64,000 nucleotides of DNA from NCBI RefSeq assembly GCF_025397915.1, contig NZ_JALIDZ010000004.1, positions 434,001-498,000 of the forward strand, read 5' to 3'. The position numbers and the translations under genes are program-made. The notes beneath the pieces were generated by a model. That model was given only the letters and a program-made list of their open reading frames with translations. It was not told where the DNA came from and ran no database searches. This DNA is from Microbaculum marinisediminis (GTDB lineage Bacteria > Pseudomonadota > Alphaproteobacteria > Rhizobiales > Tepidamorphaceae). Positions 1-64,000 of this stretch are shown here, in pieces. How positions within the stretch are numbered: the first letter of the stretch is position 1; every line of letters starts with the position of its first letter.

Positions 1-49
1 TCGCGACGGCAACGGGGAGCGACAGGACAAGGCGCGCGACTCGGTGCAT
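1..49 (-). CDS. Partial CDS, N-terminus only, possible signal peptide
   Basis: An ATG on the minus strand at 49 opens a frame that runs off the left edge of the window after 16 codons. It reads MHRVARLVLSLPVAVA, a basic start followed by a hydrophobic run as in a signal peptide or membrane anchor. The LexA-type box at 63-77 sits 13 bases upstream of this ATG, and a TAAAAT element lies just beyond it, so the gene could be SOS controlled. Too little is visible to name it, and another start (ATG at 60 in a different frame) cannot be excluded. Confidence 0.35.
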   Translation of the reverse strand, partial: MHRVARLVLSLPVAVA

Positions 50-62
50 GTCTCACGCATAG

Positions 63-77
63 GAACAAAACCGGAAC
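63..77. promoter_or_regulatory. LexA (SOS) box of alphaproteobacterial type
   Basis: GAAC, seven bases (AAAACCG), GAAC is an exact match to the GAAC-N7-GAAC direct-repeat LexA box known from alphaproteobacteria. It lies just upstream of the leftward gene that leaves the window, and 228 bases before the rightward gene at 291. The position suggests control of the leftward gene. Confidence 0.6.
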
Positions 78-290
78 ATGTCCAGATTTTATTCCTATCG
101 TGGTTGGCGCGCGCGCCGGCGGCCGGCACCGCCTCGATGGTGATCGCGGAATAGATCGCGCCGTCCCGGTGTTATCCGCCCCGATGGTATCGGCTCTCGC
201 GACAAGCACAGGTGACATGCGCAGGTGTCACCTTCCCTGGGGGCCGACCCGACCGGTTTCGCGTGGGGCCTGCGACACGATGGAGACGGC

Positions 291-740
291 ATGAAACGGC
301 AGATCATCCGGAATTCGACGACCACAGCGTTCGTCCTGCTGGCGACGCTCGCCATGTCCGCGACCGCGGAGGCCAGGGACACGCGGTCGCGCGTCGAATG
401 CACGGCCACGGGACAGACGGACATCTCGATGCGTGCCCGCTACGAGGTCCGTACCGGCGGGCGCAACCGCGAAAAGTTCACCACCGAGTTCGAGGCCGGT
501 CCGACCGCCGGCTTCCGGGCCGGCAACAGGCTCAAGGTGAAGGTCAAGCGCGCGACGGTCGGCCGGATGAGGCTGGAAAGACTCGTCGACGGCGACCTGG
601 TCGCCGACCTCAATTTCGATACGAGGCGCCAGGCCGATGCGCGGCCGTTCCCGTCGAACTGGCCGGAAGGCGTCGGGCGCGGCACCAAGATCAGGATCCT
701 GCGCGGCCGCACGCGCGTGCTGGGCTGCACCTTGTCCTGA
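291..740 (+). CDS. Small secreted protein of unknown function
   Basis: 149 residues. The first 25 or so (MKRQIIRNS, then a hydrophobic stretch ending AMSATAEA) form a signal peptide, so the product should be periplasmic or secreted. The mature part is rich in Arg and Lys and has only two cysteines, one near its start (RVECTATG) and one three residues from the end (LGCTLS), well placed for a disulfide joining the two ends. ATG 291 is preferred because the signal peptide begins there; an in-frame upstream start at 225 would put 22 unrelated residues before it. I do not recognise a family. The gene is convergent with the amidohydrolase gene, 18 bases apart. Confidence 0.7.
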   Translation: MKRQIIRNSTTTAFVLLATLAMSATAEARDTRSRVECTATGQTDISMRARYEVRTGGRNREKFTTEFEAGPTAGFRAGNRLKVKVKRATVGRMRLERLVDGDLVADLNFDTRRQADARPFPSNWPEGVGRGTKIRILRGRTRVLGCTLS

Positions 741-758
741 GGCCGCTACCACCCTCGG

Positions 759-1709
759 CTACAGCCGATAGATCCGCAGCGCGTTGTCGTGGAACAGCTT
801 GCGCTGCTCCGCGAGGGGGAGATCGGAAACGACGGCGCGAAAGCCATCGAAGATGGTGGTGAAGGGGCCGGCGAGGCGGTCGACGGGGTAGTTGCTGGCG
901 AACAGGCAGCGGTCGGTGCCGAAGATCGCGATGGCGTCGCGGATGACCGGGCCGTTGGCCGCCACCGTCCAGGGCCGGCCCGGCAGGCCGAGGCCGGAAA
1001 TCTTCAGCGCCACATTGGGCCGGGCGGCGACCGTCTCCAGCGCCGCGCGCCAGCCGGCGAGCGCCTCGGCGGAGCGGTCGGCGGGCAGGCCGGTGTGGTT
1101 GACGATGACGGGGATCGCGGGAAAGTCGGCGGCAAGCTCCGCGGCGGCGTCGAGATGCCACCACGGCGTCTGCAGGTCGTAGGAAAAGCCGTGCCATTCG
1201 AGCAGGGCGTAGCCCGCGCGCCATCGCGGATCGTCCATCGAGCCCCGGGCGCCGCGTATGGCGTCGCGCGGGCGGGCGGCGGCGGCGGGCTTGTGGCGGA
1301 TGCCGCGCGCCAGAGGGCTTCGCGCGTGGCCGGCCAGCACGTCGGCGATATCGGCGCGGTCCGGCTCGGCATGGCCGATCAGCGCGCTCGGCAACCCGTG
1401 CGCGGCTGCGACGCCCTCGAGCCAGCGCGTCTCGGCGACCGGGTCTGCGCGGTCCCACTCCGCCTCCATGTGCACCGTCCCGACGACCCGGTTCGGCCCG
1501 ATATCGCAGCGGTAGTCCGGCGGCAGGTAATTCCGCTTCAGCGCAGAATAGTCGCCGTAGCGGAACGGGATCGGCTCGGGATCGCAGAGCCAGGGATAGT
1601 AGTTCGTCTCCAGGTCCCAGAAATGCTGGTGGGCGTCGATGATCGGCAGGTCGGCGGCCGTCTCCTCTTTCATCGTCATCGTCTCGACCGTTCCCATCCC
1701 CGTTTCCAT
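759..1709 (-). CDS. Amidohydrolase family protein (TIM-barrel metal-dependent hydrolase)
   Basis: Member of the amidohydrolase-2 group (COG3618 type), which hydrolyses lactones and related compounds of sugar or aromatic breakdown. Visible are the N-terminal metal motif IIDAHQHFWD, a central VIVNHTG strand with its histidine, and the C-terminal FASNYPVDR region that normally supplies a barrel-end acidic residue. About 315 residues is normal for the family. The start is uncertain: ATG at 1709, 1679 or 1673 are all in frame, and the domain begins soon after 1673. A longer start at 1766 would run through the palindrome at 1734-1749 and is unlikely. It is divergent from the dehydrogenase gene at 1784, with which it may share a pathway and an operator. 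Substrate not known. Confidence 0.85.
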   Translation of the reverse strand: METGMGTVETMTMKEETAADLPIIDAHQHFWDLETNYYPWLCDPEPIPFRYGDYSALKRNYLPPDYRCDIGPNRVVGTVHMEAEWDRADPVAETRWLEGVAAAHGLPSALIGHAEPDRADIADVLAGHARSPLARGIRHKPAAAARPRDAIRGARGSMDDPRWRAGYALLEWHGFSYDLQTPWWHLDAAAELAADFPAIPVIVNHTGLPADRSAEALAGWRAALETVAARPNVALKISGLGLPGRPWTVAANGPVIRDAIAIFGTDRCLFASNYPVDRLAGPFTTIFDGFRAVVSDLPLAEQRKLFHDNALRIYRL

Positions 1710-1727
1710 GGCCCTGTTGCCATCGGG

Positions 1728-1759
1728 CGTACGATGCACCGTAATGCATACATTGTACG
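1728..1759. promoter_or_regulatory. Candidate operator between divergent genes
   Basis: Perfect inverted repeat ATGCA, six bases, TGCAT at 1734-1749, framed by CGTAC (1728-1732) and GTACG (1755-1759). It lies in the short spacer between the leftward amidohydrolase and the rightward dehydrogenase, where a repressor could control both. The protein that binds it is not encoded nearby. Confidence 0.4.
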
Positions 1760-1783
1760 GCTGCACGCCAAGAGGGAATGGCC

Positions 1784-2671
1784 ATGAGCGAAACGGTGGG
1801 ATTCATCGGGCTGGGCCTGATGGGGGAAGGGTTCACGCGCCGGCTGATCGACACCGGGCGCCGGGTGGTCGGCTACGATATCGACGCGCGCCGGACCGAG
1901 GCGGCCGCCGGCTGGGGCGTCGAGGCGGCGGCGTCGCCGGCCGATGTCGCGGCGCGGGCCGACACGGTGCTCGTCTGCGTGCTCAACACGGCGGCCGTCG
2001 CCGACGTCATCGTCGGCGACAATGGCATTGCCGCCGCCAATGGCGGCCTCGAGGGCAAGGTGCTGGTCGATCATTCGACCACCGAGATCGCGGCAACGCT
2101 GGACCTCGCGGCCGTGCTCGCCGAGCGCACCGGCATGGCCTTCGTCGACGCGCCGGTCTCGGGCGGCCCCGACGCCGCGCGCGCCGGCACGCTGGCGATC
2201 ATGGCGGGCGGGGACCTGCACGCGATCAGCCGGATCGACCCGCTGATGACCGATCTCGGCACGCTGACGCATATGGGCCCGGTCAGCGCCGGCCAGGCGA
2301 CCAAGCTGGTCAACCAGACCATCGTGCTGACCAACTATTGCGTGCTGGCCGAGGCGCTGCGGCTGGCCGAGGCGCACGGCGTCGACACGGCGAAGATCCC
2401 CCAGGCGCTCGCCACCGGCTATGCCGGCTCCAACCTGCTGCCGGTCGCCTTCGAGCGGATGGTCGCCAGGGACTTCGTGCCGCGCGGCTATGCCCGGCAG
2501 GTGCTGAAGGATCTGGAGATGGTCAACGAGGACGCCCGCCATCACCACGTGGCGATGCCGATGGTGGCGCAGGCGCTGACGCTCTACCGGATGATGATTG
2601 CCGCGGGAAAGGCGGATCTCGACGGCACGGCCATCGTGACGCAGCTGCCGGAGATTCTGCCGGGCCACTAG
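1784..2671 (+). CDS. NAD(P)-dependent oxidoreductase, 3-hydroxyisobutyrate dehydrogenase family
   Basis: 295 residues of the beta-hydroxyacid dehydrogenase family (3-hydroxyisobutyrate dehydrogenase, tartronate semialdehyde reductase, glyoxylate reductase). The N-terminal Rossmann motif is VGFIGLGLMGEG; the substrate signature DAPVSGGPDAA follows at about residue 125; the catalytic lysine is in GQATKLVNQ at about 173. ATG 1784 is chosen over ATG 1778 because AGAGGGA ends seven bases before it. Divergent from the amidohydrolase, so the pair may act in one sugar-acid or hydroxyacid route; the exact substrate cannot be read from sequence. Confidence 0.9.
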   Translation: MSETVGFIGLGLMGEGFTRRLIDTGRRVVGYDIDARRTEAAAGWGVEAAASPADVAARADTVLVCVLNTAAVADVIVGDNGIAAANGGLEGKVLVDHSTTEIAATLDLAAVLAERTGMAFVDAPVSGGPDAARAGTLAIMAGGDLHAISRIDPLMTDLGTLTHMGPVSAGQATKLVNQTIVLTNYCVLAEALRLAEAHGVDTAKIPQALATGYAGSNLLPVAFERMVARDFVPRGYARQVLKDLEMVNEDARHHHVAMPMVAQALTLYRMMIAAGKADLDGTAIVTQLPEILPGH

Positions 2672-2700
2672 TGGCGGGCCACTCGTGGCAGGCCACCAGG
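2662..2700. repeat. 14-bp tandem repeat spanning a stop codon
   Basis: GGGCCACTAGTGGC (2662-2675) is followed by GGGCCACTCGTGGC and a degenerate third copy. The first copy contains the TAG stop of the dehydrogenase and is itself palindromic (CCACTAGTGG). Confidence 0.7.
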
Positions 2701-2768
2701 CGCGCAGATAGCGGGCGCCGAAATGGTGCCGAATCGGTGCCGTAACGCTTCCGAGACGGGGGGCGTCG

Positions 2769-2975
2769 TCAGAAATCGCTGGCGATTCCCTTCTTTTCCC
2801 AGTCGCCGTAGCGGGTCGGCTCGGGGCCCCGCGGCCCGTTATATTCCGTCGGCCGGTCCTGCGCCTTTTGCGCGGCGCGGCGCGCCTCGGCCTCGGCCAG
2901 CGCGCGTTCGGCGGCCTCCTGGCGCCGTTTTTCCTTTATTTCTTCGCGGGTTTCGGTAGGCGTGGCGTCGTTCAT
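2769..2975 (-). CDS. SDHAF4/DUF1674 family succinate dehydrogenase assembly factor
   Basis: 68 residues. The C-terminal signature is [19 protein letters not shown], the conserved end of the DUF1674/SDHAF4 family. In mitochondria and bacteria these proteins help insert FAD into, and protect, the flavoprotein subunit of succinate dehydrogenase. The N-terminal half ([19 protein letters not shown]) is a charged helix or coiled coil. Start ATG 2975 is chosen because the upstream extension to 3020 is unlike the family. Divergent from htpX, a common neighbour in alphaproteobacteria. Confidence 0.85.
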
Positions 2976-3040
2976 CGCGATTCGGTCTCGTCTTGTCGCC
3001 AGAGGGGATCGAACCAACATATAGGACGCAGATCGCCTGC

Positions 3041-3080
3041 GGAGGCAAACCGGGGAGGCAAACCGGGGAGGAAAACCCGG
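3041..3080. repeat. 13-bp tandem repeat, three copies
   Basis: GGAGGCAAACCGG occurs at 3041-3053 and 3054-3066, followed by a variant with one added base (GGAGGAAAACCCGG, 3067-3080). It lies between the divergent sdhaf4-like and htpX genes, 68 bases before the htpX start. Confidence 0.75.
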
Positions 3081-3148
3081 GACACAAATCCGTAGGGATC
3101 AATCCGCGGCAGCGCGCAGACACCGGACCAACACAGGCCAGGGAACCC

Positions 3149-4153
3149 ATGTCGGGCTATTTCAGGACAGCCATTCTTCTCGCCGCGATGACGGCGCTGT
3201 TCATGGGCGTCGGCTACCTCCTCGGCGGCAGCGGCGGCATGATCATCGCCTTCGTGGTGGCGCTGGGCATGAACGCGTTCAGCTACTGGAACGCCGACAA
3301 GGTCGTCTTGAAGATGTACAAGGCGCACGAGGTCGACGAGGCCACCGCGCCCGAGTTCCACGCGATGGTGCGCGACCTGGCGCGGAACGCCGACCTGCCG
3401 ATGCCGAAGGTCTACATCATCGACGATCCGCAGCCGAACGCGTTCGCCACCGGGCGCAACCCCAGCAACGCCGCCGTCGCCGCGACCACCGGCATCCTGC
3501 AGACGCTGTCGTACGAGGAGCTGGCCGGCGTGATGGCGCACGAACTGGCGCACGTGAAGCACCACGACACGCTGATCATGACGGTGACGGCGACGATCGC
3601 CGGTGCGATCTCGATGCTCGCCAACTTCGCGCTGTTCTTCGGCGGCAACCGCAACAGCAACATGGGCTTCATCGGCACGCTGGCGCTGATGATCCTGGCG
3701 CCGCTGGCGGCCGCGCTGGTGCAGATGGCGATCTCGCGCTCGCGCGAATACGAGGCCGACCGGATGGGCGCGGAGATCTGCGGCCAGCCGCTGTGGCTCG
3801 CCTCGGCGCTGGGCAAGATCGCCGGCGGCGTCCGGCGCGTGCCCAACGAGGCCGCCGAGCGCAATCCGGCGACCGCGCACATGTTCATCATCAACCCGCT
3901 GCACGGCGAGCGCATGGACAACCTGTTCTCCACCCACCCGGCGACGGAAAACCGCATCGCCAAGCTGCAGGAGATGGCAGCCGGGATGGGAAGCGGCATG
4001 GGTGGGGGCTACACGCAGCCTTATGGCGATGCCGGGTCCTCGGGCGGTCCCTGGGGCGGCGCGTCCGGCGGAGATGCGGGCGGTTCCGGTCGCGGGACGG
4101 GGGGCAGCGTGCCCAATGCCGGGTCGCGGCCCGGCGCCGGACCGTGGGGCTGA
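3149..4153 (+). CDS. htpX: Protease HtpX, membrane zinc metallopeptidase (M48)
   Basis: 334 residues, inner-membrane zinc protease for quality control of membrane proteins. Two N-terminal membrane helices (about 5-25 and 31-48), the zinc motif HELAH with His131, Glu132 and His135, two more helices (about 147-168 and 180-200), then [12 protein letters not shown] with the third zinc ligand. The C-terminal tail from about residue 280 is Gly/Ser-rich ([21 protein letters not shown]), as in many alphaproteobacterial HtpX proteins. ATG 3149 fits the family start MSGYFRT. It is followed nine bases later by rsmB and likely cotranscribed with it. Confidence 0.95.
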
Positions 4154-4162
4154 TCGCAAACC

Positions 4163-5524
4163 GTGAGCACTCCCCGTAGAAGACAGAAACCGGCGCGCGA
4201 GCCGGCCGGGCTCGCCGCACGGCGGATCGCCGTCGAGATCGTCGACGACGCGCTCCACCGGCGCCAGACACTGGATGCCGCCCTCGACGTCGAGCACGGC
4301 CAGGCCGGCCTCGCCGCGCTGGAGCCGCGCGACCGCGCCTTCGTCAAGGTGCTGGCGACCGAGACGATCCGCCGACACGGCCAGATCCGCGCCCTCCTGA
4401 GCGCCTATCTCGACAAGCCGCTGCCGAAATCGGCCGGCCGGACGATGGCGATCCTCGAGGTCGGCGCCTGCCAGATCCTGTTCCTCGACGTGCCCGCGCA
4501 CGCCGTCGTCGATACCGCCGTGGGCCTTGCCGCGGCCGACCGGGCGGGGCGGCACTTCCGCGGCCTCGTCAACGCGGTGCTGCGCCGGGTCGCGGGCGAT
4601 CGCGAGGCGCTGCTGGCCCGCCCCGACGGCGTCCGCGCGACCGCGCCGGACTGGCTGGCGCAGCGCTGGATCGCGGCCTATGGCGCCGAGACCGCGCAGG
4701 CGATCATGGCCGCGCATCTGGCCGAGCCGCCGCTCGACCTGACGGTGAAATCCGATCCGCAGGGCTGGGCCGACCAGCTCGGCGGCGCGGCGCTGCCGAC
4801 CGGCACGGTGCGCATTCCCAAGGCCGGCGACATCGCCGCGCTGCCGGGATTCGCCGACGGCGCGTGGTGGGTGCAGGACGTCGCCGCGGCGCTGCCGGCG
4901 CGGCTGCTCGGCGACGTCGCCGGGCTGCGGGTCGCCGATATCTGCGCCGCGCCGGGCGGCAAGACGGCGCAGCTGGCCGCCGCCGGGGCATCGGTGACCG
5001 CGGTCGACCGGTCGGCCTCGCGCATGGCCCGGCTGGAGGCCAATCTCGCCCGGCTCGGCCTTGCCGCCGAACCCGTCGTCGCCGACGCCGCGGCCTGGGA
5101 GCCGGGAACCCGCTTCGACGCGATCCTGCTCGACGCGCCCTGCTCGGCGACCGGAACGCTGCGGCGCCATCCCGATATCGCCTGGATCCGCCGCGAGGCG
5201 GAGATCGCCCGCCTCGCCGACCTGCAGGGCCGGCTGCTGCGACGGGCGTTCGACCTGGTGACCCCCGGCGGAACGCTGCTCTACGCCACCTGTTCGCTCG
5301 AGCCGCAGGAGTGCGAGGCGCAGATTTCCAAGATTCTGGGCAGCGGCCTGGCGATCGAGCGCAAGCCGATCGCGGCGTCGGAAATCGCCGGCCTTGGCCA
5401 GTGCATCACGCCCGACGGCGACCTGCGCACGCTGCCCTGCCACGCGCCCTGGCCCGAGGGCGCAGCCCCGGGCGACGGCGGTATGGACGGATTTTTCGCC
5501 GCCCGGCTTGTCCGCACCGCCTGA
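4163..5524 (+). CDS. rsmB: 16S rRNA m5C967 methyltransferase, RsmB/Fmu family
   Basis: 453 residues, SAM-dependent cytosine-5 rRNA methyltransferase. N-terminal NusB-like RNA-binding domain (about 15-150), then the Rossmann methyltransferase core with SAM motif CAAPGGKT (261-268), the DAPCSATGTLRRHPD motif with Cys327, and YATCSLEPQE with Cys377. The two cysteines are the catalytic nucleophile and the release cysteine of this family. The start is GTG at 4163, nine bases after htpX. The sequence ends with the family's FFAARL motif. Confidence 0.93.
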   Translation: MSTPRRRQKPAREPAGLAARRIAVEIVDDALHRRQTLDAALDVEHGQAGLAALEPRDRAFVKVLATETIRRHGQIRALLSAYLDKPLPKSAGRTMAILEVGACQILFLDVPAHAVVDTAVGLAAADRAGRHFRGLVNAVLRRVAGDREALLARPDGVRATAPDWLAQRWIAAYGAETAQAIMAAHLAEPPLDLTVKSDPQGWADQLGGAALPTGTVRIPKAGDIAALPGFADGAWWVQDVAAALPARLLGDVAGLRVADICAAPGGKTAQLAAAGASVTAVDRSASRMARLEANLARLGLAAEPVVADAAAWEPGTRFDAILLDAPCSATGTLRRHPDIAWIRREAEIARLADLQGRLLRRAFDLVTPGGTLLYATCSLEPQECEAQISKILGSGLAIERKPIAASEIAGLGQCITPDGDLRTLPCHAPWPEGAAPGDGGMDGFFAARLVRTA

Positions 5525-5539
5525 GGCGGGGCAGCCTGT

Positions 5540-5600
5540 CTGCGGGATTTTGAGCGGTATGCTTGTTTAAACTTCAATTATATTAAACTTTTAAGGACAG
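5540..5600 (+). promoter_or_regulatory. AT-rich promoter region before the heparinase gene
   Basis: A 40-base AT-rich island (CTTGTTTAAAC, TATATT, TTAAACTTTTAAGG) breaks the GC-rich background between rsmB and the heparinase gene. It holds -35-like TTGTTT and -10-like TATATT, but their spacing is not canonical, so the exact promoter is not fixed. Confidence 0.35.
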
Positions 5601-5680
5601 TATGGAGCTCGCGGGGGCTGGGCGGCACCGTGTCGCGCGCCCGGCGATCCCCCGCGATCGAGGAAGAGTAGGCGGCGCGT

Positions 5681-7576
5681 ATGGCCGGAATTGCAATCGG
5701 CGATCGTTTGCGGATCGGCGCGATCATGGCCGGGCATCAGGTTCGCTCGATGCTCATGGCCTATGCGAGCCCGTTCTATCGCTGGCGTTTTTCCGCCGGC
5801 GCGCCGGAGCGTCTCATCGTCGCCCCACAGGACCTGCGCACCGCCGACCCGATCATCGCCGCCGATTTCTATACCGGCCATTTCGCCCTGGCCGGCGCAG
5901 CCATCGACGTGGGCGGCAAATCGCCGTTCTCGGCGCCGCCGCCGTCGCCGGACTGGCAGCGGGCGCTGCACGGGTTCGGCTGGCTGCGCCACCTGCGCGC
6001 CTCCGACACCGACCTGACGCGGCTGCACGCGCGCGCGCTGATCACCGACTGGATCGAGGACTACGGCGGCTGGGACCCGGTCGCCTGGGCGCCGGAGGTG
6101 GTGGCGCGGCGGCTGATCTCGTGGTTCAGCCATTCGCCGCTGATCCTGCGCGGCGCCGATATCGGCTTCTACCGCCGCTTCATGCGCTCGCTGGCGCGGC
6201 AGGTGCGCTATCTCATCCGCACCGCCGATGACGCGCCGGACGGGGTCGGCCGCTTGATCGCCGTCATCGCGCTCTGCCACGCCGGCCTGTGCATGACCGG
6301 GCGGCAGCGGCTGATGCGCCAGGCGGCGCGCTGGCTCGACGACGAGCTCGTGCGCCAGGTGCTGCCCGACGGCGGGCACATCTCGCGCAATCCCGAGGCG
6401 GTGGTGCTGCTGCTCCTGGAACTGCTGCCGCTGCGCCAGACCTTCGCGGCGTGCGACGTCGCCCCCTCGAGCGCGCTGATGTCGGCGATCGACCGGATGA
6501 TGCCGATGCTGCGCTTCTTCCGGCACGACGACGGCGCGCTGGCGCATTTCAACGGCATGGGCCCGACCTATCCCGACATCCTCGCGACCCTGCTTGCCTA
6601 TGACGAGACGCGCGGCGCGCCGGTGCTGAACGCGTCGTATTCCGGCTACCAGCGGCTCGAGGCCGGCGACACCGTCGTTATCGTCGATACCGGCGCGCCG
6701 CCGCCGCCGACGGTGAGCCGCGAGGCGCATGCCGGCTGCCTGTCCTTCGAGATGTCGGCGGCGGGGCAGCGCCTCATCGTCAATTGCGGCGTTCCCGCCT
6801 TCGGCTCGGCCCAGTGGCGGGCGGTGTCGCGGGCGACCGCCGCCCATTCGACGGCGACGCTGAACGACACCTCGTCGTGCCGATTCGCCACCAACGCGTA
6901 CGTCCTGAAGACCCTCGGTCCGGTGATGCTGTCGGGGCCGCGCACCGTCACGGTGGAGCGGCAGGACGCCGACGTCGTCTCGCTGGCGGCGAGCCATGAC
7001 GGCTATCGCAGCGATTTCGGCATCATCCACGAGCGGCGCATGGCGGTCAGTCCCGACGGCCGCCGGGTGGAGGGCGAGGACGTCTTCTCCAGCGTCGGCG
7101 GCGGTGGCGGCAACGCGCCCTACGCGGTGCGGTTCCACCTGCACCCCTCTGTGCGGGCAAGCCGGACCCGCGACCACAACCGCGTCATCCTGGCCCCGCT
7201 GCACGGCGCGTCCTGGGAGTTCTACGCCGGCGGCGCCGACATCGCCATCGAGGAAAGCGTCTATCTGGGCGGCCTCGACGGGCCGCGCCGCAGCGAGCAG
7301 ATCGTGCTGCACGGGCGTTGCCGCCACGCCCCGCGCGTCAACTGGCGCCTGCAGCGGATCGACCCGAAGCGCCAGGCCGCCGGGTCGGCCGGTGCGGTGG
7401 AGGAACTGCCGCTCGACGCGGACGAACTGGCGCTCGACGCGGAGGCGTCCGAGCCGGCGGACATGCCCGCTCCCGACGGCAATGCAAGCAATGGCGGTAA
7501 TGATGGCCCCGGTAATGGCGGGCCCGGAGATGGCGGGCCCGGAAATGGTGGGCCGGGCGGGCGCACCACCGGGTAG
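5681..7576 (+). CDS. Heparinase II/III family protein
   Basis: 631 residues. N-terminal alpha-helical toroid domain (about 40-330; YGGWDPVAWAPEVVARR, NPEAVVLLLLELLPLRQTF, FNGMGPTYPDILATLLAYD) and C-terminal beta-sheet heparinase II/III domain (about 340-560; SYSGYQRLEAGDTVVIVD, LSFEMSAAGQRLIVNCG, HSTATLNDTSS). The family cleaves acidic polysaccharides by beta-elimination, but this Rhizobiales-type branch next to purH has no established substrate. No signal peptide is evident. The last 40 residues are a Gly/Asn/Pro-rich tail built from 15-bp repeats and probably disordered. The start at 5681 lacks a strong ribosome-binding site (GGAAGAG lies 13 or so bases upstream). Confidence 0.88.
   Translation: MAGIAIGDRLRIGAIMAGHQVRSMLMAYASPFYRWRFSAGAPERLIVAPQDLRTADPIIAADFYTGHFALAGAAIDVGGKSPFSAPPPSPDWQRALHGFGWLRHLRASDTDLTRLHARALITDWIEDYGGWDPVAWAPEVVARRLISWFSHSPLILRGADIGFYRRFMRSLARQVRYLIRTADDAPDGVGRLIAVIALCHAGLCMTGRQRLMRQAARWLDDELVRQVLPDGGHISRNPEAVVLLLLELLPLRQTFAACDVAPSSALMSAIDRMMPMLRFFRHDDGALAHFNGMGPTYPDILATLLAYDETRGAPVLNASYSGYQRLEAGDTVVIVDTGAPPPPTVSREAHAGCLSFEMSAAGQRLIVNCGVPAFGSAQWRAVSRATAAHSTATLNDTSSCRFATNAYVLKTLGPVMLSGPRTVTVERQDADVVSLAASHDGYRSDFGIIHERRMAVSPDGRRVEGEDVFSSVGGGGGNAPYAVRFHLHPSVRASRTRDHNRVILAPLHGASWEFYAGGADIAIEESVYLGGLDGPRRSEQIVLHGRCRHAPRVNWRLQRIDPKRQAAGSAGAVEELPLDADELALDAEASEPADMPAPDGNASNGGNDGPGNGGPGDGGPGNGGPGGRTTG
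7505..7549 (+). repeat. 15-bp in-frame tandem repeat in the heparinase tail
   Basis: Three 15-base units of the type GGGCCCGGAGATGGC, each encoding five residues of a Gly-Pro-Gly-Asn/Asp-Gly repeat, lie at the 3' end of the heparinase gene and continue into a degenerate fourth copy. Confidence 0.75.
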
Positions 7577-7632
7577 GCCCCGGCCACCGCGCCGCCCTTG
7601 CCAGGCCGCGCGCCTGTGCCAGATTCCGCGTC

Positions 7633-8598
7633 ATGCGACGGCGATCCCCGTCTTTTCCCGCGGCGCCCGGCGAAACGACCCGGCGGGCCTTCGTGGCGTC
7701 CGCGGCCGCGCTCGCCGCTTCGGCGGCGCTGCCCTCGCGCGTGTTCGCGGCTGGCGAGTCCGGCGTGGCGGGCCCGCTGACGCGGCCCATCCCCGCGAGC
7801 GGAGAGCGGATCCCGGCGGTCGGACTGGGCACCTGGATCACCTTCAACGTCGGCGCTGATCCGGTGCTGCTGGAAGCCAGCGCGACCGTCATGGCGGCGT
7901 TCTTCGCGGCCGGTGGCCGGGTGATCGATTCCTCGCCGATGTACGGGTCGTCGCAGGCCACCCTCGGATACGGCTTCGGCAGGCTCGGCCGCCCCGACGG
8001 CCTGTTCGCCGCCGACAAGGTGTGGACCTCCGACGGCGCCAGCGGGCGCGCCCAGATCGCGGACTCTCGGGGCAAGTGGACAGTGCCCCGGTTCTCGCTG
8101 GTGCAGGTGCACAACCTGGTCGCCTGGCAGGCGCACCTGCCGACCCTGCAGGCGATCAAGGCGGCCGGCGAGATCGGCTATGTCGGGATCACCACGTCGG
8201 AGGGGCGCCGGCACCGCCAGTTCGAGCAGGTCATGCGCCGCGAACCGCTTGATTTCGTGCAGATCACCTACAACGTGCTGGATCGCGCGGCGGAGGAGCG
8301 GATATTGCCGATCGCCCGCGAGCGCGGCATCGGCGTCATCGTCAACCGGCCGTTCCGCCAGGGCGCGCTGACGCGCCGGCTGGCGCGCGAGCCGCTGCCG
8401 GACTGGGCCGCCGAGATCGGCGCGACGAACTGGGCGCAGGTCCTCCTGAAGTTCATCCTGGCGCATCCCGTCGTGACCGTGGCCATTCCCGCCACCACGC
8501 GCCCCGATCACGCCCGCGAAAACGTGGCCGCCGCCGCCGACCCGCTGCCGGATGCCCGCCTGCGCGAGCGCATCGCCGATCACGTCCGCTCCCTGTGA
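7633..8598 (+). CDS. Aldo/keto reductase with Tat signal peptide
   Basis: 321 residues. The N-terminus carries a twin-arginine signal (TTRRAFVASAAALAAS, Arg17-Arg18, ending SRVFAAG), predicting export of a folded protein. The mature part is an aldo/keto reductase: GLGTWITF start, active-site region VIDSSPMYGSS with Asp and Tyr, ADKVW with the lysine, QVHNL with the histidine, and YVGITTSEG. The fold normally uses NADPH, which is not thought to be free in the periplasm, so the exported form is odd; related exported members may keep their cofactor from the cytoplasm. The stop overlaps the ATG of the next gene by one base (TGATG), so the two are translationally coupled. Confidence 0.85.
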   Translation: MRRRSPSFPAAPGETTRRAFVASAAALAASAALPSRVFAAGESGVAGPLTRPIPASGERIPAVGLGTWITFNVGADPVLLEASATVMAAFFAAGGRVIDSSPMYGSSQATLGYGFGRLGRPDGLFAADKVWTSDGASGRAQIADSRGKWTVPRFSLVQVHNLVAWQAHLPTLQAIKAAGEIGYVGITTSEGRRHRQFEQVMRREPLDFVQITYNVLDRAAEERILPIARERGIGVIVNRPFRQGALTRRLAREPLPDWAAEIGATNWAQVLLKFILAHPVVTVAIPATTRPDHARENVAAAADPLPDARLRERIADHVRSL

Positions 8599-9308
8599 TG
8601 AGAGAGTGGTGGACCTATCGTCCCGAGGACTTCCTGCTGTTTGCCGACCGCGTCTACTGGCGGCTGTTCGAGCTGCATAATGCGGCGGTCTGGCCGGCGC
8701 AGATCGCGGCGTTGCTCCTCGGCGCGGCGATCCTTGTCCTGACCGTTCGGCCGCGGCCATGGTCGGGCCGGGTCATCGCGCTCGCCCTTGCCGCGGCCTG
8801 GCTGTTCGTCGCCTGGACGTTCCTGTGGCTGCGGTTCCGCCCGATCAACTGGGCGGCCGGCTATGCCGTCGCGCCGTTCGTCGCCGAGGCGCTGCTGCTC
8901 GTCTGGCTGGGCGGGGTCCGGGGCCGGCTGCGTTTTGGCGCGCGCGGCGGCCCCGGCGGCCGGCTCGGCCTGGCCGTCTTCGCCTATGCGCTGCTGGCGC
9001 ATCCGTTCGTGGCGGTGCTCGCCGGCCGGCCCCTCGCCGGCGCCGAGATCTTCGCGATCGCGCCGGATCCGCTGGCGATCGGCACGCTCGGCCTTCTCGC
9101 CACGGCCAAGGTAAGTGGGGCCCATATAAGTCGGTCAGGGGGGAGATTGACGGTGGCGGCGCTCTTCTTGGTGCCGCTATTGTGGTGCGGCGCGAGCGCG
9201 GCGACGCTTGCGACGATGGGAACCTGGGAGGCGTGGATACCGCTGGCGGCGGCGGTTGCGGCGGTGGCGGCCAGGGCGTGGCCGCACGGCCGAAAGCCGC
9301 CGACCTGA
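8598..9308 (+). CDS. DUF6064-like integral membrane protein
   Basis: 236 residues with six or seven hydrophobic segments and little else. It begins [22 protein letters not shown], a motif of a small family of uncharacterised membrane proteins (DUF6064 type). Short Arg-rich loops ([20 protein letters not shown]) suggest inside-facing loops. It overlaps the aldo/keto reductase stop, so it is probably cotranscribed with it, and precedes purH by 94 bases. Function unknown. Confidence 0.75.
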
Positions 9309-9402
9309 CTTTTCCCCCGGCGGGGCGGTTCGAAAAGTGACCTTTTCCGCGCATCGTGCTAAGCGGCGGGCCACACGCTTTCTTCCGCTTCAGGATCTTC
9401 CG

Positions 9403-11004
9403 ATGACGAACACGCCGACGCCCGTTCGCCGGGCCCTCATCTCCGTTTCCGACAAGACCGGAATCGTCGACTTCGCCAAGGCCCTCGCCGACAAGGGCGT
9501 GGAGCTCCTGTCGACGGGCGGCACCGCCCGCGCGCTGAAGGAGGCGGGGCTCCAGGTCACCGACGTCGCCTCGGTCACCGGGTTCCCGGAAATGCTCGAC
9601 GGACGGGTCAAGACGCTGCATCCGAAGGTGCATGGCGGCCTGCTCGCCGACCGTTCCAAGCCGGAGCATGTCGCGGCGCTGAGCCAGCACGGCATTCCGG
9701 AAATCGACCTGCTGGCGATCAATCTCTATCCCTTCGAGGAGACGCTGCTGCGCGGCGCCGGCTTCGAGGCGTGCATCGAGAACATCGATATCGGCGGCCC
9801 GGCGATGATCCGCGCGGCGGCCAAGAACCACGGCTCGGTGACGGTGCTGGTCGATCCGGCCGACTATGCGGGCGTGCTCGAGGAACTCGGCACGGGCGGC
9901 GTCAGCGCCGGCACGCGCCAGCGGCTGGCGGCCAAGGCGTTCTCGCGCACCGCGGCCTACGACGCGGCGATCTCGCGCTGGTTCACCGACGCGGTGGGCG
10001 ACGGCGAACCGACCTGGGTCAGCTTCGGCGGCACGCTTGGGGAATCGCTGCGCTACGGCGAGAACCCGCACCAGCGCGCCGGCTTCTACCGCACGCCCGA
10101 ATCCCGGCCCGGTCCGGCGCGGCCGGGCGTTGCCACCGCCCGCCAGCTCCAGGGCAAGGCGCTGTCCTACAACAACATCAACGACACCGACGCGGCCTTC
10201 GAACTCGTCGCCGAGTTCGATCCGAACGACGCGGCGGCGGTGGCCATCATCAAGCACGCCAATCCCTGCGGCGTGGCGACCGGGGCGAGCCTGCGCGAGG
10301 CCTACGAGCTGGCGCTGCGCTGCGACCCGGTGTCCGCCTTCGGCGGCATCGTCGCGCTCAACCAGACCCTCGACGCGGAGGCCGCGGAGAAGATCGTCGA
10401 GATCTTCACCGAGGTGATCGTCGCCCCGGCGGCGAGCCCGGAGGCGATCGAGATCGTGGCGGCGAAGAAGAACCTGCGCCTGCTGGTGACCGGCGGCCTG
10501 CCGGATCCCGCCGCGCCCGGCCTGACCGTGCGCTCGGTCGCCGGCGGCCTGCTGGTGCAGTCGCGCGACAACGGCCGGCTCGGCGCGACCGATCTGAGGG
10601 TCGTGACCAGGCGGGCGCCGAGCGAGCAGGAACTGCACGACCTGCTGTTCGCCTGGCGGGTGGCCAAGCACGTGAAGTCGAACGCCATCGTCTACGCCAG
10701 GGACGGCGCCACCGCCGGCATCGGCGCGGGCCAGATGAGCCGGGTGGATTCGGCCCGCATCGCCGCGCACAAGTCCGAGGAGGCGGCGAAGGCGGCGGGG
10801 ATCGCCCGGCCGCTCGCCGAGGGCTCGGTGGTCGCATCGGACGCCTTCTTCCCGTTCCCGGACGGGCTGCTGGCGGCGGCGGCGGCGGGCGCGACGGCGG
10901 TGATCCAGCCGGGCGGCTCGATGCGCGACGAGGACGTGATCGCGGCCGCCGACGAGAAGGGGCTGGCCATGGTGTTCACCGGAATGCGTCACTTCCGGCA
11001 TTAG
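9403..11004 (+). CDS. purH: Bifunctional AICAR formyltransferase/IMP cyclohydrolase PurH
   Basis: 533 residues, the usual length, catalysing the last two steps of IMP synthesis. The N-terminal IMP cyclohydrolase (MGS-like) domain covers about 1-200 ([60 protein letters not shown]). The C-terminal transformylase follows ([68 protein letters not shown]). The start is ATG 9403 with AGGAT upstream. Confidence 0.97.
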
Positions 11005-11027
11005 CCTCCGGGTGATACAATCTATAG

Positions 11028-11912
11028 ATGCGGCGTATACTCGTATCCATCCTGATCGCGGTCATCGTCGTCCTGGCCGGCGGCGGCGCGTATGTATGGC
11101 TGTCGCTGACCGGGGCCTTCACCGACAAGCGAACCCCGGCACGGCTTCTGGCGCTGCTGGAGCCGGATATCGTGATCGTCAAGCCGGACGGCGACGGGCC
11201 GTTTCCGGCGGTGCTGCTGTTTCACGGCTGCGAGGGCCTGTGGAACGGCGACAAGCGCCGGCCGCTGATGGGCATATACGCCGATATCGCCAAATCCGAG
11301 GGGGTGGTGGCGATCATCGTCGACAGCCTGAAGCCGCGTAACATCAATTCCGAGGAAGCCTATGCCGACGTCTGCCCCGGCTGGGTGCTGCGCGGCTCGG
11401 AGCGGGCCGGCGACGTGGCGGTGACGGTGCCGTTCGCCCGTGGCCTTCCCTATGTCGACCCGGACCGGATCGCGATCGCCGGCTGGAGCCACGGCGGCTG
11501 GACGGTGATGGACTTCCTGGCGATGCCGCCGCAGGAGATGGTGCCCTACAGCCTGACACGGTGGCCGGAGGCCGCGTTCGCCGGCCTGACCGCGGTCTAC
11601 CTGACCTATCCCTATTGCGGCTTCCCGGCGCTGGCGCCGGCGGCCGGCGAGATCGAGCCCCGTCCGACCTGGGCGATCCACGGCACCGCCGACGTCACCG
11701 CCGACCCGGCGCCGTGCGACGAGGCCTACGCGCTGGCGATCGAGGAGGGCGCGCCGGTCGACGTCGCGATCCTCGACGGCGCGACGCATGCCTTCGACCG
11801 TCCCGACGTGCTGCCGGATTCCACCTCCGTCTACGATCCGGCCTTCGCGCAGATCGCCTACGACCGCTTCCGCAGCTTCCTGCGCGAGGTGCTGATCCCC
11901 TCTGGACGGTGA
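11028..11912 (+). CDS. Alpha/beta hydrolase of dienelactone hydrolase type, membrane anchored
   Basis: 294 residues. An uncleaved N-terminal anchor or signal (RRILVSILIAVIVVLAGGGAYVW) places the enzyme at the periplasmic side of the membrane. The hydrolase fold follows: AVLLFHGCEGLW (oxyanion strand), nucleophile elbow GWSHGG with its serine, acid-region motif AIHGTADVTADP, and the histidine in DGATHAFDRPD. Substrate not known; the dienelactone hydrolase family acts on small esters and lactones. Its stop codon abuts that of NAD-GDH on the other strand with no gap (11912/11913). Confidence 0.85.
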   Translation: MRRILVSILIAVIVVLAGGGAYVWLSLTGAFTDKRTPARLLALLEPDIVIVKPDGDGPFPAVLLFHGCEGLWNGDKRRPLMGIYADIAKSEGVVAIIVDSLKPRNINSEEAYADVCPGWVLRGSERAGDVAVTVPFARGLPYVDPDRIAIAGWSHGGWTVMDFLAMPPQEMVPYSLTRWPEAAFAGLTAVYLTYPYCGFPALAPAAGEIEPRPTWAIHGTADVTADPAPCDEAYALAIEEGAPVDVAILDGATHAFDRPDVLPDSTSVYDPAFAQIAYDRFRSFLREVLIPSGR

Positions 11913-14900
11913 CTATCCGCCCGCCAGGTCGTTGAACAGGCTGGCCGCCACCGCCAGCCGGGACAGGCTCATGGGACCGCGCTCGATATCGGCGATGGCG
12001 CCGGCGGTGCGCCTGACACTGTCGCCGCGCGTGGCGATCCAGGCGTCCAGCGCCGGCTTGCCCTTCTTGTCCGTCGCCAGCACCTCGGCCACCAGCTTGC
12101 GCTGGGCCTCGTGGATCAGGTCGAGGGTGCGGTTGAGCGCCAGCCGGTCATAGTAGTCGACGGCGGCGAGCGACCGGGTCGTCTCGCTGAGCTCGTCGAC
12201 GCGGAAATGCGCCGAGAAGGCGAAGAAGGTCTCGGCGACGGCGCTGAGCGACTTGCCGGTGCGGTCCGAGACCAGAACGATATCGGGCACGCGCGACAGC
12301 CATTGCGCGCCGGCGGCACGAGTCGCCAGGCTTTCCGGCAGCCCGGCCCCGACCAGCTCGTCGCGGCGCGCGGCGATGCGCTCGGCGGCCTCGCCCGGCA
12401 CGATCCTGGCGAGGTCCTTGGCGAGCTTCGCAGTCGCCTTGCGGTAGTGGTCGATGACCTCGGCGAGGCCCTGTTCGATGTCGATGTTGCGCAGGAACCA
12501 GGCGGTGGCGCGCAAGAGCAGGTCCTGGAGGCCGGCGTAGAGCTCGAGCTGCAGCGCGCCGGATATCCTGCTGTCGAGCGCGTCGATCTCGCCGTTGACC
12601 TCGGTGAGGCCGAAGGCGTTGCGGGCGGCGGCGAAGGCGGCGGCGATCTCCGGCACGTCGGCGCCGGTCTCGTCGGCGAGCCGGACGATCATTGTCGGGC
12701 CGCAGCGGTTGATCATCGAGTTCGCCAGCATGGTGGAGATGATCTCGCGGCGCAGCCGATGGTCGGCGATCGCCCCGGGGAAGCGCGCCTGCAGGGCTTC
12801 GGGGAAGTAGCGCATCAGCTCGCGGCCGAGATAGGAATCGTCGGGCACGGCGCAGTCCAGCAGCCGCGAATACAGGTCGATCTTGGCGTAGGCGAGCAGC
12901 ACCGCGAGCTCTGGGCGCGTCAGCGGCTCGCAGCGCGTCTCGCGGGCCTGCAGTTCGGCGTCGTCGGGCAGGTCCTCGACCGCGCGGTCGAGGTCGCCGT
13001 GCGTTTCCAGATTGCGCATCAGCCGCTGCTGGAAGCCCAGGTCCTCGAGCCCGCGACGCTCGGTCAGCGACAGCGCCAGGGTCTGCAGATAGTTGTTGCG
13101 CAGCACCAGGCCGGCGACCTCCTCGGTCATCTCGACGAGCAGGTCGTTGCGCTGGGCCAGCGTCAGCGATCCCTTCCGCATCTCGCTGCCGAGCGCGATC
13201 TTGATGTTGACCTCCATGTCGGAGGAGTTGACGCCGGCGGAGTTGTCGATGGCGTCGGAGTTGATCCGGCCGCCGGCGAGCGCGAACTCGATGCGGGCGC
13301 GCTGCGTCATGCCGAGATTGGCGCCTTCGCCGACGACCTTCACCCGCATCTGCGCCGCGGTGATGCGGATTGAATCGTTGGCGCGGTCGCCGACGTGGTC
13401 GTCGGTCTCCTCGCTGGCGCGCACATAGGTGCCGATGCCGCCGAACCAGAGCAGGTCCGCCTCGAGCCTGAGGATCGCCGAGATCAGCTCGGATGGCGTC
13501 GCCGTCTTGCGGTGGATGCCGAGCAGGTCCTGCATCTGCGGCGACAGCGGGATCGCCTTCATCTGGCGCGAGAACACGCCGCCGCCCCTGGAGATCAGGC
13601 TGGCGTCGTAGTCCTGCCAGCTCGAGCGCGGCAGCGCGAACAGGCGCGTGCGCTCGGCGTAGCCGATGGCCGGGTCCGGATCGGGGTCGATGAAGATGTC
13701 GCGGTGGTCGAACGCGGCGACGAGGCGGATCTGCTCGGACAGCAGCATGCCGTTGCCGAACACGTCGCCGGACATGTCGCCGACGCCGATCACCGAGAAC
13801 GGCGTCGTCTGGATGTCGACTTCCATCTCGCGGAAGTGGCGCTTGACGGCCTCCCAGGCGCCGCGCGCGGTGATGCCCATCTTCTTGTGGTCGTAGCCGG
13901 CCGAGCCGCCGGAGGCGAAGGCGTCGTCGAGCCAGAAGTCGTGCGCCTGCGACAGGCCGTTGGCGATGTCGGAGAAGGTCGCCGTGCCCTTGTCGGCGGC
14001 GACGACGAGATAGGGGTCGTCGCCGTCGTGGCGCACGGTCAGCGCGGGCGCGACGATGGCACCCTCGACCAGGTTGTCGGTGATGTCGAGCAGGCTGCCG
14101 ACGAAGATCTTGTAGCAGGCGATGCCCTCGGCCAGCATCGCCTCGCGGTTGCCGACCGGCAGGTGCTTGGGCACGAAGCCGCCCTTGGCGCCGACCGGCA
14201 CGATGACGGCGTTCTTGACCTGCTGCGCCTTGACGAGGCCGAGCACCTCGGTGCGGAAGTCCTGCGGCCGGTCGGACCAGCGCAGGCCGCCGCGGGCGAT
14301 CTCGCCGAAGCGCAGGTGCACGCCTTCGACGCGCGGACTGTAGACGAAGATCTCCATGTGCGGGCGTGGCTCGGGCAGATCGTCGATCTGCCGGCTCGAC
14401 AGCTTGATGGAGAAGGCCTCGCGCGGCTCGCCGTGGGTGTCGGTCTGGTAGAAGTTGGTGCGCAGCGTCGCGCGGATGAGGTTGACGAAGCAGCGCACGA
14501 TGCGGTCCTCGTCGAGACTGGGAACGGCCTCGAGCGCGGCCTCGATCCGGTCGACGACCGCCTGTTCGCCGGCCAGTCTTTCCGCCCGGTCGGTGACCTG
14601 CGGCGAGAAGCGGGCATGGAATACGTCGACCAGCAATCCGGCGATGTCGGCGTGATGCTGCAGCGTCTGCCACATGTAGTCCTGGGAGTAGGGGATGCGG
14701 GCCTGGCGCAGATAGCGCGAATAGGCCCGCAGCGTGGCGATGTCGCGCCAGGCCAGCCCGGCCTTGACGATGAGGGCGTTGTAGCCGTCGTTCTCGGCCT
14801 GGCCGAGGGCCACGGCGAGGAAGCCGTCGGCGAGCCGCCCGTTCAGGCGGTCGAGGTCGATCGCCGCGCCGTCGGCGCGTTCCAGCACCATGTCGTGCAT

Positions 14901-16766
14901 CCAGATGTCGGCGACGGCGTCGGCATCCGGCCGGGCGATGCGGTAGGTGCGCTCGCTGATGACCTTGAAGCCCATGTTCTCCAGGATCGGCACGCGCTCC
15001 GACAGCGGTACCGGGCTGTCGAGCCGGAACAGCTTGAGGCCGAGCCGGTCGGGACGGTCCGCGTCCGGTCGGTGGAAGTCGATCAGAAGGCGGCGCTCGC
15101 CGACCAGCCGCTCGACGACGGAGATGTCGTGCACCGCCACCTCGGCGGGGTAGGCGGCCTGGTAGCCGCCGGTGAAGGCGTCCTTGTAGCGGTGGTACAG
15201 CTCGGCGGCATGGAAGACGTCGTGGGCGTCGTCGAGCGCCTCCTTCAGGTTGTCCGACCAGATGCGGATCAGGCCGGCGATCTGCGCCTCCAGCCCGGCC
15301 TGGTCCGGCGTCGGGGCGGTGCCCTCGTAGCGGCCGATGATGAAATGGACGCGGGTCAGCACGCCTTCGGGATAGAAGGGATAGAAGGCCGACACGCGGC
15401 CCTCGAAGGCGCGCGCCAGCAGGTCGCCGATCGCCAGGCGGACGTGGGTGTTGTAGCGGTCGCGCGGGACGTAGACGAGCGCGGAGACGAACCGGTCGAA
15501 CTTGTCGGCCCGGTAGAGGACGCGGATGCGCGGGCGCTCGCCGAGCTGGAGGATCGCCAGCGACCATTCGTAGAGCGTCTCGATGTCGATCTGGAACAGC
15601 TCGTCGCGCGGGAACGTCTCCAGCACGTTCATCAGCGCCTTGCCGTTGTGGCTCTGCGGCTCGAATCCGGTCTTGCGCATGACCAGATCGACCTTGTGCC
15701 GCAGATAGGGAATGGAGCGGATACCGCGGTTGTAGGCGGTCGAGGTGAACAGGCCGATGAGGCGCAGCTCGCCGGTCAGGGCGCCCTCGTCGTCGAAGGT
15801 CTTCACGCCGACATAGTCCATGTGGACGCGGCGATGGACGAGCGACTTGACGTTGGCCTTCGTCACGATCAGCGGCACCGGCTGCATCAGGAAGTCGCGC
15901 AGCTCCGGCGTGTAGGTGACCCATTCGCGGCCGCGCCGCAGGACCATCACGCCGGGATCGCGCAGGATGCCGAAGCCGGCGCCCTCGTCGCGCGAGACGC
16001 GCTCGAGCCGGCCCTCCTCGACGCCGCCGACGAAGGCGTACTCGCGCAGGCCCAGGAGCGTGAAGTTGTTGTCGGCGATCCAGTCGAGGAACTGCACGGC
16101 CTCGGCGATCTCGTCGGCGGGGATCGGCGGCGGGTTGGAGCGGTAGACCTCGATCTCCTGCTTGAGCCGGGCGAGCATCGGCTGCCAGTCCTGGACGACG
16201 ATGCGCACGGCGTCGTCGACGCGGCCCAGAGCGGCGGCCAGCTCGCGCCGCTCGAGATCGGAATCGATGCGATCGACATGGATCTGGATGACGCTCTCGC
16301 GCAGCACCTCGGCCCGGGAGGACGGTCGCTCGATTCCGTGGAATTTCCGGCGCCTGCCCCTGGAATCGCGCTCGACGCCCATGATCGGGTGCAGTACGAG
16401 GCGGACCTCGTAGTTGCGGTCCTGCAGCTCGGCCATCGCCGAATCGAGCAGGAACGGCATGTTGTCGTTGACGATCTCGACGACGGTGACCGAGTTGAGC
16501 GGCGACTCCGGCGCGGGGTCGAGCGGATCGGGATCGAAGACGCGGATCTTGTGCTTGCCGGGCAGCCGTGTCGCGGTGAAGTTCCAGGTGCCTTCGGCCA
16601 GCAGCGCCAGTTCGCCGGGCGCGTAGATCGCCAGATCCTCGTAGGCGGCCTCGGAATACAGGCAGTCCGTGAACCCGCCGAGCGCCGACTTGCGGGCACC
16701 GCCCGGAAGCGCCTTCAGGGTCGCCTCGATCAGCGCGCGCCTTCTGTCCTGGTCGCGTTGGAGCAT
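11913..16766 (-). CDS. NAD-specific glutamate dehydrogenase, large (GDH-180) type
   Basis: 1617 residues, the size of the 180-kDa NAD-dependent glutamate dehydrogenases that turn glutamate into 2-oxoglutarate plus ammonium. A long N-terminal region with ACT-like regulatory segments (about 1-700) precedes the catalytic core, which shows RGGLRWSDRPQDFRTEVLGL, the lysine-bearing KNAVIVPVGAKGGFVPK, and the NAD-domain stretch VIGVGDMSGDVFGNGML. The helical C-terminal domain follows. ATG 16766 has GAGGA about eight bases upstream. The gene stands alone. Confidence 0.96.
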   Translation of the reverse strand: MLQRDQDRRRALIEATLKALPGGARKSALGGFTDCLYSEAAYEDLAIYAPGELALLAEGTWNFTATRLPGKHKIRVFDPDPLDPAPESPLNSVTVVEIVNDNMPFLLDSAMAELQDRNYEVRLVLHPIMGVERDSRGRRRKFHGIERPSSRAEVLRESVIQIHVDRIDSDLERRELAAALGRVDDAVRIVVQDWQPMLARLKQEIEVYRSNPPPIPADEIAEAVQFLDWIADNNFTLLGLREYAFVGGVEEGRLERVSRDEGAGFGILRDPGVMVLRRGREWVTYTPELRDFLMQPVPLIVTKANVKSLVHRRVHMDYVGVKTFDDEGALTGELRLIGLFTSTAYNRGIRSIPYLRHKVDLVMRKTGFEPQSHNGKALMNVLETFPRDELFQIDIETLYEWSLAILQLGERPRIRVLYRADKFDRFVSALVYVPRDRYNTHVRLAIGDLLARAFEGRVSAFYPFYPEGVLTRVHFIIGRYEGTAPTPDQAGLEAQIAGLIRIWSDNLKEALDDAHDVFHAAELYHRYKDAFTGGYQAAYPAEVAVHDISVVERLVGERRLLIDFHRPDADRPDRLGLKLFRLDSPVPLSERVPILENMGFKVISERTYRIARPDADAVADIWMHDMVLERADGAAIDLDRLNGRLADGFLAVALGQAENDGYNALIVKAGLAWRDIATLRAYSRYLRQARIPYSQDYMWQTLQHHADIAGLLVDVFHARFSPQVTDRAERLAGEQAVVDRIEAALEAVPSLDEDRIVRCFVNLIRATLRTNFYQTDTHGEPREAFSIKLSSRQIDDLPEPRPHMEIFVYSPRVEGVHLRFGEIARGGLRWSDRPQDFRTEVLGLVKAQQVKNAVIVPVGAKGGFVPKHLPVGNREAMLAEGIACYKIFVGSLLDITDNLVEGAIVAPALTVRHDGDDPYLVVAADKGTATFSDIANGLSQAHDFWLDDAFASGGSAGYDHKKMGITARGAWEAVKRHFREMEVDIQTTPFSVIGVGDMSGDVFGNGMLLSEQIRLVAAFDHRDIFIDPDPDPAIGYAERTRLFALPRSSWQDYDASLISRGGGVFSRQMKAIPLSPQMQDLLGIHRKTATPSELISAILRLEADLLWFGGIGTYVRASEETDDHVGDRANDSIRITAAQMRVKVVGEGANLGMTQRARIEFALAGGRINSDAIDNSAGVNSSDMEVNIKIALGSEMRKGSLTLAQRNDLLVEMTEEVAGLVLRNNYLQTLALSLTERRGLEDLGFQQRLMRNLETHGDLDRAVEDLPDDAELQARETRCEPLTRPELAVLLAYAKIDLYSRLLDCAVPDDSYLGRELMRYFPEALQARFPGAIADHRLRREIISTMLANSMINRCGPTMIVRLADETGADVPEIAAAFAAARNAFGLTEVNGEIDALDSRISGALQLELYAGLQDLLLRATAWFLRNIDIEQGLAEVIDHYRKATAKLAKDLARIVPGEAAERIAARRDELVGAGLPESLATRAAGAQWLSRVPDIVLVSDRTGKSLSAVAETFFAFSAHFRVDELSETTRSLAAVDYYDRLALNRTLDLIHEAQRKLVAEVLATDKKGKPALDAWIATRGDSVRRTAGAIADIERGPMSLSRLAVAASLFNDLAGG

Positions 16767-16936
16767 AGCGTTTCCTCGTGTTCCGTTTTCCGTTCTTGCG
16801 ACTCACGGCTTGCCGGGAAGTGTTCGACAGATTGACGACGCTGTCGAGACGTGGGGTGTGGCGCCGCGGATTCCGCGCGCGGCTGTGCTAGCGTGGTGTC
16901 CTGGACCCAGAAACCCGCAACAGCCGGAGGACATGG

Positions 16937-17512
16937 ATGTCGGAAGACCGCGTGATCGCGCTCGATCTCGAACCGGAAGACGATCTCACCGATCGCCAGA
17001 AGGCCTATTTCGACAAATGCGTGGAAAAGCTTGGCATGGTGCCGAACGTGTTGAAGGCCTACGCGTTCAATCCGGTCAAGCTCGACGCCTTCACGGCGAT
17101 GTACAACGATTTGATGCTCGGCGAGTCCGGCCTGTCGAAGCTGGAACGCGAGATGATCGCCGTCGTCTGTTCCAGCGTGAACCACTGTTTCTACTGCCTG
17201 ACCGCCCACGGGCAGGCGGTGCGCCAGTATTCCGGCGACCCGGCGCTCGGCGAGATGATGGTGATGAACTACCGCGTCGCCGATCTGACGGACAAGCAGC
17301 GGGCGATGCTCGATTTCGCCTGGAAACTGACCGAGATGCCGTGGGCGATCGACGAGCCGGACCGCCAGGCGTTGCGCGATGTCGGCTTCAGCGACCGGGA
17401 CATCTGGGACATCGCCTCGGTGGCGGCGTTCTTCAACATGACCAACCGGGTGGCGACGGCGACCGACATGCGGCCCAACCCCGAGTATCACGGCCAGAAC
17501 CGGCAATCGTGA
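16937..17512 (+). CDS. Peroxidase-related AhpD-like / carboxymuconolactone decarboxylase family protein
   Basis: 191 residues of the uncharacterised peroxidase-related group. The redox motif is EREMIAVVCSSVNHCFYC, with the CxxC pair (HCFYC) in a helix after an extra Cys, followed by LTAHG, as in AhpD. AhpD uses this pair as a thiol reductant for peroxiredoxin. The flanking helices (LEPEDDLTDRQKAYFDKC, GMVPNVLKAYAFNPVKL) are typical of this branch. ATG 16937 follows CCGGAGGA. A GTGCTAGCG element at 16885-16893 resembles the -10 region in front of atpH. Confidence 0.88.
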   Translation: MSEDRVIALDLEPEDDLTDRQKAYFDKCVEKLGMVPNVLKAYAFNPVKLDAFTAMYNDLMLGESGLSKLEREMIAVVCSSVNHCFYCLTAHGQAVRQYSGDPALGEMMVMNYRVADLTDKQRAMLDFAWKLTEMPWAIDEPDRQALRDVGFSDRDIWDIASVAAFFNMTNRVATATDMRPNPEYHGQNRQS

Positions 17513-17652
17513 AACAAATGAATCGACGACGCGCGGCCGTGGTAACGGCATCGCAATGAAATGTCCGTATGAAACCTTCCACAGTGAGGTGCGTTAGACC
17601 AGATATCTCATGTGGATTGACGCGCGATGTCGGATGTTCCATCTTTGTTCCT

Positions 17653-18069
17653 ATGACTGCGCCCTTTAACGTCGTCGATTGCGAACCTGCCGTGCCGAGC
17701 GTGCTCGACGGGATTCCGTTCGCCTCCGAGTTCCGTCACTGGACGGGGGAAAGCGGGCGCCGGTATCTGACGCGCGCCTTCCCGCTCGACATGGCGGCGG
17801 AGTTTCCCGGCGCGCCGGTGATCCTCGCCGCGGTACATCCCGACGGCCGCCGGGAAGCGGTGTGGATCGGCTTCTCGGTGGGACGGCGCTTCGACGAGGC
17901 GCTGGCGGCGGCGCGTGCCGCCGGGGCGAGCGAGGCGCACGTGCATCTGGTGACGATCGGCGCGGTGGAGCGGGTCAAGGCGCTGCGCGACCTGCGTGCG
18001 GCAATCGGGCCGCGGCCGGCGGACCGCGACGGCGCGCGCGACCGCGCCCGCCAGGGTGTCGCCGCCTGA
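17653..18069 (+). CDS. Hypothetical protein
   Basis: 138 residues from ATG 17653. An upstream in-frame ATG at 17569 would add 28 residues from an AT-richer stretch and is less likely. No family recognised. It shows strand-helix patterns (LAAVHPDGRREAVWIGFSVG, EALAAARAAGASEAHVHLV) like a small cytosolic alpha/beta protein and no signal peptide. TTGACG at 17617-17622 could be a -35 element whose transcript would start at or next to the ATG. The stop codon lies in the first unit of a four-copy tandem repeat. Confidence 0.6.
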   Translation: MTAPFNVVDCEPAVPSVLDGIPFASEFRHWTGESGRRYLTRAFPLDMAAEFPGAPVILAAVHPDGRREAVWIGFSVGRRFDEALAAARAAGASEAHVHLVTIGAVERVKALRDLRAAIGPRPADRDGARDRARQGVAA

Positions 18070-18135
18070 TTTCCCCAACAGATTGATTTTCCGAACAGGT
18101 CGATTTCCCGAGCAGGCCGATTTTCCGATCGGGTC
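18068..18135. repeat. 17-bp tandem repeat, four copies
   Basis: Four head-to-tail 17-base units: 18068-18084, 18085-18101, 18102-18118 and 18119-18135, all variants of GATTTTCCGAACAGGTC. The first begins inside the TGA stop of the preceding gene. On the minus strand the last units can fold (CCGAT, loop, ATCGG), so the array might also help end transcription of the leftward gene at 18154. Confidence 0.85.
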
Positions 18136-18153
18136 GGGGGACGGCTCCGCCGG

Positions 18154-18684
18154 CTAGGCTTGGTCCGTCAGGGCCCGGCCGAGGACGGCGAGCCGCTTGT
18201 CGACCACGCCGATCTCGTCCATGTGGTCGAGGGTGGCGCGCACGTAGTCGACGTTGGGGCCGGACATGCCGTGGCCCTGCCTAACCAGCTCGATCTGGCG
18301 GTTGAGGGGAAGCGCGCCGGCGTATTGCTGATGGGCGCGGTCGACGACATAGCACAGCGCCGGCGTCGCCCGGTGGCTGCCGTCGAGAAGCTCGATCTGG
18401 CGGGTCACTTCGCGATAGACCATCGTCACCTGCTCGCGGGCGCGCAGATAGTCGACGACCGCCGCGCGGGCCTGCGGCGCGATGCGGAAGGCGACGCCGA
18501 GGCAGGCGCCGCCGCGGTCGAGGCCGAGCACGAGGCCGGGCCTGTCCGGCGTGCCGCGATGGACATGGCTGTAGACGCAGAGCGAGCGGTGCAGGCCGCG
18601 CAGGCGGGCGGGCACTCGCTCGACATGCTCGAAACCGGGCCGCCACATCAGCGAGCCGTAGCCAAACACCCAGAAGTCGCTCAT
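18154..18684 (-). CDS. Gamma-glutamylcyclotransferase, ChaC family
   Basis: 176 residues. Begins with the family signature DFWVFGYGSLMWRPGFE and has YLRAREQVTMVYREV, where the glutamate of the family active site falls. ChaC enzymes cleave the gamma-glutamyl bond of glutathione to give 5-oxoproline and Cys-Gly. Start ATG 18684 (MSDFWVFGYG) is preferred to the upstream in-frame ATG at 18750, which adds 22 non-family residues. Cytosolic; no operon partner. Confidence 0.9.
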   Translation of the reverse strand: MSDFWVFGYGSLMWRPGFEHVERVPARLRGLHRSLCVYSHVHRGTPDRPGLVLGLDRGGACLGVAFRIAPQARAAVVDYLRAREQVTMVYREVTRQIELLDGSHRATPALCYVVDRAHQQYAGALPLNRQIELVRQGHGMSGPNVDYVRATLDHMDEIGVVDKRLAVLGRALTDQA

Positions 18685-18878
18685 AGTCCCGTCACTCGAA
18701 ACAGGTCGCCATCCGACGCGCTGCCGATCCAGATCACCCAATCGGGGCAACCATTGAGGGCGCCCGTGCGGGCGGTTGCCCTATCAGCGCCGCGATCGGT
18801 TGGCAATGTCCAGGTCCAGACCTGTTCGGGTCGAGACCTCGCCGCAATCCCGCTTTTGCCGATCGGTACGATACGTCC

Positions 18879-19973
18879 ATGACTGAGCCAGACTCCGCCC
18901 CAACCCCTTCCGACAGCACCGGATCGGGAAAGCTCGGCCGGCCGCCGCGCTTTGTCGTGCTCGTGGCGCTCGCCGTCGTCGCCGTGGCGGCGGGCTGGAG
19001 CGCCGTCTGGTATTTCGGCACCCAGAAGGCGGACGCGATGATAACGGCCTGGCTTGCCGACGAGGCGGCCAGGGGGCGGACCTATGCCTGCGGCGAGCGC
19101 AGCGTCGGCGGCTATCCGTTCCGCGTCGAGGTGCGCTGTACCGAGCCGAGCGTCGATATCGCCGACGCCAAGCCGCATGTGCGCGCGAGCGCGAGCGGGT
19201 TCCGGGCGGTGGCGCAGGTGTGGAACCTCACCCACGTGATCTATGAGATCGACGGACCGGTGCGCATCGAGGGCGGCAACAAGCGGCGGCCGGCCTTCGC
19301 CGTCGATACCGACTGGGATCTGCTGCAGGGCTCGCTGCGCGCCCCCGGCGGACAGATCGCGCGCGGGGACCTGGCGATCACCGGCTTCACAGCCATGCCC
19401 GATCCTGCCGTGGGCGGCCCCGGTGGCGGCGCGACCGTGACGGCGAGCCGGGTCGGCATCCACGGCCGCAAGGCCGACACGGCCCCCGACGCCCATGACG
19501 TCGACATCGCCGTCGACACGATCGATCTGGTGGTGACGCCGGACGGCATGGGGCCGTCCGACGCGGTTGATCTGAGCTTCGTCGGTCGGCTCGGCGCCCT
19601 GCCCTATCCGCCGCCGCGCGACCCGGAAGCCTTCCTCGCCGCCTGGCGCGCCAACGGCGGCAGCGTCGAGGTCGGCAAACTGAGCGCCACCCAGGGCGAG
19701 ACCGAACTGCGCGCCGAGGGCACGCTCACCCCGGACGGCGCCGGCCGGCCGGAGGGCTCGGTGACGATCAAGCTCGCCGGACCGGATCTCACCACTCCCG
19801 GATCCGCGGGCGCCTTCGGCGGGCTTGCCCCGGTCATGGCGCTGGCGCTGCGCCTCGCCGGCCGCCCCGACGACATCGAGGGGCGCACGGCCGTGTCGGG
19901 CACCATCGAGATGCGCGACGGCAAGGTGTTCCTCGGGCCGATGCCGATCGCCGAGCTGCCGAAGATCTTCTGA
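18879..19973 (+). CDS. DUF2125 domain-containing membrane-anchored protein
   Basis: 364 residues. A Pro/Ser-rich cytosolic start, one membrane helix (about 25-47, FVVLVALAVVAVAAGWSAVWYF), then a large beta-rich periplasmic part with the DUF2125 core (ERSVGGYPFRVEVRC, VWNLTHVIYEIDGPV). DUF2125 proteins are common in alphaproteobacteria and resemble AsmA-like beta structures, but no function is proven. The gene ends six bases before the convergent cyclase gene. Confidence 0.85.
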   Translation: MTEPDSAPTPSDSTGSGKLGRPPRFVVLVALAVVAVAAGWSAVWYFGTQKADAMITAWLADEAARGRTYACGERSVGGYPFRVEVRCTEPSVDIADAKPHVRASASGFRAVAQVWNLTHVIYEIDGPVRIEGGNKRRPAFAVDTDWDLLQGSLRAPGGQIARGDLAITGFTAMPDPAVGGPGGGATVTASRVGIHGRKADTAPDAHDVDIAVDTIDLVVTPDGMGPSDAVDLSFVGRLGALPYPPPRDPEAFLAAWRANGGSVEVGKLSATQGETELRAEGTLTPDGAGRPEGSVTIKLAGPDLTTPGSAGAFGGLAPVMALALRLAGRPDDIEGRTAVSGTIEMRDGKVFLGPMPIAELPKIF

Positions 19974-19979
19974 GACGGC

Positions 19980-22211
19980 CTACATCTTCTGCGCCTGCCA
20001 GACGCCGTCCCAGTCGGCCGGGGGCGGCGTCCGGGCGAAATAGACGCAGCGCTCGGCGAACAGGTCGGCCAGGTCCGAAAGGCCGTACGGCGCCGCGGCG
20101 CGGGAGAGCGAGGCGAACTGCTGCTGCGCGCCGGCCCAGTCCTGCCGGCGATAGGCGGCCAGCGCGGCCGAGAACTGTTCCATGACCGATCGCAGCGAGG
20201 AATCGACCTGCAGCTCGGACCCGCCCAGGATCGTCCAGATGCGTTCCGGATGCTCGCGTCCCTTGACCCGCACGGTGTCGATCTCGAGCACGGTCATGTC
20301 GGCCGCGCCCCGTTGGCATGCCGCGTCGGAGACGAGGGTGGTCACGCCATAGTAGGCGGTGAGGTTCTCCAGGCGCGAGGCGAGGTTCACCGCGTCGCCG
20401 AGCGCGGAATAGTCGAAGCGCATGTCCGAGCCCATGTTGCCGACGATCGCCACGCCGGTGGCGATGCCGATCCCGAGCCGCAGCTCGGCGACCGCGCCGT
20501 CCGCTCCCTGTTCGGCGGCCTCCGACCGGCGGGCGGCGTTCAGCGTCCTCAGCCGGTCGATCATCTCCAGCGAGGCCTCGCAGGCGCGGCGGCTGTGGTG
20601 CGGATCGTCGAGCGGGGCGTTCCAGAAAGCCATGATCGCGTCGCCGATATACTTGTCGATGGTGCCCGACCGCTCGGTGATCGCATTGGTGAGCGGCGTC
20701 AGCAGGCGGTTCATGAGGGCGATCAGTGCCGGCGGATTGTCGCGGTAGCCTTCGGCGATGCCGGTGAACCCGCGCACGTCGCTGAACAGCACCGTGAGCT
20801 CGCGGGTCTCGCCGCCAAGCGTCAGTTGCTCGGGATGCTCGGCGAGGCGCTCGACCAGGCTCGGCGCGATGTAGTGGCTGAACGCCTGCCGTACGCGATT
20901 ACGCTCCCGCTCCGTCTGGAAATAGAAGAAGACGGTGGCGAAGCCGTAGACGACGGTCAGCACGACCCAGGGCATCATGGGATCGAGCAGGATGCCGAAG
21001 CGGAGGTAGCCCACCCACGATACCGTCAGCACGATGATGACCGCCAGCGCGCCGGCCAGGGCGCCGGTGAACGCGCCGAGATAGTAGATCATCGCCGCGA
21101 GCGCGATGCTGCCGACGGCCGTGTAGGCGATCTCCAGCCCGGTGGAATAGTCCGGCCGCAGCATCAGGCGCCCCTGCAGCAGCTGCTCGAGCGCCTGCGC
21201 GTGCACCTCGACGCCGGGCAGGACCGCGTCTAGCGGCGTGGCGCGCAGGTCGAACAGGCCCGGCGCGCTGGTGCCGATCACGACGATCCGCCCGGCGATG
21301 TCCTCCGGCTTCACGGTGCCGTCGAGGACCGACGCGGCGGAGATGTACCGTTCGGTGCGGTGCGGCGAGAACGCGAGCCACATCTGACCCGATTCCTCGG
21401 TCGGAATGCGGTGGTTGCCGATGCGCACCGAGGTGATGCCGCTTTCGACCGAACTGCCCTCGCCGCCGGCCGTGGACGAGCGGATCGCGATCGTGTCCGC
21501 GCCTTCGGCCAGGCGTAGAGTTTCGGAGACCAGCGAGGGATAGAGCGCATCACCGAAGCGCACGACCAGCGGAACCTTGCGGACGATCTGGTCGGACTCC
21601 GGAAACCAGTTGAGCGAGCCGATGCCGGCGGCGGCATCGTTGAGCACGGGCGTGTTGAGCGTCGCCGTCCTGAATGTCGGAACGTGCCGCGAGGGATCGG
21701 AGCCCAGCAGGGCGAAGGAGGTCGGTGCCGGCGGTATCTCCGGCCCCGCGTCGGCGCGGCCGATCGCGCCGAGCACGACGCTGCCCTCGCCGATCGCCGC
21801 GGCAAAGGCGTCGTCGCCCGAGCGCGGCTTCGGTAGCTGGTCCAGCAGCGTGCGCGCCTCGGGCCGGTCCTCGAGCGCGGTGTAGAGCGCGGCAAGCGGG
21901 TCCGGCTCGGGATCGGGGAAGGCGAAGTCGAAGGCGATGACAACGGCGCCGAGCTGCTCCAGGCGGACGACGAGACGGGCGACCAGCTCGCGTGGCCAGG
22001 GCCAGCGGCCGTAGGCCGAGAGGGAGGCCTGATCGATATCGACGATGCGGACCGGGAAGGCCGGATCGACGGGGCGGGGGGCGAGGCGCTGGAACACGTC
22101 GAAAGCGAGCAGCCGCAGCCTGACGAGCGGATCGGGGTCGAGAAGGCGGATGCCGGCGACCGAGAGGATGATGACCGCGATCGCAAGCGCATAGGTCGCG
22201 CGCGTGCCCAA
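19980..22211 (-). CDS. CHASE2-domain class III adenylate/guanylate cyclase
   Basis: 743 residues. N-terminal membrane helix (about 5-22), a periplasmic CHASE2 sensor domain (about 30-335; VRIVDIDQASLSAYGRWPWP), three membrane helices (about 340-415), then a class III cyclase catalytic domain (about 460-640). The metal-site motif SDVRGFTGIAEGY, DAIMAFWNAP and GIGIATGVAIVGNMGS are intact, as is YSALGDAVNLASRLE, so it should make cAMP or cGMP. A 100-residue helical tail follows. It is divergent from a FecR-domain gene; CHASE2 cyclases and FecR-type proteins are often neighbours, which suggests the secreted partner helps tune the sensor. The signal sensed is unknown. Confidence 0.92.
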   Translation of the reverse strand: MGTRATYALAIAVIILSVAGIRLLDPDPLVRLRLLAFDVFQRLAPRPVDPAFPVRIVDIDQASLSAYGRWPWPRELVARLVVRLEQLGAVVIAFDFAFPDPEPDPLAALYTALEDRPEARTLLDQLPKPRSGDDAFAAAIGEGSVVLGAIGRADAGPEIPPAPTSFALLGSDPSRHVPTFRTATLNTPVLNDAAAGIGSLNWFPESDQIVRKVPLVVRFGDALYPSLVSETLRLAEGADTIAIRSSTAGGEGSSVESGITSVRIGNHRIPTEESGQMWLAFSPHRTERYISAASVLDGTVKPEDIAGRIVVIGTSAPGLFDLRATPLDAVLPGVEVHAQALEQLLQGRLMLRPDYSTGLEIAYTAVGSIALAAMIYYLGAFTGALAGALAVIIVLTVSWVGYLRFGILLDPMMPWVVLTVVYGFATVFFYFQTERERNRVRQAFSHYIAPSLVERLAEHPEQLTLGGETRELTVLFSDVRGFTGIAEGYRDNPPALIALMNRLLTPLTNAITERSGTIDKYIGDAIMAFWNAPLDDPHHSRRACEASLEMIDRLRTLNAARRSEAAEQGADGAVAELRLGIGIATGVAIVGNMGSDMRFDYSALGDAVNLASRLENLTAYYGVTTLVSDAACQRGAADMTVLEIDTVRVKGREHPERIWTILGGSELQVDSSLRSVMEQFSAALAAYRRQDWAGAQQQFASLSRAAAPYGLSDLADLFAERCVYFARTPPPADWDGVWQAQKM

Positions 22212-22269
22212 GTTCCCCTACCCCCGTAGTCCGTTCTGCCCGTTAAGGCTTTTGCGGCGCAGACACTAT

Positions 22270-22279
22270 CTGATATCAG
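22270..22279. promoter_or_regulatory. 10-bp palindrome in the cyclase/fecR divergent spacer
   Basis: CTGATATCAG is a perfect palindrome lying within the likely fecR promoter (TTGCGG upstream, TATGCT at about 22285). It is short, so chance is possible. Confidence 0.25.
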
Positions 22280-22322
22280 CCGACTATGCTAACTTTCCGT
22301 CCGCGGCATGGAGGGTCCTGGT

Positions 22323-23135
22323 ATGCACGGCGTGAGTGCCATTTTCGATACATTGCGTAGTGTGACCGGAAAGCGGCGCCTGTTCGTGGCAGCCGCGCTC
22401 GTGGCGACGGCAATGGCGGGTGTAGCCGCGCCGGCGCACGCGACCACGGAAAGCGGAATCGGTACCACCGTCGTCACCGTCAGGAGCGTGACCGGGCAGC
22501 TCGGTCAGAACGAACGCGACCTCGGCGTGGGCGACCGCGTCTTTCTGAACGAACTGCTGGAAACGGGCTCGGATTCGCATGCCGAGCTGCAGCTCGACGA
22601 CGATACCAAGCTCGCCCTGGGGCCGAACGGCAGCCTCACTCTCGACGACTATGTCGTCGGCGGCGGCGAGGGCAGCGGGCGCGTGGTCCTCAACGTGCTG
22701 AAGGGCGCCTTCCGCTTCATTACCGGCGAGAACGACAAGGACGCCTACCGTATCGACACGCCGTCGGCGACCATCGGCGTGCTCGGCACCGTCTTCGACC
22801 TCTACGTCTACGACGAGGACGAGACGCTGCTGCTGCTTTTGGAGGGCGAGGTCGAGATCTGCTCGCGGACCGCGCCCGGCTCCATGGGCGGCTGCAAGTC
22901 GCTGTCCGAGCCGAACCAGCTCATCTACTCGTGCGGCGAGGGCGTGCTGACCGACCCGATCAAATGGTCGGATAGCCTGCTCCCGGACACGCCGGTGACG
23001 ACCGCGTTTCCGTTCCTTCAGGACGCGCCGCAGATCGATCCGGTCAAGCGGTCCGAATATTCGGAGATCAGCGACGAATCGGACGAGGCCCGCAGGCTGA
23101 TCGCCATCGCACGGGAGCGCTGCCGCACCCGGTAA
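22323..23135 (+). CDS. Secreted FecR-domain protein
   Basis: 270 residues. Signal peptide (KRRLFVAAALVATAMAG, ending APAHA) then a FecR domain (about 50-190): VTGQLGQNERDLGVGDRVFLNE, LALGPNGSLTLDDYV, and RIDTPSATIGVLGTVFDLYV, the strand-turn pattern of that fold. A Cys-bearing C-terminal region follows. Such stand-alone secreted FecR proteins lack the anti-sigma helix and probably bind partners in the periplasm. ATG 22323 is preferred to ATG 22308 because GGAGGG (22310-22315) gives it proper spacing. Divergent from the CHASE2 cyclase and followed by the GH26-like gene. Confidence 0.88.
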   Translation: MHGVSAIFDTLRSVTGKRRLFVAAALVATAMAGVAAPAHATTESGIGTTVVTVRSVTGQLGQNERDLGVGDRVFLNELLETGSDSHAELQLDDDTKLALGPNGSLTLDDYVVGGGEGSGRVVLNVLKGAFRFITGENDKDAYRIDTPSATIGVLGTVFDLYVYDEDETLLLLLEGEVEICSRTAPGSMGGCKSLSEPNQLIYSCGEGVLTDPIKWSDSLLPDTPVTTAFPFLQDAPQIDPVKRSEYSEISDESDEARRLIAIARERCRTR

Positions 23136-23199
23136 GGGGTCTTCGATCGGGAAGGCCCCGATCCGCAAGGGATGCCCCATCTGCAAGGGATGGACGTCG

Positions 23200-24204
23200 A
23201 TGAAATCCCTGATCCGATACCGATACCGATACCGATACCTATGGCGGCGCGCGGCGCTGATGGGCGCCGCGGTGCTGCTGTGCGCCGCAGCGCCGGGCCT
23301 GGCCCACGCTGCGAAAGCCGTCACGCTGGCGAGTGCCGATGTGTCCGCTGCTCAGGCGGAGGCCGCCGGGCCGACCGACCTTCAGGTCGGCATCTACGAC
23401 CCCGACGGCGCCTTCGCCGATGCGTCGCGTGTCCAGATCGAGCACGTGTTCATGCCGTGGCAGAATATCGATCTGGCGTCGCTGGACGTCGCCGACCGCT
23501 ATGCCGCCGACCGTGGCCGCACGCTGCTTCTGACGGTTGAGCCGTGGTCGTGGTCGCCGCTCGAGCCGGTGTTTCCCGACGAGCTGAGAGAGGGACTCCT
23601 GTCGGGGCGCTACGACGACCGGATCGGTGAGCTGTGCGGCAGGATCGCCAAGTTGCGCAGTCCGGTGACCGTGCGCTGGGCGCACGAAATGGACCTCAAG
23701 AACGGCCGCTATCCGTGGTCGGACTGGCGGCCGAGCGACTATGTCGCCGCCTATCGCCATTTCGTCGATCTGTGCCGCGAGAAGGCGCCGGACCTGACCT
23801 TCATGTGGTCGCCGCGCGGCGAGTTCGACCTGGGCCTCTATTATCCTGGCGACGACTATGTCGACGAGATCGGGCTTTCGGTCTTCGGCTACCAGGCCTA
23901 CGACCAGGTGGCCAACGGACACGAACGGGACCTGACCGAGCTGCTGAAGCCGAGCTACGACCGGGCGGTAAAGTTCGGCAAGCCGATCTACATCTCGGAA
24001 TTCGGCTGCGCCGGCGATGTGGCCTACATGGAGCGTTGCAACGACTTCTCGGCGGCGACGCTGAAGCAGTTCCCGTTGCTGGAGGGCGTCGTCTACTACA
24101 GCGCCGTCGAACCGGGTCAGTGGCCCGCGGTCTACGGCAAGCCGGACTGGCGCGTCGTGCCGGGCTCGGGGCCGGGCTCCGGATTGCTGGCGGGACCGAA
24201 CTGA
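23200..24204 (+). CDS. Secreted glycoside hydrolase, GH26-like (beta-mannanase type)
   Basis: 334 residues. Signal peptide with an unusual basic start, Arg-Tyr repeated four times, then a hydrophobic core to about residue 37. The catalytic barrel carries VRWAHEMD with Glu163, the expected acid/base, and PIYISEFG with Glu267, the expected nucleophile, in the spacing of GH26 enzymes such as beta-mannanases and exopolysaccharide hydrolases. It follows fecR by 64 bases and may share its transcript, linking a periplasmic polysaccharide activity to the CHASE2/FecR pair. The true substrate is unknown. Confidence 0.8.
   Translation: MKSLIRYRYRYRYLWRRAALMGAAVLLCAAAPGLAHAAKAVTLASADVSAAQAEAAGPTDLQVGIYDPDGAFADASRVQIEHVFMPWQNIDLASLDVADRYAADRGRTLLLTVEPWSWSPLEPVFPDELREGLLSGRYDDRIGELCGRIAKLRSPVTVRWAHEMDLKNGRYPWSDWRPSDYVAAYRHFVDLCREKAPDLTFMWSPRGEFDLGLYYPGDDYVDEIGLSVFGYQAYDQVANGHERDLTELLKPSYDRAVKFGKPIYISEFGCAGDVAYMERCNDFSAATLKQFPLLEGVVYYSAVEPGQWPAVYGKPDWRVVPGSGPGSGLLAGPN
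23214..23243 (+). repeat. Hexanucleotide CCGATA repeat in a signal-peptide coding region
   Basis: Four perfect CCGATA units (23214-23237) plus a changed fifth (CCTATG) begin 14 bases after the GH26-like start codon and encode the Arg-Tyr repeats of its signal peptide. Six-base units keep the frame, so copy change would alter signal-peptide length and charge, not switch the gene off. Confidence 0.85.
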
Positions 24205-24222
24205 CGCCCCTCGCCTGACACC

Positions 24223-25008
24223 TTAGGTCTCGTCGAGTCGCGCCGCGCGCAGCGCCGGCAGGCCGACGCCCGTCGCCTCGAAGCCGCCGTCGGCGGCGAT
24301 CATCTGGCCGGTGACGTAGCTCGCCTTGTCCGAGCACAGGAAGACGATCACGTTCGCGATCTCCTCTTCCGAGCCGTAGCGGTTGAGGGGGATCGCGTCG
24401 TGATAGGCGTCGACGATCTCCCGCGTGTGCACGGCGGCGGCGAGCTTGGTGCGCACCGGCCCGGGCGCGACGCAGTTCACGCGGATCCCGTATTCGCCGA
24501 GCTCGGCCGCCTGTTGCCGGGTCAGATGGATCACGGCGGCCTTCGAGGTGCCGTAGGCGACGCGCAGGGTGGAGGCGCGCAGGCCGGAGATGCTGGCCAC
24601 GTTGACGATGCAGCCCCCGGTCTTCTTCAGCTCGGGGGTGGCGGCCTGCGAGCACAGGAAGACGCCGTCGAGATTGGTCGCCATCACCGCGCGCCAGCGC
24701 TCGAAGTCGGTCCGTTCCAGGGGGCCGAAATCGGCGACGCCGGCATTGTTGACCAGATAGTCGATGCGGCCGAACCGCGCCCGCGTATCGGCTATCATGG
24801 CGGCGACGGCGTGCGGCCTGGAGATGTCGTAGGGCAGAGCCAGGACGTCGCCCAGGTTCCGGGCGGCCTCCTCCAGGGCGGCCTCCTCCAGGGCCGGGAC
24901 GTCGCGGTCGACCATCGCGACCGAGACGCCTTCGGCCAGGAACAGTTTCGTGGTGGCCAGCCCGATGCCGCGCGCGGCCCCCGTCACGATCGCCGTCCGT
25001 CCCGTCAT
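24223..25008 (-). CDS. Short-chain dehydrogenase/reductase (SDR)
   Basis: 261 residues, classical SDR. NAD(P) motif TAIVTGAARGIG at the start, NNAG at about residue 90, catalytic serine in VNVASISGL, and YGTSK with catalytic Tyr and Lys. An Asp after the second strand (AMVDRD) favours NAD(H). C-terminal GQMIAADGGFEATG is typical. A 15-bp duplication at 24861-24890 adds five residues (EEAAL twice) to a surface helix. Substrate unknown; it stands alone between the GH26-like and lytic transglycosylase genes. Confidence 0.9.
   Translation of the reverse strand: MTGRTAIVTGAARGIGLATTKLFLAEGVSVAMVDRDVPALEEAALEEAARNLGDVLALPYDISRPHAVAAMIADTRARFGRIDYLVNNAGVADFGPLERTDFERWRAVMATNLDGVFLCSQAATPELKKTGGCIVNVASISGLRASTLRVAYGTSKAAVIHLTRQQAAELGEYGIRVNCVAPGPVRTKLAAAVHTREIVDAYHDAIPLNRYGSEEEIANVIVFLCSDKASYVTGQMIAADGGFEATGVGLPALRAARLDET
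24861..24890 (-). repeat. 15-bp in-frame tandem duplication in the SDR gene
   Basis: GGGCGGCCTCCTCCA occurs twice head to tail (24861-24875, 24876-24890), giving a repeated Glu-Glu-Ala-Ala-Leu in the protein. Confidence 0.8.
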
Positions 25009-25142
25009 GGTCTCTCCCTCGACGCGCGTCCGTTTCCCCCCGCAGCGTATACCGCCGGCGCATACGGCGCGAGACGGATCGCGCGCCGTACGGCTTTGGC
25101 GCCGCCGCGGACTTGCCGCGGTTGTGGTAAAGTTCCAGGGCG

Positions 25143-26027
25143 ATGAAACGCCTTGCCGCCGTTCTTCTGCTGGTTTCGGCCGCGGCCGGGCCCGTCCTGA
25201 TCCACGGGCCGGCGGCGGCGCGGCCGCTCGGCGATGCGTCCGCCGCGAAGGTTCCGACCCATCGCGAACTGATCTGCGCGCATGTCGAGGCGGCGGCCGG
25301 GGATCACGACCTGCCCGTCGCCTTCCTGACGCGGCTGATCTGGCGCGAAAGCAGCTTCCGGCCCGGCGTGGTGAGCCCGAAGGGCGCGCAGGGCATCGCC
25401 CAGTTCATGCCGGCGACGGCGGCCGAGCGGGGGCTTGCCGATCCGTTCGAGCCGGAGGCGGCGATCGACGCGGCGGCCTCCTTCCTCACCGACCTGCGCC
25501 GCGCGTTCGGAAACCTGGGCCTCGCGGCGGCCGCCTATAACGGCGGGCCGAACCGCGTCGCCGACTGGCTCTCCGGCAGCGGCGGTCTTCCCGCCGAGAC
25601 GCAGCGCTTCGTCTCCTTCATCACCGGGCGCGCCGCCGGCGACTGGAAGGGCTCGGCCGAATCCGGCCCGGTCGCCGACCCCCGCGAAAGCGCGCGGCCG
25701 GTGCGCTGCGCCAGCGTGGTCGCGGCGCTGGCGGCACCGGCGCGGGTCGTGCCGGCGGTCGGCCCGGCGCCGACGGCGCCCTGGGGCGCGCAGGTCGCGG
25801 GGCATTTCTCGAAGGACCGGGCGCTGGCGATCTACGCCCGTCTGCAGCAGCGCTACGAGGACGTGCTTGCCGGCCGGCCGGCGATGGTGGTGGGCACCCG
25901 CAACCGCTCGCGCGGCGCCGCGGTGTTCTTCAACGTGCGGGTTCCCGCCGAGACCCAGGAGGCCGCGGGCGATGTCTGCGCGCGGCTGAAGAAGGCAGGC
26001 GCGGCCTGCATCGTCCGCAAGAGCTGA
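25143..26027 (+). CDS. Lytic transglycosylase, SLT domain
   Basis: 294 residues. Signal peptide to about residue 27, then an SLT (family 1) lytic transglycosylase domain: LTRLIWRESSFRPGVVSPKG with catalytic Glu69, AQGIAQFMPATA, and AAYNGGPNRVADW. It cuts peptidoglycan in the periplasm. The C-terminal 110 residues end in VCARLKKAGAACIVRK, which resembles a SPOR-like peptidoglycan-binding end, by pattern only. No operon partner is evident. Confidence 0.9.
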   Translation: MKRLAAVLLLVSAAAGPVLIHGPAAARPLGDASAAKVPTHRELICAHVEAAAGDHDLPVAFLTRLIWRESSFRPGVVSPKGAQGIAQFMPATAAERGLADPFEPEAAIDAAASFLTDLRRAFGNLGLAAAAYNGGPNRVADWLSGSGGLPAETQRFVSFITGRAAGDWKGSAESGPVADPRESARPVRCASVVAALAAPARVVPAVGPAPTAPWGAQVAGHFSKDRALAIYARLQQRYEDVLAGRPAMVVGTRNRSRGAAVFFNVRVPAETQEAAGDVCARLKKAGAACIVRKS

Positions 26028-26052
26028 AGGGTGCCGGAGAGCCCCGGGCCGA

Positions 26053-26997
26053 CTATTCGCCGGGTTCCGCCGGCTTGCCGGCGCCGGGCGTGCGGCCGAA
26101 GTCGGGCGCCTCGGTCTCCTGGCCGGCCTCGATGATGCCGCGGCGGATGGCGCGGGTCTTGGTGAAGAGGTCGAACAGCGCGTCGCCGTCGCCGAAGCGG
26201 ATCGCCCGCTGCAGCGCCGAGAGATCCTCGGAGAAACGGGCCAGCATCTCCAGCACCGCCTCGCGGTTGTGCAGGAAGACGTCGCGCCACATGGTCGGGT
26301 CGGACGCGGCGATGCGGGTGAAGTCGCGGAATCCGCCCGCGGAATACTTCATCACCTCCGATTCGGTGACCTGTTCAAGGTGGGCTGCCGTGCCGACAAT
26401 ATTGTAGGCGATCAGGTGCGGCACGTGGCTGGTGATCGCCAGCACCATGTCGTGGTGCTCGGGCGTCATCACCTCGGTGTCGGCGCCGCAGGCTTCCCAG
26501 AAGCGCCGGACCAGATCGATGGCGGCCGTATCCGTGCCGGGCGGCGGGGTGACGATGCACCAGCGGTTCCGGAACAGGTCGGCGAAGCCGGCGTCGGGGC
26601 CGGAATGCTCTGTGCCGGCGATCGGGTGGGCCGGGACGAAATGGATGCTGTCCGGCAGGTGCGGCGCCACCTGGGCGATGACCGAGGCCTTGGTCGAGCC
26701 GACGTCGGAGACGACGGCGCCGGGCTTCAGCGCCGGGCCGACCGCCCGGGCGACCTGTTCCGACGCGCCGACGGGAATGCAGGCGATGACGAGGTCGGCG
26801 TCCCTGACCGCTTCGGTCGGATCGGTCGTGTAGCGGTCGCCGAGGCCCAGCTCCTCGGCGCGCGCGAGCGTCTCCGGCCGCCGCGTCTGCACGACGATAT
26901 GGCGGGCCAGCCCCTCGCGCTTCACGACGCGGGCGATGGACGATCCGATCAGGCCGATGCCGATCAGGGCCAGTGTGTCGACGAGTGGTTCGGGCAT
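26053..26997 (-). CDS. tyrC: Prephenate/arogenate dehydrogenase (TyrC type)
   Basis: 314 residues, NAD(P)-dependent oxidation of prephenate or arogenate on the tyrosine route. Rossmann motif LALIGIGLIGSSIAR at the start, then SDVGSTKASV, HPIAGTEHSG with the catalytic histidine, and DMVLAITSHVPHLIAYN. Last gene of a leftward set: chorismate mutase, hisC, tyrC, with gaps of 11 bases. The Pro/Gly-rich C-terminus is not conserved. Confidence 0.93.
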   Translation of the reverse strand: MPEPLVDTLALIGIGLIGSSIARVVKREGLARHIVVQTRRPETLARAEELGLGDRYTTDPTEAVRDADLVIACIPVGASEQVARAVGPALKPGAVVSDVGSTKASVIAQVAPHLPDSIHFVPAHPIAGTEHSGPDAGFADLFRNRWCIVTPPPGTDTAAIDLVRRFWEACGADTEVMTPEHHDMVLAITSHVPHLIAYNIVGTAAHLEQVTESEVMKYSAGGFRDFTRIAASDPTMWRDVFLHNREAVLEMLARFSEDLSALQRAIRFGDGDALFDLFTKTRAIRRGIIEAGQETEAPDFGRTPGAGKPAEPGE

Positions 26998-27008
26998 GCG
27001 CTCGCCGT

Positions 27009-28112
27009 TCAGCCGTTCCGCATGAAGGCGGCGAGCGCCTCCACCACGAGGCGGTTCGCCTCCTCGGTGCCGATGGTCACGCGCAGGGCGTGCGGCAGGC
27101 CATAGGCCTCCATGCGGCGCACGAAGACGCCCCGGTCCTGCAGCCAGGCGTCGGCGTCGGGCGCGCGCTTGCCGTCGGCGTCGGGGAAATGCACGAGGAT
27201 GAAGTTGCCGACGCTCGGCGTGACGCTCAGCCCGAGCGTCTCCAGCTCGCCGGTCAGCCAGGGCAGCCAGCGCTCGTTATGGGCGACGGCCCGGTCCATG
27301 AAGGCGGCGTCGCCGATCGCGGCCACGCCGGCGGCGATCGCCGGGGCGTTGACGTTGAAGGGGCCGCGCACGCGGTTGAGAATGTCGGCGATCCCCTCGG
27401 GACAGAAGGCCCAGCCGAGGCGCAGCGCCGCCAGGCCGTGGATCTTCGAGAAGGTCCGCATCATCACGACGTTGTTGGCGTTCGCCACCAGGTCGATGCC
27501 GGCCGAGTAGTCGTTGCGGCGGACATATTCGGCATAGGCCGCGTCGAGGACCAGGATGACGTTGTCCGGCAGGCCGGCGTGCAGACGCCGTACTTCCTCG
27601 AAGGGCAGGTAGGTGCCGGTCGGGTTGTTCGGGTTGGCCAGGAAGACCAGGCGCGTGCGGTCGGTGACGCAGGCGAGCATCGCGTCGACGTCGGTCGTCA
27701 GGTCCGATTCCGGCGCGACGACGGGCACGCCGCCCGAGGCCAGCGTCGAGATCTTGTACATCAGGAAGCCGTGCTGCGAGTACACCGTCTCGTCGCCGGG
27801 CTCCAGGTAGGTTTGGCAGAGGAGCGAGATCAGTTCGTCCGAGCCAGCGCCGCAGACGATGCGGTTCGGATCGATGCCGTACCTGGCGCCGATCGCCCGC
27901 CTCAGCGCGGTCGCGCCGCCGTCGGGGTAGAGCTCGAGATGCTCGGCGGCCTCGACATAGGCATGTCGCGCCTTCGGGCTGGGGCCCAGCGGCGTCTCGT
28001 TCGACGACAGCTTGTGCACCTTGCCCGCGCCGTCTTTGGCCGTGCCCGGCACATAGGCGCTGATCTGCAGGACGCTGGCGCGCGGCTGCGGTCCGGATTT
28101 GGTCTCGCTCAT
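27009..28112 (-). CDS. hisC: Histidinol-phosphate / aromatic aminotransferase
   Basis: 367 residues, PLP enzyme of class [16 protein letters not shown] at the start, [11 protein letters not shown] with the substrate-binding Asn, DAAYAEYV, and the PLP lysine in [16 protein letters not shown]. Members placed between chorismate mutase and tyrC may work on both histidinol phosphate and aromatic oxo-acids. ATG 28112 (MSETKSG) is chosen; the longer frame to 28163 would overlap the upstream gene. Confidence 0.93.
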
Positions 28113-28123
28113 CGTCTTTCGTC

Positions 28124-28918
28124 TCAGGTCCAGTCGGTCGGCTTCGCGAAGCAGCCGAGCCAATGCGATTGCAATGTCGTCGTCTTGCCGAACCCGGCGG
28201 GGTCGCGCGGCGCGGCGATCAGGGCCGCGGCGGCGGATCGCGCGAGGATCGTGCCGAGGCCGTCAATCGAGCCGGTATCGGCGAGGTCTACGGCATAAAG
28301 ATGGAGATCGTCGGGGGCTTCGACGTTTTTCGGGCCGATGACGACGGCGCGGGGCAGGTCGAGGCCGGATTGCAGGGGCAGGAAGGGGAGGTAGGCGATC
28401 ACTTTCGCCCCAAAACCGGGGGCGTCTGCGGACGGCGTGAGGCTCTCCCACCATCGCTCCTCGAGCGGATCGTCGAGCGCGACGACCGCGAGATCGGTGC
28501 CGGTCCTGGCCACGGTGTCGATGGCCTCGCGGTTCGAGGCGGCGCCGACCAGCGGCGAGGAGAAGCCGAAGTAGTAGCGCAGCAGATCGCGCATCGCCGG
28601 ATCGGCGGCACGCGCCGCCAGAACCCGGTAGGGCGCCTGGAGCTGGGTGAAGGTGCCGATGATCTCGCGCCAGATGTGCTCGACGGTCGACAGCGGCAGG
28701 CTGCCGGTGTGGCGCGCGGCGATGCGGCGCATCATCGCCGCCTCCCGGTCGGGACGGAACGCGGCGCCGCCGTTGGCCGACAGCCGCTTGGCGTCGATCA
28801 GCCGTTCGATGACCTCGCCGCGATGGATCAGCTGGCGATGCATCTCCTCGTCGGCGGCGTCGATGTCGCGGCGCAGCGCGTCGAGGCTAACGGTATCCTG
28901 TGCGGGCGTGTCGGACAT
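28124..28918 (-). CDS. Chorismate mutase with uncharacterised C-terminal domain
   Basis: 264 residues. The N-terminal AroQ-type chorismate mutase domain (about 8-95) shows [44 protein letters not shown] and [16 protein letters not shown], carrying the Arg/Lys/Glu residues of the active site. The remaining 165 residues ([20 protein letters not shown] onward) look like a periplasmic-binding-type fold related to prephenate dehydratase, but I see neither the Thr-Arg-Phe catalytic motif nor an ACT domain. ATG 28918 is preferred to 28999. First gene of the hisC-tyrC set. Confidence 0.85.
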
Positions 28919-29270
28919 CGCGGGCGGGCGCCTTTTCTCCGGCGGTTTCTTTAAGCTTGAACGGCCTTGCGGCCGGCGCGCAGTCTTAGAGCCTTTCACG
29001 GCGAAATGGAACCATTCAGACCGGCGCGGGGCACGGGGCCGGGCCGTCCCGGCCGCAGCGTCCGGACGGGCCGGTCGCGGACGGGCCTGCCCGCGGGCGG
29101 CGGTGAAACGCCCGCGCGCCGGTGTCGCGGCACGTCAAACTCAGCCCCGGTACGTCAAAGAAAACATTGACATGGCGCCGGTACCGGCCCAACTAGATCG
29201 AGTCCCGGGCGCAGGGTCCCGGGGAAAGCATTCGCCCCGTAGAAGGCCGGCAAACCGGCTGAGCAGCACG
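28919..29270. other. Intergenic region between chorismate mutase and metX
   Basis: 352 bases without a gene, dividing two operons. Contents: a very GC-rich stretch (29020-29120), a pair of ACGTCAAA direct repeats 20 bases apart (29132-29139, 29152-29159), a TTGACA hexamer (29167-29172), and two hairpins in the metX leader, CGGGG...CCCCG at about 29220-29240 and GCCGG-CAAA-CCGGC at about 29247-29260. I could not fit a known SAM riboswitch. Confidence 0.6.
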
Positions 29271-30479
29271 ATGATACCCGGGATCAAGAGCCGGTCGACC
29301 ACCTATCGCCAGATCGCGGCACCCGACAGCCAAGTGGTCCAGTTCGGTCCGGACCAGCCGCTGCGGCTCGACTGCGGCATCGATTTCGCGCCGCTGACGA
29401 TCGCCTACCAGACCTATGGCACGCTCGATCCGCAGAAAAACAACGCCATTCTGGTGGCGCACGCGCTGACCGCCGACCAGCATGCCGCCAACATCCATCC
29501 GGTGACCATGAAGCCCGGCTGGTGGGACAAGATGGTCGGCCACGGAAAGCCGATCGACACCGACCGCTACTTCGTCATCTGCGCCAACGTGCTCGGCGGC
29601 TGCATGGGCTCCTCGGGACCGGGCAGCATCGACCCGGCGACCGGTGAATCCTACGGCCTCGATTTCCCGGTGGTGACGATTCGCGACATGGTGCGGGCGC
29701 AGACGATGCTGCTCGATCATCTCGGCATCGACACGCTGTTCTGCGTGATCGGTGGTTCCATGGGCGGCATGCAGGTGCTGGAATGGGCCGCCAGCCATCC
29801 CGACCGGGTGTTTTCGGCGATCCCGATCGCCACTGCGGCGCGCCACACCTCGCAGAACATCGCCTTCCACGAGGTCGGCCGCCAGGCGGTGATGGCCGAT
29901 CCCGACTGGCGCGGCGGGCGCTACCTGCTCGAAGGCACCAGCCCGAAGAAGGGCCTGTCGGTGGCGCGGATGGCCGCGCACATCACCTACATGTCGGACG
30001 AGGCGCTGCACCGGAAGTTCGGGCGCAACCTGCAGAACCGGGCGGCGATCACCTTCGGCTTCGACGCCGATTTCCAGATCGAAAGCTATCTGCGCCATCA
30101 GGGCTCGACCTTCGTCGACCGGTTCGACCCCAACAGCTACCTCTACCTGACCCGGGCGATGGACTATTTCGACCTCGCGGCGGACTACGACGGGCAGCTG
30201 GCCAACGCGTTCCTCGGCACCAGCACGCGCTTCTGCGTCGTCTCGTTCACGTCGGACTGGCTGTTCCCGACCGAGGGCAACCGGCAGGTCGTGCACGCGC
30301 TGAACGCGGCGGGTGCCCGCGTCAGCTTCGTCGAGATCGAGACCGACTCGGGGCACGATTCCTTCCTGCTCGACGAGCCGGAACTGTTCGGCGCCGTTCG
30401 CGGCTTCCTCGACTCGGCCGCGCATGCGCGCGGATTGCCGGCCCCGCCGACCCGTCAGCTGTCGTCCACCATGCTATGA
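29271..30479 (+). CDS. metX: Homoserine O-acetyltransferase (MetX)
   Basis: 402 residues, transfers acetyl (or succinyl) to homoserine as the first committed step of methionine synthesis. Alpha/beta hydrolase fold with [19 protein letters not shown], the nucleophile elbow [15 protein letters not shown] with its serine, FTSDWLFPT with the aspartate, and [10 protein letters not shown] with the histidine. [19 protein letters not shown] is the family signature. ATG 29271 fits family starts; the ribosome-binding site is weak. It overlaps metW by four bases (ATGA). Confidence 0.96.
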
Positions 30480-31120
30480 CGGCGCCGGGGAACGGGTACA
30501 GCGCGGCCCCGCCGTCCAGCCGCGTCGATCTGAATCTGGTCGCCGACCTGATCCGGCCGGGCAGCCGGGTGCTCGACATCGGCTGCGGCGATGGCACCCT
30601 GCTCGAGATCCTGGAGAACCGCTACGGCATCGACGGGCGCGGCGTCGAGCTCAGCCAGCGCAACGTCAACGAGTGCGTGGCCAAGGGCCTGGCTGTGGTG
30701 CAGGGCGACGCCGACCGCGATCTCGTGGACTATCCCGACAACGCCTTCGACTACGTGGTGCTGAGCCAGACCATCCAGGCCACCCGCGACCCGCGCGGCG
30801 TGCTCGAGCACATCCTGCGCATCGGCCGGCGCGGCATCGTGTCGTTCCCGAATTTCGGCCACTGGCGGATGCGCTGGCAGCTGCTGACGCGCGGCCGCAT
30901 GCCGATCACCGAGCACCTGCCGGTGAGCTGGTACGCGACGCCCAACATCCATTTCTGCACGATCCGCGATTTCTGCGCGCTCGCCGACGACATGGGCGTC
31001 ACCATCGAGAAGGTGATCGCGCTCGGATCGAAGGGCGACCGCCTTTCCGAGGGGGCCTCGCTGCGGACGCTCAACCTCTTCGGCGAACAGGCGATCTTCG
31101 TGCTGGCGAAGCTCCGCTAA
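30476..31120 (+). CDS. metW: Methionine biosynthesis protein MetW
   Basis: 214 residues, SAM-methyltransferase fold. SAM motif [16 protein letters not shown], then [23 protein letters not shown] and [21 protein letters not shown], a MetW hallmark. MetW partners MetX and, in proteobacteria that use this pair, is needed for full activity of the acyltransferase. Overlap with metX (ATGA) shows translational coupling. Confidence 0.95.
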
Positions 31121-31180
31121 CGGGGCGGCGCCGACGGTGCGGAGAGAGGGTGCGTGGCGCGATCTATGCGCCAAACCCGC

Positions 31181-31210
31181 AAAAAAGAACCCGGGCCGCG
31201 GGCCCGGGCC
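31181..31210 (-). terminator. Rho-independent terminator of the small secreted protein gene
   Basis: On the minus strand, an eight-base GC stem (GGCCCGGG / CCCGGGCC, 31190-31208) with a three-base loop is followed by TTCTTTTTT. It lies 30 bases after the stop of the leftward gene at 31241 and faces metW from the other side, so it may also end metW transcripts weakly. Confidence 0.8.
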
Positions 31211-31240
31211 AAATTCCTACACAGACGTATTCGCCGCTCC

Positions 31241-31411
31241 CTAGTCCTGCGCGGGCTGGGTCGTGGAGGTCTGCGTCGGGGTGCTGATCTGCGCGGTCTT
31301 CACCGGGGTCTGCTTGGCGGCCGTGTGACCGGCCGAGCAATCCGCGAACGCGGCGCCCGCCGACATGGTCAGCGCAACCGCGGCGAGACCTGCGAGGAGT
31401 TTGCTTGTCAT
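31241..31411 (-). CDS. Small secreted Thr/Gln-rich protein
   Basis: 56 residues. Signal peptide TSKLLAGLAAVALTMSAGAAFA then a short mature peptide of about 33 residues (DCSAGHTAAKQTPVK, then TQTSTTQPAQ) with one cysteine. ATG 31411 is marked by AGGAG nine or so bases upstream; a strong terminator follows the gene. The well-formed start and end argue it is real. The family is not known to me; similar short Thr/Gln-rich secreted peptides occur in Rhizobiales. Confidence 0.75.
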   Translation of the reverse strand: MTSKLLAGLAAVALTMSAGAAFADCSAGHTAAKQTPVKTAQISTPTQTSTTQPAQD

Positions 31412-31536
31412 GCGAAGTCTCCTCTCAAGGAACGACGTCAGGATGAATCGTCGCACCCGAAAGGCTAGCACCGTTCGCGGGGGCGGCAAGAGCGCGGCCG
31501 CTCACGAACGCGTTATCTTGGCGGCGATCGGTCCGG

Positions 31537-32520
31537 TCAGGCGCGCGGATGGGCGGCGTGATAGGCCTCCAGCAGGCGGTTTTCGTCGATTTCCGTATAG
31601 ACCTGCGTCGTCGACAGGCTGGCGTGGCCGAGCAGTTCCTGGATGGCGCGCAGGTCGCCACCATTCATCAGCAGATGGGTGGCGAAGGAATGGCGCAGCG
31701 CGTGCGGCGTGGCGCTGTCGGGCAGGCCGAGCGCGCCGCGCAGCCGCGCCATCGCACGCTGGATGAGGCGCGGGTTGAGCGGGCCGCCGCGGGCACCGAC
31801 GAACAGCGGGCCGTCCGCGGCCAAGGCGTAGGGGCACAGGCGCAGGTAGTCGGCGATCGCCTCGGCCACCGCGGGCAGCACCGGTACGAGCCGGGTCTTG
31901 CCGCCCTTGCCGGTGATGCGCAGCGCGGTGTCCGGCGCCGGCGCCTCCGACCGGGTGAGGCCAAGCGCCTCGGAAATGCGCAGGCCGCAGCCATAGAGCA
32001 GGGCGAAGACGGCGGCGTCGCGGGCGGCGATCCAGGGTTCGGCCGCGCCGGTATCGATCTCCTCGGCATCGATGACGCGCAGCGCCGCGTCGCGCGACAA
32101 GGGTTTCGGCAGGGCGTGGCGCTTCTTCGGCCCGCGCACGACGGTGAGCGCCGTCGTCCTGGTGCCGGTGGTCTTTTCCAGGAACCGCGTGAACGAGCGG
32201 ATCGCGGCGAGCGCCCGCGACAGCGAGGGACCGGCGAGCCCGTCGCCGCGACGCGCGGCGAGCCAGGCGCGGATATCGGTCGGCCTGAGATCGGCGAAAT
32301 CGGCGGCGGCGGGCGGATCGCCGAGATGGTCCCGCAGGAAGGTGAGAAACTGGCGGAGGTCGCGGCCGTAGGCCTCCACCGTCTTGTCCGACAGGCGGCG
32401 TTCGGTCGCCAGGCTGGTGAGCCAGGCCTCGGCGCTCGCCCGCAGGTCGGCGGCCGCCAGCAGCGGGCCGATCACCGGTGCGGCGTCTTCGCGTGTCCGT
32501 GCCTGGCGTCCGGGTGGCAT
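31537..32520 (-). CDS. xerC: Tyrosine recombinase XerC
   Basis: 327 residues. N-terminal SAM-like DNA-binding domain (about 25-125; EAYGRDLRQFLTFLRDHLG) and catalytic domain (about 140-325) with all catalytic residues in view: Arg in YGCGLRISEAL, Lys in GKGGKTR, HALRHSFATHLL (His and Arg), LLGHASLSTTQVYT (His and the nucleophile Tyr). It resolves chromosome dimers at dif with XerD. Its single-copy housekeeping setting and length argue against a mobile-element integrase. Confidence 0.93.
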   Translation of the reverse strand: MPPGRQARTREDAAPVIGPLLAAADLRASAEAWLTSLATERRLSDKTVEAYGRDLRQFLTFLRDHLGDPPAAADFADLRPTDIRAWLAARRGDGLAGPSLSRALAAIRSFTRFLEKTTGTRTTALTVVRGPKKRHALPKPLSRDAALRVIDAEEIDTGAAEPWIAARDAAVFALLYGCGLRISEALGLTRSEAPAPDTALRITGKGGKTRLVPVLPAVAEAIADYLRLCPYALAADGPLFVGARGGPLNPRLIQRAMARLRGALGLPDSATPHALRHSFATHLLMNGGDLRAIQELLGHASLSTTQVYTEIDENRLLEAYHAAHPRA

Positions 32521-32583
32521 CGTGCGGGCGACCTTCCTCGTACGGGGTTCGAAGCCAGTCTTGCGCGCGCCGCGTTAACCTTT

Positions 32584-32621
32584 CGTTTAGGCCGTGGCGA
32601 CTCGTTCAGGCCATGGCGACG
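32584..32621. repeat. 19-bp tandem duplication across the stop codon of the ABM gene
   Basis: CGTTTAGGCCGTGGCGACT (32584-32602) and CGTTCAGGCCATGGCGACG (32603-32621) match at 16 of 19 positions. The second copy holds the stop and last codons of the leftward ABM gene. Confidence 0.65.
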
Positions 32622-32905
32622 GGCGCGCCGTAGTGCTCCACGACCGGAAACGGATCGTAGAAGCGGTGCAGCAGCGCCTTCCAGCGCGGATAGCGGTCGG
32701 AGCCGCGAAATCCCGGATCATGGGCTTCGACGCTGTCCCATCTGACCAGCAGCACGTAGCGATCCGGGGACTCGATGCAGCGGCGCACCTCGAGCCCCCG
32801 GAAACCGTCGCTGGCGGAGATCAACGGCAGCGCCTCGCGCATCGCCGCCTCGAAGGCGTCGGCCTGACCCGGCTTCACGTTCAGGATGGCGTGCTCGAGG
32901 ATCAT
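32606..32905 (-). CDS. Antibiotic biosynthesis monooxygenase (ABM) domain protein
   Basis: 99 residues, single ABM ferredoxin-like domain: ILEHAILNVKPGQADAFEAA, GFRGLEVRRCIESPDRYVLLVRWDS, and a C-terminal HFYDPFPVVEHYG. ABM proteins are small dimeric cofactor-free or quinol/haem-acting oxygenases; this subgroup is not characterised. Separated from the DUF2239 gene by 14 bases and probably cotranscribed with it. Confidence 0.85.
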   Translation of the reverse strand: MILEHAILNVKPGQADAFEAAMREALPLISASDGFRGLEVRRCIESPDRYVLLVRWDSVEAHDPGFRGSDRYPRWKALLHRFYDPFPVVEHYGAPVAMA

Positions 32906-32919
32906 GGGTCGTGTCCCGT

Positions 32920-33549
32920 TCAGAATGCCTTTTCGGCCAGCGCATGGGCGTGCTCGCGGATGTCGCCCGGCCAGAAGTCGACCATTTCGTCGAACTTGTC
33001 GCGGTCACCGGCGAAAAGCGCCCGCGAGGCCTCCTCGAAATTCGGAAGGTTGCCGGCCATCGCGCTCATGAAGCGATAGCACGAGTCGCGGCTCATGCGT
33101 TGGCGGTCGGTCCGGTCGTTCGCCTGCCGGGCTTTCTCGACCAGCTTGCGCAGGGCGACCGAAGCGCCGCCGGGCTGGGCGTTCAGCCACGCCCAATGGC
33201 GCGGCAGGAGCGTGACCTCGCGGCCGACGACGCCGAGCTTCGGCCGGCCCGGGCGTTTGGGACGATCGTCTGTTTCGGGGCTGGCGGTGGCGGGTCGGGC
33301 GGTTTCGGGCCCGGGGGTGTCCGGTCGGGCGGTTTCATCGACGGCGTCGACCAGGCGCTGGCGGACATCGTCGAGCGTGCCGCGCAGGTCGAACTCGACC
33401 GGCCTGCTCGTGGTTTCGTCGAAGATCAGGATCTGCGCCGTCTCGTCGCAATCGATCGCCTGCTTCACCGCGAGCGCGACATCGATGCGCGCGCCGGCGG
33501 AAACGCGTGTCGGGCCGTTGAAGGCGATACAGCGGTTTTCGGTGGTCAT
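32920..33549 (-). CDS. DUF2239 family protein
   Basis: 209 residues. Two conserved blocks of DUF2239: QILIFDETTSRPVEFDLRG near the N-terminus and RPGRPKLGVVGREVTLLPR followed by HWAWLNAQPGGASVALRKLVE. A Pro/Thr-rich linker of variable sequence (DETARPDTPGPETARP) joins them. The second block resembles a DNA-binding or helical regulator motif, but no function is established. A well-formed promoter with a palindrome inside lies just upstream, so expression is tightly controlled, possibly by the product itself. Confidence 0.87.
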   Translation of the reverse strand: MTTENRCIAFNGPTRVSAGARIDVALAVKQAIDCDETAQILIFDETTSRPVEFDLRGTLDDVRQRLVDAVDETARPDTPGPETARPATASPETDDRPKRPGRPKLGVVGREVTLLPRHWAWLNAQPGGASVALRKLVEKARQANDRTDRQRMSRDSCYRFMSAMAGNLPNFEEASRALFAGDRDKFDEMVDFWPGDIREHAHALAEKAF

Positions 33550-33560
33550 GATCGGGGGAT

Positions 33561-33585
33561 CCCTGCGGTGGTGATATCCGCAGGG
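33561..33585 (-). promoter_or_regulatory. Leader hairpin before the DUF2239 gene
   Basis: CCCTGCGG and CCGCAGGG form a perfect eight-base stem around a nine-base loop, 11 bases before the start codon at 33549. In the mRNA it would sit next to the ribosome-binding site and could modulate translation. Confidence 0.55.
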
Positions 33586-33628
33586 ATTTACCCCGGTAAA
33601 ATTACCGTGTCAATTGTGCCCGGGTAAA
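33585..33628 (-). promoter_or_regulatory. Promoter with embedded operator for the DUF2239-ABM genes
   Basis: On the minus strand TTGACA (33608-33613), a 17-base spacer and TAAATC (33585-33590) make a good promoter. The spacer is filled by overlapping palindromes: TTTACC-CC-GGTAAA (33587-33600) and GGTAA-AA-TTACC (33595-33606). A further GGGTAA half-site at 33622-33627 lies upstream. A repressor bound here would block RNA polymerase. Confidence 0.65.
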
Positions 33629-33669
33629 AATATCCGGGCGGGCCTTTCGGGCGGGCCGTTTCGGGGGCC

Positions 33670-34323
33670 CTAGAGGATCTTCTCGCCGGTCTTCGCCCAA
33701 TCGGACAGGAAGGCGGCGAGGCCCTTGTCGGTCAGCGGGTGCGCCACGAGCTGGCGGATGATCGCGGGCGGGATGGTGGCGACGTCGGCGCCGGCGAGCG
33801 CGCAGTCCCTGACGTGGTTCACCGTACGGATGGAAGCGGCGAGCAGCTCGGTCTCGAACCCGTAATTGTCGTAGATCGCGCGGATCTCGGCGATCAGCTC
33901 GACGCCGTCGAGGCCGATATCGTCGAGACGGCCGATGAAGGGCGAGACGAAGGTGGCGCCGGCCTTGGCGGCGAGCAGCGCCTGATTGGCCGAGAAGCAC
34001 AGGGTCACGTTGACCATAATGCCGGCCTGGGTCAGCGCGCGGCAGGCCTTGAGTCCGTCCATGGTCAACGGCACCTTGACCGTGACGTTGTCGGCGATCT
34101 CGGCCAGGCTCCTGCCCTCGGCGACCATGCCGTCGACGTCGGTGGCGGTGACCTCGGCGGACACCGGCCCCTCGACGATGCCGCAGATCTCGGCGACAGC
34201 CTCGCGGAACGGCCGGCCTGCCTTGGCGACCAGCGAGGGATTGGTGGTGACGCCGTCGAGCAGGCCGGTGTCGGCGAGGGAGCGGATCTCGTTGATATCG
34301 GCGGTGTCGACGAAGAATTTCAT
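33670..34323 (-). CDS. fsa: Fructose-6-phosphate aldolase / small transaldolase
   Basis: 217 residues of the short transaldolase family (TalC/FSA). [14 protein letters not shown] at the start, [13 protein letters not shown], the Schiff-base lysine in [34 protein letters not shown], and [11 protein letters not shown]. The fold is a TIM barrel; the members either split fructose 6-phosphate or act as transaldolase, which sequence alone does not decide. ATG 34323 is the family start; an upstream in-frame ATG at 34425 would run across the divergent priA promoter. Confidence 0.9.
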
Positions 34324-34334
34324 GGGACTACCTT

Positions 34335-34362
34335 GACTGTGTTCCGGCGACTGTGTTCCGGC
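34335..34362. repeat. Perfect 14-bp tandem repeat between fsa and priA
   Basis: GACTGTGTTCCGGC occurs twice head to tail (34335-34348, 34349-34362) in the 100-base divergent spacer, 12 bases from the fsa start. It could be a duplicated operator half-site or a chance slippage product. Confidence 0.75.
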
Positions 34363-34423
34363 AACCGGCTGACTGGCGCCCTGTTTAGCGTACTTTGAGG
34401 CCGATGACAGTCCCGCGATTCGC

Positions 34424-36634
34424 ATGACCGACCTTTTGGAGAAACCGGCAACCGTCTCCGTGCTCGTCCCCGTCGCGGTCGAGCGGCCCTATACCTATGC
34501 AGTGCCGGCGGGGATGACGCTGGCGCCGGGCGACGTCGTTGTCGTGCCGCTGGGGCCGCGATCGGTGCTCGCCGTCGTCTGGGACGGGGCACCGGATTCG
34601 GTGCCGGCGAAGAAGCTCAGATCAGTCGAGGACAAGCTCGACGGGCATATCGGCGAGGAGATGCGCCGGTTCGTCGACTGGCTGGCCGACTACACGCTCA
34701 GCCATCGCGGCACGGTGCTGCGCATGGTGCTGCGGGTGCCGGACGCCTTCGGGCCGGAAAAGCCGGTGATGGCGGTGCGGCTGGCCGGCGCGGCACCGGA
34801 ACGCATGACGGCGGCGCGCACGCGGGTGCTCGAGATCGCCGCCGACGGGCTCGCCTGGAACAAGGGCGCGCTGGCGCAGGCCGCCGGTGTCGGCGCCTCG
34901 GTGGTCGAGGGGCTGGTCGATGCGGGAACGCTGGAGCGGGTGGCGCTGCCGCCGGCGCCTGTGGTGGGCACGCCCGATCCGGATTTCGCGCCCCCCGTGC
35001 TGAGCGACGGGCAGGCGGACGCGGCCGCGCGCCTGCGCGACGCCGTGGCGGCGGATGCCTTCGCCGTCGCGCTGGTCGAAGGCGTCACCGGCGCGGGCAA
35101 GACAGAGGTGTATTTCGAGGCCGTCGCCGAGGCGCTGAGGCGCGGCCGGCAGGTGCTGGTGCTGGTGCCGGAAATCTCGCTCACCACGCAGTTCCTCGAC
35201 CGCTTCGAGGCGCGATTCGGAACCCGCCCGGCCGAATGGCACTCGGGCATGACGCCGCGGCTGCGCGAGCGCACCTGGCGAGGGGTGGCGAACGGCCAGG
35301 TGCGCGCCGTCGTCGGCGCGCGCTCGGCGCTGTTCCTGCCGTTTGCCGAGCCCGGCCTGATCGTCGTCGACGAGGAGCACGACCCCGCCTACAAGCAGGA
35401 GGAGGGCGTCATCTACTCGGCCCGCGACATGGCGGTGGTGCGCGGCATGATCGGCGGCTTTCCGGTGATCCTGTCGTCGGCGACGCCGTCGATCGAGACC
35501 CGGGCCAACGCCGAGCGCGGCCGCTACATCCACGTGAAGCTGCCCGACCGATTCGGCGCCAGCCTGCCCGACATCAAGGCGATCGACATGCGCGCCGACG
35601 GAGCCCCGTCCGGCCGGTTCCTGAGCCCGGTGCTCGTGGACGCGATCAAGGAGACGATCGCCGGCGGCGAACAGGCGCTCCTGTTTCTCAACCGGCGCGG
35701 CTATGCGCCGCTGACGCTCTGCCGCAAATGCGGGTTCCGGTTCGAATGCCCCAACTGCTCGGCCTGGCTGGTGGATCACCGCTTCCGCCGGGTGCTGTCG
35801 TGCCACCATTGCGGCCATTCGATCGCCAGGCCCGAGCGCTGCCCGAACTGCGACGCCGAGGACAGCCTGGTCGCCTGCGGACCGGGAATCGAGCGAATCG
35901 CCGAGGAGGCGGCCGATCTTTTCCCCGATATCCGCATCCTGATGCTCTCCAGCGACCTGGTGCAGTCGATTTCGGAACTGCGGATGCGGTTCTCGATGAT
36001 CGAGCGCGGCGAGGTCGACCTGATCATCGGCACGCAGCTCGTCGCCAAGGGGCACAATTTCCCGCATCTCGCCCTGGTCGGGGTGATCGACGCCGATATC
36101 GGGCTGGCAACCGCCGATCCGCGCGCCGCCGAGCGCACGTTCCAGCTGCTGCAGCAGGTCACCGGACGCGCCGGCCGGCAGAAGGACGGCGGACGCGGGC
36201 TGATCCAGACCTTCGACCCCGACCATCCGGTCATGCAGGCGATCATCTCGGGCGATCGCGAGGCCTTCTATGCCCGCGAGATGGAGCAGCGCGAGCGCTC
36301 CGGCCTGCCGCCGTTCGGGCGGCTGGCGGCGATCGTCGTCTCAGGGCGCACCCACGCCGAGGCGTCCGGCTACGCGCGGGCGCTGGCGCGCGCCGTACCA
36401 AGAGCGGACAACGCCCATGGTTCGGAATATCGGGGGGCGGACGCGGTCCGCGTGCTGGGGCCGGCCGAGGCGCCGCTGGCGGTGGTGCGCGGGCGGCACC
36501 GCTTCCGCCTGCTCGTCAAGGCGCCGCGCGGCTTCGACCTGCAGGGATGGCTGCGGCGATGGCTGGCCCGGGCGCCGACGGCCAAGGGGGGGCTGCGGGT
36601 CTCGATCGACGTCGATCCGGTCAGCTTTCTGTAG
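34424..36634 (+). CDS. priA: Primosomal replication restart helicase PriA
   Basis: 736 residues. N-terminal 3'-end-binding domain ([17 protein letters not shown]), Walker A in [13 protein letters not shown] at about residue 220, [12 protein letters not shown] box, [14 protein letters not shown], and the zinc-binding region [15 protein letters not shown]...CHHCGH...CPNC with eight cysteines for two zincs. [17 protein letters not shown] and GRAGRQ are the helicase C-terminal motifs. It restarts stalled replication forks. Start ATG 34424, divergent from fsa. Confidence 0.96.
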
Positions 36635-36673
36635 ACCACTTCGACATTGGGGCCGAGTCACGTCGTTGGCGTG

Positions 36674-36702
36674 TTGCAAGGGCAAGTGTGGTGTGCTAGC
36701 GA
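36674..36702 (+). promoter_or_regulatory. Candidate promoter of the atp operon
   Basis: TTGCAA (36674-36679), 17 bases, TAGCGA (36697-36702), in the 190-base gap before atpH. The GTGCTAGCG element here also occurs in front of the AhpD-like gene (16885-16893). The -10 match to the sigma-70 consensus is weak. Confidence 0.35.
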
Positions 36703-36824
36703 AGCCCCGGCTTCCGGGCGACACCACTTCCAGAGGCCTGTGGCCGGTCGCCGCGACGGCTCGGAGACGGGTCATACGGGGGCTAGCAACGCCATCAATC
36801 AGGTCGCATCAGAGAGCACGACGC

Positions 36825-37384
36825 GTGAACGCAGAAGATTCGATCGTATCCGGCGTCGCGGGCCGCTACGCCACGGCGCTGTTCGAACTCGCCGTCGAGG
36901 CGAAAGCCATCGACAAAGTGGCCGGCGAGCTCGACCAGGTCGGTAAGATGATCGACGAGAGCGAGGATCTCACCCGCCTCGTCATGAGCCCGGTATTTTC
37001 CGCCGAGGACCAGGTCCGCGCCATGGGCGCCGTCCTGGAGAAGGCCGGCATCACCGGTATCACCGAGAATTTCGTCAAGCTGACGGCCAGGAACCGGCGC
37101 CTGTTCGCGCTGCCGGGAATGATCGGCGGCTTCCGCAAGCTGGTCGCCCAGCATCGCGGCGAGGTTTCCGCGGAGGTCACTTCCGCGCATGAATTGAGCG
37201 CCGATCAGGTCGCGGAGCTGTCCGCCGCCCTGAAGGCGTCTCTCGGCAAGGACGTGCAGCTCAACCGCAAGGTTGACGCGGATCTGCTGGGCGGTCTCGT
37301 CGTCCGCATCGGCAGCCGCATGATCGACACGTCGCTGCGCACCAAACTCAACAGTCTCAAAATCGCTATGAAAGAGGTCGGCTG

Positions 37385-37385
<1 letters not shown>
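36825..37385 (+). CDS. atpH: F1 ATP synthase delta subunit
   Basis: 186 residues, peripheral-stalk subunit linking F1 to F0. Family motifs [18 protein letters not shown] near the start, [11 protein letters not shown], and the C-terminal [20 protein letters not shown] and [16 protein letters not shown]. The start is GTG 36825 ([13 protein letters not shown]) with AGAGAG about eight bases upstream; no ATG fits. It overlaps atpA by one base (TGATG). Confidence 0.93.
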
Positions 37386-38917
<1,532 letters not shown>

Positions 38918-38954
38918 ATTTCGGACATTGGACGAGCTTAGCGGAGCCGCATAG

Positions 38955-39839
38955 ATGGCGAGCCTCAAGGACCTCAGAAACCGCATCGCCTCGGTCAAGG
39001 CGACGCAGAAGATCACCAAGGCCATGCAGATGGTGGCCGCGGCGAAGCTGCGGCGCGCGCAGACCGCGGCCGAGGCGGCGCGGCCCTATGCCGAGCGCAT
39101 GGAGCAGGTGCTGGCGGGCCTCGCCGGCTCGCTGACCAGCGCCGAGGAAACGTCGCCGATCATGGTCGGCACCGGCAAGGACGACACCCATCTGCTGGTG
39201 GTGTGCTCGTCCGAGCGCGGCCTGTGCGGCGGTTTCAACTCCTCGATCGTGCGCATGGTGCGCGAGCGCGTCGCGCGGCTCCAGGCCGACGGCAAGACGG
39301 TCAAGATCCTCTGCGTCGGGCGCAAGGGCTACGATCAGCTGCGCCGTACCTACAGTTCGCTGATCATCGACACGATCACGCTGCGCGAGGTGAAGCAGAT
39401 CGGCTTCTCCAACGCGCACGCGATTGGCGAGAAGGTGCTGTCGCTGTTCGAGGCCGGCGAGTTCGACGTCTGCACGCTGTTCTTCGCCGAGTTCCGCTCG
39501 GTGATCAGCCAGGTGCCGACCGGCCTGCAGCTGATCCCGGCGAGTATCCCGCCGGCCGAAGAGGCGGAGGCCGCGGCGGCGCTGGCGGCCTACGAGTTCG
39601 AGCCGGACGAGACCGAAATCCTGGCCGACCTCCTGCCGCGCAACATTTCCGTGCAGATCTTCCGGGCGCTTCTTGAGAACGCCGCGTCCGAGCAGGGTGC
39701 GCGCATGACGGCGATGGACAACGCCACGCGCAACGCCGGCGACATGATCGACCGGCTGACGCTGACCTACAACCGGTCGCGTCAGGCGCAGATCACCAAG
39801 GAACTGATCGAAATCATCTCGGGCGCCGAGGCGCTCTGA
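38955..39839 (+). CDS. atpG: F1 ATP synthase gamma subunit
   Basis: 294 residues, the central rotor shaft of F1. N-terminal helix [38 protein letters not shown], and the C-terminal helix [20 protein letters not shown] with [19 protein letters not shown]. 37 bases after atpA. Confidence 0.97.
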
Positions 39840-39860
39840 ACCATATTGAGAGCAGGGTAG

Positions 39861-41306
<1,446 letters not shown>

Positions 41307-41330
41307 AGATCCGAAGGAGCCTGAAGCCCA

Positions 41331-41747
41331 ATGGCCGACACTATCCGCTTCGAGCTGGTCTCGCCGGAACGGCTGCTCATGTCCGAGGACGTCGCCCAGG
41401 TCGACGTCCCCGGCGCCGAGGGTGACTTCGGCGTGCTGCCGCAGCACGTGCCGGCGATCGCGACCCTGCGTGCCGGCATCCTTGCCGTGCGCGGCACCGA
41501 CAACGCGAAGCGCGAGGTGTTCGTGCGCGGCGGTTTCGCCGACGTCCGCCCCGACATGATCACCGTGCTCGCCGAACAGGCGATCCCGGTGGAGGAGATC
41601 GACGAGGCGGTTCTCGCCCAGGAGATCCAGAACGCCGAGGAAGACGTCGCCGACGCCAGGGACGAGCTGGCCCGCGAGAAGGCGCAGCGCCATCTCGACC
41701 GTCTCCAGGAAGTGATCGCCGCGCTGAAGGCCGCCGGTCACGGCTGA
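41331..41747 (+). CDS. atpC: F1 ATP synthase epsilon subunit
   Basis: 138 residues. N-terminal beta-sandwich: IRFELVSPERLLMSEDVAQV, VPGAEGDFGVLPQHVPAIATL, VFVRGGFADVRPDMITVLAE. The C-terminal two-helix part (EEIDEAVLAQEIQNAEEDV) is longer and more charged than in E. coli, which may serve to inhibit ATP hydrolysis. End of the F1 set. Confidence 0.95.
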   Translation: MADTIRFELVSPERLLMSEDVAQVDVPGAEGDFGVLPQHVPAIATLRAGILAVRGTDNAKREVFVRGGFADVRPDMITVLAEQAIPVEEIDEAVLAQEIQNAEEDVADARDELAREKAQRHLDRLQEVIAALKAAGHG

Positions 41748-41760
41748 CAAGGGTCGGGTC

Positions 41761-42441
41761 GTGTCGTCGAATGTGACGCCTTTCAGCGCCGAGGCGTGGC
41801 GGCGCAACGCGGATCTGTACGAGGCGATCCGGACGCTTCCGTTCAATACGGAACTGGCGGCCGGCGCCCTTCGTCAGGATCGGTTCCAGCACTATATCGT
41901 TCAGGACGGCCACTACCTGGCCGACTACGCGCGCGCGCTGGCGATCGCGGCCGCCAAGGCGGATGACGCCAACGGGATCATCCAGTTTTCCAAGGCGGCC
42001 ACGGAAGCCATCGTCGTCGAGCGCGCGCTGCACGAGACCTATTTCGCCCGGTTCGGAATCGACAGGCAGGCGTTCGAGGCAATCGCCTTGTCGCCGGCGT
42101 GCCACCATTACACGGCGTTCCTGCTCGCGACCGCCTACGCCCAGCCGTATCCGGTCGTGCTGGCGGCGCTGTTGCCCTGCTTCTGGGTCTACGGTGAGGT
42201 CGGCAAGGACATCCTTGCCAACGCCACCACGCCGGACAATCCCTACCAGGCCTGGATCGATACCTATGGCGGCGAGGATTTCCAGGCCGCTGTCGATGGG
42301 GCCATCGCCACGACCGATCGCGTCGCGGCGGGGGAAACCCTGGCGACACGCGAGGCAATGCATCTGGCGTTCCAGCGTGCCATGCAGCTCGAATGGATGT
42401 TCTGGGACTCCGCCCACAGGCTCGAAGCCTGGCCCGTCTGA
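41761..42441 (+). CDS. tenA: TenA family thiaminase II / aminopyrimidine aminohydrolase
   Basis: 226 residues, all-helical TenA/THI-4 family. Cys114 in SPACHHYTAF and the C-terminal glutamate in LEWMFWDSAH correspond to the active-site pair; RFQHYIVQDGHYLADYARAL lines the pocket. Such enzymes hydrolyse aminopyrimidines from damaged thiamine for salvage. The start is GTG 41761, 13 bases after atpC, and the strong terminator after tenA, with none before it, puts it on the atp transcript. Confidence 0.9.
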   Translation: MSSNVTPFSAEAWRRNADLYEAIRTLPFNTELAAGALRQDRFQHYIVQDGHYLADYARALAIAAAKADDANGIIQFSKAATEAIVVERALHETYFARFGIDRQAFEAIALSPACHHYTAFLLATAYAQPYPVVLAALLPCFWVYGEVGKDILANATTPDNPYQAWIDTYGGEDFQAAVDGAIATTDRVAAGETLATREAMHLAFQRAMQLEWMFWDSAHRLEAWPV

Positions 42442-42469
42442 GACACGCGGGTCGAATCGAACGCGCTTG

Positions 42470-42501
42470 ATGCCCGGGCCCTGGCCCGGGCATTTTCGTT
42501 T
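42470..42501 (+). terminator. Rho-independent terminator after tenA
   Basis: An 11-base stem ATGCCCGGGCC with GGCCCGGGCAT around a two-base loop, followed by TTTCGTTT. It closes the atpHAGDC-tenA unit. Confidence 0.85.
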
Positions 42502-42564
42502 CCGGGTCCCCGAACGTCCGCGCTCCGGCTGCTTGCGCGCGATGGCCGATTGATGGTTTGGCTA

Positions 42565-42576
42565 CAAACTGTTATC
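42565..42576. promoter_or_regulatory. Shared CAAAC-W-GTT motif, site 1
   Basis: CAAACTGTTATC, 33 bases before the proposed start of the crotonase gene. It matches CAAAC(A/T)GTT seen at 46619 and 53995. An ideal symmetric form would be CAAAC-W-GTTTG. Confidence 0.4.
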
Positions 42577-42609
42577 AACGGCCTCGATACATCGGGAGGA
42601 GTTGTCGCG

Positions 42610-43419
42610 TTGCACGGGTCGGAAAATCCGTCTTCGGACCTGCCGGATCTGCCGGGATCGCTTGCCGCCGAGGTCGACGGCGATATCGCCCTCCTGCGGC
42701 TTGCCCGGCCGAACAAACGCAACGCGCTCGACGATCCGACCGTCCTCGGCCTGGAGATCTTCTTCACGCGGCTGCCGGAGGGCGTGAAGGCTGTCGTGCT
42801 GAGTGGCGAGGGCACGCATTTCTCCGCCGGTCTCGACCTTTCGGAATTGCGCGAACGCGACCTCGCCGAGGGCATCGAGCATTCGCGGATGTGGCAGTCG
42901 GTGTTCGACAAGATTGCGTTCGGCCGGGTGCCGGTCGTCTCGGTCCTGCATGGGGCCGTCGTTGGCGGCGGCCTGGAACTGGCCTGCGCCACCCATATCC
43001 GCGTCGCCGAGCGCTCCGCCTATTACGGCCTGCCGGAGGGCCAGCGCGGCATCTTCGTGGGCGGCGGCGGCTCGGTGCGGGTGCCGAAGCTGATCGGCGC
43101 GGCGCGGATGATGGACATGATGCTGACCGGGCGCGTCTATGACGCAGCCGAAGGGCAGACCATCGGCCTGTCGCACTATCTGGTCGACGACGGGGCCGGG
43201 CTCGACAAGGCGAAGACGCTGGCCCGGGCCATCGCGTCGAACGCGCCGCTCAGCAACTACGCCATCCTGCAGGCGGTGCCGCGTATCGCCGAGGCCGCCG
43301 GCGGCAACGGCTATTTCACCGAGGCGCTGATGGCGGCGGTTGCGCAAAGCCAGGACGAAGCCAAGCAAAGGCTGCGCGATTTCCTCGAGAAACGCGCGCC
43401 CAAAGTCGAGAAGGAGTGA
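42610..43419 (+). CDS. Enoyl-CoA hydratase/isomerase (crotonase) family protein
   Basis: 269 residues if TTG 42610 is the start. That start is favoured because GGGAGGAG (42594-42601) is spaced eight bases from it; TTG/ATG at 42550/42553 would read through this site. Crotonase fold with LARPNKRNALDD, oxyanion-hole motif FSAGLDLSEL, GAVVGGGLELACATHIRVA and YYGLPEGQRGIFVGGGGS, with a glutamate in the second. First gene of a three-gene operon with a feruloyl-CoA synthase-like ligase and a thiolase, so it probably hydrates (and may cleave) an aryl-propenoyl-CoA. Stop overlaps the next start. Confidence 0.85.
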   Translation: MHGSENPSSDLPDLPGSLAAEVDGDIALLRLARPNKRNALDDPTVLGLEIFFTRLPEGVKAVVLSGEGTHFSAGLDLSELRERDLAEGIEHSRMWQSVFDKIAFGRVPVVSVLHGAVVGGGLELACATHIRVAERSAYYGLPEGQRGIFVGGGGSVRVPKLIGAARMMDMMLTGRVYDAAEGQTIGLSHYLVDDGAGLDKAKTLARAIASNAPLSNYAILQAVPRIAEAAGGNGYFTEALMAAVAQSQDEAKQRLRDFLEKRAPKVEKE

Positions 43420-45314
43420 TGACCGGCAACGACGCGGCCAAGAAGCAGACCGATCCGGACCGCTTCCGGCCCGTCGATCTCGGGCCGCGCGACGTCGTGG
43501 CCGAACACCGACCCGACGGATCGATCCTGTTTCGATCGCCGTTTCCACTGCCGGCCTATCCGGAGCGCCTGACCGACCGACTGGTCGACTGGGCCGAGGC
43601 CACACCGGACCGGCTTTTCCTCGCCGGTCGCCCGGCCGGCGGGGGCGACGGTGACGGCGCCGGCTGGCGCCGGTTCACCTACGCCGAGACGCTGGACCTG
43701 GTGCGGCGGATCGGTGCGGCGCTCCTGACACGGCACCTGACCCGGGAGCGGCCGATCGTCATCCTGTCGGGCAACGATATCGAGCACGCGCTCCTCGGGC
43801 TGGCCGCCCAGTATGTCGGCATCCCGTATGCTCCGGTATCGCCGGCCTACTCGCTGATCTCCACCGACTACGCGAAGCTGCGCTACATCGTCGAGCTGGT
43901 GACGCCCGGCCTGATCTTCGCCGCCGACGGCGCGGCCTTCGCCCCGGCGCTCGACGCCGCGACGCCCCGGGGCTGCGAGGTCGTGGTCGCCCGCAACCCG
44001 GGCCCCGGCCAGACCCTGTTCGACACGCTGGCGAATGGTGAGGATGCCGGGGCCGATCCCGCGGCGGCGGACACGGCGAACGCCACCGTGGGGCCGGATA
44101 CGATCGCCAAGATCCTGTTCACCTCCGGCTCCACCGGCATGCCCAAGGGCGTGGTCAACACCCAGCGCATGCTGACCTCCAACCAGGAGATGATCGCCTG
44201 CGCGTTTCCCTACTTCCGTGACGAGCCGCCGGTGATCCTGGACTGGGCGCCGTGGAACCATACCGCCGGCGGCAACCACAATTTCGGGATCGCGCTCTAC
44301 AACGGCGGGACGTTCTATATCGATGACGGCAATCCGACGCCGGCCGGTATCGAACGGACCGTCCGCAACCTGCGCGACGTCTCGCCGAACTGGTACTTCA
44401 ACGTGCCGAAGGGCTTCGACGCGCTCGTTCCCTACCTGCGCGACGACCCGGGCCTGCGCGAGACGTTCTTCAAGGACCTGAAGGTGCTGTTCTATGCCGG
44501 CGCCGGGATGGCCCAGCACGTCTGGGACGACCTCGACGCCATGGCGACCAGGACCTGCGGCGCGCGCATCCTGCGGCTTTGCGGCTTCGGCGCGACCGAG
44601 ACCGGGCCGTTCGCGCTCGTGCTGTTGTGGGATGCGCCGGCCGGCCATGTCGGCATCCCCGCGCCCGGCGTCGACATCAAGCTGGTGCCGAACGGTGCCA
44701 AGCTCGAGGCGCGGATCCGGAGCCCGAGCGTGCTGCCCGGCTATTGGCGCCAGCCGGACATGACGGCGGCGGCGTTCGACGCCGACGGCTACTACATGCT
44801 CGGCGACGCCATGCGGTTCGCCGACCCGGACGATCCCTCCGCCGGCCTGGTCTTCGACGGCCGCGTCAAGGAGGACTTCAAGCTCGATACCGGAACCTGG
44901 GTCAATGTCGGGCCGCTGCGCGGCGCCTTCATCGACCATTTCGCGCCCTACGTCTCCGACGTGGTGATCGCCGGGCTGAACCGCGACTACGTGTCGGCGC
45001 TGGTCTTCGTCGACCCCAACGCCTGCCGCCGGCTGGCCGGGCTTCCCGCCGACGGGGGACTGGCCGCCCTCGTCGCCGACGATGCCGTCAGGGCGGCGTT
45101 CCGCGACCGGCTGGAAAGCTTCGCGCGGACGGCGACGGGAAGCTCCAACCGGGTGGTCCGGCTGCTGCTCATGCCCGAGCCGCCATCGATCGACCGCCAC
45201 GAGATGACCGACAAGGGATCGATCAACCAGCGCGCGGTGCTCGAGAACCGCGCCGCCCTGATCGAAACCCTGTACGCCGAACCGCCGGGACCCGACGTCC
45301 TGGCGCTTGCGTGA
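43419..45314 (+). CDS. AMP-dependent acyl-CoA ligase, feruloyl-CoA synthase type
   Basis: 631 residues, ANL superfamily. P-loop [41 protein letters not shown] (adenylate binding), YMLGDAMRF, and [20 protein letters not shown], typical of feruloyl-CoA synthases and their kin. [13 protein letters not shown] holds the C-terminal catalytic region. It activates a carboxylic acid with ATP and CoA; ferulate or another aryl acid is likely from similarity, not proven. Overlaps the crotonase stop (TGATG). Confidence 0.88.
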
Positions 45315-45327
45315 GGAGAAACGAGAC

Positions 45328-46581
45328 ATGAGCGGGACGGAGCGCGCGGTCTGCGCCGAATGGAGCGACGTCTGGCTCCTCGACGGGGTGCGCACGCCCT
45401 TCGTCGACTACAAGGGCGCGCTGTCGCTGGTCTCGCCGATCGATCTCGGCATCAAAGCCGGCCGCGAGGCGCTGGCGCGCGCCGCCGTCCCGCCGGAGGA
45501 CGTCGGAACCGTTATCTGCGGCTCGATGGCCCAGGCGAGCTTCGACGCCTACATGCTGCCGCGCCATGTCGGCCTCTATTCCGGGGTGCCGATGGAGGTG
45601 CCCGCCCATCTGGTACAGCGTATCTGCGGGACCGGGCTCGAGGTGATCAGCCAGGCCGCCGACGCGGTGTCGCTCGGCCGGGCGAACGCGGCGCTGTGCG
45701 TCGGCGCGGAATCGATGAGCCGCAATCCGATCGCCGCCTACACCCATCGCGGCGGTTTCGACATGGGCCGAGTCGAGTTCAAGGATTTCCTCTGGGAAGC
45801 GCTGCTCGATCCGGCGGCGAGCGTCACCATGGGCGGCACGGCGGAGACCCTCGCGACGCGCTATCAGATCGGCCGCGAGGCGGTCGACGCCTATGCGGCG
45901 CGCAGCTTCGAACGGGCCATGGCGGCCAGGGACAGCGGATTCCTCGACGGCGAGATCACCCCGGTGACGAGCGAGGTGTTCGCGCTCGAGGGCTACAACG
46001 ACCGTGGCATCAGGCTGCCGCGCAAGGTCGATGCGGTGCGTCAGGATACGCATATCCGGCCATCATCGGTTGAGGCGCTCGCGCGGATCCGGCCCGCCTT
46101 CGGCGGGGTGCAGACCGGCGGCAACTCGTCGGGCGTGGTCGACGGCGCCGCGGCGGCGGTGGTCGCCTCCGGGGCCTATGCGCGTGACCGCGACCGGGCG
46201 CCGCTGGCCCGTCTCGTCTGCGCGGCGGCCGTCGGCGTGCCGCCGGAGATCATGGGCATCGGACCGGTGCCGGCGATCCGGGCGGTGCTGGACCGCAGCG
46301 GCCTATCGCTCGCCGACATCGACCGCATCGAGATCAACGAGGCGTTCGGCGCCCAGGTGATGGCCTGTGCGCGCGAACTCGGGCTCGACGAGGACAGGCT
46401 CAACGTCAACGGCGGGGCGATCGCCATCGGCCACCCGCTCGGCGCGACCGGCCTGAGGCTCGCCGTCACGCTGGCCCGGGAACTGGCTCGATCAGGCCTG
46501 CGCTACGGCATCGCATCGGCCTGCATCGGCGGTGGGCAGGGAATCGCGCTCCTGATCGAGACGACCGAAAGTGCCGGATGA
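45328..46581 (+). CDS. Thiolase family protein (acetyl-CoA acyltransferase)
   Basis: 417 residues. Nucleophilic Cys100 in QRICGTGLEV, then EINEAFGAQVMA, GGAIAIGHPLGATG with the catalytic His, and ACIGGGQGIALLIE with the second Cys. It splits or joins acyl-CoAs, here most likely the thiolytic step of side-chain beta-oxidation. GTGAGGAG precedes ATG 45328. Last gene of the operon; no 3-hydroxyacyl-CoA dehydrogenase accompanies it. Confidence 0.93.
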   Translation: MSGTERAVCAEWSDVWLLDGVRTPFVDYKGALSLVSPIDLGIKAGREALARAAVPPEDVGTVICGSMAQASFDAYMLPRHVGLYSGVPMEVPAHLVQRICGTGLEVISQAADAVSLGRANAALCVGAESMSRNPIAAYTHRGGFDMGRVEFKDFLWEALLDPAASVTMGGTAETLATRYQIGREAVDAYAARSFERAMAARDSGFLDGEITPVTSEVFALEGYNDRGIRLPRKVDAVRQDTHIRPSSVEALARIRPAFGGVQTGGNSSGVVDGAAAAVVASGAYARDRDRAPLARLVCAAAVGVPPEIMGIGPVPAIRAVLDRSGLSLADIDRIEINEAFGAQVMACARELGLDEDRLNVNGGAIAIGHPLGATGLRLAVTLARELARSGLRYGIASACIGGGQGIALLIETTESAG

Positions 46582-46618
46582 ACCGCCGATTTCGGCACCC
46601 TATCCGAAAGTTTGAGGG

Positions 46619-46631
46619 CAAACAGTTGCGG
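46619..46631. promoter_or_regulatory. Shared CAAAC-W-GTT motif, site 2
   Basis: CAAACAGTTGCGG just upstream of the dctP promoter -35 element. It matches CAAACAGTTGTGG in the iorA/marR spacer at 12 of 13 bases. A second GCAAACA follows at about 46634. Confidence 0.45.
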
Positions 46632-46646
46632 AAGCAAACAACATTC

Positions 46647-46675
46647 TTGCCCCCGCCGCTTGGCTCGGTCTAGGC
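46647..46675 (+). promoter_or_regulatory. Candidate promoter of the TRAP operon
   Basis: TTGCCC (46647-46652), 17 bases, CTAGGC (46670-46675), the looser form usual in alphaproteobacteria. It lies 83 bases before dctP and right after the shared motif at 46619. Confidence 0.45.
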
Positions 46676-46757
46676 TACGCCCAACAGAGCCGCCAGCGCA
46701 GTGCGCGTCAGGCGGCCAAGCCGATCGCCAAAGATCCGCTGTCTGAGGGAGGACCGC

Positions 46758-47780
46758 ATGAAAGCGCATACCTGGCTTGCCAGCACCATTGTCTCCGCCG
46801 CCATGTTCGCGGCGGGTGCCGCCTACGCGGACGATCCGGTCGAGATCCGGTTCGCGCACTGGGTGCCGCCGACACATCCGCTGCAGCAGGCGATCACCGA
46901 GTGGGGCGCGTCCCTCAACGAAGCTACCGGCGGTACGATCTCGGTGACGATCTTCCCGGCGCAGCAGCTCGGCGCCGCGAAGGACACCTACGACATGGTC
47001 CGCGATGGCATCGCCGACATGGGCTACATCAACCCGGGCTACACGCCGGGCCGCTTCCCCGTCTTCGACGCCGCCAATCTGCCCTTCAACATCACCAACG
47101 CCACGGACGGCTCCGCGGCGATCGACGAGTGGTACGGCAACTACGCCGAAAAGGAGATGGGCGACATCTATGTCTGCCTCGCCAACGCGCATGACCCGGG
47201 CACCTTCCATTCCAAGGAAAAGATCGTCGTTCCCGGCGACGTCAACGGCCTGAAGGTGCGGCCGGCCAACGGCACGATCTCCAAGATGGTGACCCTGCTC
47301 GGCGGCCAGCCGGTCCAGGTCAGCGCGCCGGAATCGCGCGAGGCGCTGGAGCGCGGCGTCGCCGACGCGATCACCTTCCCCTGGGGCTCGATCCTCCTGT
47401 TCGGCATCGACAAGACCGTGAAGTACCACCTCGACATGCCGACCTATGTCGTCGGCTTCGTCTGGGGCATGAACAAGGACTTCTACAACAACCTGTCGGA
47501 TGCCCAGAAGAAGGCGGTCGACGATCACTGCAATCCCGAATGGGCCAAGCAGACCTCGATCGGCTGGGCCACGTACGAGAGCGGCGGCCGCGACAAGATC
47601 AAGGCGATGTCCGACCACACCGTGACCACGCCGACCGACGACCAGGTCGCCGAATGGCGCAAGGCCGTGGCGCCGATGGAAGACGAGTGGAAGAAGGCCG
47701 TGAACGACGCAGGCTACGACGCCGACGCGGTCTGGAACGACCTTCAGGATACGCTGAAGAAGTACAACTCGAAATACTGA
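46758..47780 (+). CDS. dctP: TRAP transporter substrate-binding protein DctP
   Basis: 340 residues. Signal peptide (KAHTWLASTIVSAAMFAAGAAYA) then a DctP fold: IRFAHWVPPTHPLQQAI, SVTIFPAQQLGAAKDTYDMV, LKVRPANGTISKMVTLLGGQPVQ, and ALERGVADAITFPWGSI. The arginine in VRPANG normally pairs with the substrate carboxylate, so an organic acid is expected, here perhaps an aromatic one. GAGGGAGGA precedes ATG 46758. Confidence 0.93.
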   Translation: MKAHTWLASTIVSAAMFAAGAAYADDPVEIRFAHWVPPTHPLQQAITEWGASLNEATGGTISVTIFPAQQLGAAKDTYDMVRDGIADMGYINPGYTPGRFPVFDAANLPFNITNATDGSAAIDEWYGNYAEKEMGDIYVCLANAHDPGTFHSKEKIVVPGDVNGLKVRPANGTISKMVTLLGGQPVQVSAPESREALERGVADAITFPWGSILLFGIDKTVKYHLDMPTYVVGFVWGMNKDFYNNLSDAQKKAVDDHCNPEWAKQTSIGWATYESGGRDKIKAMSDHTVTTPTDDQVAEWRKAVAPMEDEWKKAVNDAGYDADAVWNDLQDTLKKYNSKY

Positions 47781-47801
47781 GGCGGACCGATGACCGGCCG
47801 T

Positions 47802-47821
47802 CCCGGCACCAATTGGCCGGG
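47802..47821 (+). promoter_or_regulatory. Hairpin between dctP and dctQ
   Basis: CCCGGC and GCCGGG around ACCAATTG, 22 bases after the dctP stop in a 122-base gap. No T-run follows, so it may protect the dctP message or partly end transcription, giving more DctP than DctQM. Confidence 0.4.
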
Positions 47822-47902
47822 GCGGCGGCTTCGGCGTCTCGGCGATCGTCCTGTCCGAATCTCTCGCCGGCGGGCGAGGGCGCGTGAGGTCCAGGCTCTT
47901 CG

Positions 47903-48451
47903 ATGAACGCGTTCGAGCAGCTCATCAAACGGATCGTCACCTTCGTCGACGGGGCGGCGGCGATGTTCCTGGCGGTCATCACCGGGCTGACCTTCCTGAC
48001 CGTTGTGCTGCGCTACGGGTTCAACGCGTCGCTGCCCGGATCCTTCGACATCGGTCGCCTGCTGCTCGGCGTCGCCATTTTCTGGGGCGTGGCGGTCGCC
48101 GCCTACCGGCAGGAGCATATCCAGGTGGACATCCTCTGGTCGGCCCTCCCGCGCAAGGCCCGGGGCTATCTCAACCTGTTCGCCGATCTCGTGTTCTTCG
48201 GCTGCGCGGCCGTCTTCACGTGGATGTTCCTTGTCCGCGTCTTGGCCACGCGGGCGTCCGGCGAGACCACCTTCGAGCTCGACGTGCAGATCTGGCCGTT
48301 CCACCTGCTCGCCTGGCTCGGCATCGCGCTGACCACCGTCGTGCTGCTGGCCCGCATCGCCCATGTGGTCATCACCGGCAACTTCGACGTTCCCTCGAAT
48401 CTCGGCCCCGACGATGACGGGCCGCAGGACTATCCCGCCGGAGAGCCATGA
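47903..48451 (+). CDS. dctQ: TRAP transporter small permease subunit DctQ
   Basis: 182 residues with four membrane helices. LTFLTVVLRYGFNASLPGSF and GVAVAAYRQEHIQVDILWSALP match the DctQ signature of a conserved loop after the first helix. ATG 47903; it overlaps dctM by four bases (ATGA). Confidence 0.9.
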   Translation: MNAFEQLIKRIVTFVDGAAAMFLAVITGLTFLTVVLRYGFNASLPGSFDIGRLLLGVAIFWGVAVAAYRQEHIQVDILWSALPRKARGYLNLFADLVFFGCAAVFTWMFLVRVLATRASGETTFELDVQIWPFHLLAWLGIALTTVVLLARIAHVVITGNFDVPSNLGPDDDGPQDYPAGEP

Positions 48452-49752
48452 GCTATCCCGATCTCGTCGCCATCGGCGGCTTCGTCGTCCTGTTCATCCT
48501 GCTGCTCCTGCGCGTGCCGATCGGCGTCGCCATGGGCCTCGTCGGCGTCGGCGGCTTCGCCATGATGGTCCGGACGTCGTCGGCGCTGAACCTGGTCGGC
48601 CTGTCGCCGATCCGCACCGCTACGGAATACTCGCTGGCGCTGATCCCGATGTTCATCCTGATGGGGTCGCTGGCGACCGCGTCCGGCCTCAGCAAGGAAC
48701 TGTACCGGGCCTCCAACGCCTGGATCGGCCACCGGCGCGGCGGGCTCGCCATGGCCACGATCGCCGCCTGCGGCGGCTTCGCGGCGATCTGCGGATCGTC
48801 GGTGGCGACAGCGGCGACGATGACCCGGGTCGCGCTGCCGGAGATGAAGCGCTACGGCTATCCCGACACGCTGGCGACCGGCTCGATCGCGGCCGGCGGC
48901 ACGCTCGGCATCCTGATCCCGCCGTCCATCGTCCTCGCCATCTACGGCATCCTGACAGAGCAGGACATCGGCAAGCTGTTCATCGCCGGCGTCATTCCCG
49001 GCATCCTGGCGCTGCTCCTCTATCTGGTGACGGTGCGGCTCTACGTGATGTTCTCCAAGAGCGACGTACCCGTCCAGGAGAAGGCTGACTGGACCGAGCG
49101 GATCCATGCTTCGCGCGGCGTCTGGGCGGTGGTGCTGCTGTTCGTCTTCATCATGGGCGGCATCTACGGCGGCGTCTTCACGCCGTCCGAGGCCGCCGGC
49201 ATGGGTGCCTCGGGCGTGCTGATCATCGGCCTCGTGCGCCGCCGGCTCGACGGCAAGGCGATCTACCGCTGCCTCGTCGACAGCATCCAGGTCTCCGCCT
49301 CGATCTTCTTCATCCTGATCGGCGCCCTCCTGTTCGGCTACTTCCTGACGGCGACGCAGACGCCGCAGAAGATCGCCAACCTGCTGCTGGCCCTCGACCT
49401 CGGCCCCCACGGCACGCTGGTGCTGATCCTGCTGTTCTTCCTGATCCTCGGCTGCATCCTCGACGCCATGGCGATGATCGTGCTGATGATCCCGATCATC
49501 TATCCGGTCATCCTGCAGCTCGGCTTCGATCCGATCTGGTTCGGCGTCATCATCGTCATGACGGTGGAGCTCGGCCTGATCACCCCGCCGGTCGGCATGA
49601 ACGTCTTCGTGCTCAATTCGCTGGCGCGCGACATACCGCTTCAGCGCGTGTTCGCCGGCGTCATGCCGTTCGTGCTGATGGACGTCCTGCGCCTGTCGCT
49701 GCTCGTGGCGTTCCCGATCCTGGTCCTGTTCCTGCCCAACACGATGCAGTGA
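48448..49752 (+). CDS. dctM: TRAP transporter large permease subunit DctM
   Basis: 434 residues, about 12 membrane helices. RVPIGVAMGLVGVGG, TAAGGTLGIL-type repeat seen as GSIAAGGTLGILIPPSIVLA, and ELGLITPPVGMNVFVLN, both hallmark pore loops. Uses the sodium gradient to import the DctP-bound acid. Overlaps dctQ and the next gene. Confidence 0.95.
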   Translation: MSYPDLVAIGGFVVLFILLLLRVPIGVAMGLVGVGGFAMMVRTSSALNLVGLSPIRTATEYSLALIPMFILMGSLATASGLSKELYRASNAWIGHRRGGLAMATIAACGGFAAICGSSVATAATMTRVALPEMKRYGYPDTLATGSIAAGGTLGILIPPSIVLAIYGILTEQDIGKLFIAGVIPGILALLLYLVTVRLYVMFSKSDVPVQEKADWTERIHASRGVWAVVLLFVFIMGGIYGGVFTPSEAAGMGASGVLIIGLVRRRLDGKAIYRCLVDSIQVSASIFFILIGALLFGYFLTATQTPQKIANLLLALDLGPHGTLVLILLFFLILGCILDAMAMIVLMIPIIYPVILQLGFDPIWFGVIIVMTVELGLITPPVGMNVFVLNSLARDIPLQRVFAGVMPFVLMDVLRLSLLVAFPILVLFLPNTMQ

Positions 49753-50216
49753 GCCCCATGCTCGTCGCGCAATCACCGTTCATGCACATTCACGCCGAAC
49801 TGGCCGACAGTCTGGAGTTCGGCCTGACGCCGATGGGCACGCGGCGGGTGATCAACATCCTCGGGGGAACGGTGTCCGGCGAGCGGGTCAACGGCCGCAT
49901 CCTGCCCGGCGGCGCCGACTGGCAGGTCATCCGGTCGGATGCGATCGCCGACATCTCGGCGCGTTACACCATCGAAACGGCGGCCGGCGCGCTCGTGCTC
50001 GTCAACAGCGACGGCGTGCGCCACGGGCCGGCCGACGTGATCGCAAGGCTGGCGCGTGGCGAGGCGGTCGATCCCGCGCTCTACTATTTCCGCACGGCCA
50101 TGCGGTTCGAGGCGCCGGTCGACAGCGACGTCGCCTGGCTCAACGGCATCATCGGCGTCGCGACAGGCAGGCGCGAGAAGAACGCCGTGCTGCTCGACGT
50201 CCACGCGGTGGTCTGA
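49749..50216 (+). CDS. DUF3237 domain-containing protein
   Basis: 155 residues of DUF3237, a beta-barrel family: TRRVINILGGTVSGERVNGRILPGGADWQ, ISARYTIETAAGALVLV, and PALYYFRTAMRFEAP, WLNGIIGVATG. Members sit beside aromatic and terpenoid catabolic genes but have no proven reaction. GTG 49749 overlaps the dctM stop (GTGA); ATG 49758 is an alternative. End of the TRAP operon, convergent with iorB. Confidence 0.85.
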   Translation: MSPMLVAQSPFMHIHAELADSLEFGLTPMGTRRVINILGGTVSGERVNGRILPGGADWQVIRSDAIADISARYTIETAAGALVLVNSDGVRHGPADVIARLARGEAVDPALYYFRTAMRFEAPVDSDVAWLNGIIGVATGRREKNAVLLDVHAVV

Positions 50217-50247
50217 GGGCTACTCGGCGGTCTGAGCCCTACTCGGC
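50210..50247. repeat. 19-bp tandem duplication holding both convergent stop codons
   Basis: GGTCTGAGGGCTACTCGGC (50210-50228) and GGTCTGAGCCCTACTCGGC (50229-50247), two mismatches. The TGA of the DUF3237 gene is in copy one; the CTA (TAG on the minus strand) of iorB is in copy two. Confidence 0.85.
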
Positions 50248-51750
50248 GGCCTGACGGTCCGGCGCGAGCGAGGCCCAGAGGCTCCGGATCGTTTCGTCGA
50301 GGGCCGTTCCCTCCGGGTCCTTCAGCGCGGCAAGCCGGGCGTTCAGCACCGCGTCGGCGAAGGCCGGGGCTGGCAGGTCGCCGGCCAGGGCGGGCTCGAC
50401 GACGCGCGCGACGATGCGGTCGAAATTGCGGCGACCGCGCTTGTGCGTGTCGGCATAGCCCTTCACCAGGCCGCCGATGGCGACGACCTCGCGCGCCGCG
50501 TCCGGATCGACCGCGAGCGTCCGGTCGATCAGGTCGAGCCAGTGTTCGATCCAGGCCTGCTCGTCGGCGTAGCGCAGGGTGCGGCGGCGCCAGCCGCGCA
50601 GGCTCGCGAGCGTCTTCAGCCGGATGAACCCGCCGAACCGCGTCGCCGTGACGTTCATCGGGATCGACCATGTGTCCCAGCCGCGGCCGGCGAGAAAGGC
50701 CAGCGCGCGCCGCGCCAGCGCGGGCGGCAGCAGCGAGAAAAGCTCCTCGGGCCCCGGCTTCATATACTCGATCACGTCGACGATCTCGCCGGACCGCGCC
50801 CCGGCCTCGGCCCGGACCTGTTCGAGCCTTGCCGCGGTGAGCTTCAGCTGGGCGACGCGGATCGTGTCCTCGAAGGCCATGCGCAACGCCAGGATGCGGG
50901 CGAGCTCGGACAGGAATGCCGCATCCGCGCCGGGCCGGCCGGCGAAGCGCTTCAGGCGGTCGGCATAGAGCGCGACGTACGCGTCGTCCTGATAATCGGC
51001 GAGGCGCTGCGATCCCGCCTCGATCATCGGCAGGGCGCCTTCGGGATAGAGCGACCAGGCTTCCGGGACCGGCCGCACCGCGTCTTCGGTTTCGGCGGCC
51101 GGGGCGGGCCCCGTCCTGCCGGTTCGGGCGAACGCGAGCCCGGCCTCGAACCCGCGCAGATTCGACTCGACCGCCTTGGCGCCGGCGCGGATCGCGTCAC
51201 GATAGCGGTCCGGCGGGATCGGCAGGGTGCCGGAGCCGGCGAGCGCGCCGAGCAGGACGGCGTTCAGATGGCTGCCGGCGGCCTGGGCGATCGCGCCGAG
51301 ATCGCCGAGCAATGCGGTTTTCGAATAGCGTTCGACGATCGCCTCGAGCCGGTCGGGATCGAGGCGTCCGTCGCCCATGGAAGCCTTCTCCGCCACGGTA
51401 TAGACGCGGCGGACGACGCCGATCAGCACGGTCCGATCGGGCGTCGCGTAGCCCGTCTGCACCATACGCGCGGTCTCGAGCAGTTCCGTGCCGATCAGCA
51501 CGTCGACGCGGCCGGGCGCCGGATTGAGCGCCAGCACCGGCTTGCCCGGCCCGCGCCCGGCGTCGGCGTGGGGCAGGATCTCGAGGTAGTAGGTCGTGGC
51601 GCCGGTGCGCTGGGCGACGCCGGGGATCGACGTGCGCTGGGCATGGAGGCCCTCGGCGACGGCGGCATCGGCGATCCAGCCGGCAAGCACGCCGCCGCCT
51701 TCGCCGCCGAGCGCGGAGATCAGGACCGTGATCGGCGAGCCGGCCGACAT
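50239..51750 (-). CDS. iorB: Indolepyruvate:ferredoxin oxidoreductase beta subunit, extended
   Basis: 503 residues, longer than the roughly 200 of archaeal IorB. The gamma-type domain is at the start (LISALGGEGGGVLAGWIADAA, RTSIPGVAQRTGATTYYLEI, LIGTELLETARMV, NAVLLGALAGSG), followed by a 280-residue helical extension (AYVALYADRLKRF, VDVIEYMKPGPEELFSLLP, IPMNVTATRFGGFIRLKTLASL). With IorA it decarboxylates aryl-pyruvates to aryl-acetyl-CoA, reducing ferredoxin. One base separates it from iorA. Confidence 0.88.
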   Translation of the reverse strand: MSAGSPITVLISALGGEGGGVLAGWIADAAVAEGLHAQRTSIPGVAQRTGATTYYLEILPHADAGRGPGKPVLALNPAPGRVDVLIGTELLETARMVQTGYATPDRTVLIGVVRRVYTVAEKASMGDGRLDPDRLEAIVERYSKTALLGDLGAIAQAAGSHLNAVLLGALAGSGTLPIPPDRYRDAIRAGAKAVESNLRGFEAGLAFARTGRTGPAPAAETEDAVRPVPEAWSLYPEGALPMIEAGSQRLADYQDDAYVALYADRLKRFAGRPGADAAFLSELARILALRMAFEDTIRVAQLKLTAARLEQVRAEAGARSGEIVDVIEYMKPGPEELFSLLPPALARRALAFLAGRGWDTWSIPMNVTATRFGGFIRLKTLASLRGWRRRTLRYADEQAWIEHWLDLIDRTLAVDPDAAREVVAIGGLVKGYADTHKRGRRNFDRIVARVVEPALAGDLPAPAFADAVLNARLAALKDPEGTALDETIRSLWASLAPDRQAAE

Positions 51751-51751
51751 G

Positions 51752-53926
51752 TCACTCGGCCGGAATGGGGTGCGGCGCCGGGCGGGCGTCGGGTTCGGAC
51801 GGTGCCGCGTAGCCGCCGAACAGCCGGATCAACGCCGAGGACAGCCGCGCCCGGAACCGGTCCCAGCCGTTCGGGTTCCGGATGATCTCGAGGCGGGCGA
51901 AGGACGGGCAGAGCTGGGCGGCGTGGGACACCTCGCCGCACAGGCCGCAGCCGACGCAGTCGTTGTTCACATGGGCGACCGGCTCGGGTTTCAGCGGGTC
52001 GGTGCTGGGCTTCACCGTCAGCGACGGGCAGCCGGACAGACGGATGCAGGCATGGTCGCCGGTGCAGACGTCGGGATCGACCCAGAAGCGGGTGCGTACG
52101 ACGCGCCTGCCTTCGGCGACCGCCCGGGCCTCGGCCGGGCGGACGCGGCGCTGGCGGGCGAGCTGGCACTCGCCGTCGGCGATGATGACCTTCGGGCCCG
52201 TCTCGTCGCTGCCGAGCGCCTCCCGCAGCGTCTTTCGCATGGTCGACACGGAATAGGAGTGGACCGTGCGGACCCAGCCGACGCCGAGGCTCTTCAGCGC
52301 GCTCTCGATATCGAGCCCGCGGCCGCGCCCCTCCCCCTGCGGCCGCGAGGAGGGCACGTCCTGGACGCCGGTGGCGCTGGTATAGCCGTTCTTGAAGATG
52401 ACGAGGACGGAATCGTCCTGGTTGAAGACCGAGCCGGCGACGCCGGTGAGCAATCCGTTGTGCCAGAAGCCGCCGTCGCCCATGACGCTGAGCGGGCGCT
52501 TCGCCTGGGTGCCCGAAACCGCCGCGTTCGAGGCGAGCGACATGCCGTAGCCGAGGATCGAGTTGCCCTGGCTGAACGGCGGGAAGGTCGCGAAAGCGTG
52601 ACAGCCGATGTCGGCGGCGACGTGGACCGGGCCGGTTTCCTCCCGCAGGAGCTTCATCGCCGAGAAGACGGGGCGCTCCGGGCAGCCGGTGCAGAAGGTC
52701 GGCGGGCGCGGCGGCAGCGGCGCCGTGAGGTCCCGGGCGACGGATTGCGAATGGGCCTCGACGGCCTCGACCCATTCGTCGAGGCGGGCGGCTTCGTTGC
52801 GGCCGTAGCGCGACAGGAAGGCGGACAGGCCCCTGGCGACCACGACCGGCGAATACTCGCCGGCCATCGGCAGCACGTCCTTGCCGTGCAGTTTCGTATC
52901 GAGTTCGGCGTGGCGCAGGATCTGGCCGATCTCCTTCTCGATGAAGTCCGGGCCGCCTTCCTCGACCACCAGAACGGCGCGCTTGTCGGCGCAGAAGGCC
53001 GCGATCTCCTCGGGGACCAGCGGATAGGTCACGTTGAGGACGTGGGTCGGGATGCCGATGTCGCCATAGGCGTCGGAGAGCCCTGCCTCGGCGAGGCGGC
53101 CGTTGAGGACGTTGAACATACCGCCCTGGACGATGATGCCGATATCGCCGTCCTCCGGCCCCAGCGTCTCGTTGAGGCGGTTGTCACGGATGAAGGCGCG
53201 GGCCGCCGGTAGTCGGCGGTTCACCTTGTCGGCCTCCTGGACGAAGGTTACCGGCGGATGGCTAAGACGGGCATAGTCGAACCCGGCGGGTTCGGCGAAG
53301 CGGTTGGTCGCCGAGTGCTCGGACCGCCGGTTGTCGGATGCCTCGAAGGCGCCGAAGACATGGCAGGCGCGGATGCGCAACTCGAGAATGACCGGCGTCG
53401 AACTTGCCTCCGACAGCGCGAAGCCCTTCTCCACCATGCGCACGATGGTCGGCAGCTCCGGGCGCGGGTCGAGCAGCCATACCGACGACTTCACCGCGTA
53501 GGCCTGGGTGCGCTCCTGGATGACGCTGGCGCCTTCGCCGTAATCCTCGCCGACGATGATCATGGCGCCGCCGATGACGCCGGCCGACGACAGGTTCGAC
53601 AGAGCGTCGGCGGCGACATTGGTGCCGACGATCGACTTCCAGGTCACGGCACCGCGCAGGGGATAGTTGATCGAGGCGGCGAGCATCGCCGCGGCCGCGG
53701 CCTCGTTGGTGCAGGTCTCCAGACGAATGCCGAGTTCGCCGAGCAGGTCCTCGGCCTGCAGCAGCACATCGAGCAGATGGCTGACCGGCGCGCCCTGATA
53801 GCCGCCGACATAAGCGACGCCGGACTGCAGGAGCGCCTTGGTGACGGCCATGATGCCCTCGCCGTGGAAGGTGTCTCCTGCACCGAGCCTCAGCGTCTCG
53901 ATCTCGCGATGAAACGAGACTTCCAT
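51752..53926 (-). CDS. iorA: Indolepyruvate:ferredoxin oxidoreductase alpha subunit
   Basis: 724 residues. Pyrimidine-binding domain (GEGIMAVTKALLQSGVAYVGGYQGAP, ETCTNEAAAAAMLAASINYP), ThDP-binding domain (FCTGCPERPVFSAMK, IGCHAFATFPPFSQGNSILGYGMSLA, MGDGGFWHNGL, with VIFKNGYTSATG), and a C-terminal ferredoxin-like end (VCTGDHACIRLSGCP, then CVGCGLCGEVSHAAQLCP). The first cluster site has fewer cysteines than a full CxxCxxCxxxC. ATG 53926 is preferred, with GGGAGCAGGA upstream; longer starts reach into the MarR spacer. Divergent from marR. Confidence 0.9.
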   Translation of the reverse strand: MEVSFHREIETLRLGAGDTFHGEGIMAVTKALLQSGVAYVGGYQGAPVSHLLDVLLQAEDLLGELGIRLETCTNEAAAAAMLAASINYPLRGAVTWKSIVGTNVAADALSNLSSAGVIGGAMIIVGEDYGEGASVIQERTQAYAVKSSVWLLDPRPELPTIVRMVEKGFALSEASSTPVILELRIRACHVFGAFEASDNRRSEHSATNRFAEPAGFDYARLSHPPVTFVQEADKVNRRLPAARAFIRDNRLNETLGPEDGDIGIIVQGGMFNVLNGRLAEAGLSDAYGDIGIPTHVLNVTYPLVPEEIAAFCADKRAVLVVEEGGPDFIEKEIGQILRHAELDTKLHGKDVLPMAGEYSPVVVARGLSAFLSRYGRNEAARLDEWVEAVEAHSQSVARDLTAPLPPRPPTFCTGCPERPVFSAMKLLREETGPVHVAADIGCHAFATFPPFSQGNSILGYGMSLASNAAVSGTQAKRPLSVMGDGGFWHNGLLTGVAGSVFNQDDSVLVIFKNGYTSATGVQDVPSSRPQGEGRGRGLDIESALKSLGVGWVRTVHSYSVSTMRKTLREALGSDETGPKVIIADGECQLARQRRVRPAEARAVAEGRRVVRTRFWVDPDVCTGDHACIRLSGCPSLTVKPSTDPLKPEPVAHVNNDCVGCGLCGEVSHAAQLCPSFARLEIIRNPNGWDRFRARLSSALIRLFGGYAAPSEPDARPAPHPIPAE

Positions 53927-53994
53927 TCCTGCTCCCTTCCACCGCGCGTGGGGCGGTGATCGACGGCACTGTACGAATGCGGTAGTAGCGACGT

Positions 53995-54007
53995 CAAACA
54001 GTTGTGG
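53995..54007. promoter_or_regulatory. Shared CAAAC-W-GTT motif, site 3
   Basis: CAAACAGTTGTGG in the spacer between iorA and marR, 69 bases from iorA and 112 from marR. It matches site 2 at 12 of 13 bases and is the natural spot for the MarR protein to control both genes. Confidence 0.5.
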
Positions 54008-54118
54008 CCACGCACTATCGGTTCTAGGTTGCCTTGCGGGATTCGGTCCGGCCGGCATGGACTGACATGGCTGCCGGCCCGAACGAGCCGCGGCGGAAGC
54101 GAAGGTGTGTCGATCGAG

Positions 54119-54583
54119 ATGGATATTCCGGTACAGGCGGCGGACAGCGGGCGTGACATCGACTACGACGAACTGCCGAACTACATCGGCTATCTGCTGC
54201 GGCGCGCGCAGGCCAACGTCTTTCGCGAGTTCGAGCGGTCGCTGGGGGATATCGGGCTGACGCCGGGGGCGTTCGGCCTTCTGATGTTGATCCGCGCCAA
54301 TCCGGGCATCACGCAGATGGAACTCGCCAATGCCTTCGGGATCGACAAGTCGACGCTGACGCCGGTCCTCAACCGGCTGGAGCAGAGCGCACTCGTCCGC
54401 CGCGAGCAACTCGCCCATGACCGGCGCTACAACGCCCTGTTCTTCGAGGACGCCCAGGAGGCGTTCTTCGATCGCGCGCGGACGCGGGTCCGCGACTTCG
54501 AGCAGTCGGTCGCCGATCGTCTATCGGACGACGAGCAGCGCGAACTGGTGCGTCTGATCGGCAAGATCCAGGCGGACGCCTGA
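54119..54583 (+). CDS. MarR family transcriptional regulator
   Basis: 154 residues. Winged helix-turn-helix: LGDIGLTPGAFGLLMLIRANPG, then recognition segment TQMELANAFGIDKSTLTPVL, wing QLAHDRRYNALFF, and dimerising end helices. MarR repressors of aromatic genes (for example CouR, which senses p-coumaroyl-CoA) release DNA on binding a small aromatic or its CoA ester. Divergent from iorA, it is the likely regulator of the 42.6-54 kb island. GTG 54107 with GGAAG upstream is an alternative start. Confidence 0.92.
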   Translation: MDIPVQAADSGRDIDYDELPNYIGYLLRRAQANVFREFERSLGDIGLTPGAFGLLMLIRANPGITQMELANAFGIDKSTLTPVLNRLEQSALVRREQLAHDRRYNALFFEDAQEAFFDRARTRVRDFEQSVADRLSDDEQRELVRLIGKIQADA

Positions 54584-54952
54584 CCCGCCGGGGGCGCCGT
54601 GCTTCTGCGCGTTCACATCCGCGGATTCCCCTGTCCTATCGATGCCCGATCATGCCGTTGCGGTAGTGCACGCAGCCAAATTTAGACGTGTCCGATCCCG
54701 TTCGGATGGTCGGGATCAGCTGTTTTGGTGATGCTTCGCAGCATTCCAGACATACGGATTTTGCCTAATTGCATCCTTGGTTAACATTAATAATTATTGT
54801 TAGCGGACGTACACTTACCCCTCTTTCTGCTGACTGAAGACAGCCCTTTGGGGGGCGAAAGGCGACCTATCGTTCTGGCTCCGCTCGATAATTCGATGGC
54901 AGCGGATAGTTCAAAATGATAGTATTTTGTTAAGCTTAATAGGGTGCGGACG
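54584..54952. other. AT-rich intergenic region before the RpfF-like gene
   Basis: 369 bases, distinctly AT-rich compared with the rest. It contains a near-perfect palindrome (54782-54802), TTAACATTAATAATTA-type runs, TAGTATTTTGTTAAGCTTAAT (-10-like TTAAGCTTAA) close to the start, and GGCGAAAGGCGACC. No gene is seen. The low GC and several A/T tracts suggest a bent, regulated promoter. Confidence 0.6.
54782..54802. promoter_or_regulatory. AT-rich near-perfect palindrome
   Basis: A 21-base palindrome reading TAACA, TTAATAATTAT, TGTTA, with ten pairs, one of them mismatched, about the central base. It is 150 bases ahead of the RpfF-like start and could bind a dimeric regulator. Confidence 0.5.
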
Positions 54953-55909
54953 ATGTCGAGTTTTGTGTCGCTAGTAGATCGCTCGTTTTCTCGCAAACAA
55001 CCATCACCTTCCAAAAGCCGGCCGTCGCCAGTCCAGCCAGCCGCGCCGGGGACGGAGTCAACCGAGCGTCCACTTTTCGGCCTCGAGCAGCTCGAGGTGG
55101 ACTGGGAGGAGGAAACGGGAACCCTGTGGACGTTCATGCGTCCGCATAACCGACCCAGCTATAATCCTGAGTTTCTGAAGGATTTCGAGGCGTGGCAGAT
55201 CGGTATCCAGTCGATGTTCGCCGGGCAGGAGGACGAACTCCGCTATCTCGTTCTCGGGTCGCGCTGGCCCGGCGTCTACAGCCTGGGTGGTGATCTCGAC
55301 CTGTTCGCCAGACACATCCGCGACCGCGACCGCGAGGCCCTGGTCGAGTATGGCCGCACCTGCGTGCGGATCCTGCATCGCAACATCGAAACGCTGGACC
55401 TGCCGGTGGTGACGATCGCGCTGGCGCAGGGGGACGCGCTGGGCGGCGGTTTCGAGTCGCTGCTGTCGTTCAACGTCGTCATCGCCGAACGGGGCATCAA
55501 GTTCGGCTTTCCCGAAAGCTTGTTCGGGTTGTTTCCGGGCATGGGCGCCTACAGCCTGCTGGCGCGCCGCATCGGTGCGGCGAAGGCCGAGGAGATGATC
55601 CTGTCCGGCAATTCCTTCACGGCCGAGGAGATGCACGACCTGGGCATCGTCCATATCCTGGCCGAACCCGGCGAGGGCGTTGAGGCGACGCGGGCCTATA
55701 TCCAGAAGCAGCGGTGGCGGCGCAACGGCTCGCGCGCCGTCTACATGACGGGCCGCCAGGTCGATCCGCTTCCGCTCGAGGAGCTCGAGCGGATCGTGGA
55801 GATCTGGGCGGATGCCTGCCTGCTGCTGAGCGATCGCGATCTGCGCCTGATGGAACGGCTGGTCGCCGCGCAGGACCGGCTGCGCAGTGTCCCGCTAGCA
55901 GCGGAATAG
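54953..55909 (+). CDS. RpfF-like crotonase, probable diffusible signal factor (DSF) synthase
   Basis: 318 residues. A Ser/Pro-rich leader of about 40 precedes a crotonase domain whose features are those of RpfF of Xanthomonas and Burkholderia: LPVVTIALAQGDALGGGFES with Glu168, GFPESLFGLFPGMGAYSLL with Glu188 (20 apart, as Glu141 and Glu161 of Xanthomonas RpfF), and a C-terminal end IWADACLLLSDRDLRLMERL almost like RpfF. RpfF makes cis-2-unsaturated fatty acid signals from 3-hydroxyacyl-ACP. ATG 54953 follows AGGGTG. It is convergent with a GGDEF/EAL gene, as rpfF is with rpfR. Product not proven. Confidence 0.82.
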   Translation: MSSFVSLVDRSFSRKQPSPSKSRPSPVQPAAPGTESTERPLFGLEQLEVDWEEETGTLWTFMRPHNRPSYNPEFLKDFEAWQIGIQSMFAGQEDELRYLVLGSRWPGVYSLGGDLDLFARHIRDRDREALVEYGRTCVRILHRNIETLDLPVVTIALAQGDALGGGFESLLSFNVVIAERGIKFGFPESLFGLFPGMGAYSLLARRIGAAKAEEMILSGNSFTAEEMHDLGIVHILAEPGEGVEATRAYIQKQRWRRNGSRAVYMTGRQVDPLPLEELERIVEIWADACLLLSDRDLRLMERLVAAQDRLRSVPLAAE

Positions 55910-55932
55910 AAGCCGGGGGACAGGTGCGGCGC

Positions 55933-58272
55933 TCAGGCGACCGCGACGAGGTTCGCCCGCTGCGCGGGCGAGGCCTGCAGCTTCTCCATGATGGCGTCGA
56001 ACGGCATGGCGCGGCCGAAGAGATAGCCCTGCCCCTCGTGGCAGCCCTCTTCCTTGACCTGACGCAGCTGTTCCTCCGTCTCGATGCCTTCGGCGACCAC
56101 GATCATGTTCAGGCTGTTGCCGAGACCGGCGACGGCGCGGACGATCGACGGGGCATCCTGATCGCGACCCAGATCGGCGATGAACGACCGGTCGATCTTG
56201 ATCTTGTTGAACGGGTATTTGCGCAAGTAGTTCAGCGACGAGTATCCCGTGCCGAAGTCGTCGAGCGAGATCCGCACGCCGAGTACCTTAAGCTGCTCCA
56301 TCGTGTAGAGCGTGCTCTCGCTTTCCTCGAGCAGCACGCGCTCGGTGATCTCGAGATCGAGGCACTGGGCCGGCAGGCCCGACTTGGCCAGGGCCGAGAC
56401 CACGCGGGCACCCAGCGACCGGTCGCGGAACTGGACCGGCGACAGGTTGACCGCGACCTTGGTGCCGGCAGGCCATTTGGCCGCGTCCTGGCAGGCGCGC
56501 TGCAGGACCCATTCACCGATCGAGATGATGAGCCCGGTCTCCTCCGCGATCGGAACGAACTCCGCCGGCGAGATGTAGCCGCGCTCGGGATGGTGCCAGC
56601 GCAGCAACGCCTCGCAGGTTGTGATCTCTCCGGTCTTCAGGTCGATCAGCGGCTGATAGAAGACCTCGATTTCGTTGCGTGACAGCGCGTCGCGCAGGTC
56701 GAGTTCGAGCGCGCGGCGGGCCTGGGCGCGCTCCTCCATCTCCGCGGCGAAGAAACGGTGCTCGCCGCCGCCATTGCCCTTGGCGGCATAGAGCGCCATG
56801 TCGGCGTTCTTGATCAACTCGTCGGCGTCGATGCCGTCCTGCGGCGCGACCGCGATGCCGATCGAGGCGCCGATGTCGATGCGGTGCCCCTCGACGTCGA
56901 ACGGCACGGACAGTGCCTTCACCAAGCGGCGGGCGAGGCGCCCGGAATCCTGCCGGCGCGACGGGGTCGACTGCAGGATGACGAACTCGTCGCCGCCGAA
57001 GCGGGCGATCATGTCTCCGGTGCGCACGACCGAGCCGAGGCGGCGCGACACCTCCTTGAGCAGCTTGTCGCCGATGGGATGTCCAAGCGTGTCGTTGACC
57101 TGCTTGAACCGGTCGATATCGATCAGGTGCAGGGCGATCTGATTGCCGCCTTCGCGCACTATCTCCAGCATCTCGTTGATGCGCTCGCGGAAATGGTTGC
57201 GGTTCGGCAGGCCGGTCAGGTCGTCGTAGCGGGCGAGATAGGCGATCCTCTCCTGGGCGGCCTTGCGCTCGGTGACGTCCTCGAGGATGACCACCGAGCC
57301 GCCGTCGGCCATCATCCGGCGCGACAGCGCCATGATGCGCTCGCCGTCGACGGAGACGAAGACCTGGCCGTGGTGGTCCTGCCTCAGGCCGCGGGTGAGT
57401 TCGTAGACGATCGAACGGACGCCCCGGCCGGAATGATTGCCCGCACGGATCGAGTACCGGACCAGGTCGCGGATCGTCGTGCCGACCTTGATCGGCGCAT
57501 CGAACAGGTTGAGCAGCTCGATGAAGCGGGCGTTCCACACCTTCAGCCTGTCCTGATCGTCGAACATGCACAGGCCGTGCGACATGTTGTTGAGGGCGAT
57601 GTCGAAACGGTTGGCCTGCTCCTCGTAGCGGGCCGCCAGCGCAGCTTCCTTGCGCGTCATCGTCAGCGCCTGAATGATGATGTCGCGAATGGACAGGGTG
57701 ATGTCGACCATCCCGTAGATGAACATCAGGATGACGAAACCGAGCGCCTTGTGGAGCCAGTCCGGATAGATCAGCAGCGAGATCGCAAGCGGCAGCGTGG
57801 TGAGCGTGAGCTGGCCGACCGCGATGATCGGTCGGCCGGCGTTGCGGCCCGAAATGGCGGCGGCATATCCCGCTGCGGTGGTGGCGACCGCCAGATGCAG
57901 AGTTGCGTCCGTGGTATGCGTCAGCGTGATGTAGCAGAGCAGCCCGAGAAGCGCGGAGAAGCCCCAGGCGCCGTACTCGTAGATTCGTTCCCAGATTTGC
58001 GTGGCGGCGACATCGTCGGCAAGCTTGCGGCGCTTGTAGATGACGGCGGAGACGACACGCAGCAGCCCGACCGCGAAAATCGCGATAGACGTGGCCAGGA
58101 TCGCGGGATCGTTCGCCTTGATCGCGACGGCCGCGCCGATAATGCCGCACGCGATCGCGCCCACTGCCAGGGACGACAGCGGTGCGAACAACGACTCAAC
58201 CAGCGCCGCGCGAATCTCAGGCGAGAGTTGCGCGTCGTCTTGGCGTGTCGCGAGGAGTCTGCGTAGGAGCAT
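55933..58272 (-). CDS. Six-helix membrane, PAS, GGDEF and EAL protein
   Basis: 779 residues. Six membrane helices (about 30-50, 57-78, 102-118, 124-141, 147-169, 174-195), a PAS domain (about 220-340, NMSHGLCMFDDQDRLKVWNARF), an intact GGDEF (426-430) with the RxxD inhibitory site Arg417-Asp420, and an EAL domain with EAL 554-556, ITERVLLEE, DDFGTGYSS, KIDRSFI and EGIETEEQ. All catalytic motifs for making and breaking c-di-GMP are present. It is convergent with and 23 bases from the RpfF-like gene. The membrane domain is not one I can name. Confidence 0.93.
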   Translation of the reverse strand: MLLRRLLATRQDDAQLSPEIRAALVESLFAPLSSLAVGAIACGIIGAAVAIKANDPAILATSIAIFAVGLLRVVSAVIYKRRKLADDVAATQIWERIYEYGAWGFSALLGLLCYITLTHTTDATLHLAVATTAAGYAAAISGRNAGRPIIAVGQLTLTTLPLAISLLIYPDWLHKALGFVILMFIYGMVDITLSIRDIIIQALTMTRKEAALAARYEEQANRFDIALNNMSHGLCMFDDQDRLKVWNARFIELLNLFDAPIKVGTTIRDLVRYSIRAGNHSGRGVRSIVYELTRGLRQDHHGQVFVSVDGERIMALSRRMMADGGSVVILEDVTERKAAQERIAYLARYDDLTGLPNRNHFRERINEMLEIVREGGNQIALHLIDIDRFKQVNDTLGHPIGDKLLKEVSRRLGSVVRTGDMIARFGGDEFVILQSTPSRRQDSGRLARRLVKALSVPFDVEGHRIDIGASIGIAVAPQDGIDADELIKNADMALYAAKGNGGGEHRFFAAEMEERAQARRALELDLRDALSRNEIEVFYQPLIDLKTGEITTCEALLRWHHPERGYISPAEFVPIAEETGLIISIGEWVLQRACQDAAKWPAGTKVAVNLSPVQFRDRSLGARVVSALAKSGLPAQCLDLEITERVLLEESESTLYTMEQLKVLGVRISLDDFGTGYSSLNYLRKYPFNKIKIDRSFIADLGRDQDAPSIVRAVAGLGNSLNMIVVAEGIETEEQLRQVKEEGCHEGQGYLFGRAMPFDAIMEKLQASPAQRANLVAVA

Positions 58273-58622
58273 TTACATTCCAAGGCTCGCGTCGACCGTC
58301 TCGAATCTGAAGCCAGTTGGTCAAAATTTCACAAACTTGGACCATTTATCCGGGATTTGGTAAAAGGAACGCCATCAGACGCGCTTAATTTTTAGATAAG
58401 CGGATAAGGAACGCGTAAATATGAGCTTCCGGTTTTTCTTTCCGGCGCCGCGCGTGTGCCGGCATAAGCGCTGAATTTCATGCGCTCCCCTTGGCTTTTT
58501 CGCATCCTTAATATCTAGGCAAGCAAGCAACCGGTAGTCGCAGAGCGGGCACGCCGCCCCACGACCGCGACCCCGCCGGCCCCGGCCCCGCCAACCCCGG
58601 CCGGACATGAAGAAAGTGGTTT
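58273..58622. other. Intergenic region between the GGDEF/EAL and pfkB genes
   Basis: 350 bases, divergent spacer. The left two thirds are AT-rich (TGGTCAAAATTTCAC, TTAATTTTTAGATAAG, GGTTTTTCTTTCC) and probably hold the GGDEF/EAL promoter. The right end is a cytosine-rich stretch of CCCCG units (about 58560-58605). No gene is seen. Confidence 0.55.
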
Positions 58623-59756
58623 ATGACCGATAACCAGCGCCCCGATCCCACGCGCCCCGAACCCGCACGGCACCGGGCCGTCACGGTCGGCTCGGCCACG
58701 GTCGACATCATCACCGTGATCGCCGACCGCGACATCGAGCGCGTAACCATGACGAACGTCACGGCCTCCTTTCTGCTGCTCGAGGAGGGGCGCAAGATCG
58801 AGGCCGAAAGCATCACCATCCATCCGGGCGGCGGCGCGCTGAACAGCGCCGTCTGCCTGGCGCGGCTCGGCTACGCGACGGCGCCGATCGTCAAGCTCGG
58901 CACCGACCTGAACGCGGCCAAGATACTGGAGACATTCGACGCGGAGGGCCTGGCCCGGGACCTGGTGCGCCAAAGCGAAAGCCTCGACACCGGCATCACG
59001 GTGATGGTCTCCTCGCACGACCGTAACGCGTCGATTTTCACGTTCCGTGGCGCCAATACGCTGATTTCGCGCGATGACGTGCCGGAAGACGCGTTCCTGG
59101 GCGCCGGACTCGTCCACGTTTCCGGTCTCAGCAACACGTCCGCCGATCAGCACGGTCATGTGGTCGGCGCGGCCCGGCGCGCCGGCGCGTTCGTCTCGAA
59201 CAATCCGGGCATCCGGCAACTCACCTCGCGCCGGGAAGCGTTCTTCGCGGCGCTGGCCGATATCGATCTGATCAGCATCAACCGGGTCGAGGCCGAGGCT
59301 CTGATGCCCGGGCTGGCGGCGCGACTGCCGGATGAGGCGGCGCCGCATATTCCCGACGACGCGCCGGAGCTGATGCGCCGCGGTCTGGACGGTTCGGGCT
59401 TCGACATGTCGCTGGAAGGGTTCTGCGCGGCGGTCGGCAGCATGGGGCCGCGCTACGTGGCGGTCACGGATGGCACCAGGGGCGCGTATCTGTGGGCGCG
59501 CGGCGCGCTCTATTTCTGTCCGCCGCTACGGGTCGACGTGGCCGGGACGGCGGGGGCCGGCGATGCGTTCGCCGCCACGCTTGCCGCCGCGCTCGTGCAC
59601 GATGAAGGCCCGGATCGGGCGCTGGCGGCGGCGACAGCCAATGCCGCCTCCGTCGTGGGGTACATCGATACCCAGACGGGCCTCCTCACCAGGACGGAGC
59701 TCGGGGACTACGTTGCGGAAACCGGGGAGGCCCTCAATGTGCGCCAATTGCTCTGA
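58623..59756 (+). CDS. PfkB family carbohydrate kinase
   Basis: 377 residues. PfkB signature one IHPGGGALNSAVCLARLGY and two VDVAGTAGAGDAFAATLAAALV with the catalytic Asp. ATP-dependent phosphorylation of a sugar or nucleoside; the substrate is unclear. AGVRQSE-like lid and a 60-residue insert (about 220-280) distinguish it. It sits beside the polyamine-type ABC genes but with a 198-base gap, so cooperation is not shown. Confidence 0.87.
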   Translation: MTDNQRPDPTRPEPARHRAVTVGSATVDIITVIADRDIERVTMTNVTASFLLLEEGRKIEAESITIHPGGGALNSAVCLARLGYATAPIVKLGTDLNAAKILETFDAEGLARDLVRQSESLDTGITVMVSSHDRNASIFTFRGANTLISRDDVPEDAFLGAGLVHVSGLSNTSADQHGHVVGAARRAGAFVSNNPGIRQLTSRREAFFAALADIDLISINRVEAEALMPGLAARLPDEAAPHIPDDAPELMRRGLDGSGFDMSLEGFCAAVGSMGPRYVAVTDGTRGAYLWARGALYFCPPLRVDVAGTAGAGDAFAATLAAALVHDEGPDRALAAATANAASVVGYIDTQTGLLTRTELGDYVAETGEALNVRQLL

Positions 59757-59823
59757 CGTGCTGCGGCAACCGTCGCTCCGCGCCGCCGTCGCGAACGCGG
59801 TCGGCCCAGTGGGATCATCTCTA

Positions 59824-59833
59824 TGTGATCACA
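59824..59833. promoter_or_regulatory. TGTGATCACA palindrome upstream of the ABC operon
   Basis: A 10-base palindrome in the AT-richer spacer after the pfkB gene. It looks like the two half-sites of CRP/FNR boxes fused without their spacer, so a CRP-type function is doubtful. Confidence 0.25.
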
Positions 59834-59954
59834 AATTTTGCTCTTGGGTCGCTGAATAAAGCGATTGTAAACGCTATGAAACTGGCAGCGCCTCTTGCGC
59901 GGGTCAGGTTCTGTGATAGCATTTTTTAAAACAAATGCGGATGGGGGTGTTCGG

Positions 59955-61043
59955 TTGGCCAAAGCGGCTGTCGAAGCGCGCAACGTGACCAAAGCTTTCG
60001 GCGAGGGACCCGATCGTGTCCTGGCACTGAACGACGTCAGCGTTGAAATCGGCGAAAACGAATTCTTCACGCTGCTGGGGCCGTCGGGCTGCGGCAAGAC
60101 CACGCTCTTGCGGCTGATCGCGGGGTTCGATCACCCCACCGCCGGCACGATCCTTCTGAACGGCGAGGATATATCCGGCCTCCCGCCATTCAAGCGACCG
60201 GTCAACACGGTGTTCCAGAACTACGCCCTGTTTCCGCACATGACGGTCGCCGGCAATATCGGTTTCGGCCTGGAGATGCTGGGCAGGTCGAAGCCGGACG
60301 TCGCCTCGACGGTCGACGAGATGCTCCGTCTGGTGCGGATGGAGGCGCTGAAGAACCGGCGCACCAGTCAGATTTCCGGCGGCCAGCAGCAACGCGTGGC
60401 GCTCGCCCGGGCACTGGCGCCGCAACCGAAGGTGCTGCTGCTCGACGAGCCGCTTTCGGCGCTCGACCTGAAACTCCGCAAGGAAATGCAGATCGAGCTG
60501 AAGCGGCTGCAGAACGAGACCGGCATCACCTTCATCTTCGTGACGCACGACCAGGAAGAGGCGCTGACCATGTCGGACCGCATCGCGGTCATGAGCAACG
60601 GCTCCATCCTGCAGGTCGGCTCGCCGCGCGAGATCTACGATCACCCCTCCGACCGGTTCGTGGCCAACTTCATCGGCGACACCAACCTGATGGAGGCCGA
60701 CGTCGTGTCGGCGGCGAACGGCACCGCGCGGCTCAGGCTGCCGTCCGGGGTCGAAGTCGACGCGGACGTTCCCGACGGTATGCGGCCGGAAGGGCGCGTC
60801 ACCGCGGTGGTGCGGCCGGAGCACGCCGCCCTCGCCGGGGACGCGGGCGCCGCGATGCTGTCGGGAACGCTGGAGACCGTCGTCTATTTCGGCACCGACA
60901 CGCATTATCACGTCCGTCTCCCCGATGGCGGGCTGTTCACCGTCCGCGCGCAGAATGCCCGCGGGCACGCGGAAGCGCGGCAGCAGGGGAGCCCGGTGGG
61001 CATCCACCTGAGCGAGCGCTCCGTGCAGGTGCTGCGGGACTGA
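59955..61043 (+). CDS. potA: ABC transporter ATP-binding protein, spermidine/putrescine type
   Basis: 362 residues from TTG 59955, which has GGGGG about seven bases upstream; TTG 59895 or GTG 59913 would be longer alternatives. Walker [19 protein letters not shown]-loop [12 protein letters not shown], signature [15 protein letters not shown], Walker [18 protein letters not shown]-loop [15 protein letters not shown], and a C-terminal TOBE regulatory domain. Drives uptake with the next three genes. Confidence 0.92.
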
Positions 61044-61044
61044 C

Positions 61045-62037
61045 ATGGCGTCGCAGGAGACCGCCCCGACTTCGCCACCGGGCGCGTCTGCGCCCGACCC
61101 CGCGACGCCTGATCCCGCACGGTCCGAACACTCCTATGTCGAAGAGGCGCGGCGCCGGGAGGTCCGCGGCAAGTGGCTGCTCGCGGCGCCGGCGCTGGTC
61201 GTGCTGCTGGCGGCCGCGTCCGGACCGCTGCTGATCGTCCTGGTCTATTCGTTCCTGACGCCCGATCCCTATGGCGGCGTCGAATGGCAGTTCTCGTTGC
61301 AGGGCTGGTTCCAGGTCGTGTTCGCCCGCGACATCTTCGACGAAACGATCGGGCTTGCCGACGCGCATCTGTCGATCTTCTGGCGCTCGGTGCAACTGTC
61401 GTTCCTGACGACGCTGCTGACGCTGATCTTCGGTTTTCCGACCGCCTATTTCATCGCCACGCGGCCGCAGCAGTATCGCGAGCTCTGGCTGTTCCTGATC
61501 ACGATCCCGTTCTGGACGAACCTCCTGATCAGGACCTTCGCGATCATGGAGGTGATCCGCAACGAGGGCATCATCAACACCATCCTGATGACAACCGGGA
61601 TCATCGAGCAGCCGATCCAGATGCTGTTCACGGACTTCGCCATCCTGCTCGGCATGGCGTATGTCTATCTGCCGTTGATGGTGCTGCCGCTCTACGCCTC
61701 GATGGAGAAGCTCGACTTCCGCCTCGTCGAGGCCGCCTACGATCTCTACGCGACCCGCTTCCAGGCGCTCAGGCGGGTGATCATTCCGGCGGTGAAGCCC
61801 GGTATCGTGGCCGGGGCCATTCTCGTCTTCATCCCCTCGCTTGGCGCCTATGTGACGCCGCGGGTGCTCGGCGGCGGGAAGCACCTGATGCTCGGCAACC
61901 TGATCGAGCTGCAGTTCGGGCAGGGGCGCAACTGGCCGCTCGGCGCGGCGCTGTCGATCACGCTTCTGGCGATCGTCATGGTGGCGCTGATCTCCTATGT
62001 GCGCAACGCGGGGCGCACGGATGCCGGCCATGGCTGA
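61045..62037 (+). CDS. potB: ABC transporter permease, PotB type
   Basis: 330 residues, six or so membrane helices after a Pro-rich cytosolic start of about 50 residues. TTLLTLIFGFPTAYFIATRP and the EAA loop VEAAYDLYATRFQALRRVIIPAVKPG place it in the PotB group. ATG 61045 is two bases past the potA stop; the end overlaps potC. Confidence 0.92.
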   Translation: MASQETAPTSPPGASAPDPATPDPARSEHSYVEEARRREVRGKWLLAAPALVVLLAAASGPLLIVLVYSFLTPDPYGGVEWQFSLQGWFQVVFARDIFDETIGLADAHLSIFWRSVQLSFLTTLLTLIFGFPTAYFIATRPQQYRELWLFLITIPFWTNLLIRTFAIMEVIRNEGIINTILMTTGIIEQPIQMLFTDFAILLGMAYVYLPLMVLPLYASMEKLDFRLVEAAYDLYATRFQALRRVIIPAVKPGIVAGAILVFIPSLGAYVTPRVLGGGKHLMLGNLIELQFGQGRNWPLGAALSITLLAIVMVALISYVRNAGRTDAGHG

Positions 62038-62848
62038 GGCCCGCACCACGTCCCGGCCGTTCTCGGTCAAGCGGCTGCCCGGCTTCACCACGGTCGCGAT
62101 CATCTGTTTCGTGGCCCTCTACGCGCCGATCATCACGTTGGTCGTCTATTCGTTCAACGCCGGCACCTCCGTGGCCGTCTGGGAAGGGTTTTCCTGGCGC
62201 TGGTATGCCGAGGCCTGGCAGAACGAGCAGGTGCAGGACGCCTCCATCCGCTCGGTCATTATCGCAAGCTGGGCCGCGCTCATCGCGACGACGCTCGCCA
62301 CCATGGCGGCGTTGGCCACGACGCGGACCCGGCCGTATCGCGGGCTGACGGTGATCTACGCGCTCATCAATCAGCCGCTGATGGTTCCGGAGATCGTCAG
62401 CGCGGTCGCGCTGCTGATCTTCTTCGCGATGATCAAGGTCTCGACGGGCTATTCCGGGCTCGGATACCTGATCGCCGCCCACAGCGCCTTCTGCATCCCG
62501 TTCGCCTACCTGCCGATCCGGGCGCGGCTGGAAAGCATGGACCTGACGCTCGAGGCGGCCGCCGCCGATCTCTACGCCACGCCGTGGAAGGCGTTCCGGC
62601 GGGTCACGCTGCCGTTGCTCTGGCCCGGCATTCTGGCCGGCGCCATGCTGGCCTTCGTCATCTCGCTGGACGACGTGGTGATCACCGAGTTCGTCAAGTC
62701 GGCGGGCCAGGACACGCTGCCGACCTATATGCTGGGGCAGATCCGGCGAACGCTGACGCCCGAGATGAACGCCATCTCGACGGTTTTCCTGGGGATATCG
62801 ATCGGGTTGGTGACGGTTTTCTTCTTCCTGAATCGAAGAAGGAAGTAG
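62030..62848 (+). CDS. potC: ABC transporter permease, PotC type
   Basis: 272 residues, six membrane helices; EAA loop LEAAAADLYATPWKAFRRVTLPLLWPGI and the conserved ISLDDVVITEFV. ATG 62030 overlaps potB by eight bases; ATG 62021 is also in frame. Confidence 0.92.
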   Translation: MAEARTTSRPFSVKRLPGFTTVAIICFVALYAPIITLVVYSFNAGTSVAVWEGFSWRWYAEAWQNEQVQDASIRSVIIASWAALIATTLATMAALATTRTRPYRGLTVIYALINQPLMVPEIVSAVALLIFFAMIKVSTGYSGLGYLIAAHSAFCIPFAYLPIRARLESMDLTLEAAAADLYATPWKAFRRVTLPLLWPGILAGAMLAFVISLDDVVITEFVKSAGQDTLPTYMLGQIRRTLTPEMNAISTVFLGISIGLVTVFFFLNRRRK

Positions 62849-62905
62849 AGGCCCCCTGTCGCCCGGCGACGTCCGGGCGGGGCCAATCAAAGAGGGAGAA
62901 TGAAT

Positions 62906-63940
62906 ATGAAGTGGAACCTGACCACGAGCGCCGCGGTCGCCGCGCTGCTGGCTTCGACGGCGATCGCCTCGGCGGCCGGCGAACTGAACATCTACAACTG
63001 GGGCGACTACACCAGCCCCGAACTGATCAAGAAGTTCGAGGAGAAGTACGACGTCAAGGTCACCGTCACCGACTACGATTCGAACACCACCGCGCTCGCC
63101 AAGGTGAAGGCGGGCGGCCACGGCTTCGACATCGTCGTCCCGTCGGCGAGCTACGTGCCGGTCTGGGTGCGCGAAGGGCTGCTGCTGGAGTCGCGCCCCG
63201 ACCAGATGGAGAACTTCAAGAACGTCGACGAGCGCTGGATCAACGTCGATTGGGATCCGGGCCGCCACTACACCGTGCCGTGGCAGTGGGGATCGACCGG
63301 TGTCGCGGTCAACACGTCCGCCTATTCCGGCGACCCGAACACGTCGGCGATCTTCATGGATCCGCCGGAAGAGCTGGTCGGCAAGGTCAACATCATCCCG
63401 GAAATGGGCGACATCCTGCATCTCGCCATCTTCTACGAAGGCGGCAAGGTCTGCGAAGACGACAAGGCCATTCTGAAGAAGGTCCGCGACGGTCTGGTCG
63501 CCGCCAAGCCGAAGTGGCTGTCGATGGACTACGGCATGTCCGACAAGCTCGCCGCCGGCGACGTGATGGCGAGCGTCAACTGGAACGGGTCGTCCCTGCG
63601 CGCCCGGCTGCAGAATCCGGACATCGTCTACGGCTATCCGAAGGAAGGCTACATCCTGTGGATGGACTCGGTCGCGGTGCTGGCCGACGCCAAGAACGTC
63701 GAGAACGCCAAGCTGTTCCAGAACTTCATCATGGAGCCGGAGAACGCGGCGCTGATCTCCGCCTTCGCCCGCTACGGCAACGGCATCAAGGGCTCGCAGG
63801 AGTTCATGCCGGATGACATGAAGTCCGCGCCGGAAATCAACGTTCCGGCCGAGTTCGCGGACAAGGGCCGGTTTATTCCCGACTGCCCGCAGGACGTTCG
63901 CGCGCTCCACACGGCGATCTGGACCGAGCTGCAGAAGTAA
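62906..63940 (+). CDS. potD: Extracellular polyamine-type solute-binding protein, PotD/PotF
   Basis: 344 residues. Signal peptide ([23 protein letters not shown]), then the PotD start [52 protein letters not shown] and [15 protein letters not shown], with a polyamine-like set of Trp and Asp. ATG 62906 has AGGGAG seven bases away; ATG 62900 is too close to it. The substrate could be putrescine, spermidine or a related amine. Confidence 0.92.
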
Positions 63941-63953
63941 GCCGCTTTGGCTG

Positions 63954-63980
63954 CCGAAGGCCCATGCCGGGCCTTCGGTT
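63954..63980 (+). terminator. Terminator hairpin after potD
   Basis: A perfect ten-base stem CCGAAGGCCC / GGGCCTTCGG with a five-base loop, 13 bases after the potD stop, followed by only two T. It probably ends the pot operon. Confidence 0.7.
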
Positions 63981-64000
63981 CGCCCTCAGGCCCGCTCCGC

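Follow-up and report, generated by a model that had tools for sequence, protein, structure and literature searches.

Does the MarR-family regulator encoded at this locus control the neighbouring operons through one shared DNA element? The earlier note had proposed this for three units, reading the string CAAACWGTT before the crotonase–ligase–thiolase operon, the TRAP–DUF3237 operon and the iorA/marR pair as a single motif bound by the adjacent MarR protein. In the window, that is, the whole 64-kb stretch of DNA that was analysed, the three strings are indeed located at 42565, 46619 and 53995, sites 2 and 3 differ at one base out of 13, and all three lie in promoter regions (Table 1). Site 1 is found 37–45 bp before the probable crotonase start (TTG 42610, which follows GGGAGGAG); for site 2, the dctP start (ATG 46758) is about 140 bp further downstream. 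The upstream distances of site 3 are 69 bp to iorA (53926, on the minus strand) and about 110 bp to marR (54107). On sequence evidence, a MarR regulon comprising two or more operons, namely crotonase–ligase–thiolase and TRAP–DUF3237, is well supported.

Table 1. Coordinates of genes, promoters and sites in the window
Feature	Position	Strand	Basis and remarks
Terminator-like hairpin, 11-pair stem	42469..42494	+	separates a TenA-family gene from the crotonase unit
Operator 1 (candidate)	42550..42575	+	before the crotonase–ligase–thiolase unit; rank 1 by the relatives-only matrix; kept in G001; one of 4 exact genome copies
Inferred promoter TTGATG-N17-TATCAA	42550..42578	+	by eye; operator 1 in spacer; kept in G001; below consensus-scan threshold
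Crotonase/enoyl-CoA hydratase (PRK08150 type)	42610..43419	+	NF006013, 392 bits, cut-off 232
Acyl/aryl-CoA synthetase (nearest PRK12582)	43416..45314	+	759.5 bits, slightly below cut-off 777
Thiolase (acetyl-CoA C-acyltransferase)	45328..46581	+	TIGR01930, 387.6 bits, cut-off 240.55
Operator 2 (candidate)	46604..46629	+	before the TRAP–DUF3237 unit; matrix rank 5; kept in G001; one of 4 exact genome copies
Second overlapping register at site 2	46620..46645	+	matrix rank 2 in the window; AGCAAACAACATTC kept in G001
Inferred TRAP-unit promoter TTGCCC-N18-TAGGCT	46647..46676	+	by eye; both hexamers mostly kept in G001
dctP, TRAP solute-binding protein	46758..47780	+	profile search
dctQ, TRAP small permease	47903..48451	+	profile search
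dctM, TRAP large permease	48448..49752	+	profile search
DUF3237 protein	49749..50216	+	profile search
iorB-like 2-oxoacid oxidoreductase subunit	50239..51750	-	NF006179, 516 bits, cut-off 348
iorA-like 2-oxoacid oxidoreductase subunit	51752..53926	-	TIGR03336, 269.6 bits, under cut-off 650.9
iorA promoter TTGACG-N18-TACAGT	53968..53997	-	consensus scan; kept in G001; overlaps site 3
Site 3	53995..54007	+	poor operator, at most degenerate; score -10.1, rank 195; AGTT not kept in G001
MarR-family regulator	54107..54583	+	profile search; recognition helix GIDKSTLTPVLNRL

The short string cannot define the regulon. CAAACWGTT is enriched in the window, with three copies against a mean of 0.10 and a maximum of 1 in 100 shuffles, but the refuting condition set in the earlier note, an equal frequency elsewhere in the genome, applies in part. 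The whole genome (G000; 5.1 Mb in 55 contigs) holds 24 copies, 12 on each strand, against 9 of the reversed-pattern control, and 21 of the 24 lie outside this region, at about 0.3 per 64 kb. Nor is site 1 a reversed half-palindrome, as had been claimed. AACWGTT is self-complementary apart from its centre base, so that site 1 cannot be read as site 2 reversed; outside this core, the CAAAC that site 1 shares with sites 2 and 3 runs forward in all three. Judged from the alignments, CAAACWGTT is only the right arm of a longer element.

This element is the inverted repeat GTTTG-N4-CAAAC, represented by GTTTGGCTACAAAC at site 1 (42556-42569) and GTTTGAGGGCAAAC at site 2 (46610-46623). That both sites share it is seen from the alignment with G001, a same-genus genome that carries the cluster (an uncultured Tepidamorphus MAG, on the same contig as locus L098; identity 79% for MarR and 87–88% for IorA). 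The positions kept there are GATTGATGGTTTGnnnACAAACTGTTATCAAC at site 1, and GAAAGTTTGnGnnCAAACAGTTG followed by AGCAAACAACATTCTTGC at site 2, so that both arms are retained at two promoters while the N4 is mostly changed, as in a phylogenetic footprint. The repeat is also rare. Of its four exact copies in G000, two are sites 1 and 2, 4 kb apart, G001 has exactly two, only at the two orthologous promoters, and Amorphus coralli (G023, L110) has one, within the cluster of its MarR relative. Copies with one mismatch number 33 in G000 versus 28 in the control.

The other two exact copies in G000 differ in quality. That at G000:C2:381430 scores just 8.0 with the matrix described below. The copy at G000:C4:134240-134253 (L124:9241-9254), outside the window and 342 kb away on the same contig, scores 23.0, above site 1, and may be regarded as a further operator candidate. 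Its neighbours are a gene of the FAA-hydrolase family on one side and a divergent one of the DHDPS family on the other; within a few kb, one gene that resembles IclR and others that resemble 3-oxoadipate CoA-transferase were recognised by eye. In G001, where the region is split over contigs, a search for a counterpart found none.

The element was also derived from other genomes. A named-genome scan for MarR relatives gave 25 loci, and exact copies of GTTTG-N4-CAAAC number 12 in 8 of these, or 11 in 7 of 24 without L098. When all 11,264 dyads with arms of 5 bases and a spacing of 0–10 were searched without supervision in the 24 loci, the window and G001 both excluded, GTTTG-N4-CAAAC came out strongest, in 7 loci against 0.10 expected. 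A 26-base matrix built, under the same exclusions, from the 11 sites in relatives (consensus AAacTaGTTTGatatCAAACtAgtTT) places site 1 first in the 64-kb window (19.1); ranks 2 and 5 go to the two registers of site 2, the overlapping one at 46620-46645 (16.1) and the site's own (11.6). Among 10 control loci with CouR-like and other MarR types, whose helices were read in nine (L067 not among them), none has the element. Their top dyad is GTTAT-N5-ATAAC, in 4 of 10 loci (L067, L070, L071 and L085), a candidate operator for the CouR-like and other MarR group in its own right.

Starting from the motif gives a different picture. GTTTGN4CAAACTAGTT had one match in 385 genomes of the class. For TGTTTGN4CAAACTA there were 14, spread over 12 of the order's 397 genomes, against 25 for the reversed control; none of these 14 has a related MarR within about 1.5 kb (loci of about 3 kb). 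In G023, the match and the MarR (L077) are about 3 kb apart. Because these counts are at background, the regulon cannot be found by motif alone, and the association holds only from the MarR side.

The window protein has a MarR winged helix-turn-helix (PF12802, 54.4 bits, cut-off 27; PF01047, 50.8 bits, cut-off 24.6), and the palindromic operator in target promoters, a MarR-family trait, is present as sequence. Fifty-six MarR sequences were compared, L026 and L030 being dropped as the same genomes as L098 and L110. When the stretch before marR was scored, each locus without its own sites and against shuffles that keep base composition only, the eight best of the 56 rows all had the helix DKS[TS], and the loci with a strong site carry RDKS[TS]xTP. 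At 25 bits a site occurs before marR in 8 of 27 DKS[TS] rows versus 0 of 29 with other helices, and at 16 bits in 11 of 27 versus 1 of 29; these counts come from helix classes set after seeing the data and from loci that are not independent, with L099 and L099_2 counted separately despite one shared intergenic site. Before dctP, 11 of 19 rows, the window included, exceed all 100 shuffles (again of base composition only; for L101 the contig holds no upstream region), and four of them (L106, L112, L113 and L117) have clearly related TRAP genes, with DctM at 70–73%.

In the tree, the window MarR and L098 belong to a nine-row clade with L099–L105 (support 99/96), which joins an 18-row clade at only 84/79; the latter contains 12 of all 14 rows that are marked as having an operator nearby. 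Within the window MarR's own clade, exact sites are confined to G001. L104, which has an identical helix, carries GTTTG-N5-CAAACTGTT before dctP, with arms 5 rather than 4 bases apart. No clear copy was seen in the stretches read of the nearest relatives L099–L102 and L105, except for one L099 site that may belong to its second MarR. Next to iorAB in L099 (4651-5946) is a head-to-head pair of MarR genes from different subgroups, with the candidate site AATAGTTTTATCTCCGACTATT in the gap. In L121 (1357-1382), another marR is preceded by AAGATAGTTTGAAACAAAACTATCTT, a palindrome whose 10-base arms match perfectly.

Among solved structures, the closest relative is CouR of Rhodopseudomonas palustris (PDB 6c28, 6c2s and 6c9t; E 1.6e-17, the next being 2.8e-10), described in passages of two sources as a MarR repressor of p-coumarate genes that is released by p-coumaroyl-CoA (PMC9594313, PMC5487221). 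Of the MarR proteins in G000, the one nearest to the CouR-like query, at 35% identity, is the window MarR; the others reach at most 29%. The window protein is ruled out as a CouR orthologue by its differing helix and by the neighbouring operators. Its recognition helix, GIDKSTLTPVL, is not CouR-like (GILRPNFVAML), and the operator beside CouR-like and other non-DKST relatives, compared through the relatives' loci rather than CouR's own operator, is the GTTAT-N5-ATAAC dyad rather than GTTTG-N4-CAAAC. CouR of Rhodococcus jostii RHA1 is similar in being a MarR repressor with a single inverted repeat across several promoters of the hydroxycinnamate regulon, overlapping -35 boxes, but its box, cATTGA-N5-TCAATg, is present also at its own promoter, as far as the cited passages describe it (PMC4737184). 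The best NCBIfam match is the family of Saro_0803 from Novosphingobium aromaticivorans (NF053777), membership of which is ruled out by 88.6 bits against a cut-off of 200. Saro_0803 is comparable in that its site, of 22 bp, lies at the -10 box (PMC10046596); its repeat, GCAATA-N6-TATTGC, and its ligand, resveratrol, differ.

Site 3 stands apart from the other two. Its left arm is missing, and with the relatives' matrix even the best register nearby reaches only rank 20 in the window (-1.2). Its CAA falls inside the -35 box TTGACG of the iorA promoter, and G001 keeps GACGTCAAAC only, AGTT being replaced by TATC. Between iorA and marR, L103 and L104 retain CAAACTAA only. In G000, G001, L103 and L104, CAAAC is kept in this gap and, by eye, a TAGT-like left side lies 7 instead of 6 bases from AAAC (poorer in L104), which leaves a weak reading of site 3 as an operator, though it is probably not a proper copy. 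The element was not found in marR's own promoter either, where scores do not exceed -1.2 (window) and 3.1 (G001). An operator in the own promoter is common in the MarR family and not obligatory. The sequence does not support control of iorAB or autoregulation of marR. The proposal of one motif before three operons thus stands for sites 1 and 2, as an extended element kept in the orthologous locus, and falls for the CAAACWGTT definition and for site 3; the neighbouring MarR is the best candidate binder of sites 1 and 2, because the same element accompanies its relatives.

Three other readings have to be weighed against this. That MarR binds CAAACWGTT at all three sites, and so would also control iorAB and itself, draws on the fact that CAAACWGTT ends every operator-like site of the close group, five in all (sites 1 and 2 of G000 and G001, and the L104 dctP site), and on the CAAAC with TAGT-like left side kept in the four iorA–marR gaps. 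The 24 genome copies, the poor matrix rank of site 3, its lost AGTT and its overlap with the iorA -35 box speak against this reading, which we regard as unlikely. The repeat might instead be a genuine operator of both units for another regulator, of MarR, TetR or LysR type, encoded elsewhere: the marR promoter lacks the element, G000 has 11 matches to the window MarR in all, and a copy scoring above site 1 lies 342 kb off. Relatives of exactly this MarR, however, have the element next door and other MarR types do not, and a separate regulator appears improbable.

Chance combined with conserved core promoter sequence would explain why the conserved block at site 1 includes the inferred -35 and -10 boxes, and why motif-first counts in the order are at background. 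It would not easily explain that two of the four genome copies stand 4 kb apart in two promoters, that in G001 both orthologous promoters and nothing else carry the repeat, or that the motif emerges independently from other genomes; it is the least credible reading, and a very remote one. The preferred reading remains that GTTTG-N4-CAAAC at sites 1 and 2 is, very probably, the operator of the window MarR.

The genes so connected form two neighbouring groups, probably for the uptake and breakdown of aromatic acids. Crotonase, acyl-CoA synthetase and thiolase are the usual set for the beta-oxidative shortening of cinnamate-type acids. IorAB, MarR, DUF3237 and TRAP genes are also linked in L103 and L104, which supports a functional unit. 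Relative loci that bear the operator contain thiamine-diphosphate enzymes (L109, L117 and L119), an aldehyde dehydrogenase (L077/L110) and TRAP genes, and L117 additionally has an FMN-dependent dehydrogenase; this gene set would recall mandelate or arylglyoxylate pathways. One Rhodobacteraceae contig (L104:146-7377) holds an ACS/ECH pair with another MarR (helix VKRAHMTKM) as well as the IorAB–MarR–DUF3237–TRAP module. A gene that adjoins marR in G001 too (L055) stands at 54953-55909; its product, a member of the crotonase family akin to the RpfF signal synthases, scores 366.5 bits with NF006452 and 203.8 bits with the RpfF model, under the cut-off of the latter. At the very start of this gene lies a one-mismatch operator copy (54985-54998, GTTTTCTCGCAAAC; its register ranks eighth in the window), and beside it, at 55933-58272, the translation resembles GGDEF-EAL by eye.

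Taken as a mechanism, it is probable that the MarR protein binds GTTTG-N4-CAAAC in the two promoters and represses aromatic-acid import and CoA-dependent breakdown until a ligand releases it; binding, repression and ligand are what we infer from the sequence. A MarR dimer would sit on operator 1 in the inferred promoter of the crotonase–ligase–thiolase unit, between its -35 and -10 boxes, and another on operator 2 directly upstream of the inferred TRAP–DUF3237 promoter, holding both functions off. Both of these promoters were read by eye; in the consensus promoter scan, the one reported is that of iorA, at site 3, and no other. At site 1, the repeat fills the promoter spacer and ends about 40 bp before the probable start codon, and a position within the spacer is classical for repression. 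The position of site 2 makes repression less certain and would also fit activation. The ligand may be an aromatic acid, or else the corresponding 2-oxo form or CoA ester; an aryl-CoA is a fair first guess, no more, because the closest solved relative is released by p-coumaroyl-CoA.

The arrangement of MarR and operator is of an ordinary, well-known kind, and its details are new; a full-text literature search with the motif letters and gene sets yielded no description among the matches listed, judged by title and abstract opening. Elsewhere in the lineage of this MarR, the genes beside it are TRAP genes and those of thiamine-diphosphate enzymes. Homologues of the crotonase–ligase–thiolase genes adjoin CouR-like MarRs in G012 (L070) and, without a detected ligase, in G062 (L071). 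For this reason, the regulon may have been rewired: tentatively, and with the odds somewhat against it, a DKST-lineage MarR that recognises GTTTG-N4-CAAAC could have taken over a hydroxycinnamate-type crotonase–ligase–thiolase operon and lost the operator in its own promoter. If so, import would be coupled to the breakdown of the same aromatic acid, and the same operator elsewhere in alphaproteobacteria would mark clusters resembling mandelate or arylglyoxylate pathways. The helix DKS[TS]xTP together with GTTTG-N4-CAAAC provides a testable DNA code for a MarR group found beside aromatic-acid uptake and 2-oxoacid genes. With it, TRAP transporters and DUF3237 proteins that are as yet uncharacterised can be sorted, by prediction, into those that take part in aromatic catabolism and those that do not.

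Follow-up and report, generated by a model that had tools for sequence, protein, structure and literature searches.

The window, a stretch of 64,000 nucleotides from the alphaproteobacterium Microbaculum marinisediminis, carries a crotonase gene and, facing it, a gene encoding a membrane protein with GGDEF and EAL domains. The crotonase gene (54953..55909, + strand) encodes a 318-aa protein that is a member of the RpfF/DfsA family, as indicated by the PRK08788 model, Foldseek and phylogeny; it starts at the ATG at 54953, an alternative in-frame GTG being found at 54944. The second gene (55933..58272, - strand) encodes a 779-aa protein of membrane(6TM)-PAS-GGDEF-EAL architecture (Pfam, AlphaFold2), which is the probable partner or receptor. 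Both open reading frames were re-found at the positions given by the initial annotation, and the convergent stop codons are, as it had stated, separated by 23 bases (55910..55932).

The proposal that the crotonase is an RpfF and not a generic hydratase is borne out by phylogeny, structure comparison and pocket residues. In a tree of 148 rows, it is placed inside the RpfF clade with an SH-aLRT of 100 against 17 enoyl-CoA hydratases, the branch joining the RpfF clade and the hydratases being longer than 3 substitutions per column. A Foldseek search with the crotonase model ranks RpfF/DfsA chains as the first 12 PDB matches (E 4e-25 to 2e-22), the best ordinary hydratase (E 3.5e-15) being about 7 orders of magnitude behind RpfF. 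DspI (PA0745) from Pseudomonas aeruginosa, a crotonase on which the production of a cis-2 fatty acid signal is reported to depend (PMC4504480), differs in this respect, since its structures (5wyd, 5wyb), when compared with the crotonase model, fall among the ordinary hydratases (E about 1e-13 vs 1e-25 for RpfF). The crotonase also scores 366 bits against the NCBIfam model PRK08788 (cut-off 177), which covers both the RpfF of Xanthomonadaceae (412 bits) and the RpfFs linked to RpfR (381-408 bits); its score is therefore near that of true RpfFs and counts for RpfF membership. With NF053515, the NCBIfam equivalog model of RpfF, the crotonase obtains 203.7 bits, under the cut-off of 550. As RpfR-linked RpfFs reach just 177-188 bits and also fall below this cut-off, the model was judged too narrow, restricted to Xanthomonas and not family-defining, and its cut-off was dropped as a membership criterion. 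Globally, the crotonase is very probably a DSF-family synthase, whose product would be a cis-2-unsaturated fatty acid.

The motifs DALGGGFES and GFPESLFGLFPGMGA are present in the crotonase, and E168 (55454..55456, + strand) and E188 (55514..55516, + strand), which correspond to the catalytic Glu141 and Glu161 of Xcc RpfF, are invariant in 44 aligned relatives. The initial annotation had considered the 20-residue spacing of these glutamates as a mark of RpfF. This argument had to be abandoned because both glutamates, with the same spacing, are found in every ordinary enoyl-CoA hydratase compared (17/17). The alignment of the C-terminal SDRDLRLMERLVAAQ with the end of RpfF was found as described. 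More specific is W285 (55805..55807, + strand), equivalent to Trp258 of Xcc RpfF, which has been named as a substrate-pocket residue (PMC9864630): this position is occupied by W in 131/131 RpfF-family rows, and W is not among the residues common in the 17 hydratases. Other RpfF-typical residues are kept (W59, G113, F191, F194 and M197), all of them, like W285, nearly clade-wide and rare or absent in the hydratases; M300 and Q307 are also among the RpfF-specific residues found. G113 is equivalent to Xcc G86, for which a role in thioesterase activity has been reported (PMC9040811), and M197 to Xcc Met170; together with F191 and W285, these two count as pocket residues particular to RpfF.

The partner protein comprises, from its N-terminus, a six-helix membrane sensor (residues 1-226, 57595..58272), a PAS_7 domain (residues 227-341, 57250..57594), a GGDEF domain (residues 347-502, 56767..57234) and an EAL domain (residues 525-754, 56011..56700), all encoded on the - strand; the last three were delimited with Pfam. 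The description of both output domains as intact was confirmed: the GGDEF active-site motif, all catalytic residues of the EAL domain, including metal and base residues, and an RxxD I-site (RTGD) are present. The active-site residues of both domains are kept in essentially all of the 47 crotonase/membrane GGDEF-EAL pairs described below, and the partner probably makes and breaks c-di-GMP. The I-site is kept by a minority of the 47 relatives (Asp in 13/47, Arg in 10/47) and was rejected as a conserved feature. PAS_7 is found in hyphomicrobial relatives of the partner and is missing from sphingomonad ones.

The sensor was characterised with an AlphaFold2 model and loop charges. Residues 1-229 are entirely helical in this model (mean pLDDT 89.7 across residues 1-345) and include six long helices, which span 32-195 and mostly reach pLDDT about 90-97. 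The orientation is predicted from the charge pattern of the loops, the periplasmic ones being tiny, and puts a conserved R-N-A-G-R of the TM4-TM5 loop on the cytoplasmic side. Pfam gives no match above cut-off for the sensor of the window protein and only weak, sub-threshold matches in a few relatives, while Foldseek with the partner matched the PAS domain alone and no solved membrane fold. The sensor is not a degenerate RpfC sensor: hhalign, with a permease as control, gives a probability below 1% and hence no profile similarity between the two, so that ligand specificity cannot be deduced by homology. The Pfam search of the partner found no kinase domain, and its layout is not the HisKA-HATPase-REC-Hpt of RpfC. 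Within the genome, the sensor domain is present as a single copy, no RpfC-type transmembrane sensor was found, and a search for the RpfR N-terminus returned one weak 23% match elsewhere and no good one. The view that a six-helix membrane sensor replaces the soluble N-terminus known from RpfR, since there is neither an RpfR FI domain nor an RpfC-type sensor, is thus upheld.

The survey of gene-pair conservation identified 47 crotonase/membrane GGDEF-EAL pairs in Hyphomicrobiales and Sphingomonadales, of which 39 are convergent, mostly with gaps below 100 bases, 6 divergent and 2 in tandem. Of the 80 crotonase relatives, 54 have an EAL gene no more than 10 kb away, vs 1 of 20 ordinary crotonase loci taken as control from genomes of the same group (Fisher p = 2.6e-7, a value that ignores relatedness among loci). 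The linkage is kept across two orders, with rearrangements, and does not belong to a conserved wider operon, a hypothesis that was rejected because flanking genes differ beyond the nearest relatives. Erythrobacteraceae carry the crotonase without an EAL neighbour, and in relatives from Erythrobacteraceae and Novosphingobium the crotonase gene follows an XrtA/PEP-CTERM exopolysaccharide cluster; in two genomes of this XrtA-cluster type, a related gene for a membrane-GGDEF-EAL protein is present at another locus. The protein distances of the synthase and of the N-terminal domain co-vary (Mantel r 0.93), a correlation that is also expected under vertical inheritance alone.

The locus shares features with the two known types of DSF circuits, whose convergent rpfF-sensor layout has been stated (PMC4504480, PMC6361424) and was observed here in Xanthomonadaceae and at RpfR loci. 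In the RpfF/RpfR system of Burkholderia cenocepacia and Cronobacter, which uses BDSF, a synthase of the same family is convergent with a PAS-GGDEF-EAL protein whose two sites are intact, as in the window. However, RpfR is a soluble protein that has an FI domain at its N-terminus and binds the signal through its PAS (PMC6361424), whereas the window partner has a six-helix membrane N-terminus and neither the FI domain nor the solubility of RpfR; sphingomonad partners, unlike RpfR, are also devoid of PAS. Furthermore, RpfR-type RpfFs lie outside the clade containing the window crotonase in the tree. The Xanthomonas RpfF/RpfC/RpfG system similarly combines a convergent synthase, a membrane sensor made of several helices joined by small loops and a c-di-GMP output, but RpfC is a hybrid histidine kinase acting on the HD-GYP protein RpfG, whereas in the window the sensor and the c-di-GMP enzyme are carried by one protein.

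In an even sample of 387 alphaproteobacterial genomes, 27 carry an RpfF-family gene; most of these genes lie next to one for an RpfC homologue or for a c-di-GMP protein, the RpfC homologue being present at the majority of the loci. The more distant alphaproteobacterial RpfFs have a convergent RpfC homologue, as in Xanthomonas, and beside it a REC-PAS-GGDEF-EAL or REC-PAS-kinase protein in place of RpfG. The rpfF-rpfC-like loci of Methylopila, Inquilinus, Stappia, Aureimonas, Pseudovibrio, Rubritepida and others share the crotonase family and the convergent layout with the window, and in many of them the response regulator is REC-PAS-GGDEF-EAL. They differ from it by a true RpfC homologue sensor borne by a separate kinase (profile probability 100, E 3.5e-66). 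The initial interpretation as a circuit leading from a fatty acid to c-di-GMP mostly holds: of the outcomes that would have refuted it, neither a crotonase outside the RpfF clade nor an unconserved gene pair was observed. However, the pair is not isolated and forms one branch of this wider set of RpfF loci.

Taken together, the two genes appear to constitute a so far undescribed variant of the DSF quorum-sensing circuit. By analogy with RpfF/DfsA, the crotonase would act on a 3-hydroxyacyl-ACP in two steps, a dehydration giving the cis-2-enoyl form and a hydrolysis of the thioester that sets free a cis-2-unsaturated fatty acid. The six-helix domain, located in the inner membrane and almost without periplasmic loops, may sense this lipophilic signal within the membrane; its state would be transmitted through a helical linker and, in the window protein, the PAS domain to GGDEF and EAL, the signal thereby setting the c-di-GMP level in one direction or the other. 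A single membrane protein would thus do the job of RpfC and RpfG in Xanthomonas or of the soluble RpfR in Burkholderia. From the sequence data, we assign a probability of roughly 0.55 to this view, in which one membrane protein is both the receptor of a DSF-family signal and the enzyme acting on c-di-GMP. More tentatively, the pairs of Hyphomicrobiales and Sphingomonadales might represent a third architecture of DSF circuits, in which a single membrane-embedded receptor with a new family of six-helix domain reads a cis-2-unsaturated fatty acid in the bilayer and controls c-di-GMP directly, and which would be part of a wide, undescribed alphaproteobacterial DSF network.

Two observations count against this view: the N-terminal domain is also found, in more divergent versions, in genomes devoid of this crotonase, and the crotonase of Erythrobacteraceae has no EAL neighbour. 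The synthase could be real and the membrane GGDEF-EAL protein mainly a regulator that restrains it at the membrane, or that lets another membrane cue time signal making. There are precedents, as the receptor binds the synthase in RpfR (PMC6361424) and the REC domain of RpfC was found bound to RpfF (PDB 3m6m), and the linkage is tight even though the partner has no FI or REC domain. This explanation is nevertheless unlikely: all c-di-GMP active sites are intact, which favours an enzymatic output. The two roles are compatible with each other. Quite unlikely too is that the crotonase, as an acyl-ACP thioesterase/dehydratase, produces or modifies free fatty acids that serve the physiology of membranes or polysaccharides, with no extracellular signal, the membrane protein sensing the lipid state inside the cell. 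The promiscuity that RpfF thioesterase activity can show on acyl-ACPs (PMC9864630, PMC6361424) and the exopolysaccharide-cluster neighbourhood of some relatives would fit this scheme, whereas the retention of the RpfF pocket residues and the linkage of most relatives to c-di-GMP or RpfC-type signalling neighbours argue against it. An ordinary enoyl-CoA hydratase lying by chance beside an unrelated c-di-GMP gene would account for the generic Pfam match of the crotonase (ECH_1) and for the glutamate pair common to hydratases, but it is highly improbable, being already contradicted by a linkage far above the control and by phylogeny, fold search and pocket residues, which all place the crotonase in RpfF.

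DSF signalling has been described in xanthomonads, in Burkholderia and its relatives, in Pseudomonas and in some other bacteria carrying rpf clusters, among them Methylobacillus, Methylophaga, Thiobacillus and Leptospirillum (PMC4504480), to which surveys of acidophiles added Acidithiobacillus (PMC9040811); no paper on an alphaproteobacterial DSF system was found in the open-access literature searched. Should the membrane GGDEF-EAL protein prove to be the receptor, a fatty-acid quorum signal would be tied to c-di-GMP in one protein and a new sensor domain would be defined. The pair also occurs in culturable Sphingomonas and Sphingobium, in which the receptor role can be tested.

The crotonase ORF (54953–55909, + strand; Pfam ECH_1) and a 779-aa ORF (55933–58272, - strand; Pfam PAS_7, GGDEF and EAL) are convergent and separated by 23 bases; their coordinates and domains thus confirm the arrangement given in the initial annotation. 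They belong to a 5.1-Mb genome harbouring nine EAL genes and lie on a 559-kb contig. The closest named relatives, as judged from the crotonase, are Hyphomicrobiales (Chelatococcus, 70%; Pseudolabrys, 65%). Upstream of the crotonase, two indolepyruvate ferredoxin oxidoreductase subunit-like genes (50239–54000, - strand) are faced by a MarR-type regulator gene (54116–54583, + strand), and conservation of these neighbours is limited to the same genus.

The crotonase scores 366 bits on NCBIfam PRK08788 (cut-off 177) and at most 77 bits on ordinary hydratase models. This neutrally named family is in effect the RpfF family, since a Xanthomonadaceae RpfF (412 bits) and RpfR-linked RpfFs (381–408 bits) also match it. 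On the narrower NCBIfam RpfF model (cut-off 550), the crotonase (203.7) and the RpfR-linked RpfFs (177–188) all fall under the cut-off. The best matches in a PDB sequence search are 7zq7, 3m6m, 6dgn and 5fus (1e-52 to 2e-47; next, 2.5e-16). The first 12 chains retrieved with its AlphaFold2 model (mean pLDDT 87) are all RpfF/DfsA (E 4e-25 to 2e-22, rmsd 1.6–1.9); hydratases follow from 3.5e-15 and include Pseudomonas aeruginosa DspI. A 148-row tree, built by a quick search with no bootstrapping and unsure in its placement of a few long branches, splits the RpfF family from 17 hydratases with an SH-aLRT of 100. The crotonase lies on the RpfF side among alphaproteobacterial relatives; the next branches are the RpfFs of Xanthomonas, of a family of small-genome Pseudomonadota (f58) and of RpfC-linked alphaproteobacterial loci, with the RpfR-linked RpfFs outside them (support 91).

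The initial annotation had called the enzyme RpfF-like from its glutamate spacing and motifs. The call stands on the tree, fold search and residues, but the glutamate argument does not, as both glutamates occur in 17/17 hydratases. RpfF-typical residues, whose roles are taken from PMC9864630 and PMC9040811, are more telling: none of the 131 RpfF-family rows departs from W285 (Xcc Trp258) or F191, and G113 (Xcc G86), M197 (Xcc Met170) and F194 vary little or not at all; all five are rare or absent among the hydratases. Sequence and model together thus make a good case for an RpfF-family enzyme.

The survey of co-occurrence bears out the pairing proposed initially. Scanning 84,980 species genomes yielded 80 named loci. 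In same-order relatives, all seven loci with a long enough contig have a GGDEF-EAL gene no more than about 5 kb from the crotonase. Counting all sets, the crotonase adjoins the same membrane-[PAS]-GGDEF-EAL protein in 47 loci (type A: 39 convergent, 6 divergent, in the Pseudolabrys group, and 2 tandem). In 19 others (type B), it is convergent with a membrane hybrid histidine kinase, alongside a REC-PAS-GGDEF-EAL protein in 17. No EAL gene was found near the crotonase in type C (Erythrobacter, Novosphingobium and relatives). Overall, an EAL gene occurs within 10 kb in 54/80 named loci versus 1/20 ordinary crotonase loci of same-order genomes (Fisher p = 2.6e-7, loci being treated without regard to kinship). 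Taken with the tree, fold search and residues, this effectively excludes an ordinary hydratase adjoining a c-di-GMP gene by chance. The linkage survives changes of orientation, and the window's neighbouring genes do not travel with it past the nearest relatives; this argues that function, not a frozen gene order, ties the two genes together. Crotonase and partner distances are correlated (Mantel r 0.93), which is expected from vertical inheritance too. In one genome (G224), another crotonase-like match, only partial and lying on the other strand, comes after a tandem pair (L170:12596–12961, -). Two loci, L111 and L121, from records titled Mycobacterium sp. KBS0706 and Terriglobia MAG, resemble loci of Inquilinus and other alphaproteobacteria and are probably misnamed or misbinned.

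Catalytic residues of GGDEF and EAL are retained in essentially all of the 47 type A proteins and in every one of the 17 type B proteins, unlike the I-site. In a model of partner residues 1–345 (mean pLDDT 89.7), six long helices (32–195) precede a helical linker and the PAS domain; loop charges fit cytoplasmic N and C termini. The outside loops, at 2–3 residues, are too short to form a binding domain in the periplasm, so access to a putative ligand should be within or from the membrane. Almost all of the 40 relatives aligned share an R-N-A-G-R motif at the TM4–TM5 turn, with R143, A145 and R147 present in 40/40. In sphingomonad members, the membrane domain runs straight into GGDEF without PAS and is therefore the shared input. 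This domain has no match among solved membrane folds and none above cut-off in Pfam, and is the sole copy in the host genome. In the class sample, it occurs in 10 genomes, of which 4 carry the crotonase (Fisher p = 0.003), two being type C genomes with a related membrane-GGDEF-EAL gene elsewhere; in the other 6, the domain is more diverged and the crotonase is absent, which shows that this domain family extends beyond DSF loci.

Most likely, the enzyme would make a cis-2-unsaturated fatty acid that the membrane protein would read to set c-di-GMP; we infer product, ligand and direction of this effect, next to the observed family, architecture and linkage. Alternatively, the membrane protein might restrain the synthase, or the pair might serve lipid homeostasis. 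In the open-access literature searched, we found neither DSF synthases nor a receptor of this type described for Alphaproteobacteria.

In the host genome, no RpfC-type transmembrane sensor was found, all matches being confined to the kinase end of the query; to the RpfR N-terminus there is only a weak match (23%). Comparison rpf loci were fetched with the RpfF model: rpfF is convergent with rpfC, followed by a REC gene, in Xanthomonadaceae (L157–L159), and with GGDEF-EAL genes in RpfR-type loci (L160, L161, L163, L173–L175). By profile, the membrane sensor of type B is a match for the Xanthomonadaceae RpfC sensor (probability 100, E 3.5e-66), whereas that of type A stays at the level of a permease control (0.6 and 0.4%) and shows no relation to it. 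Across 387 evenly sampled genomes of Alphaproteobacteria, the crotonase gene occurs in 27; of 24 newly fetched loci, 17 encode an RpfC-type sensor on the strand opposite the crotonase and 4 end too soon to be judged. Given this majority, rpfF facing rpfC may be the ancestral alphaproteobacterial layout and the membrane GGDEF-EAL form a simplification. Most of the 17 encode a REC-PAS-kinase rather than a REC-PAS-GGDEF-EAL protein. Such a REC-PAS-histidine kinase, encoded next to the RpfC homologue in many alphaproteobacterial rpfF loci (L206–L225, e.g. L212:4245–7559), takes the place of Xanthomonas RpfG, making a phosphorelay variant with no c-di-GMP enzyme at the locus.

RpfF also occurs in many sampled genomes of family f58 (L164–L166, L176, L130–L156), facing an RpfC homologue in all four loci inspected; Asp replaces the second catalytic Glu in 9/24 and Ala the pocket Met in 9/24. 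The RpfF-family gene of Erythrobacteraceae and Novosphingobium directly follows, in the same orientation, an XrtA exosortase/PEP-CTERM exopolysaccharide cluster encoding exosortase A, amidotransferase, FemAB and deacetylase (L104:1912–10825; similarly L076, L081, L087, L090–L092, L102, L113 and others), which hints at a DSF-type signal linked to polysaccharide production.
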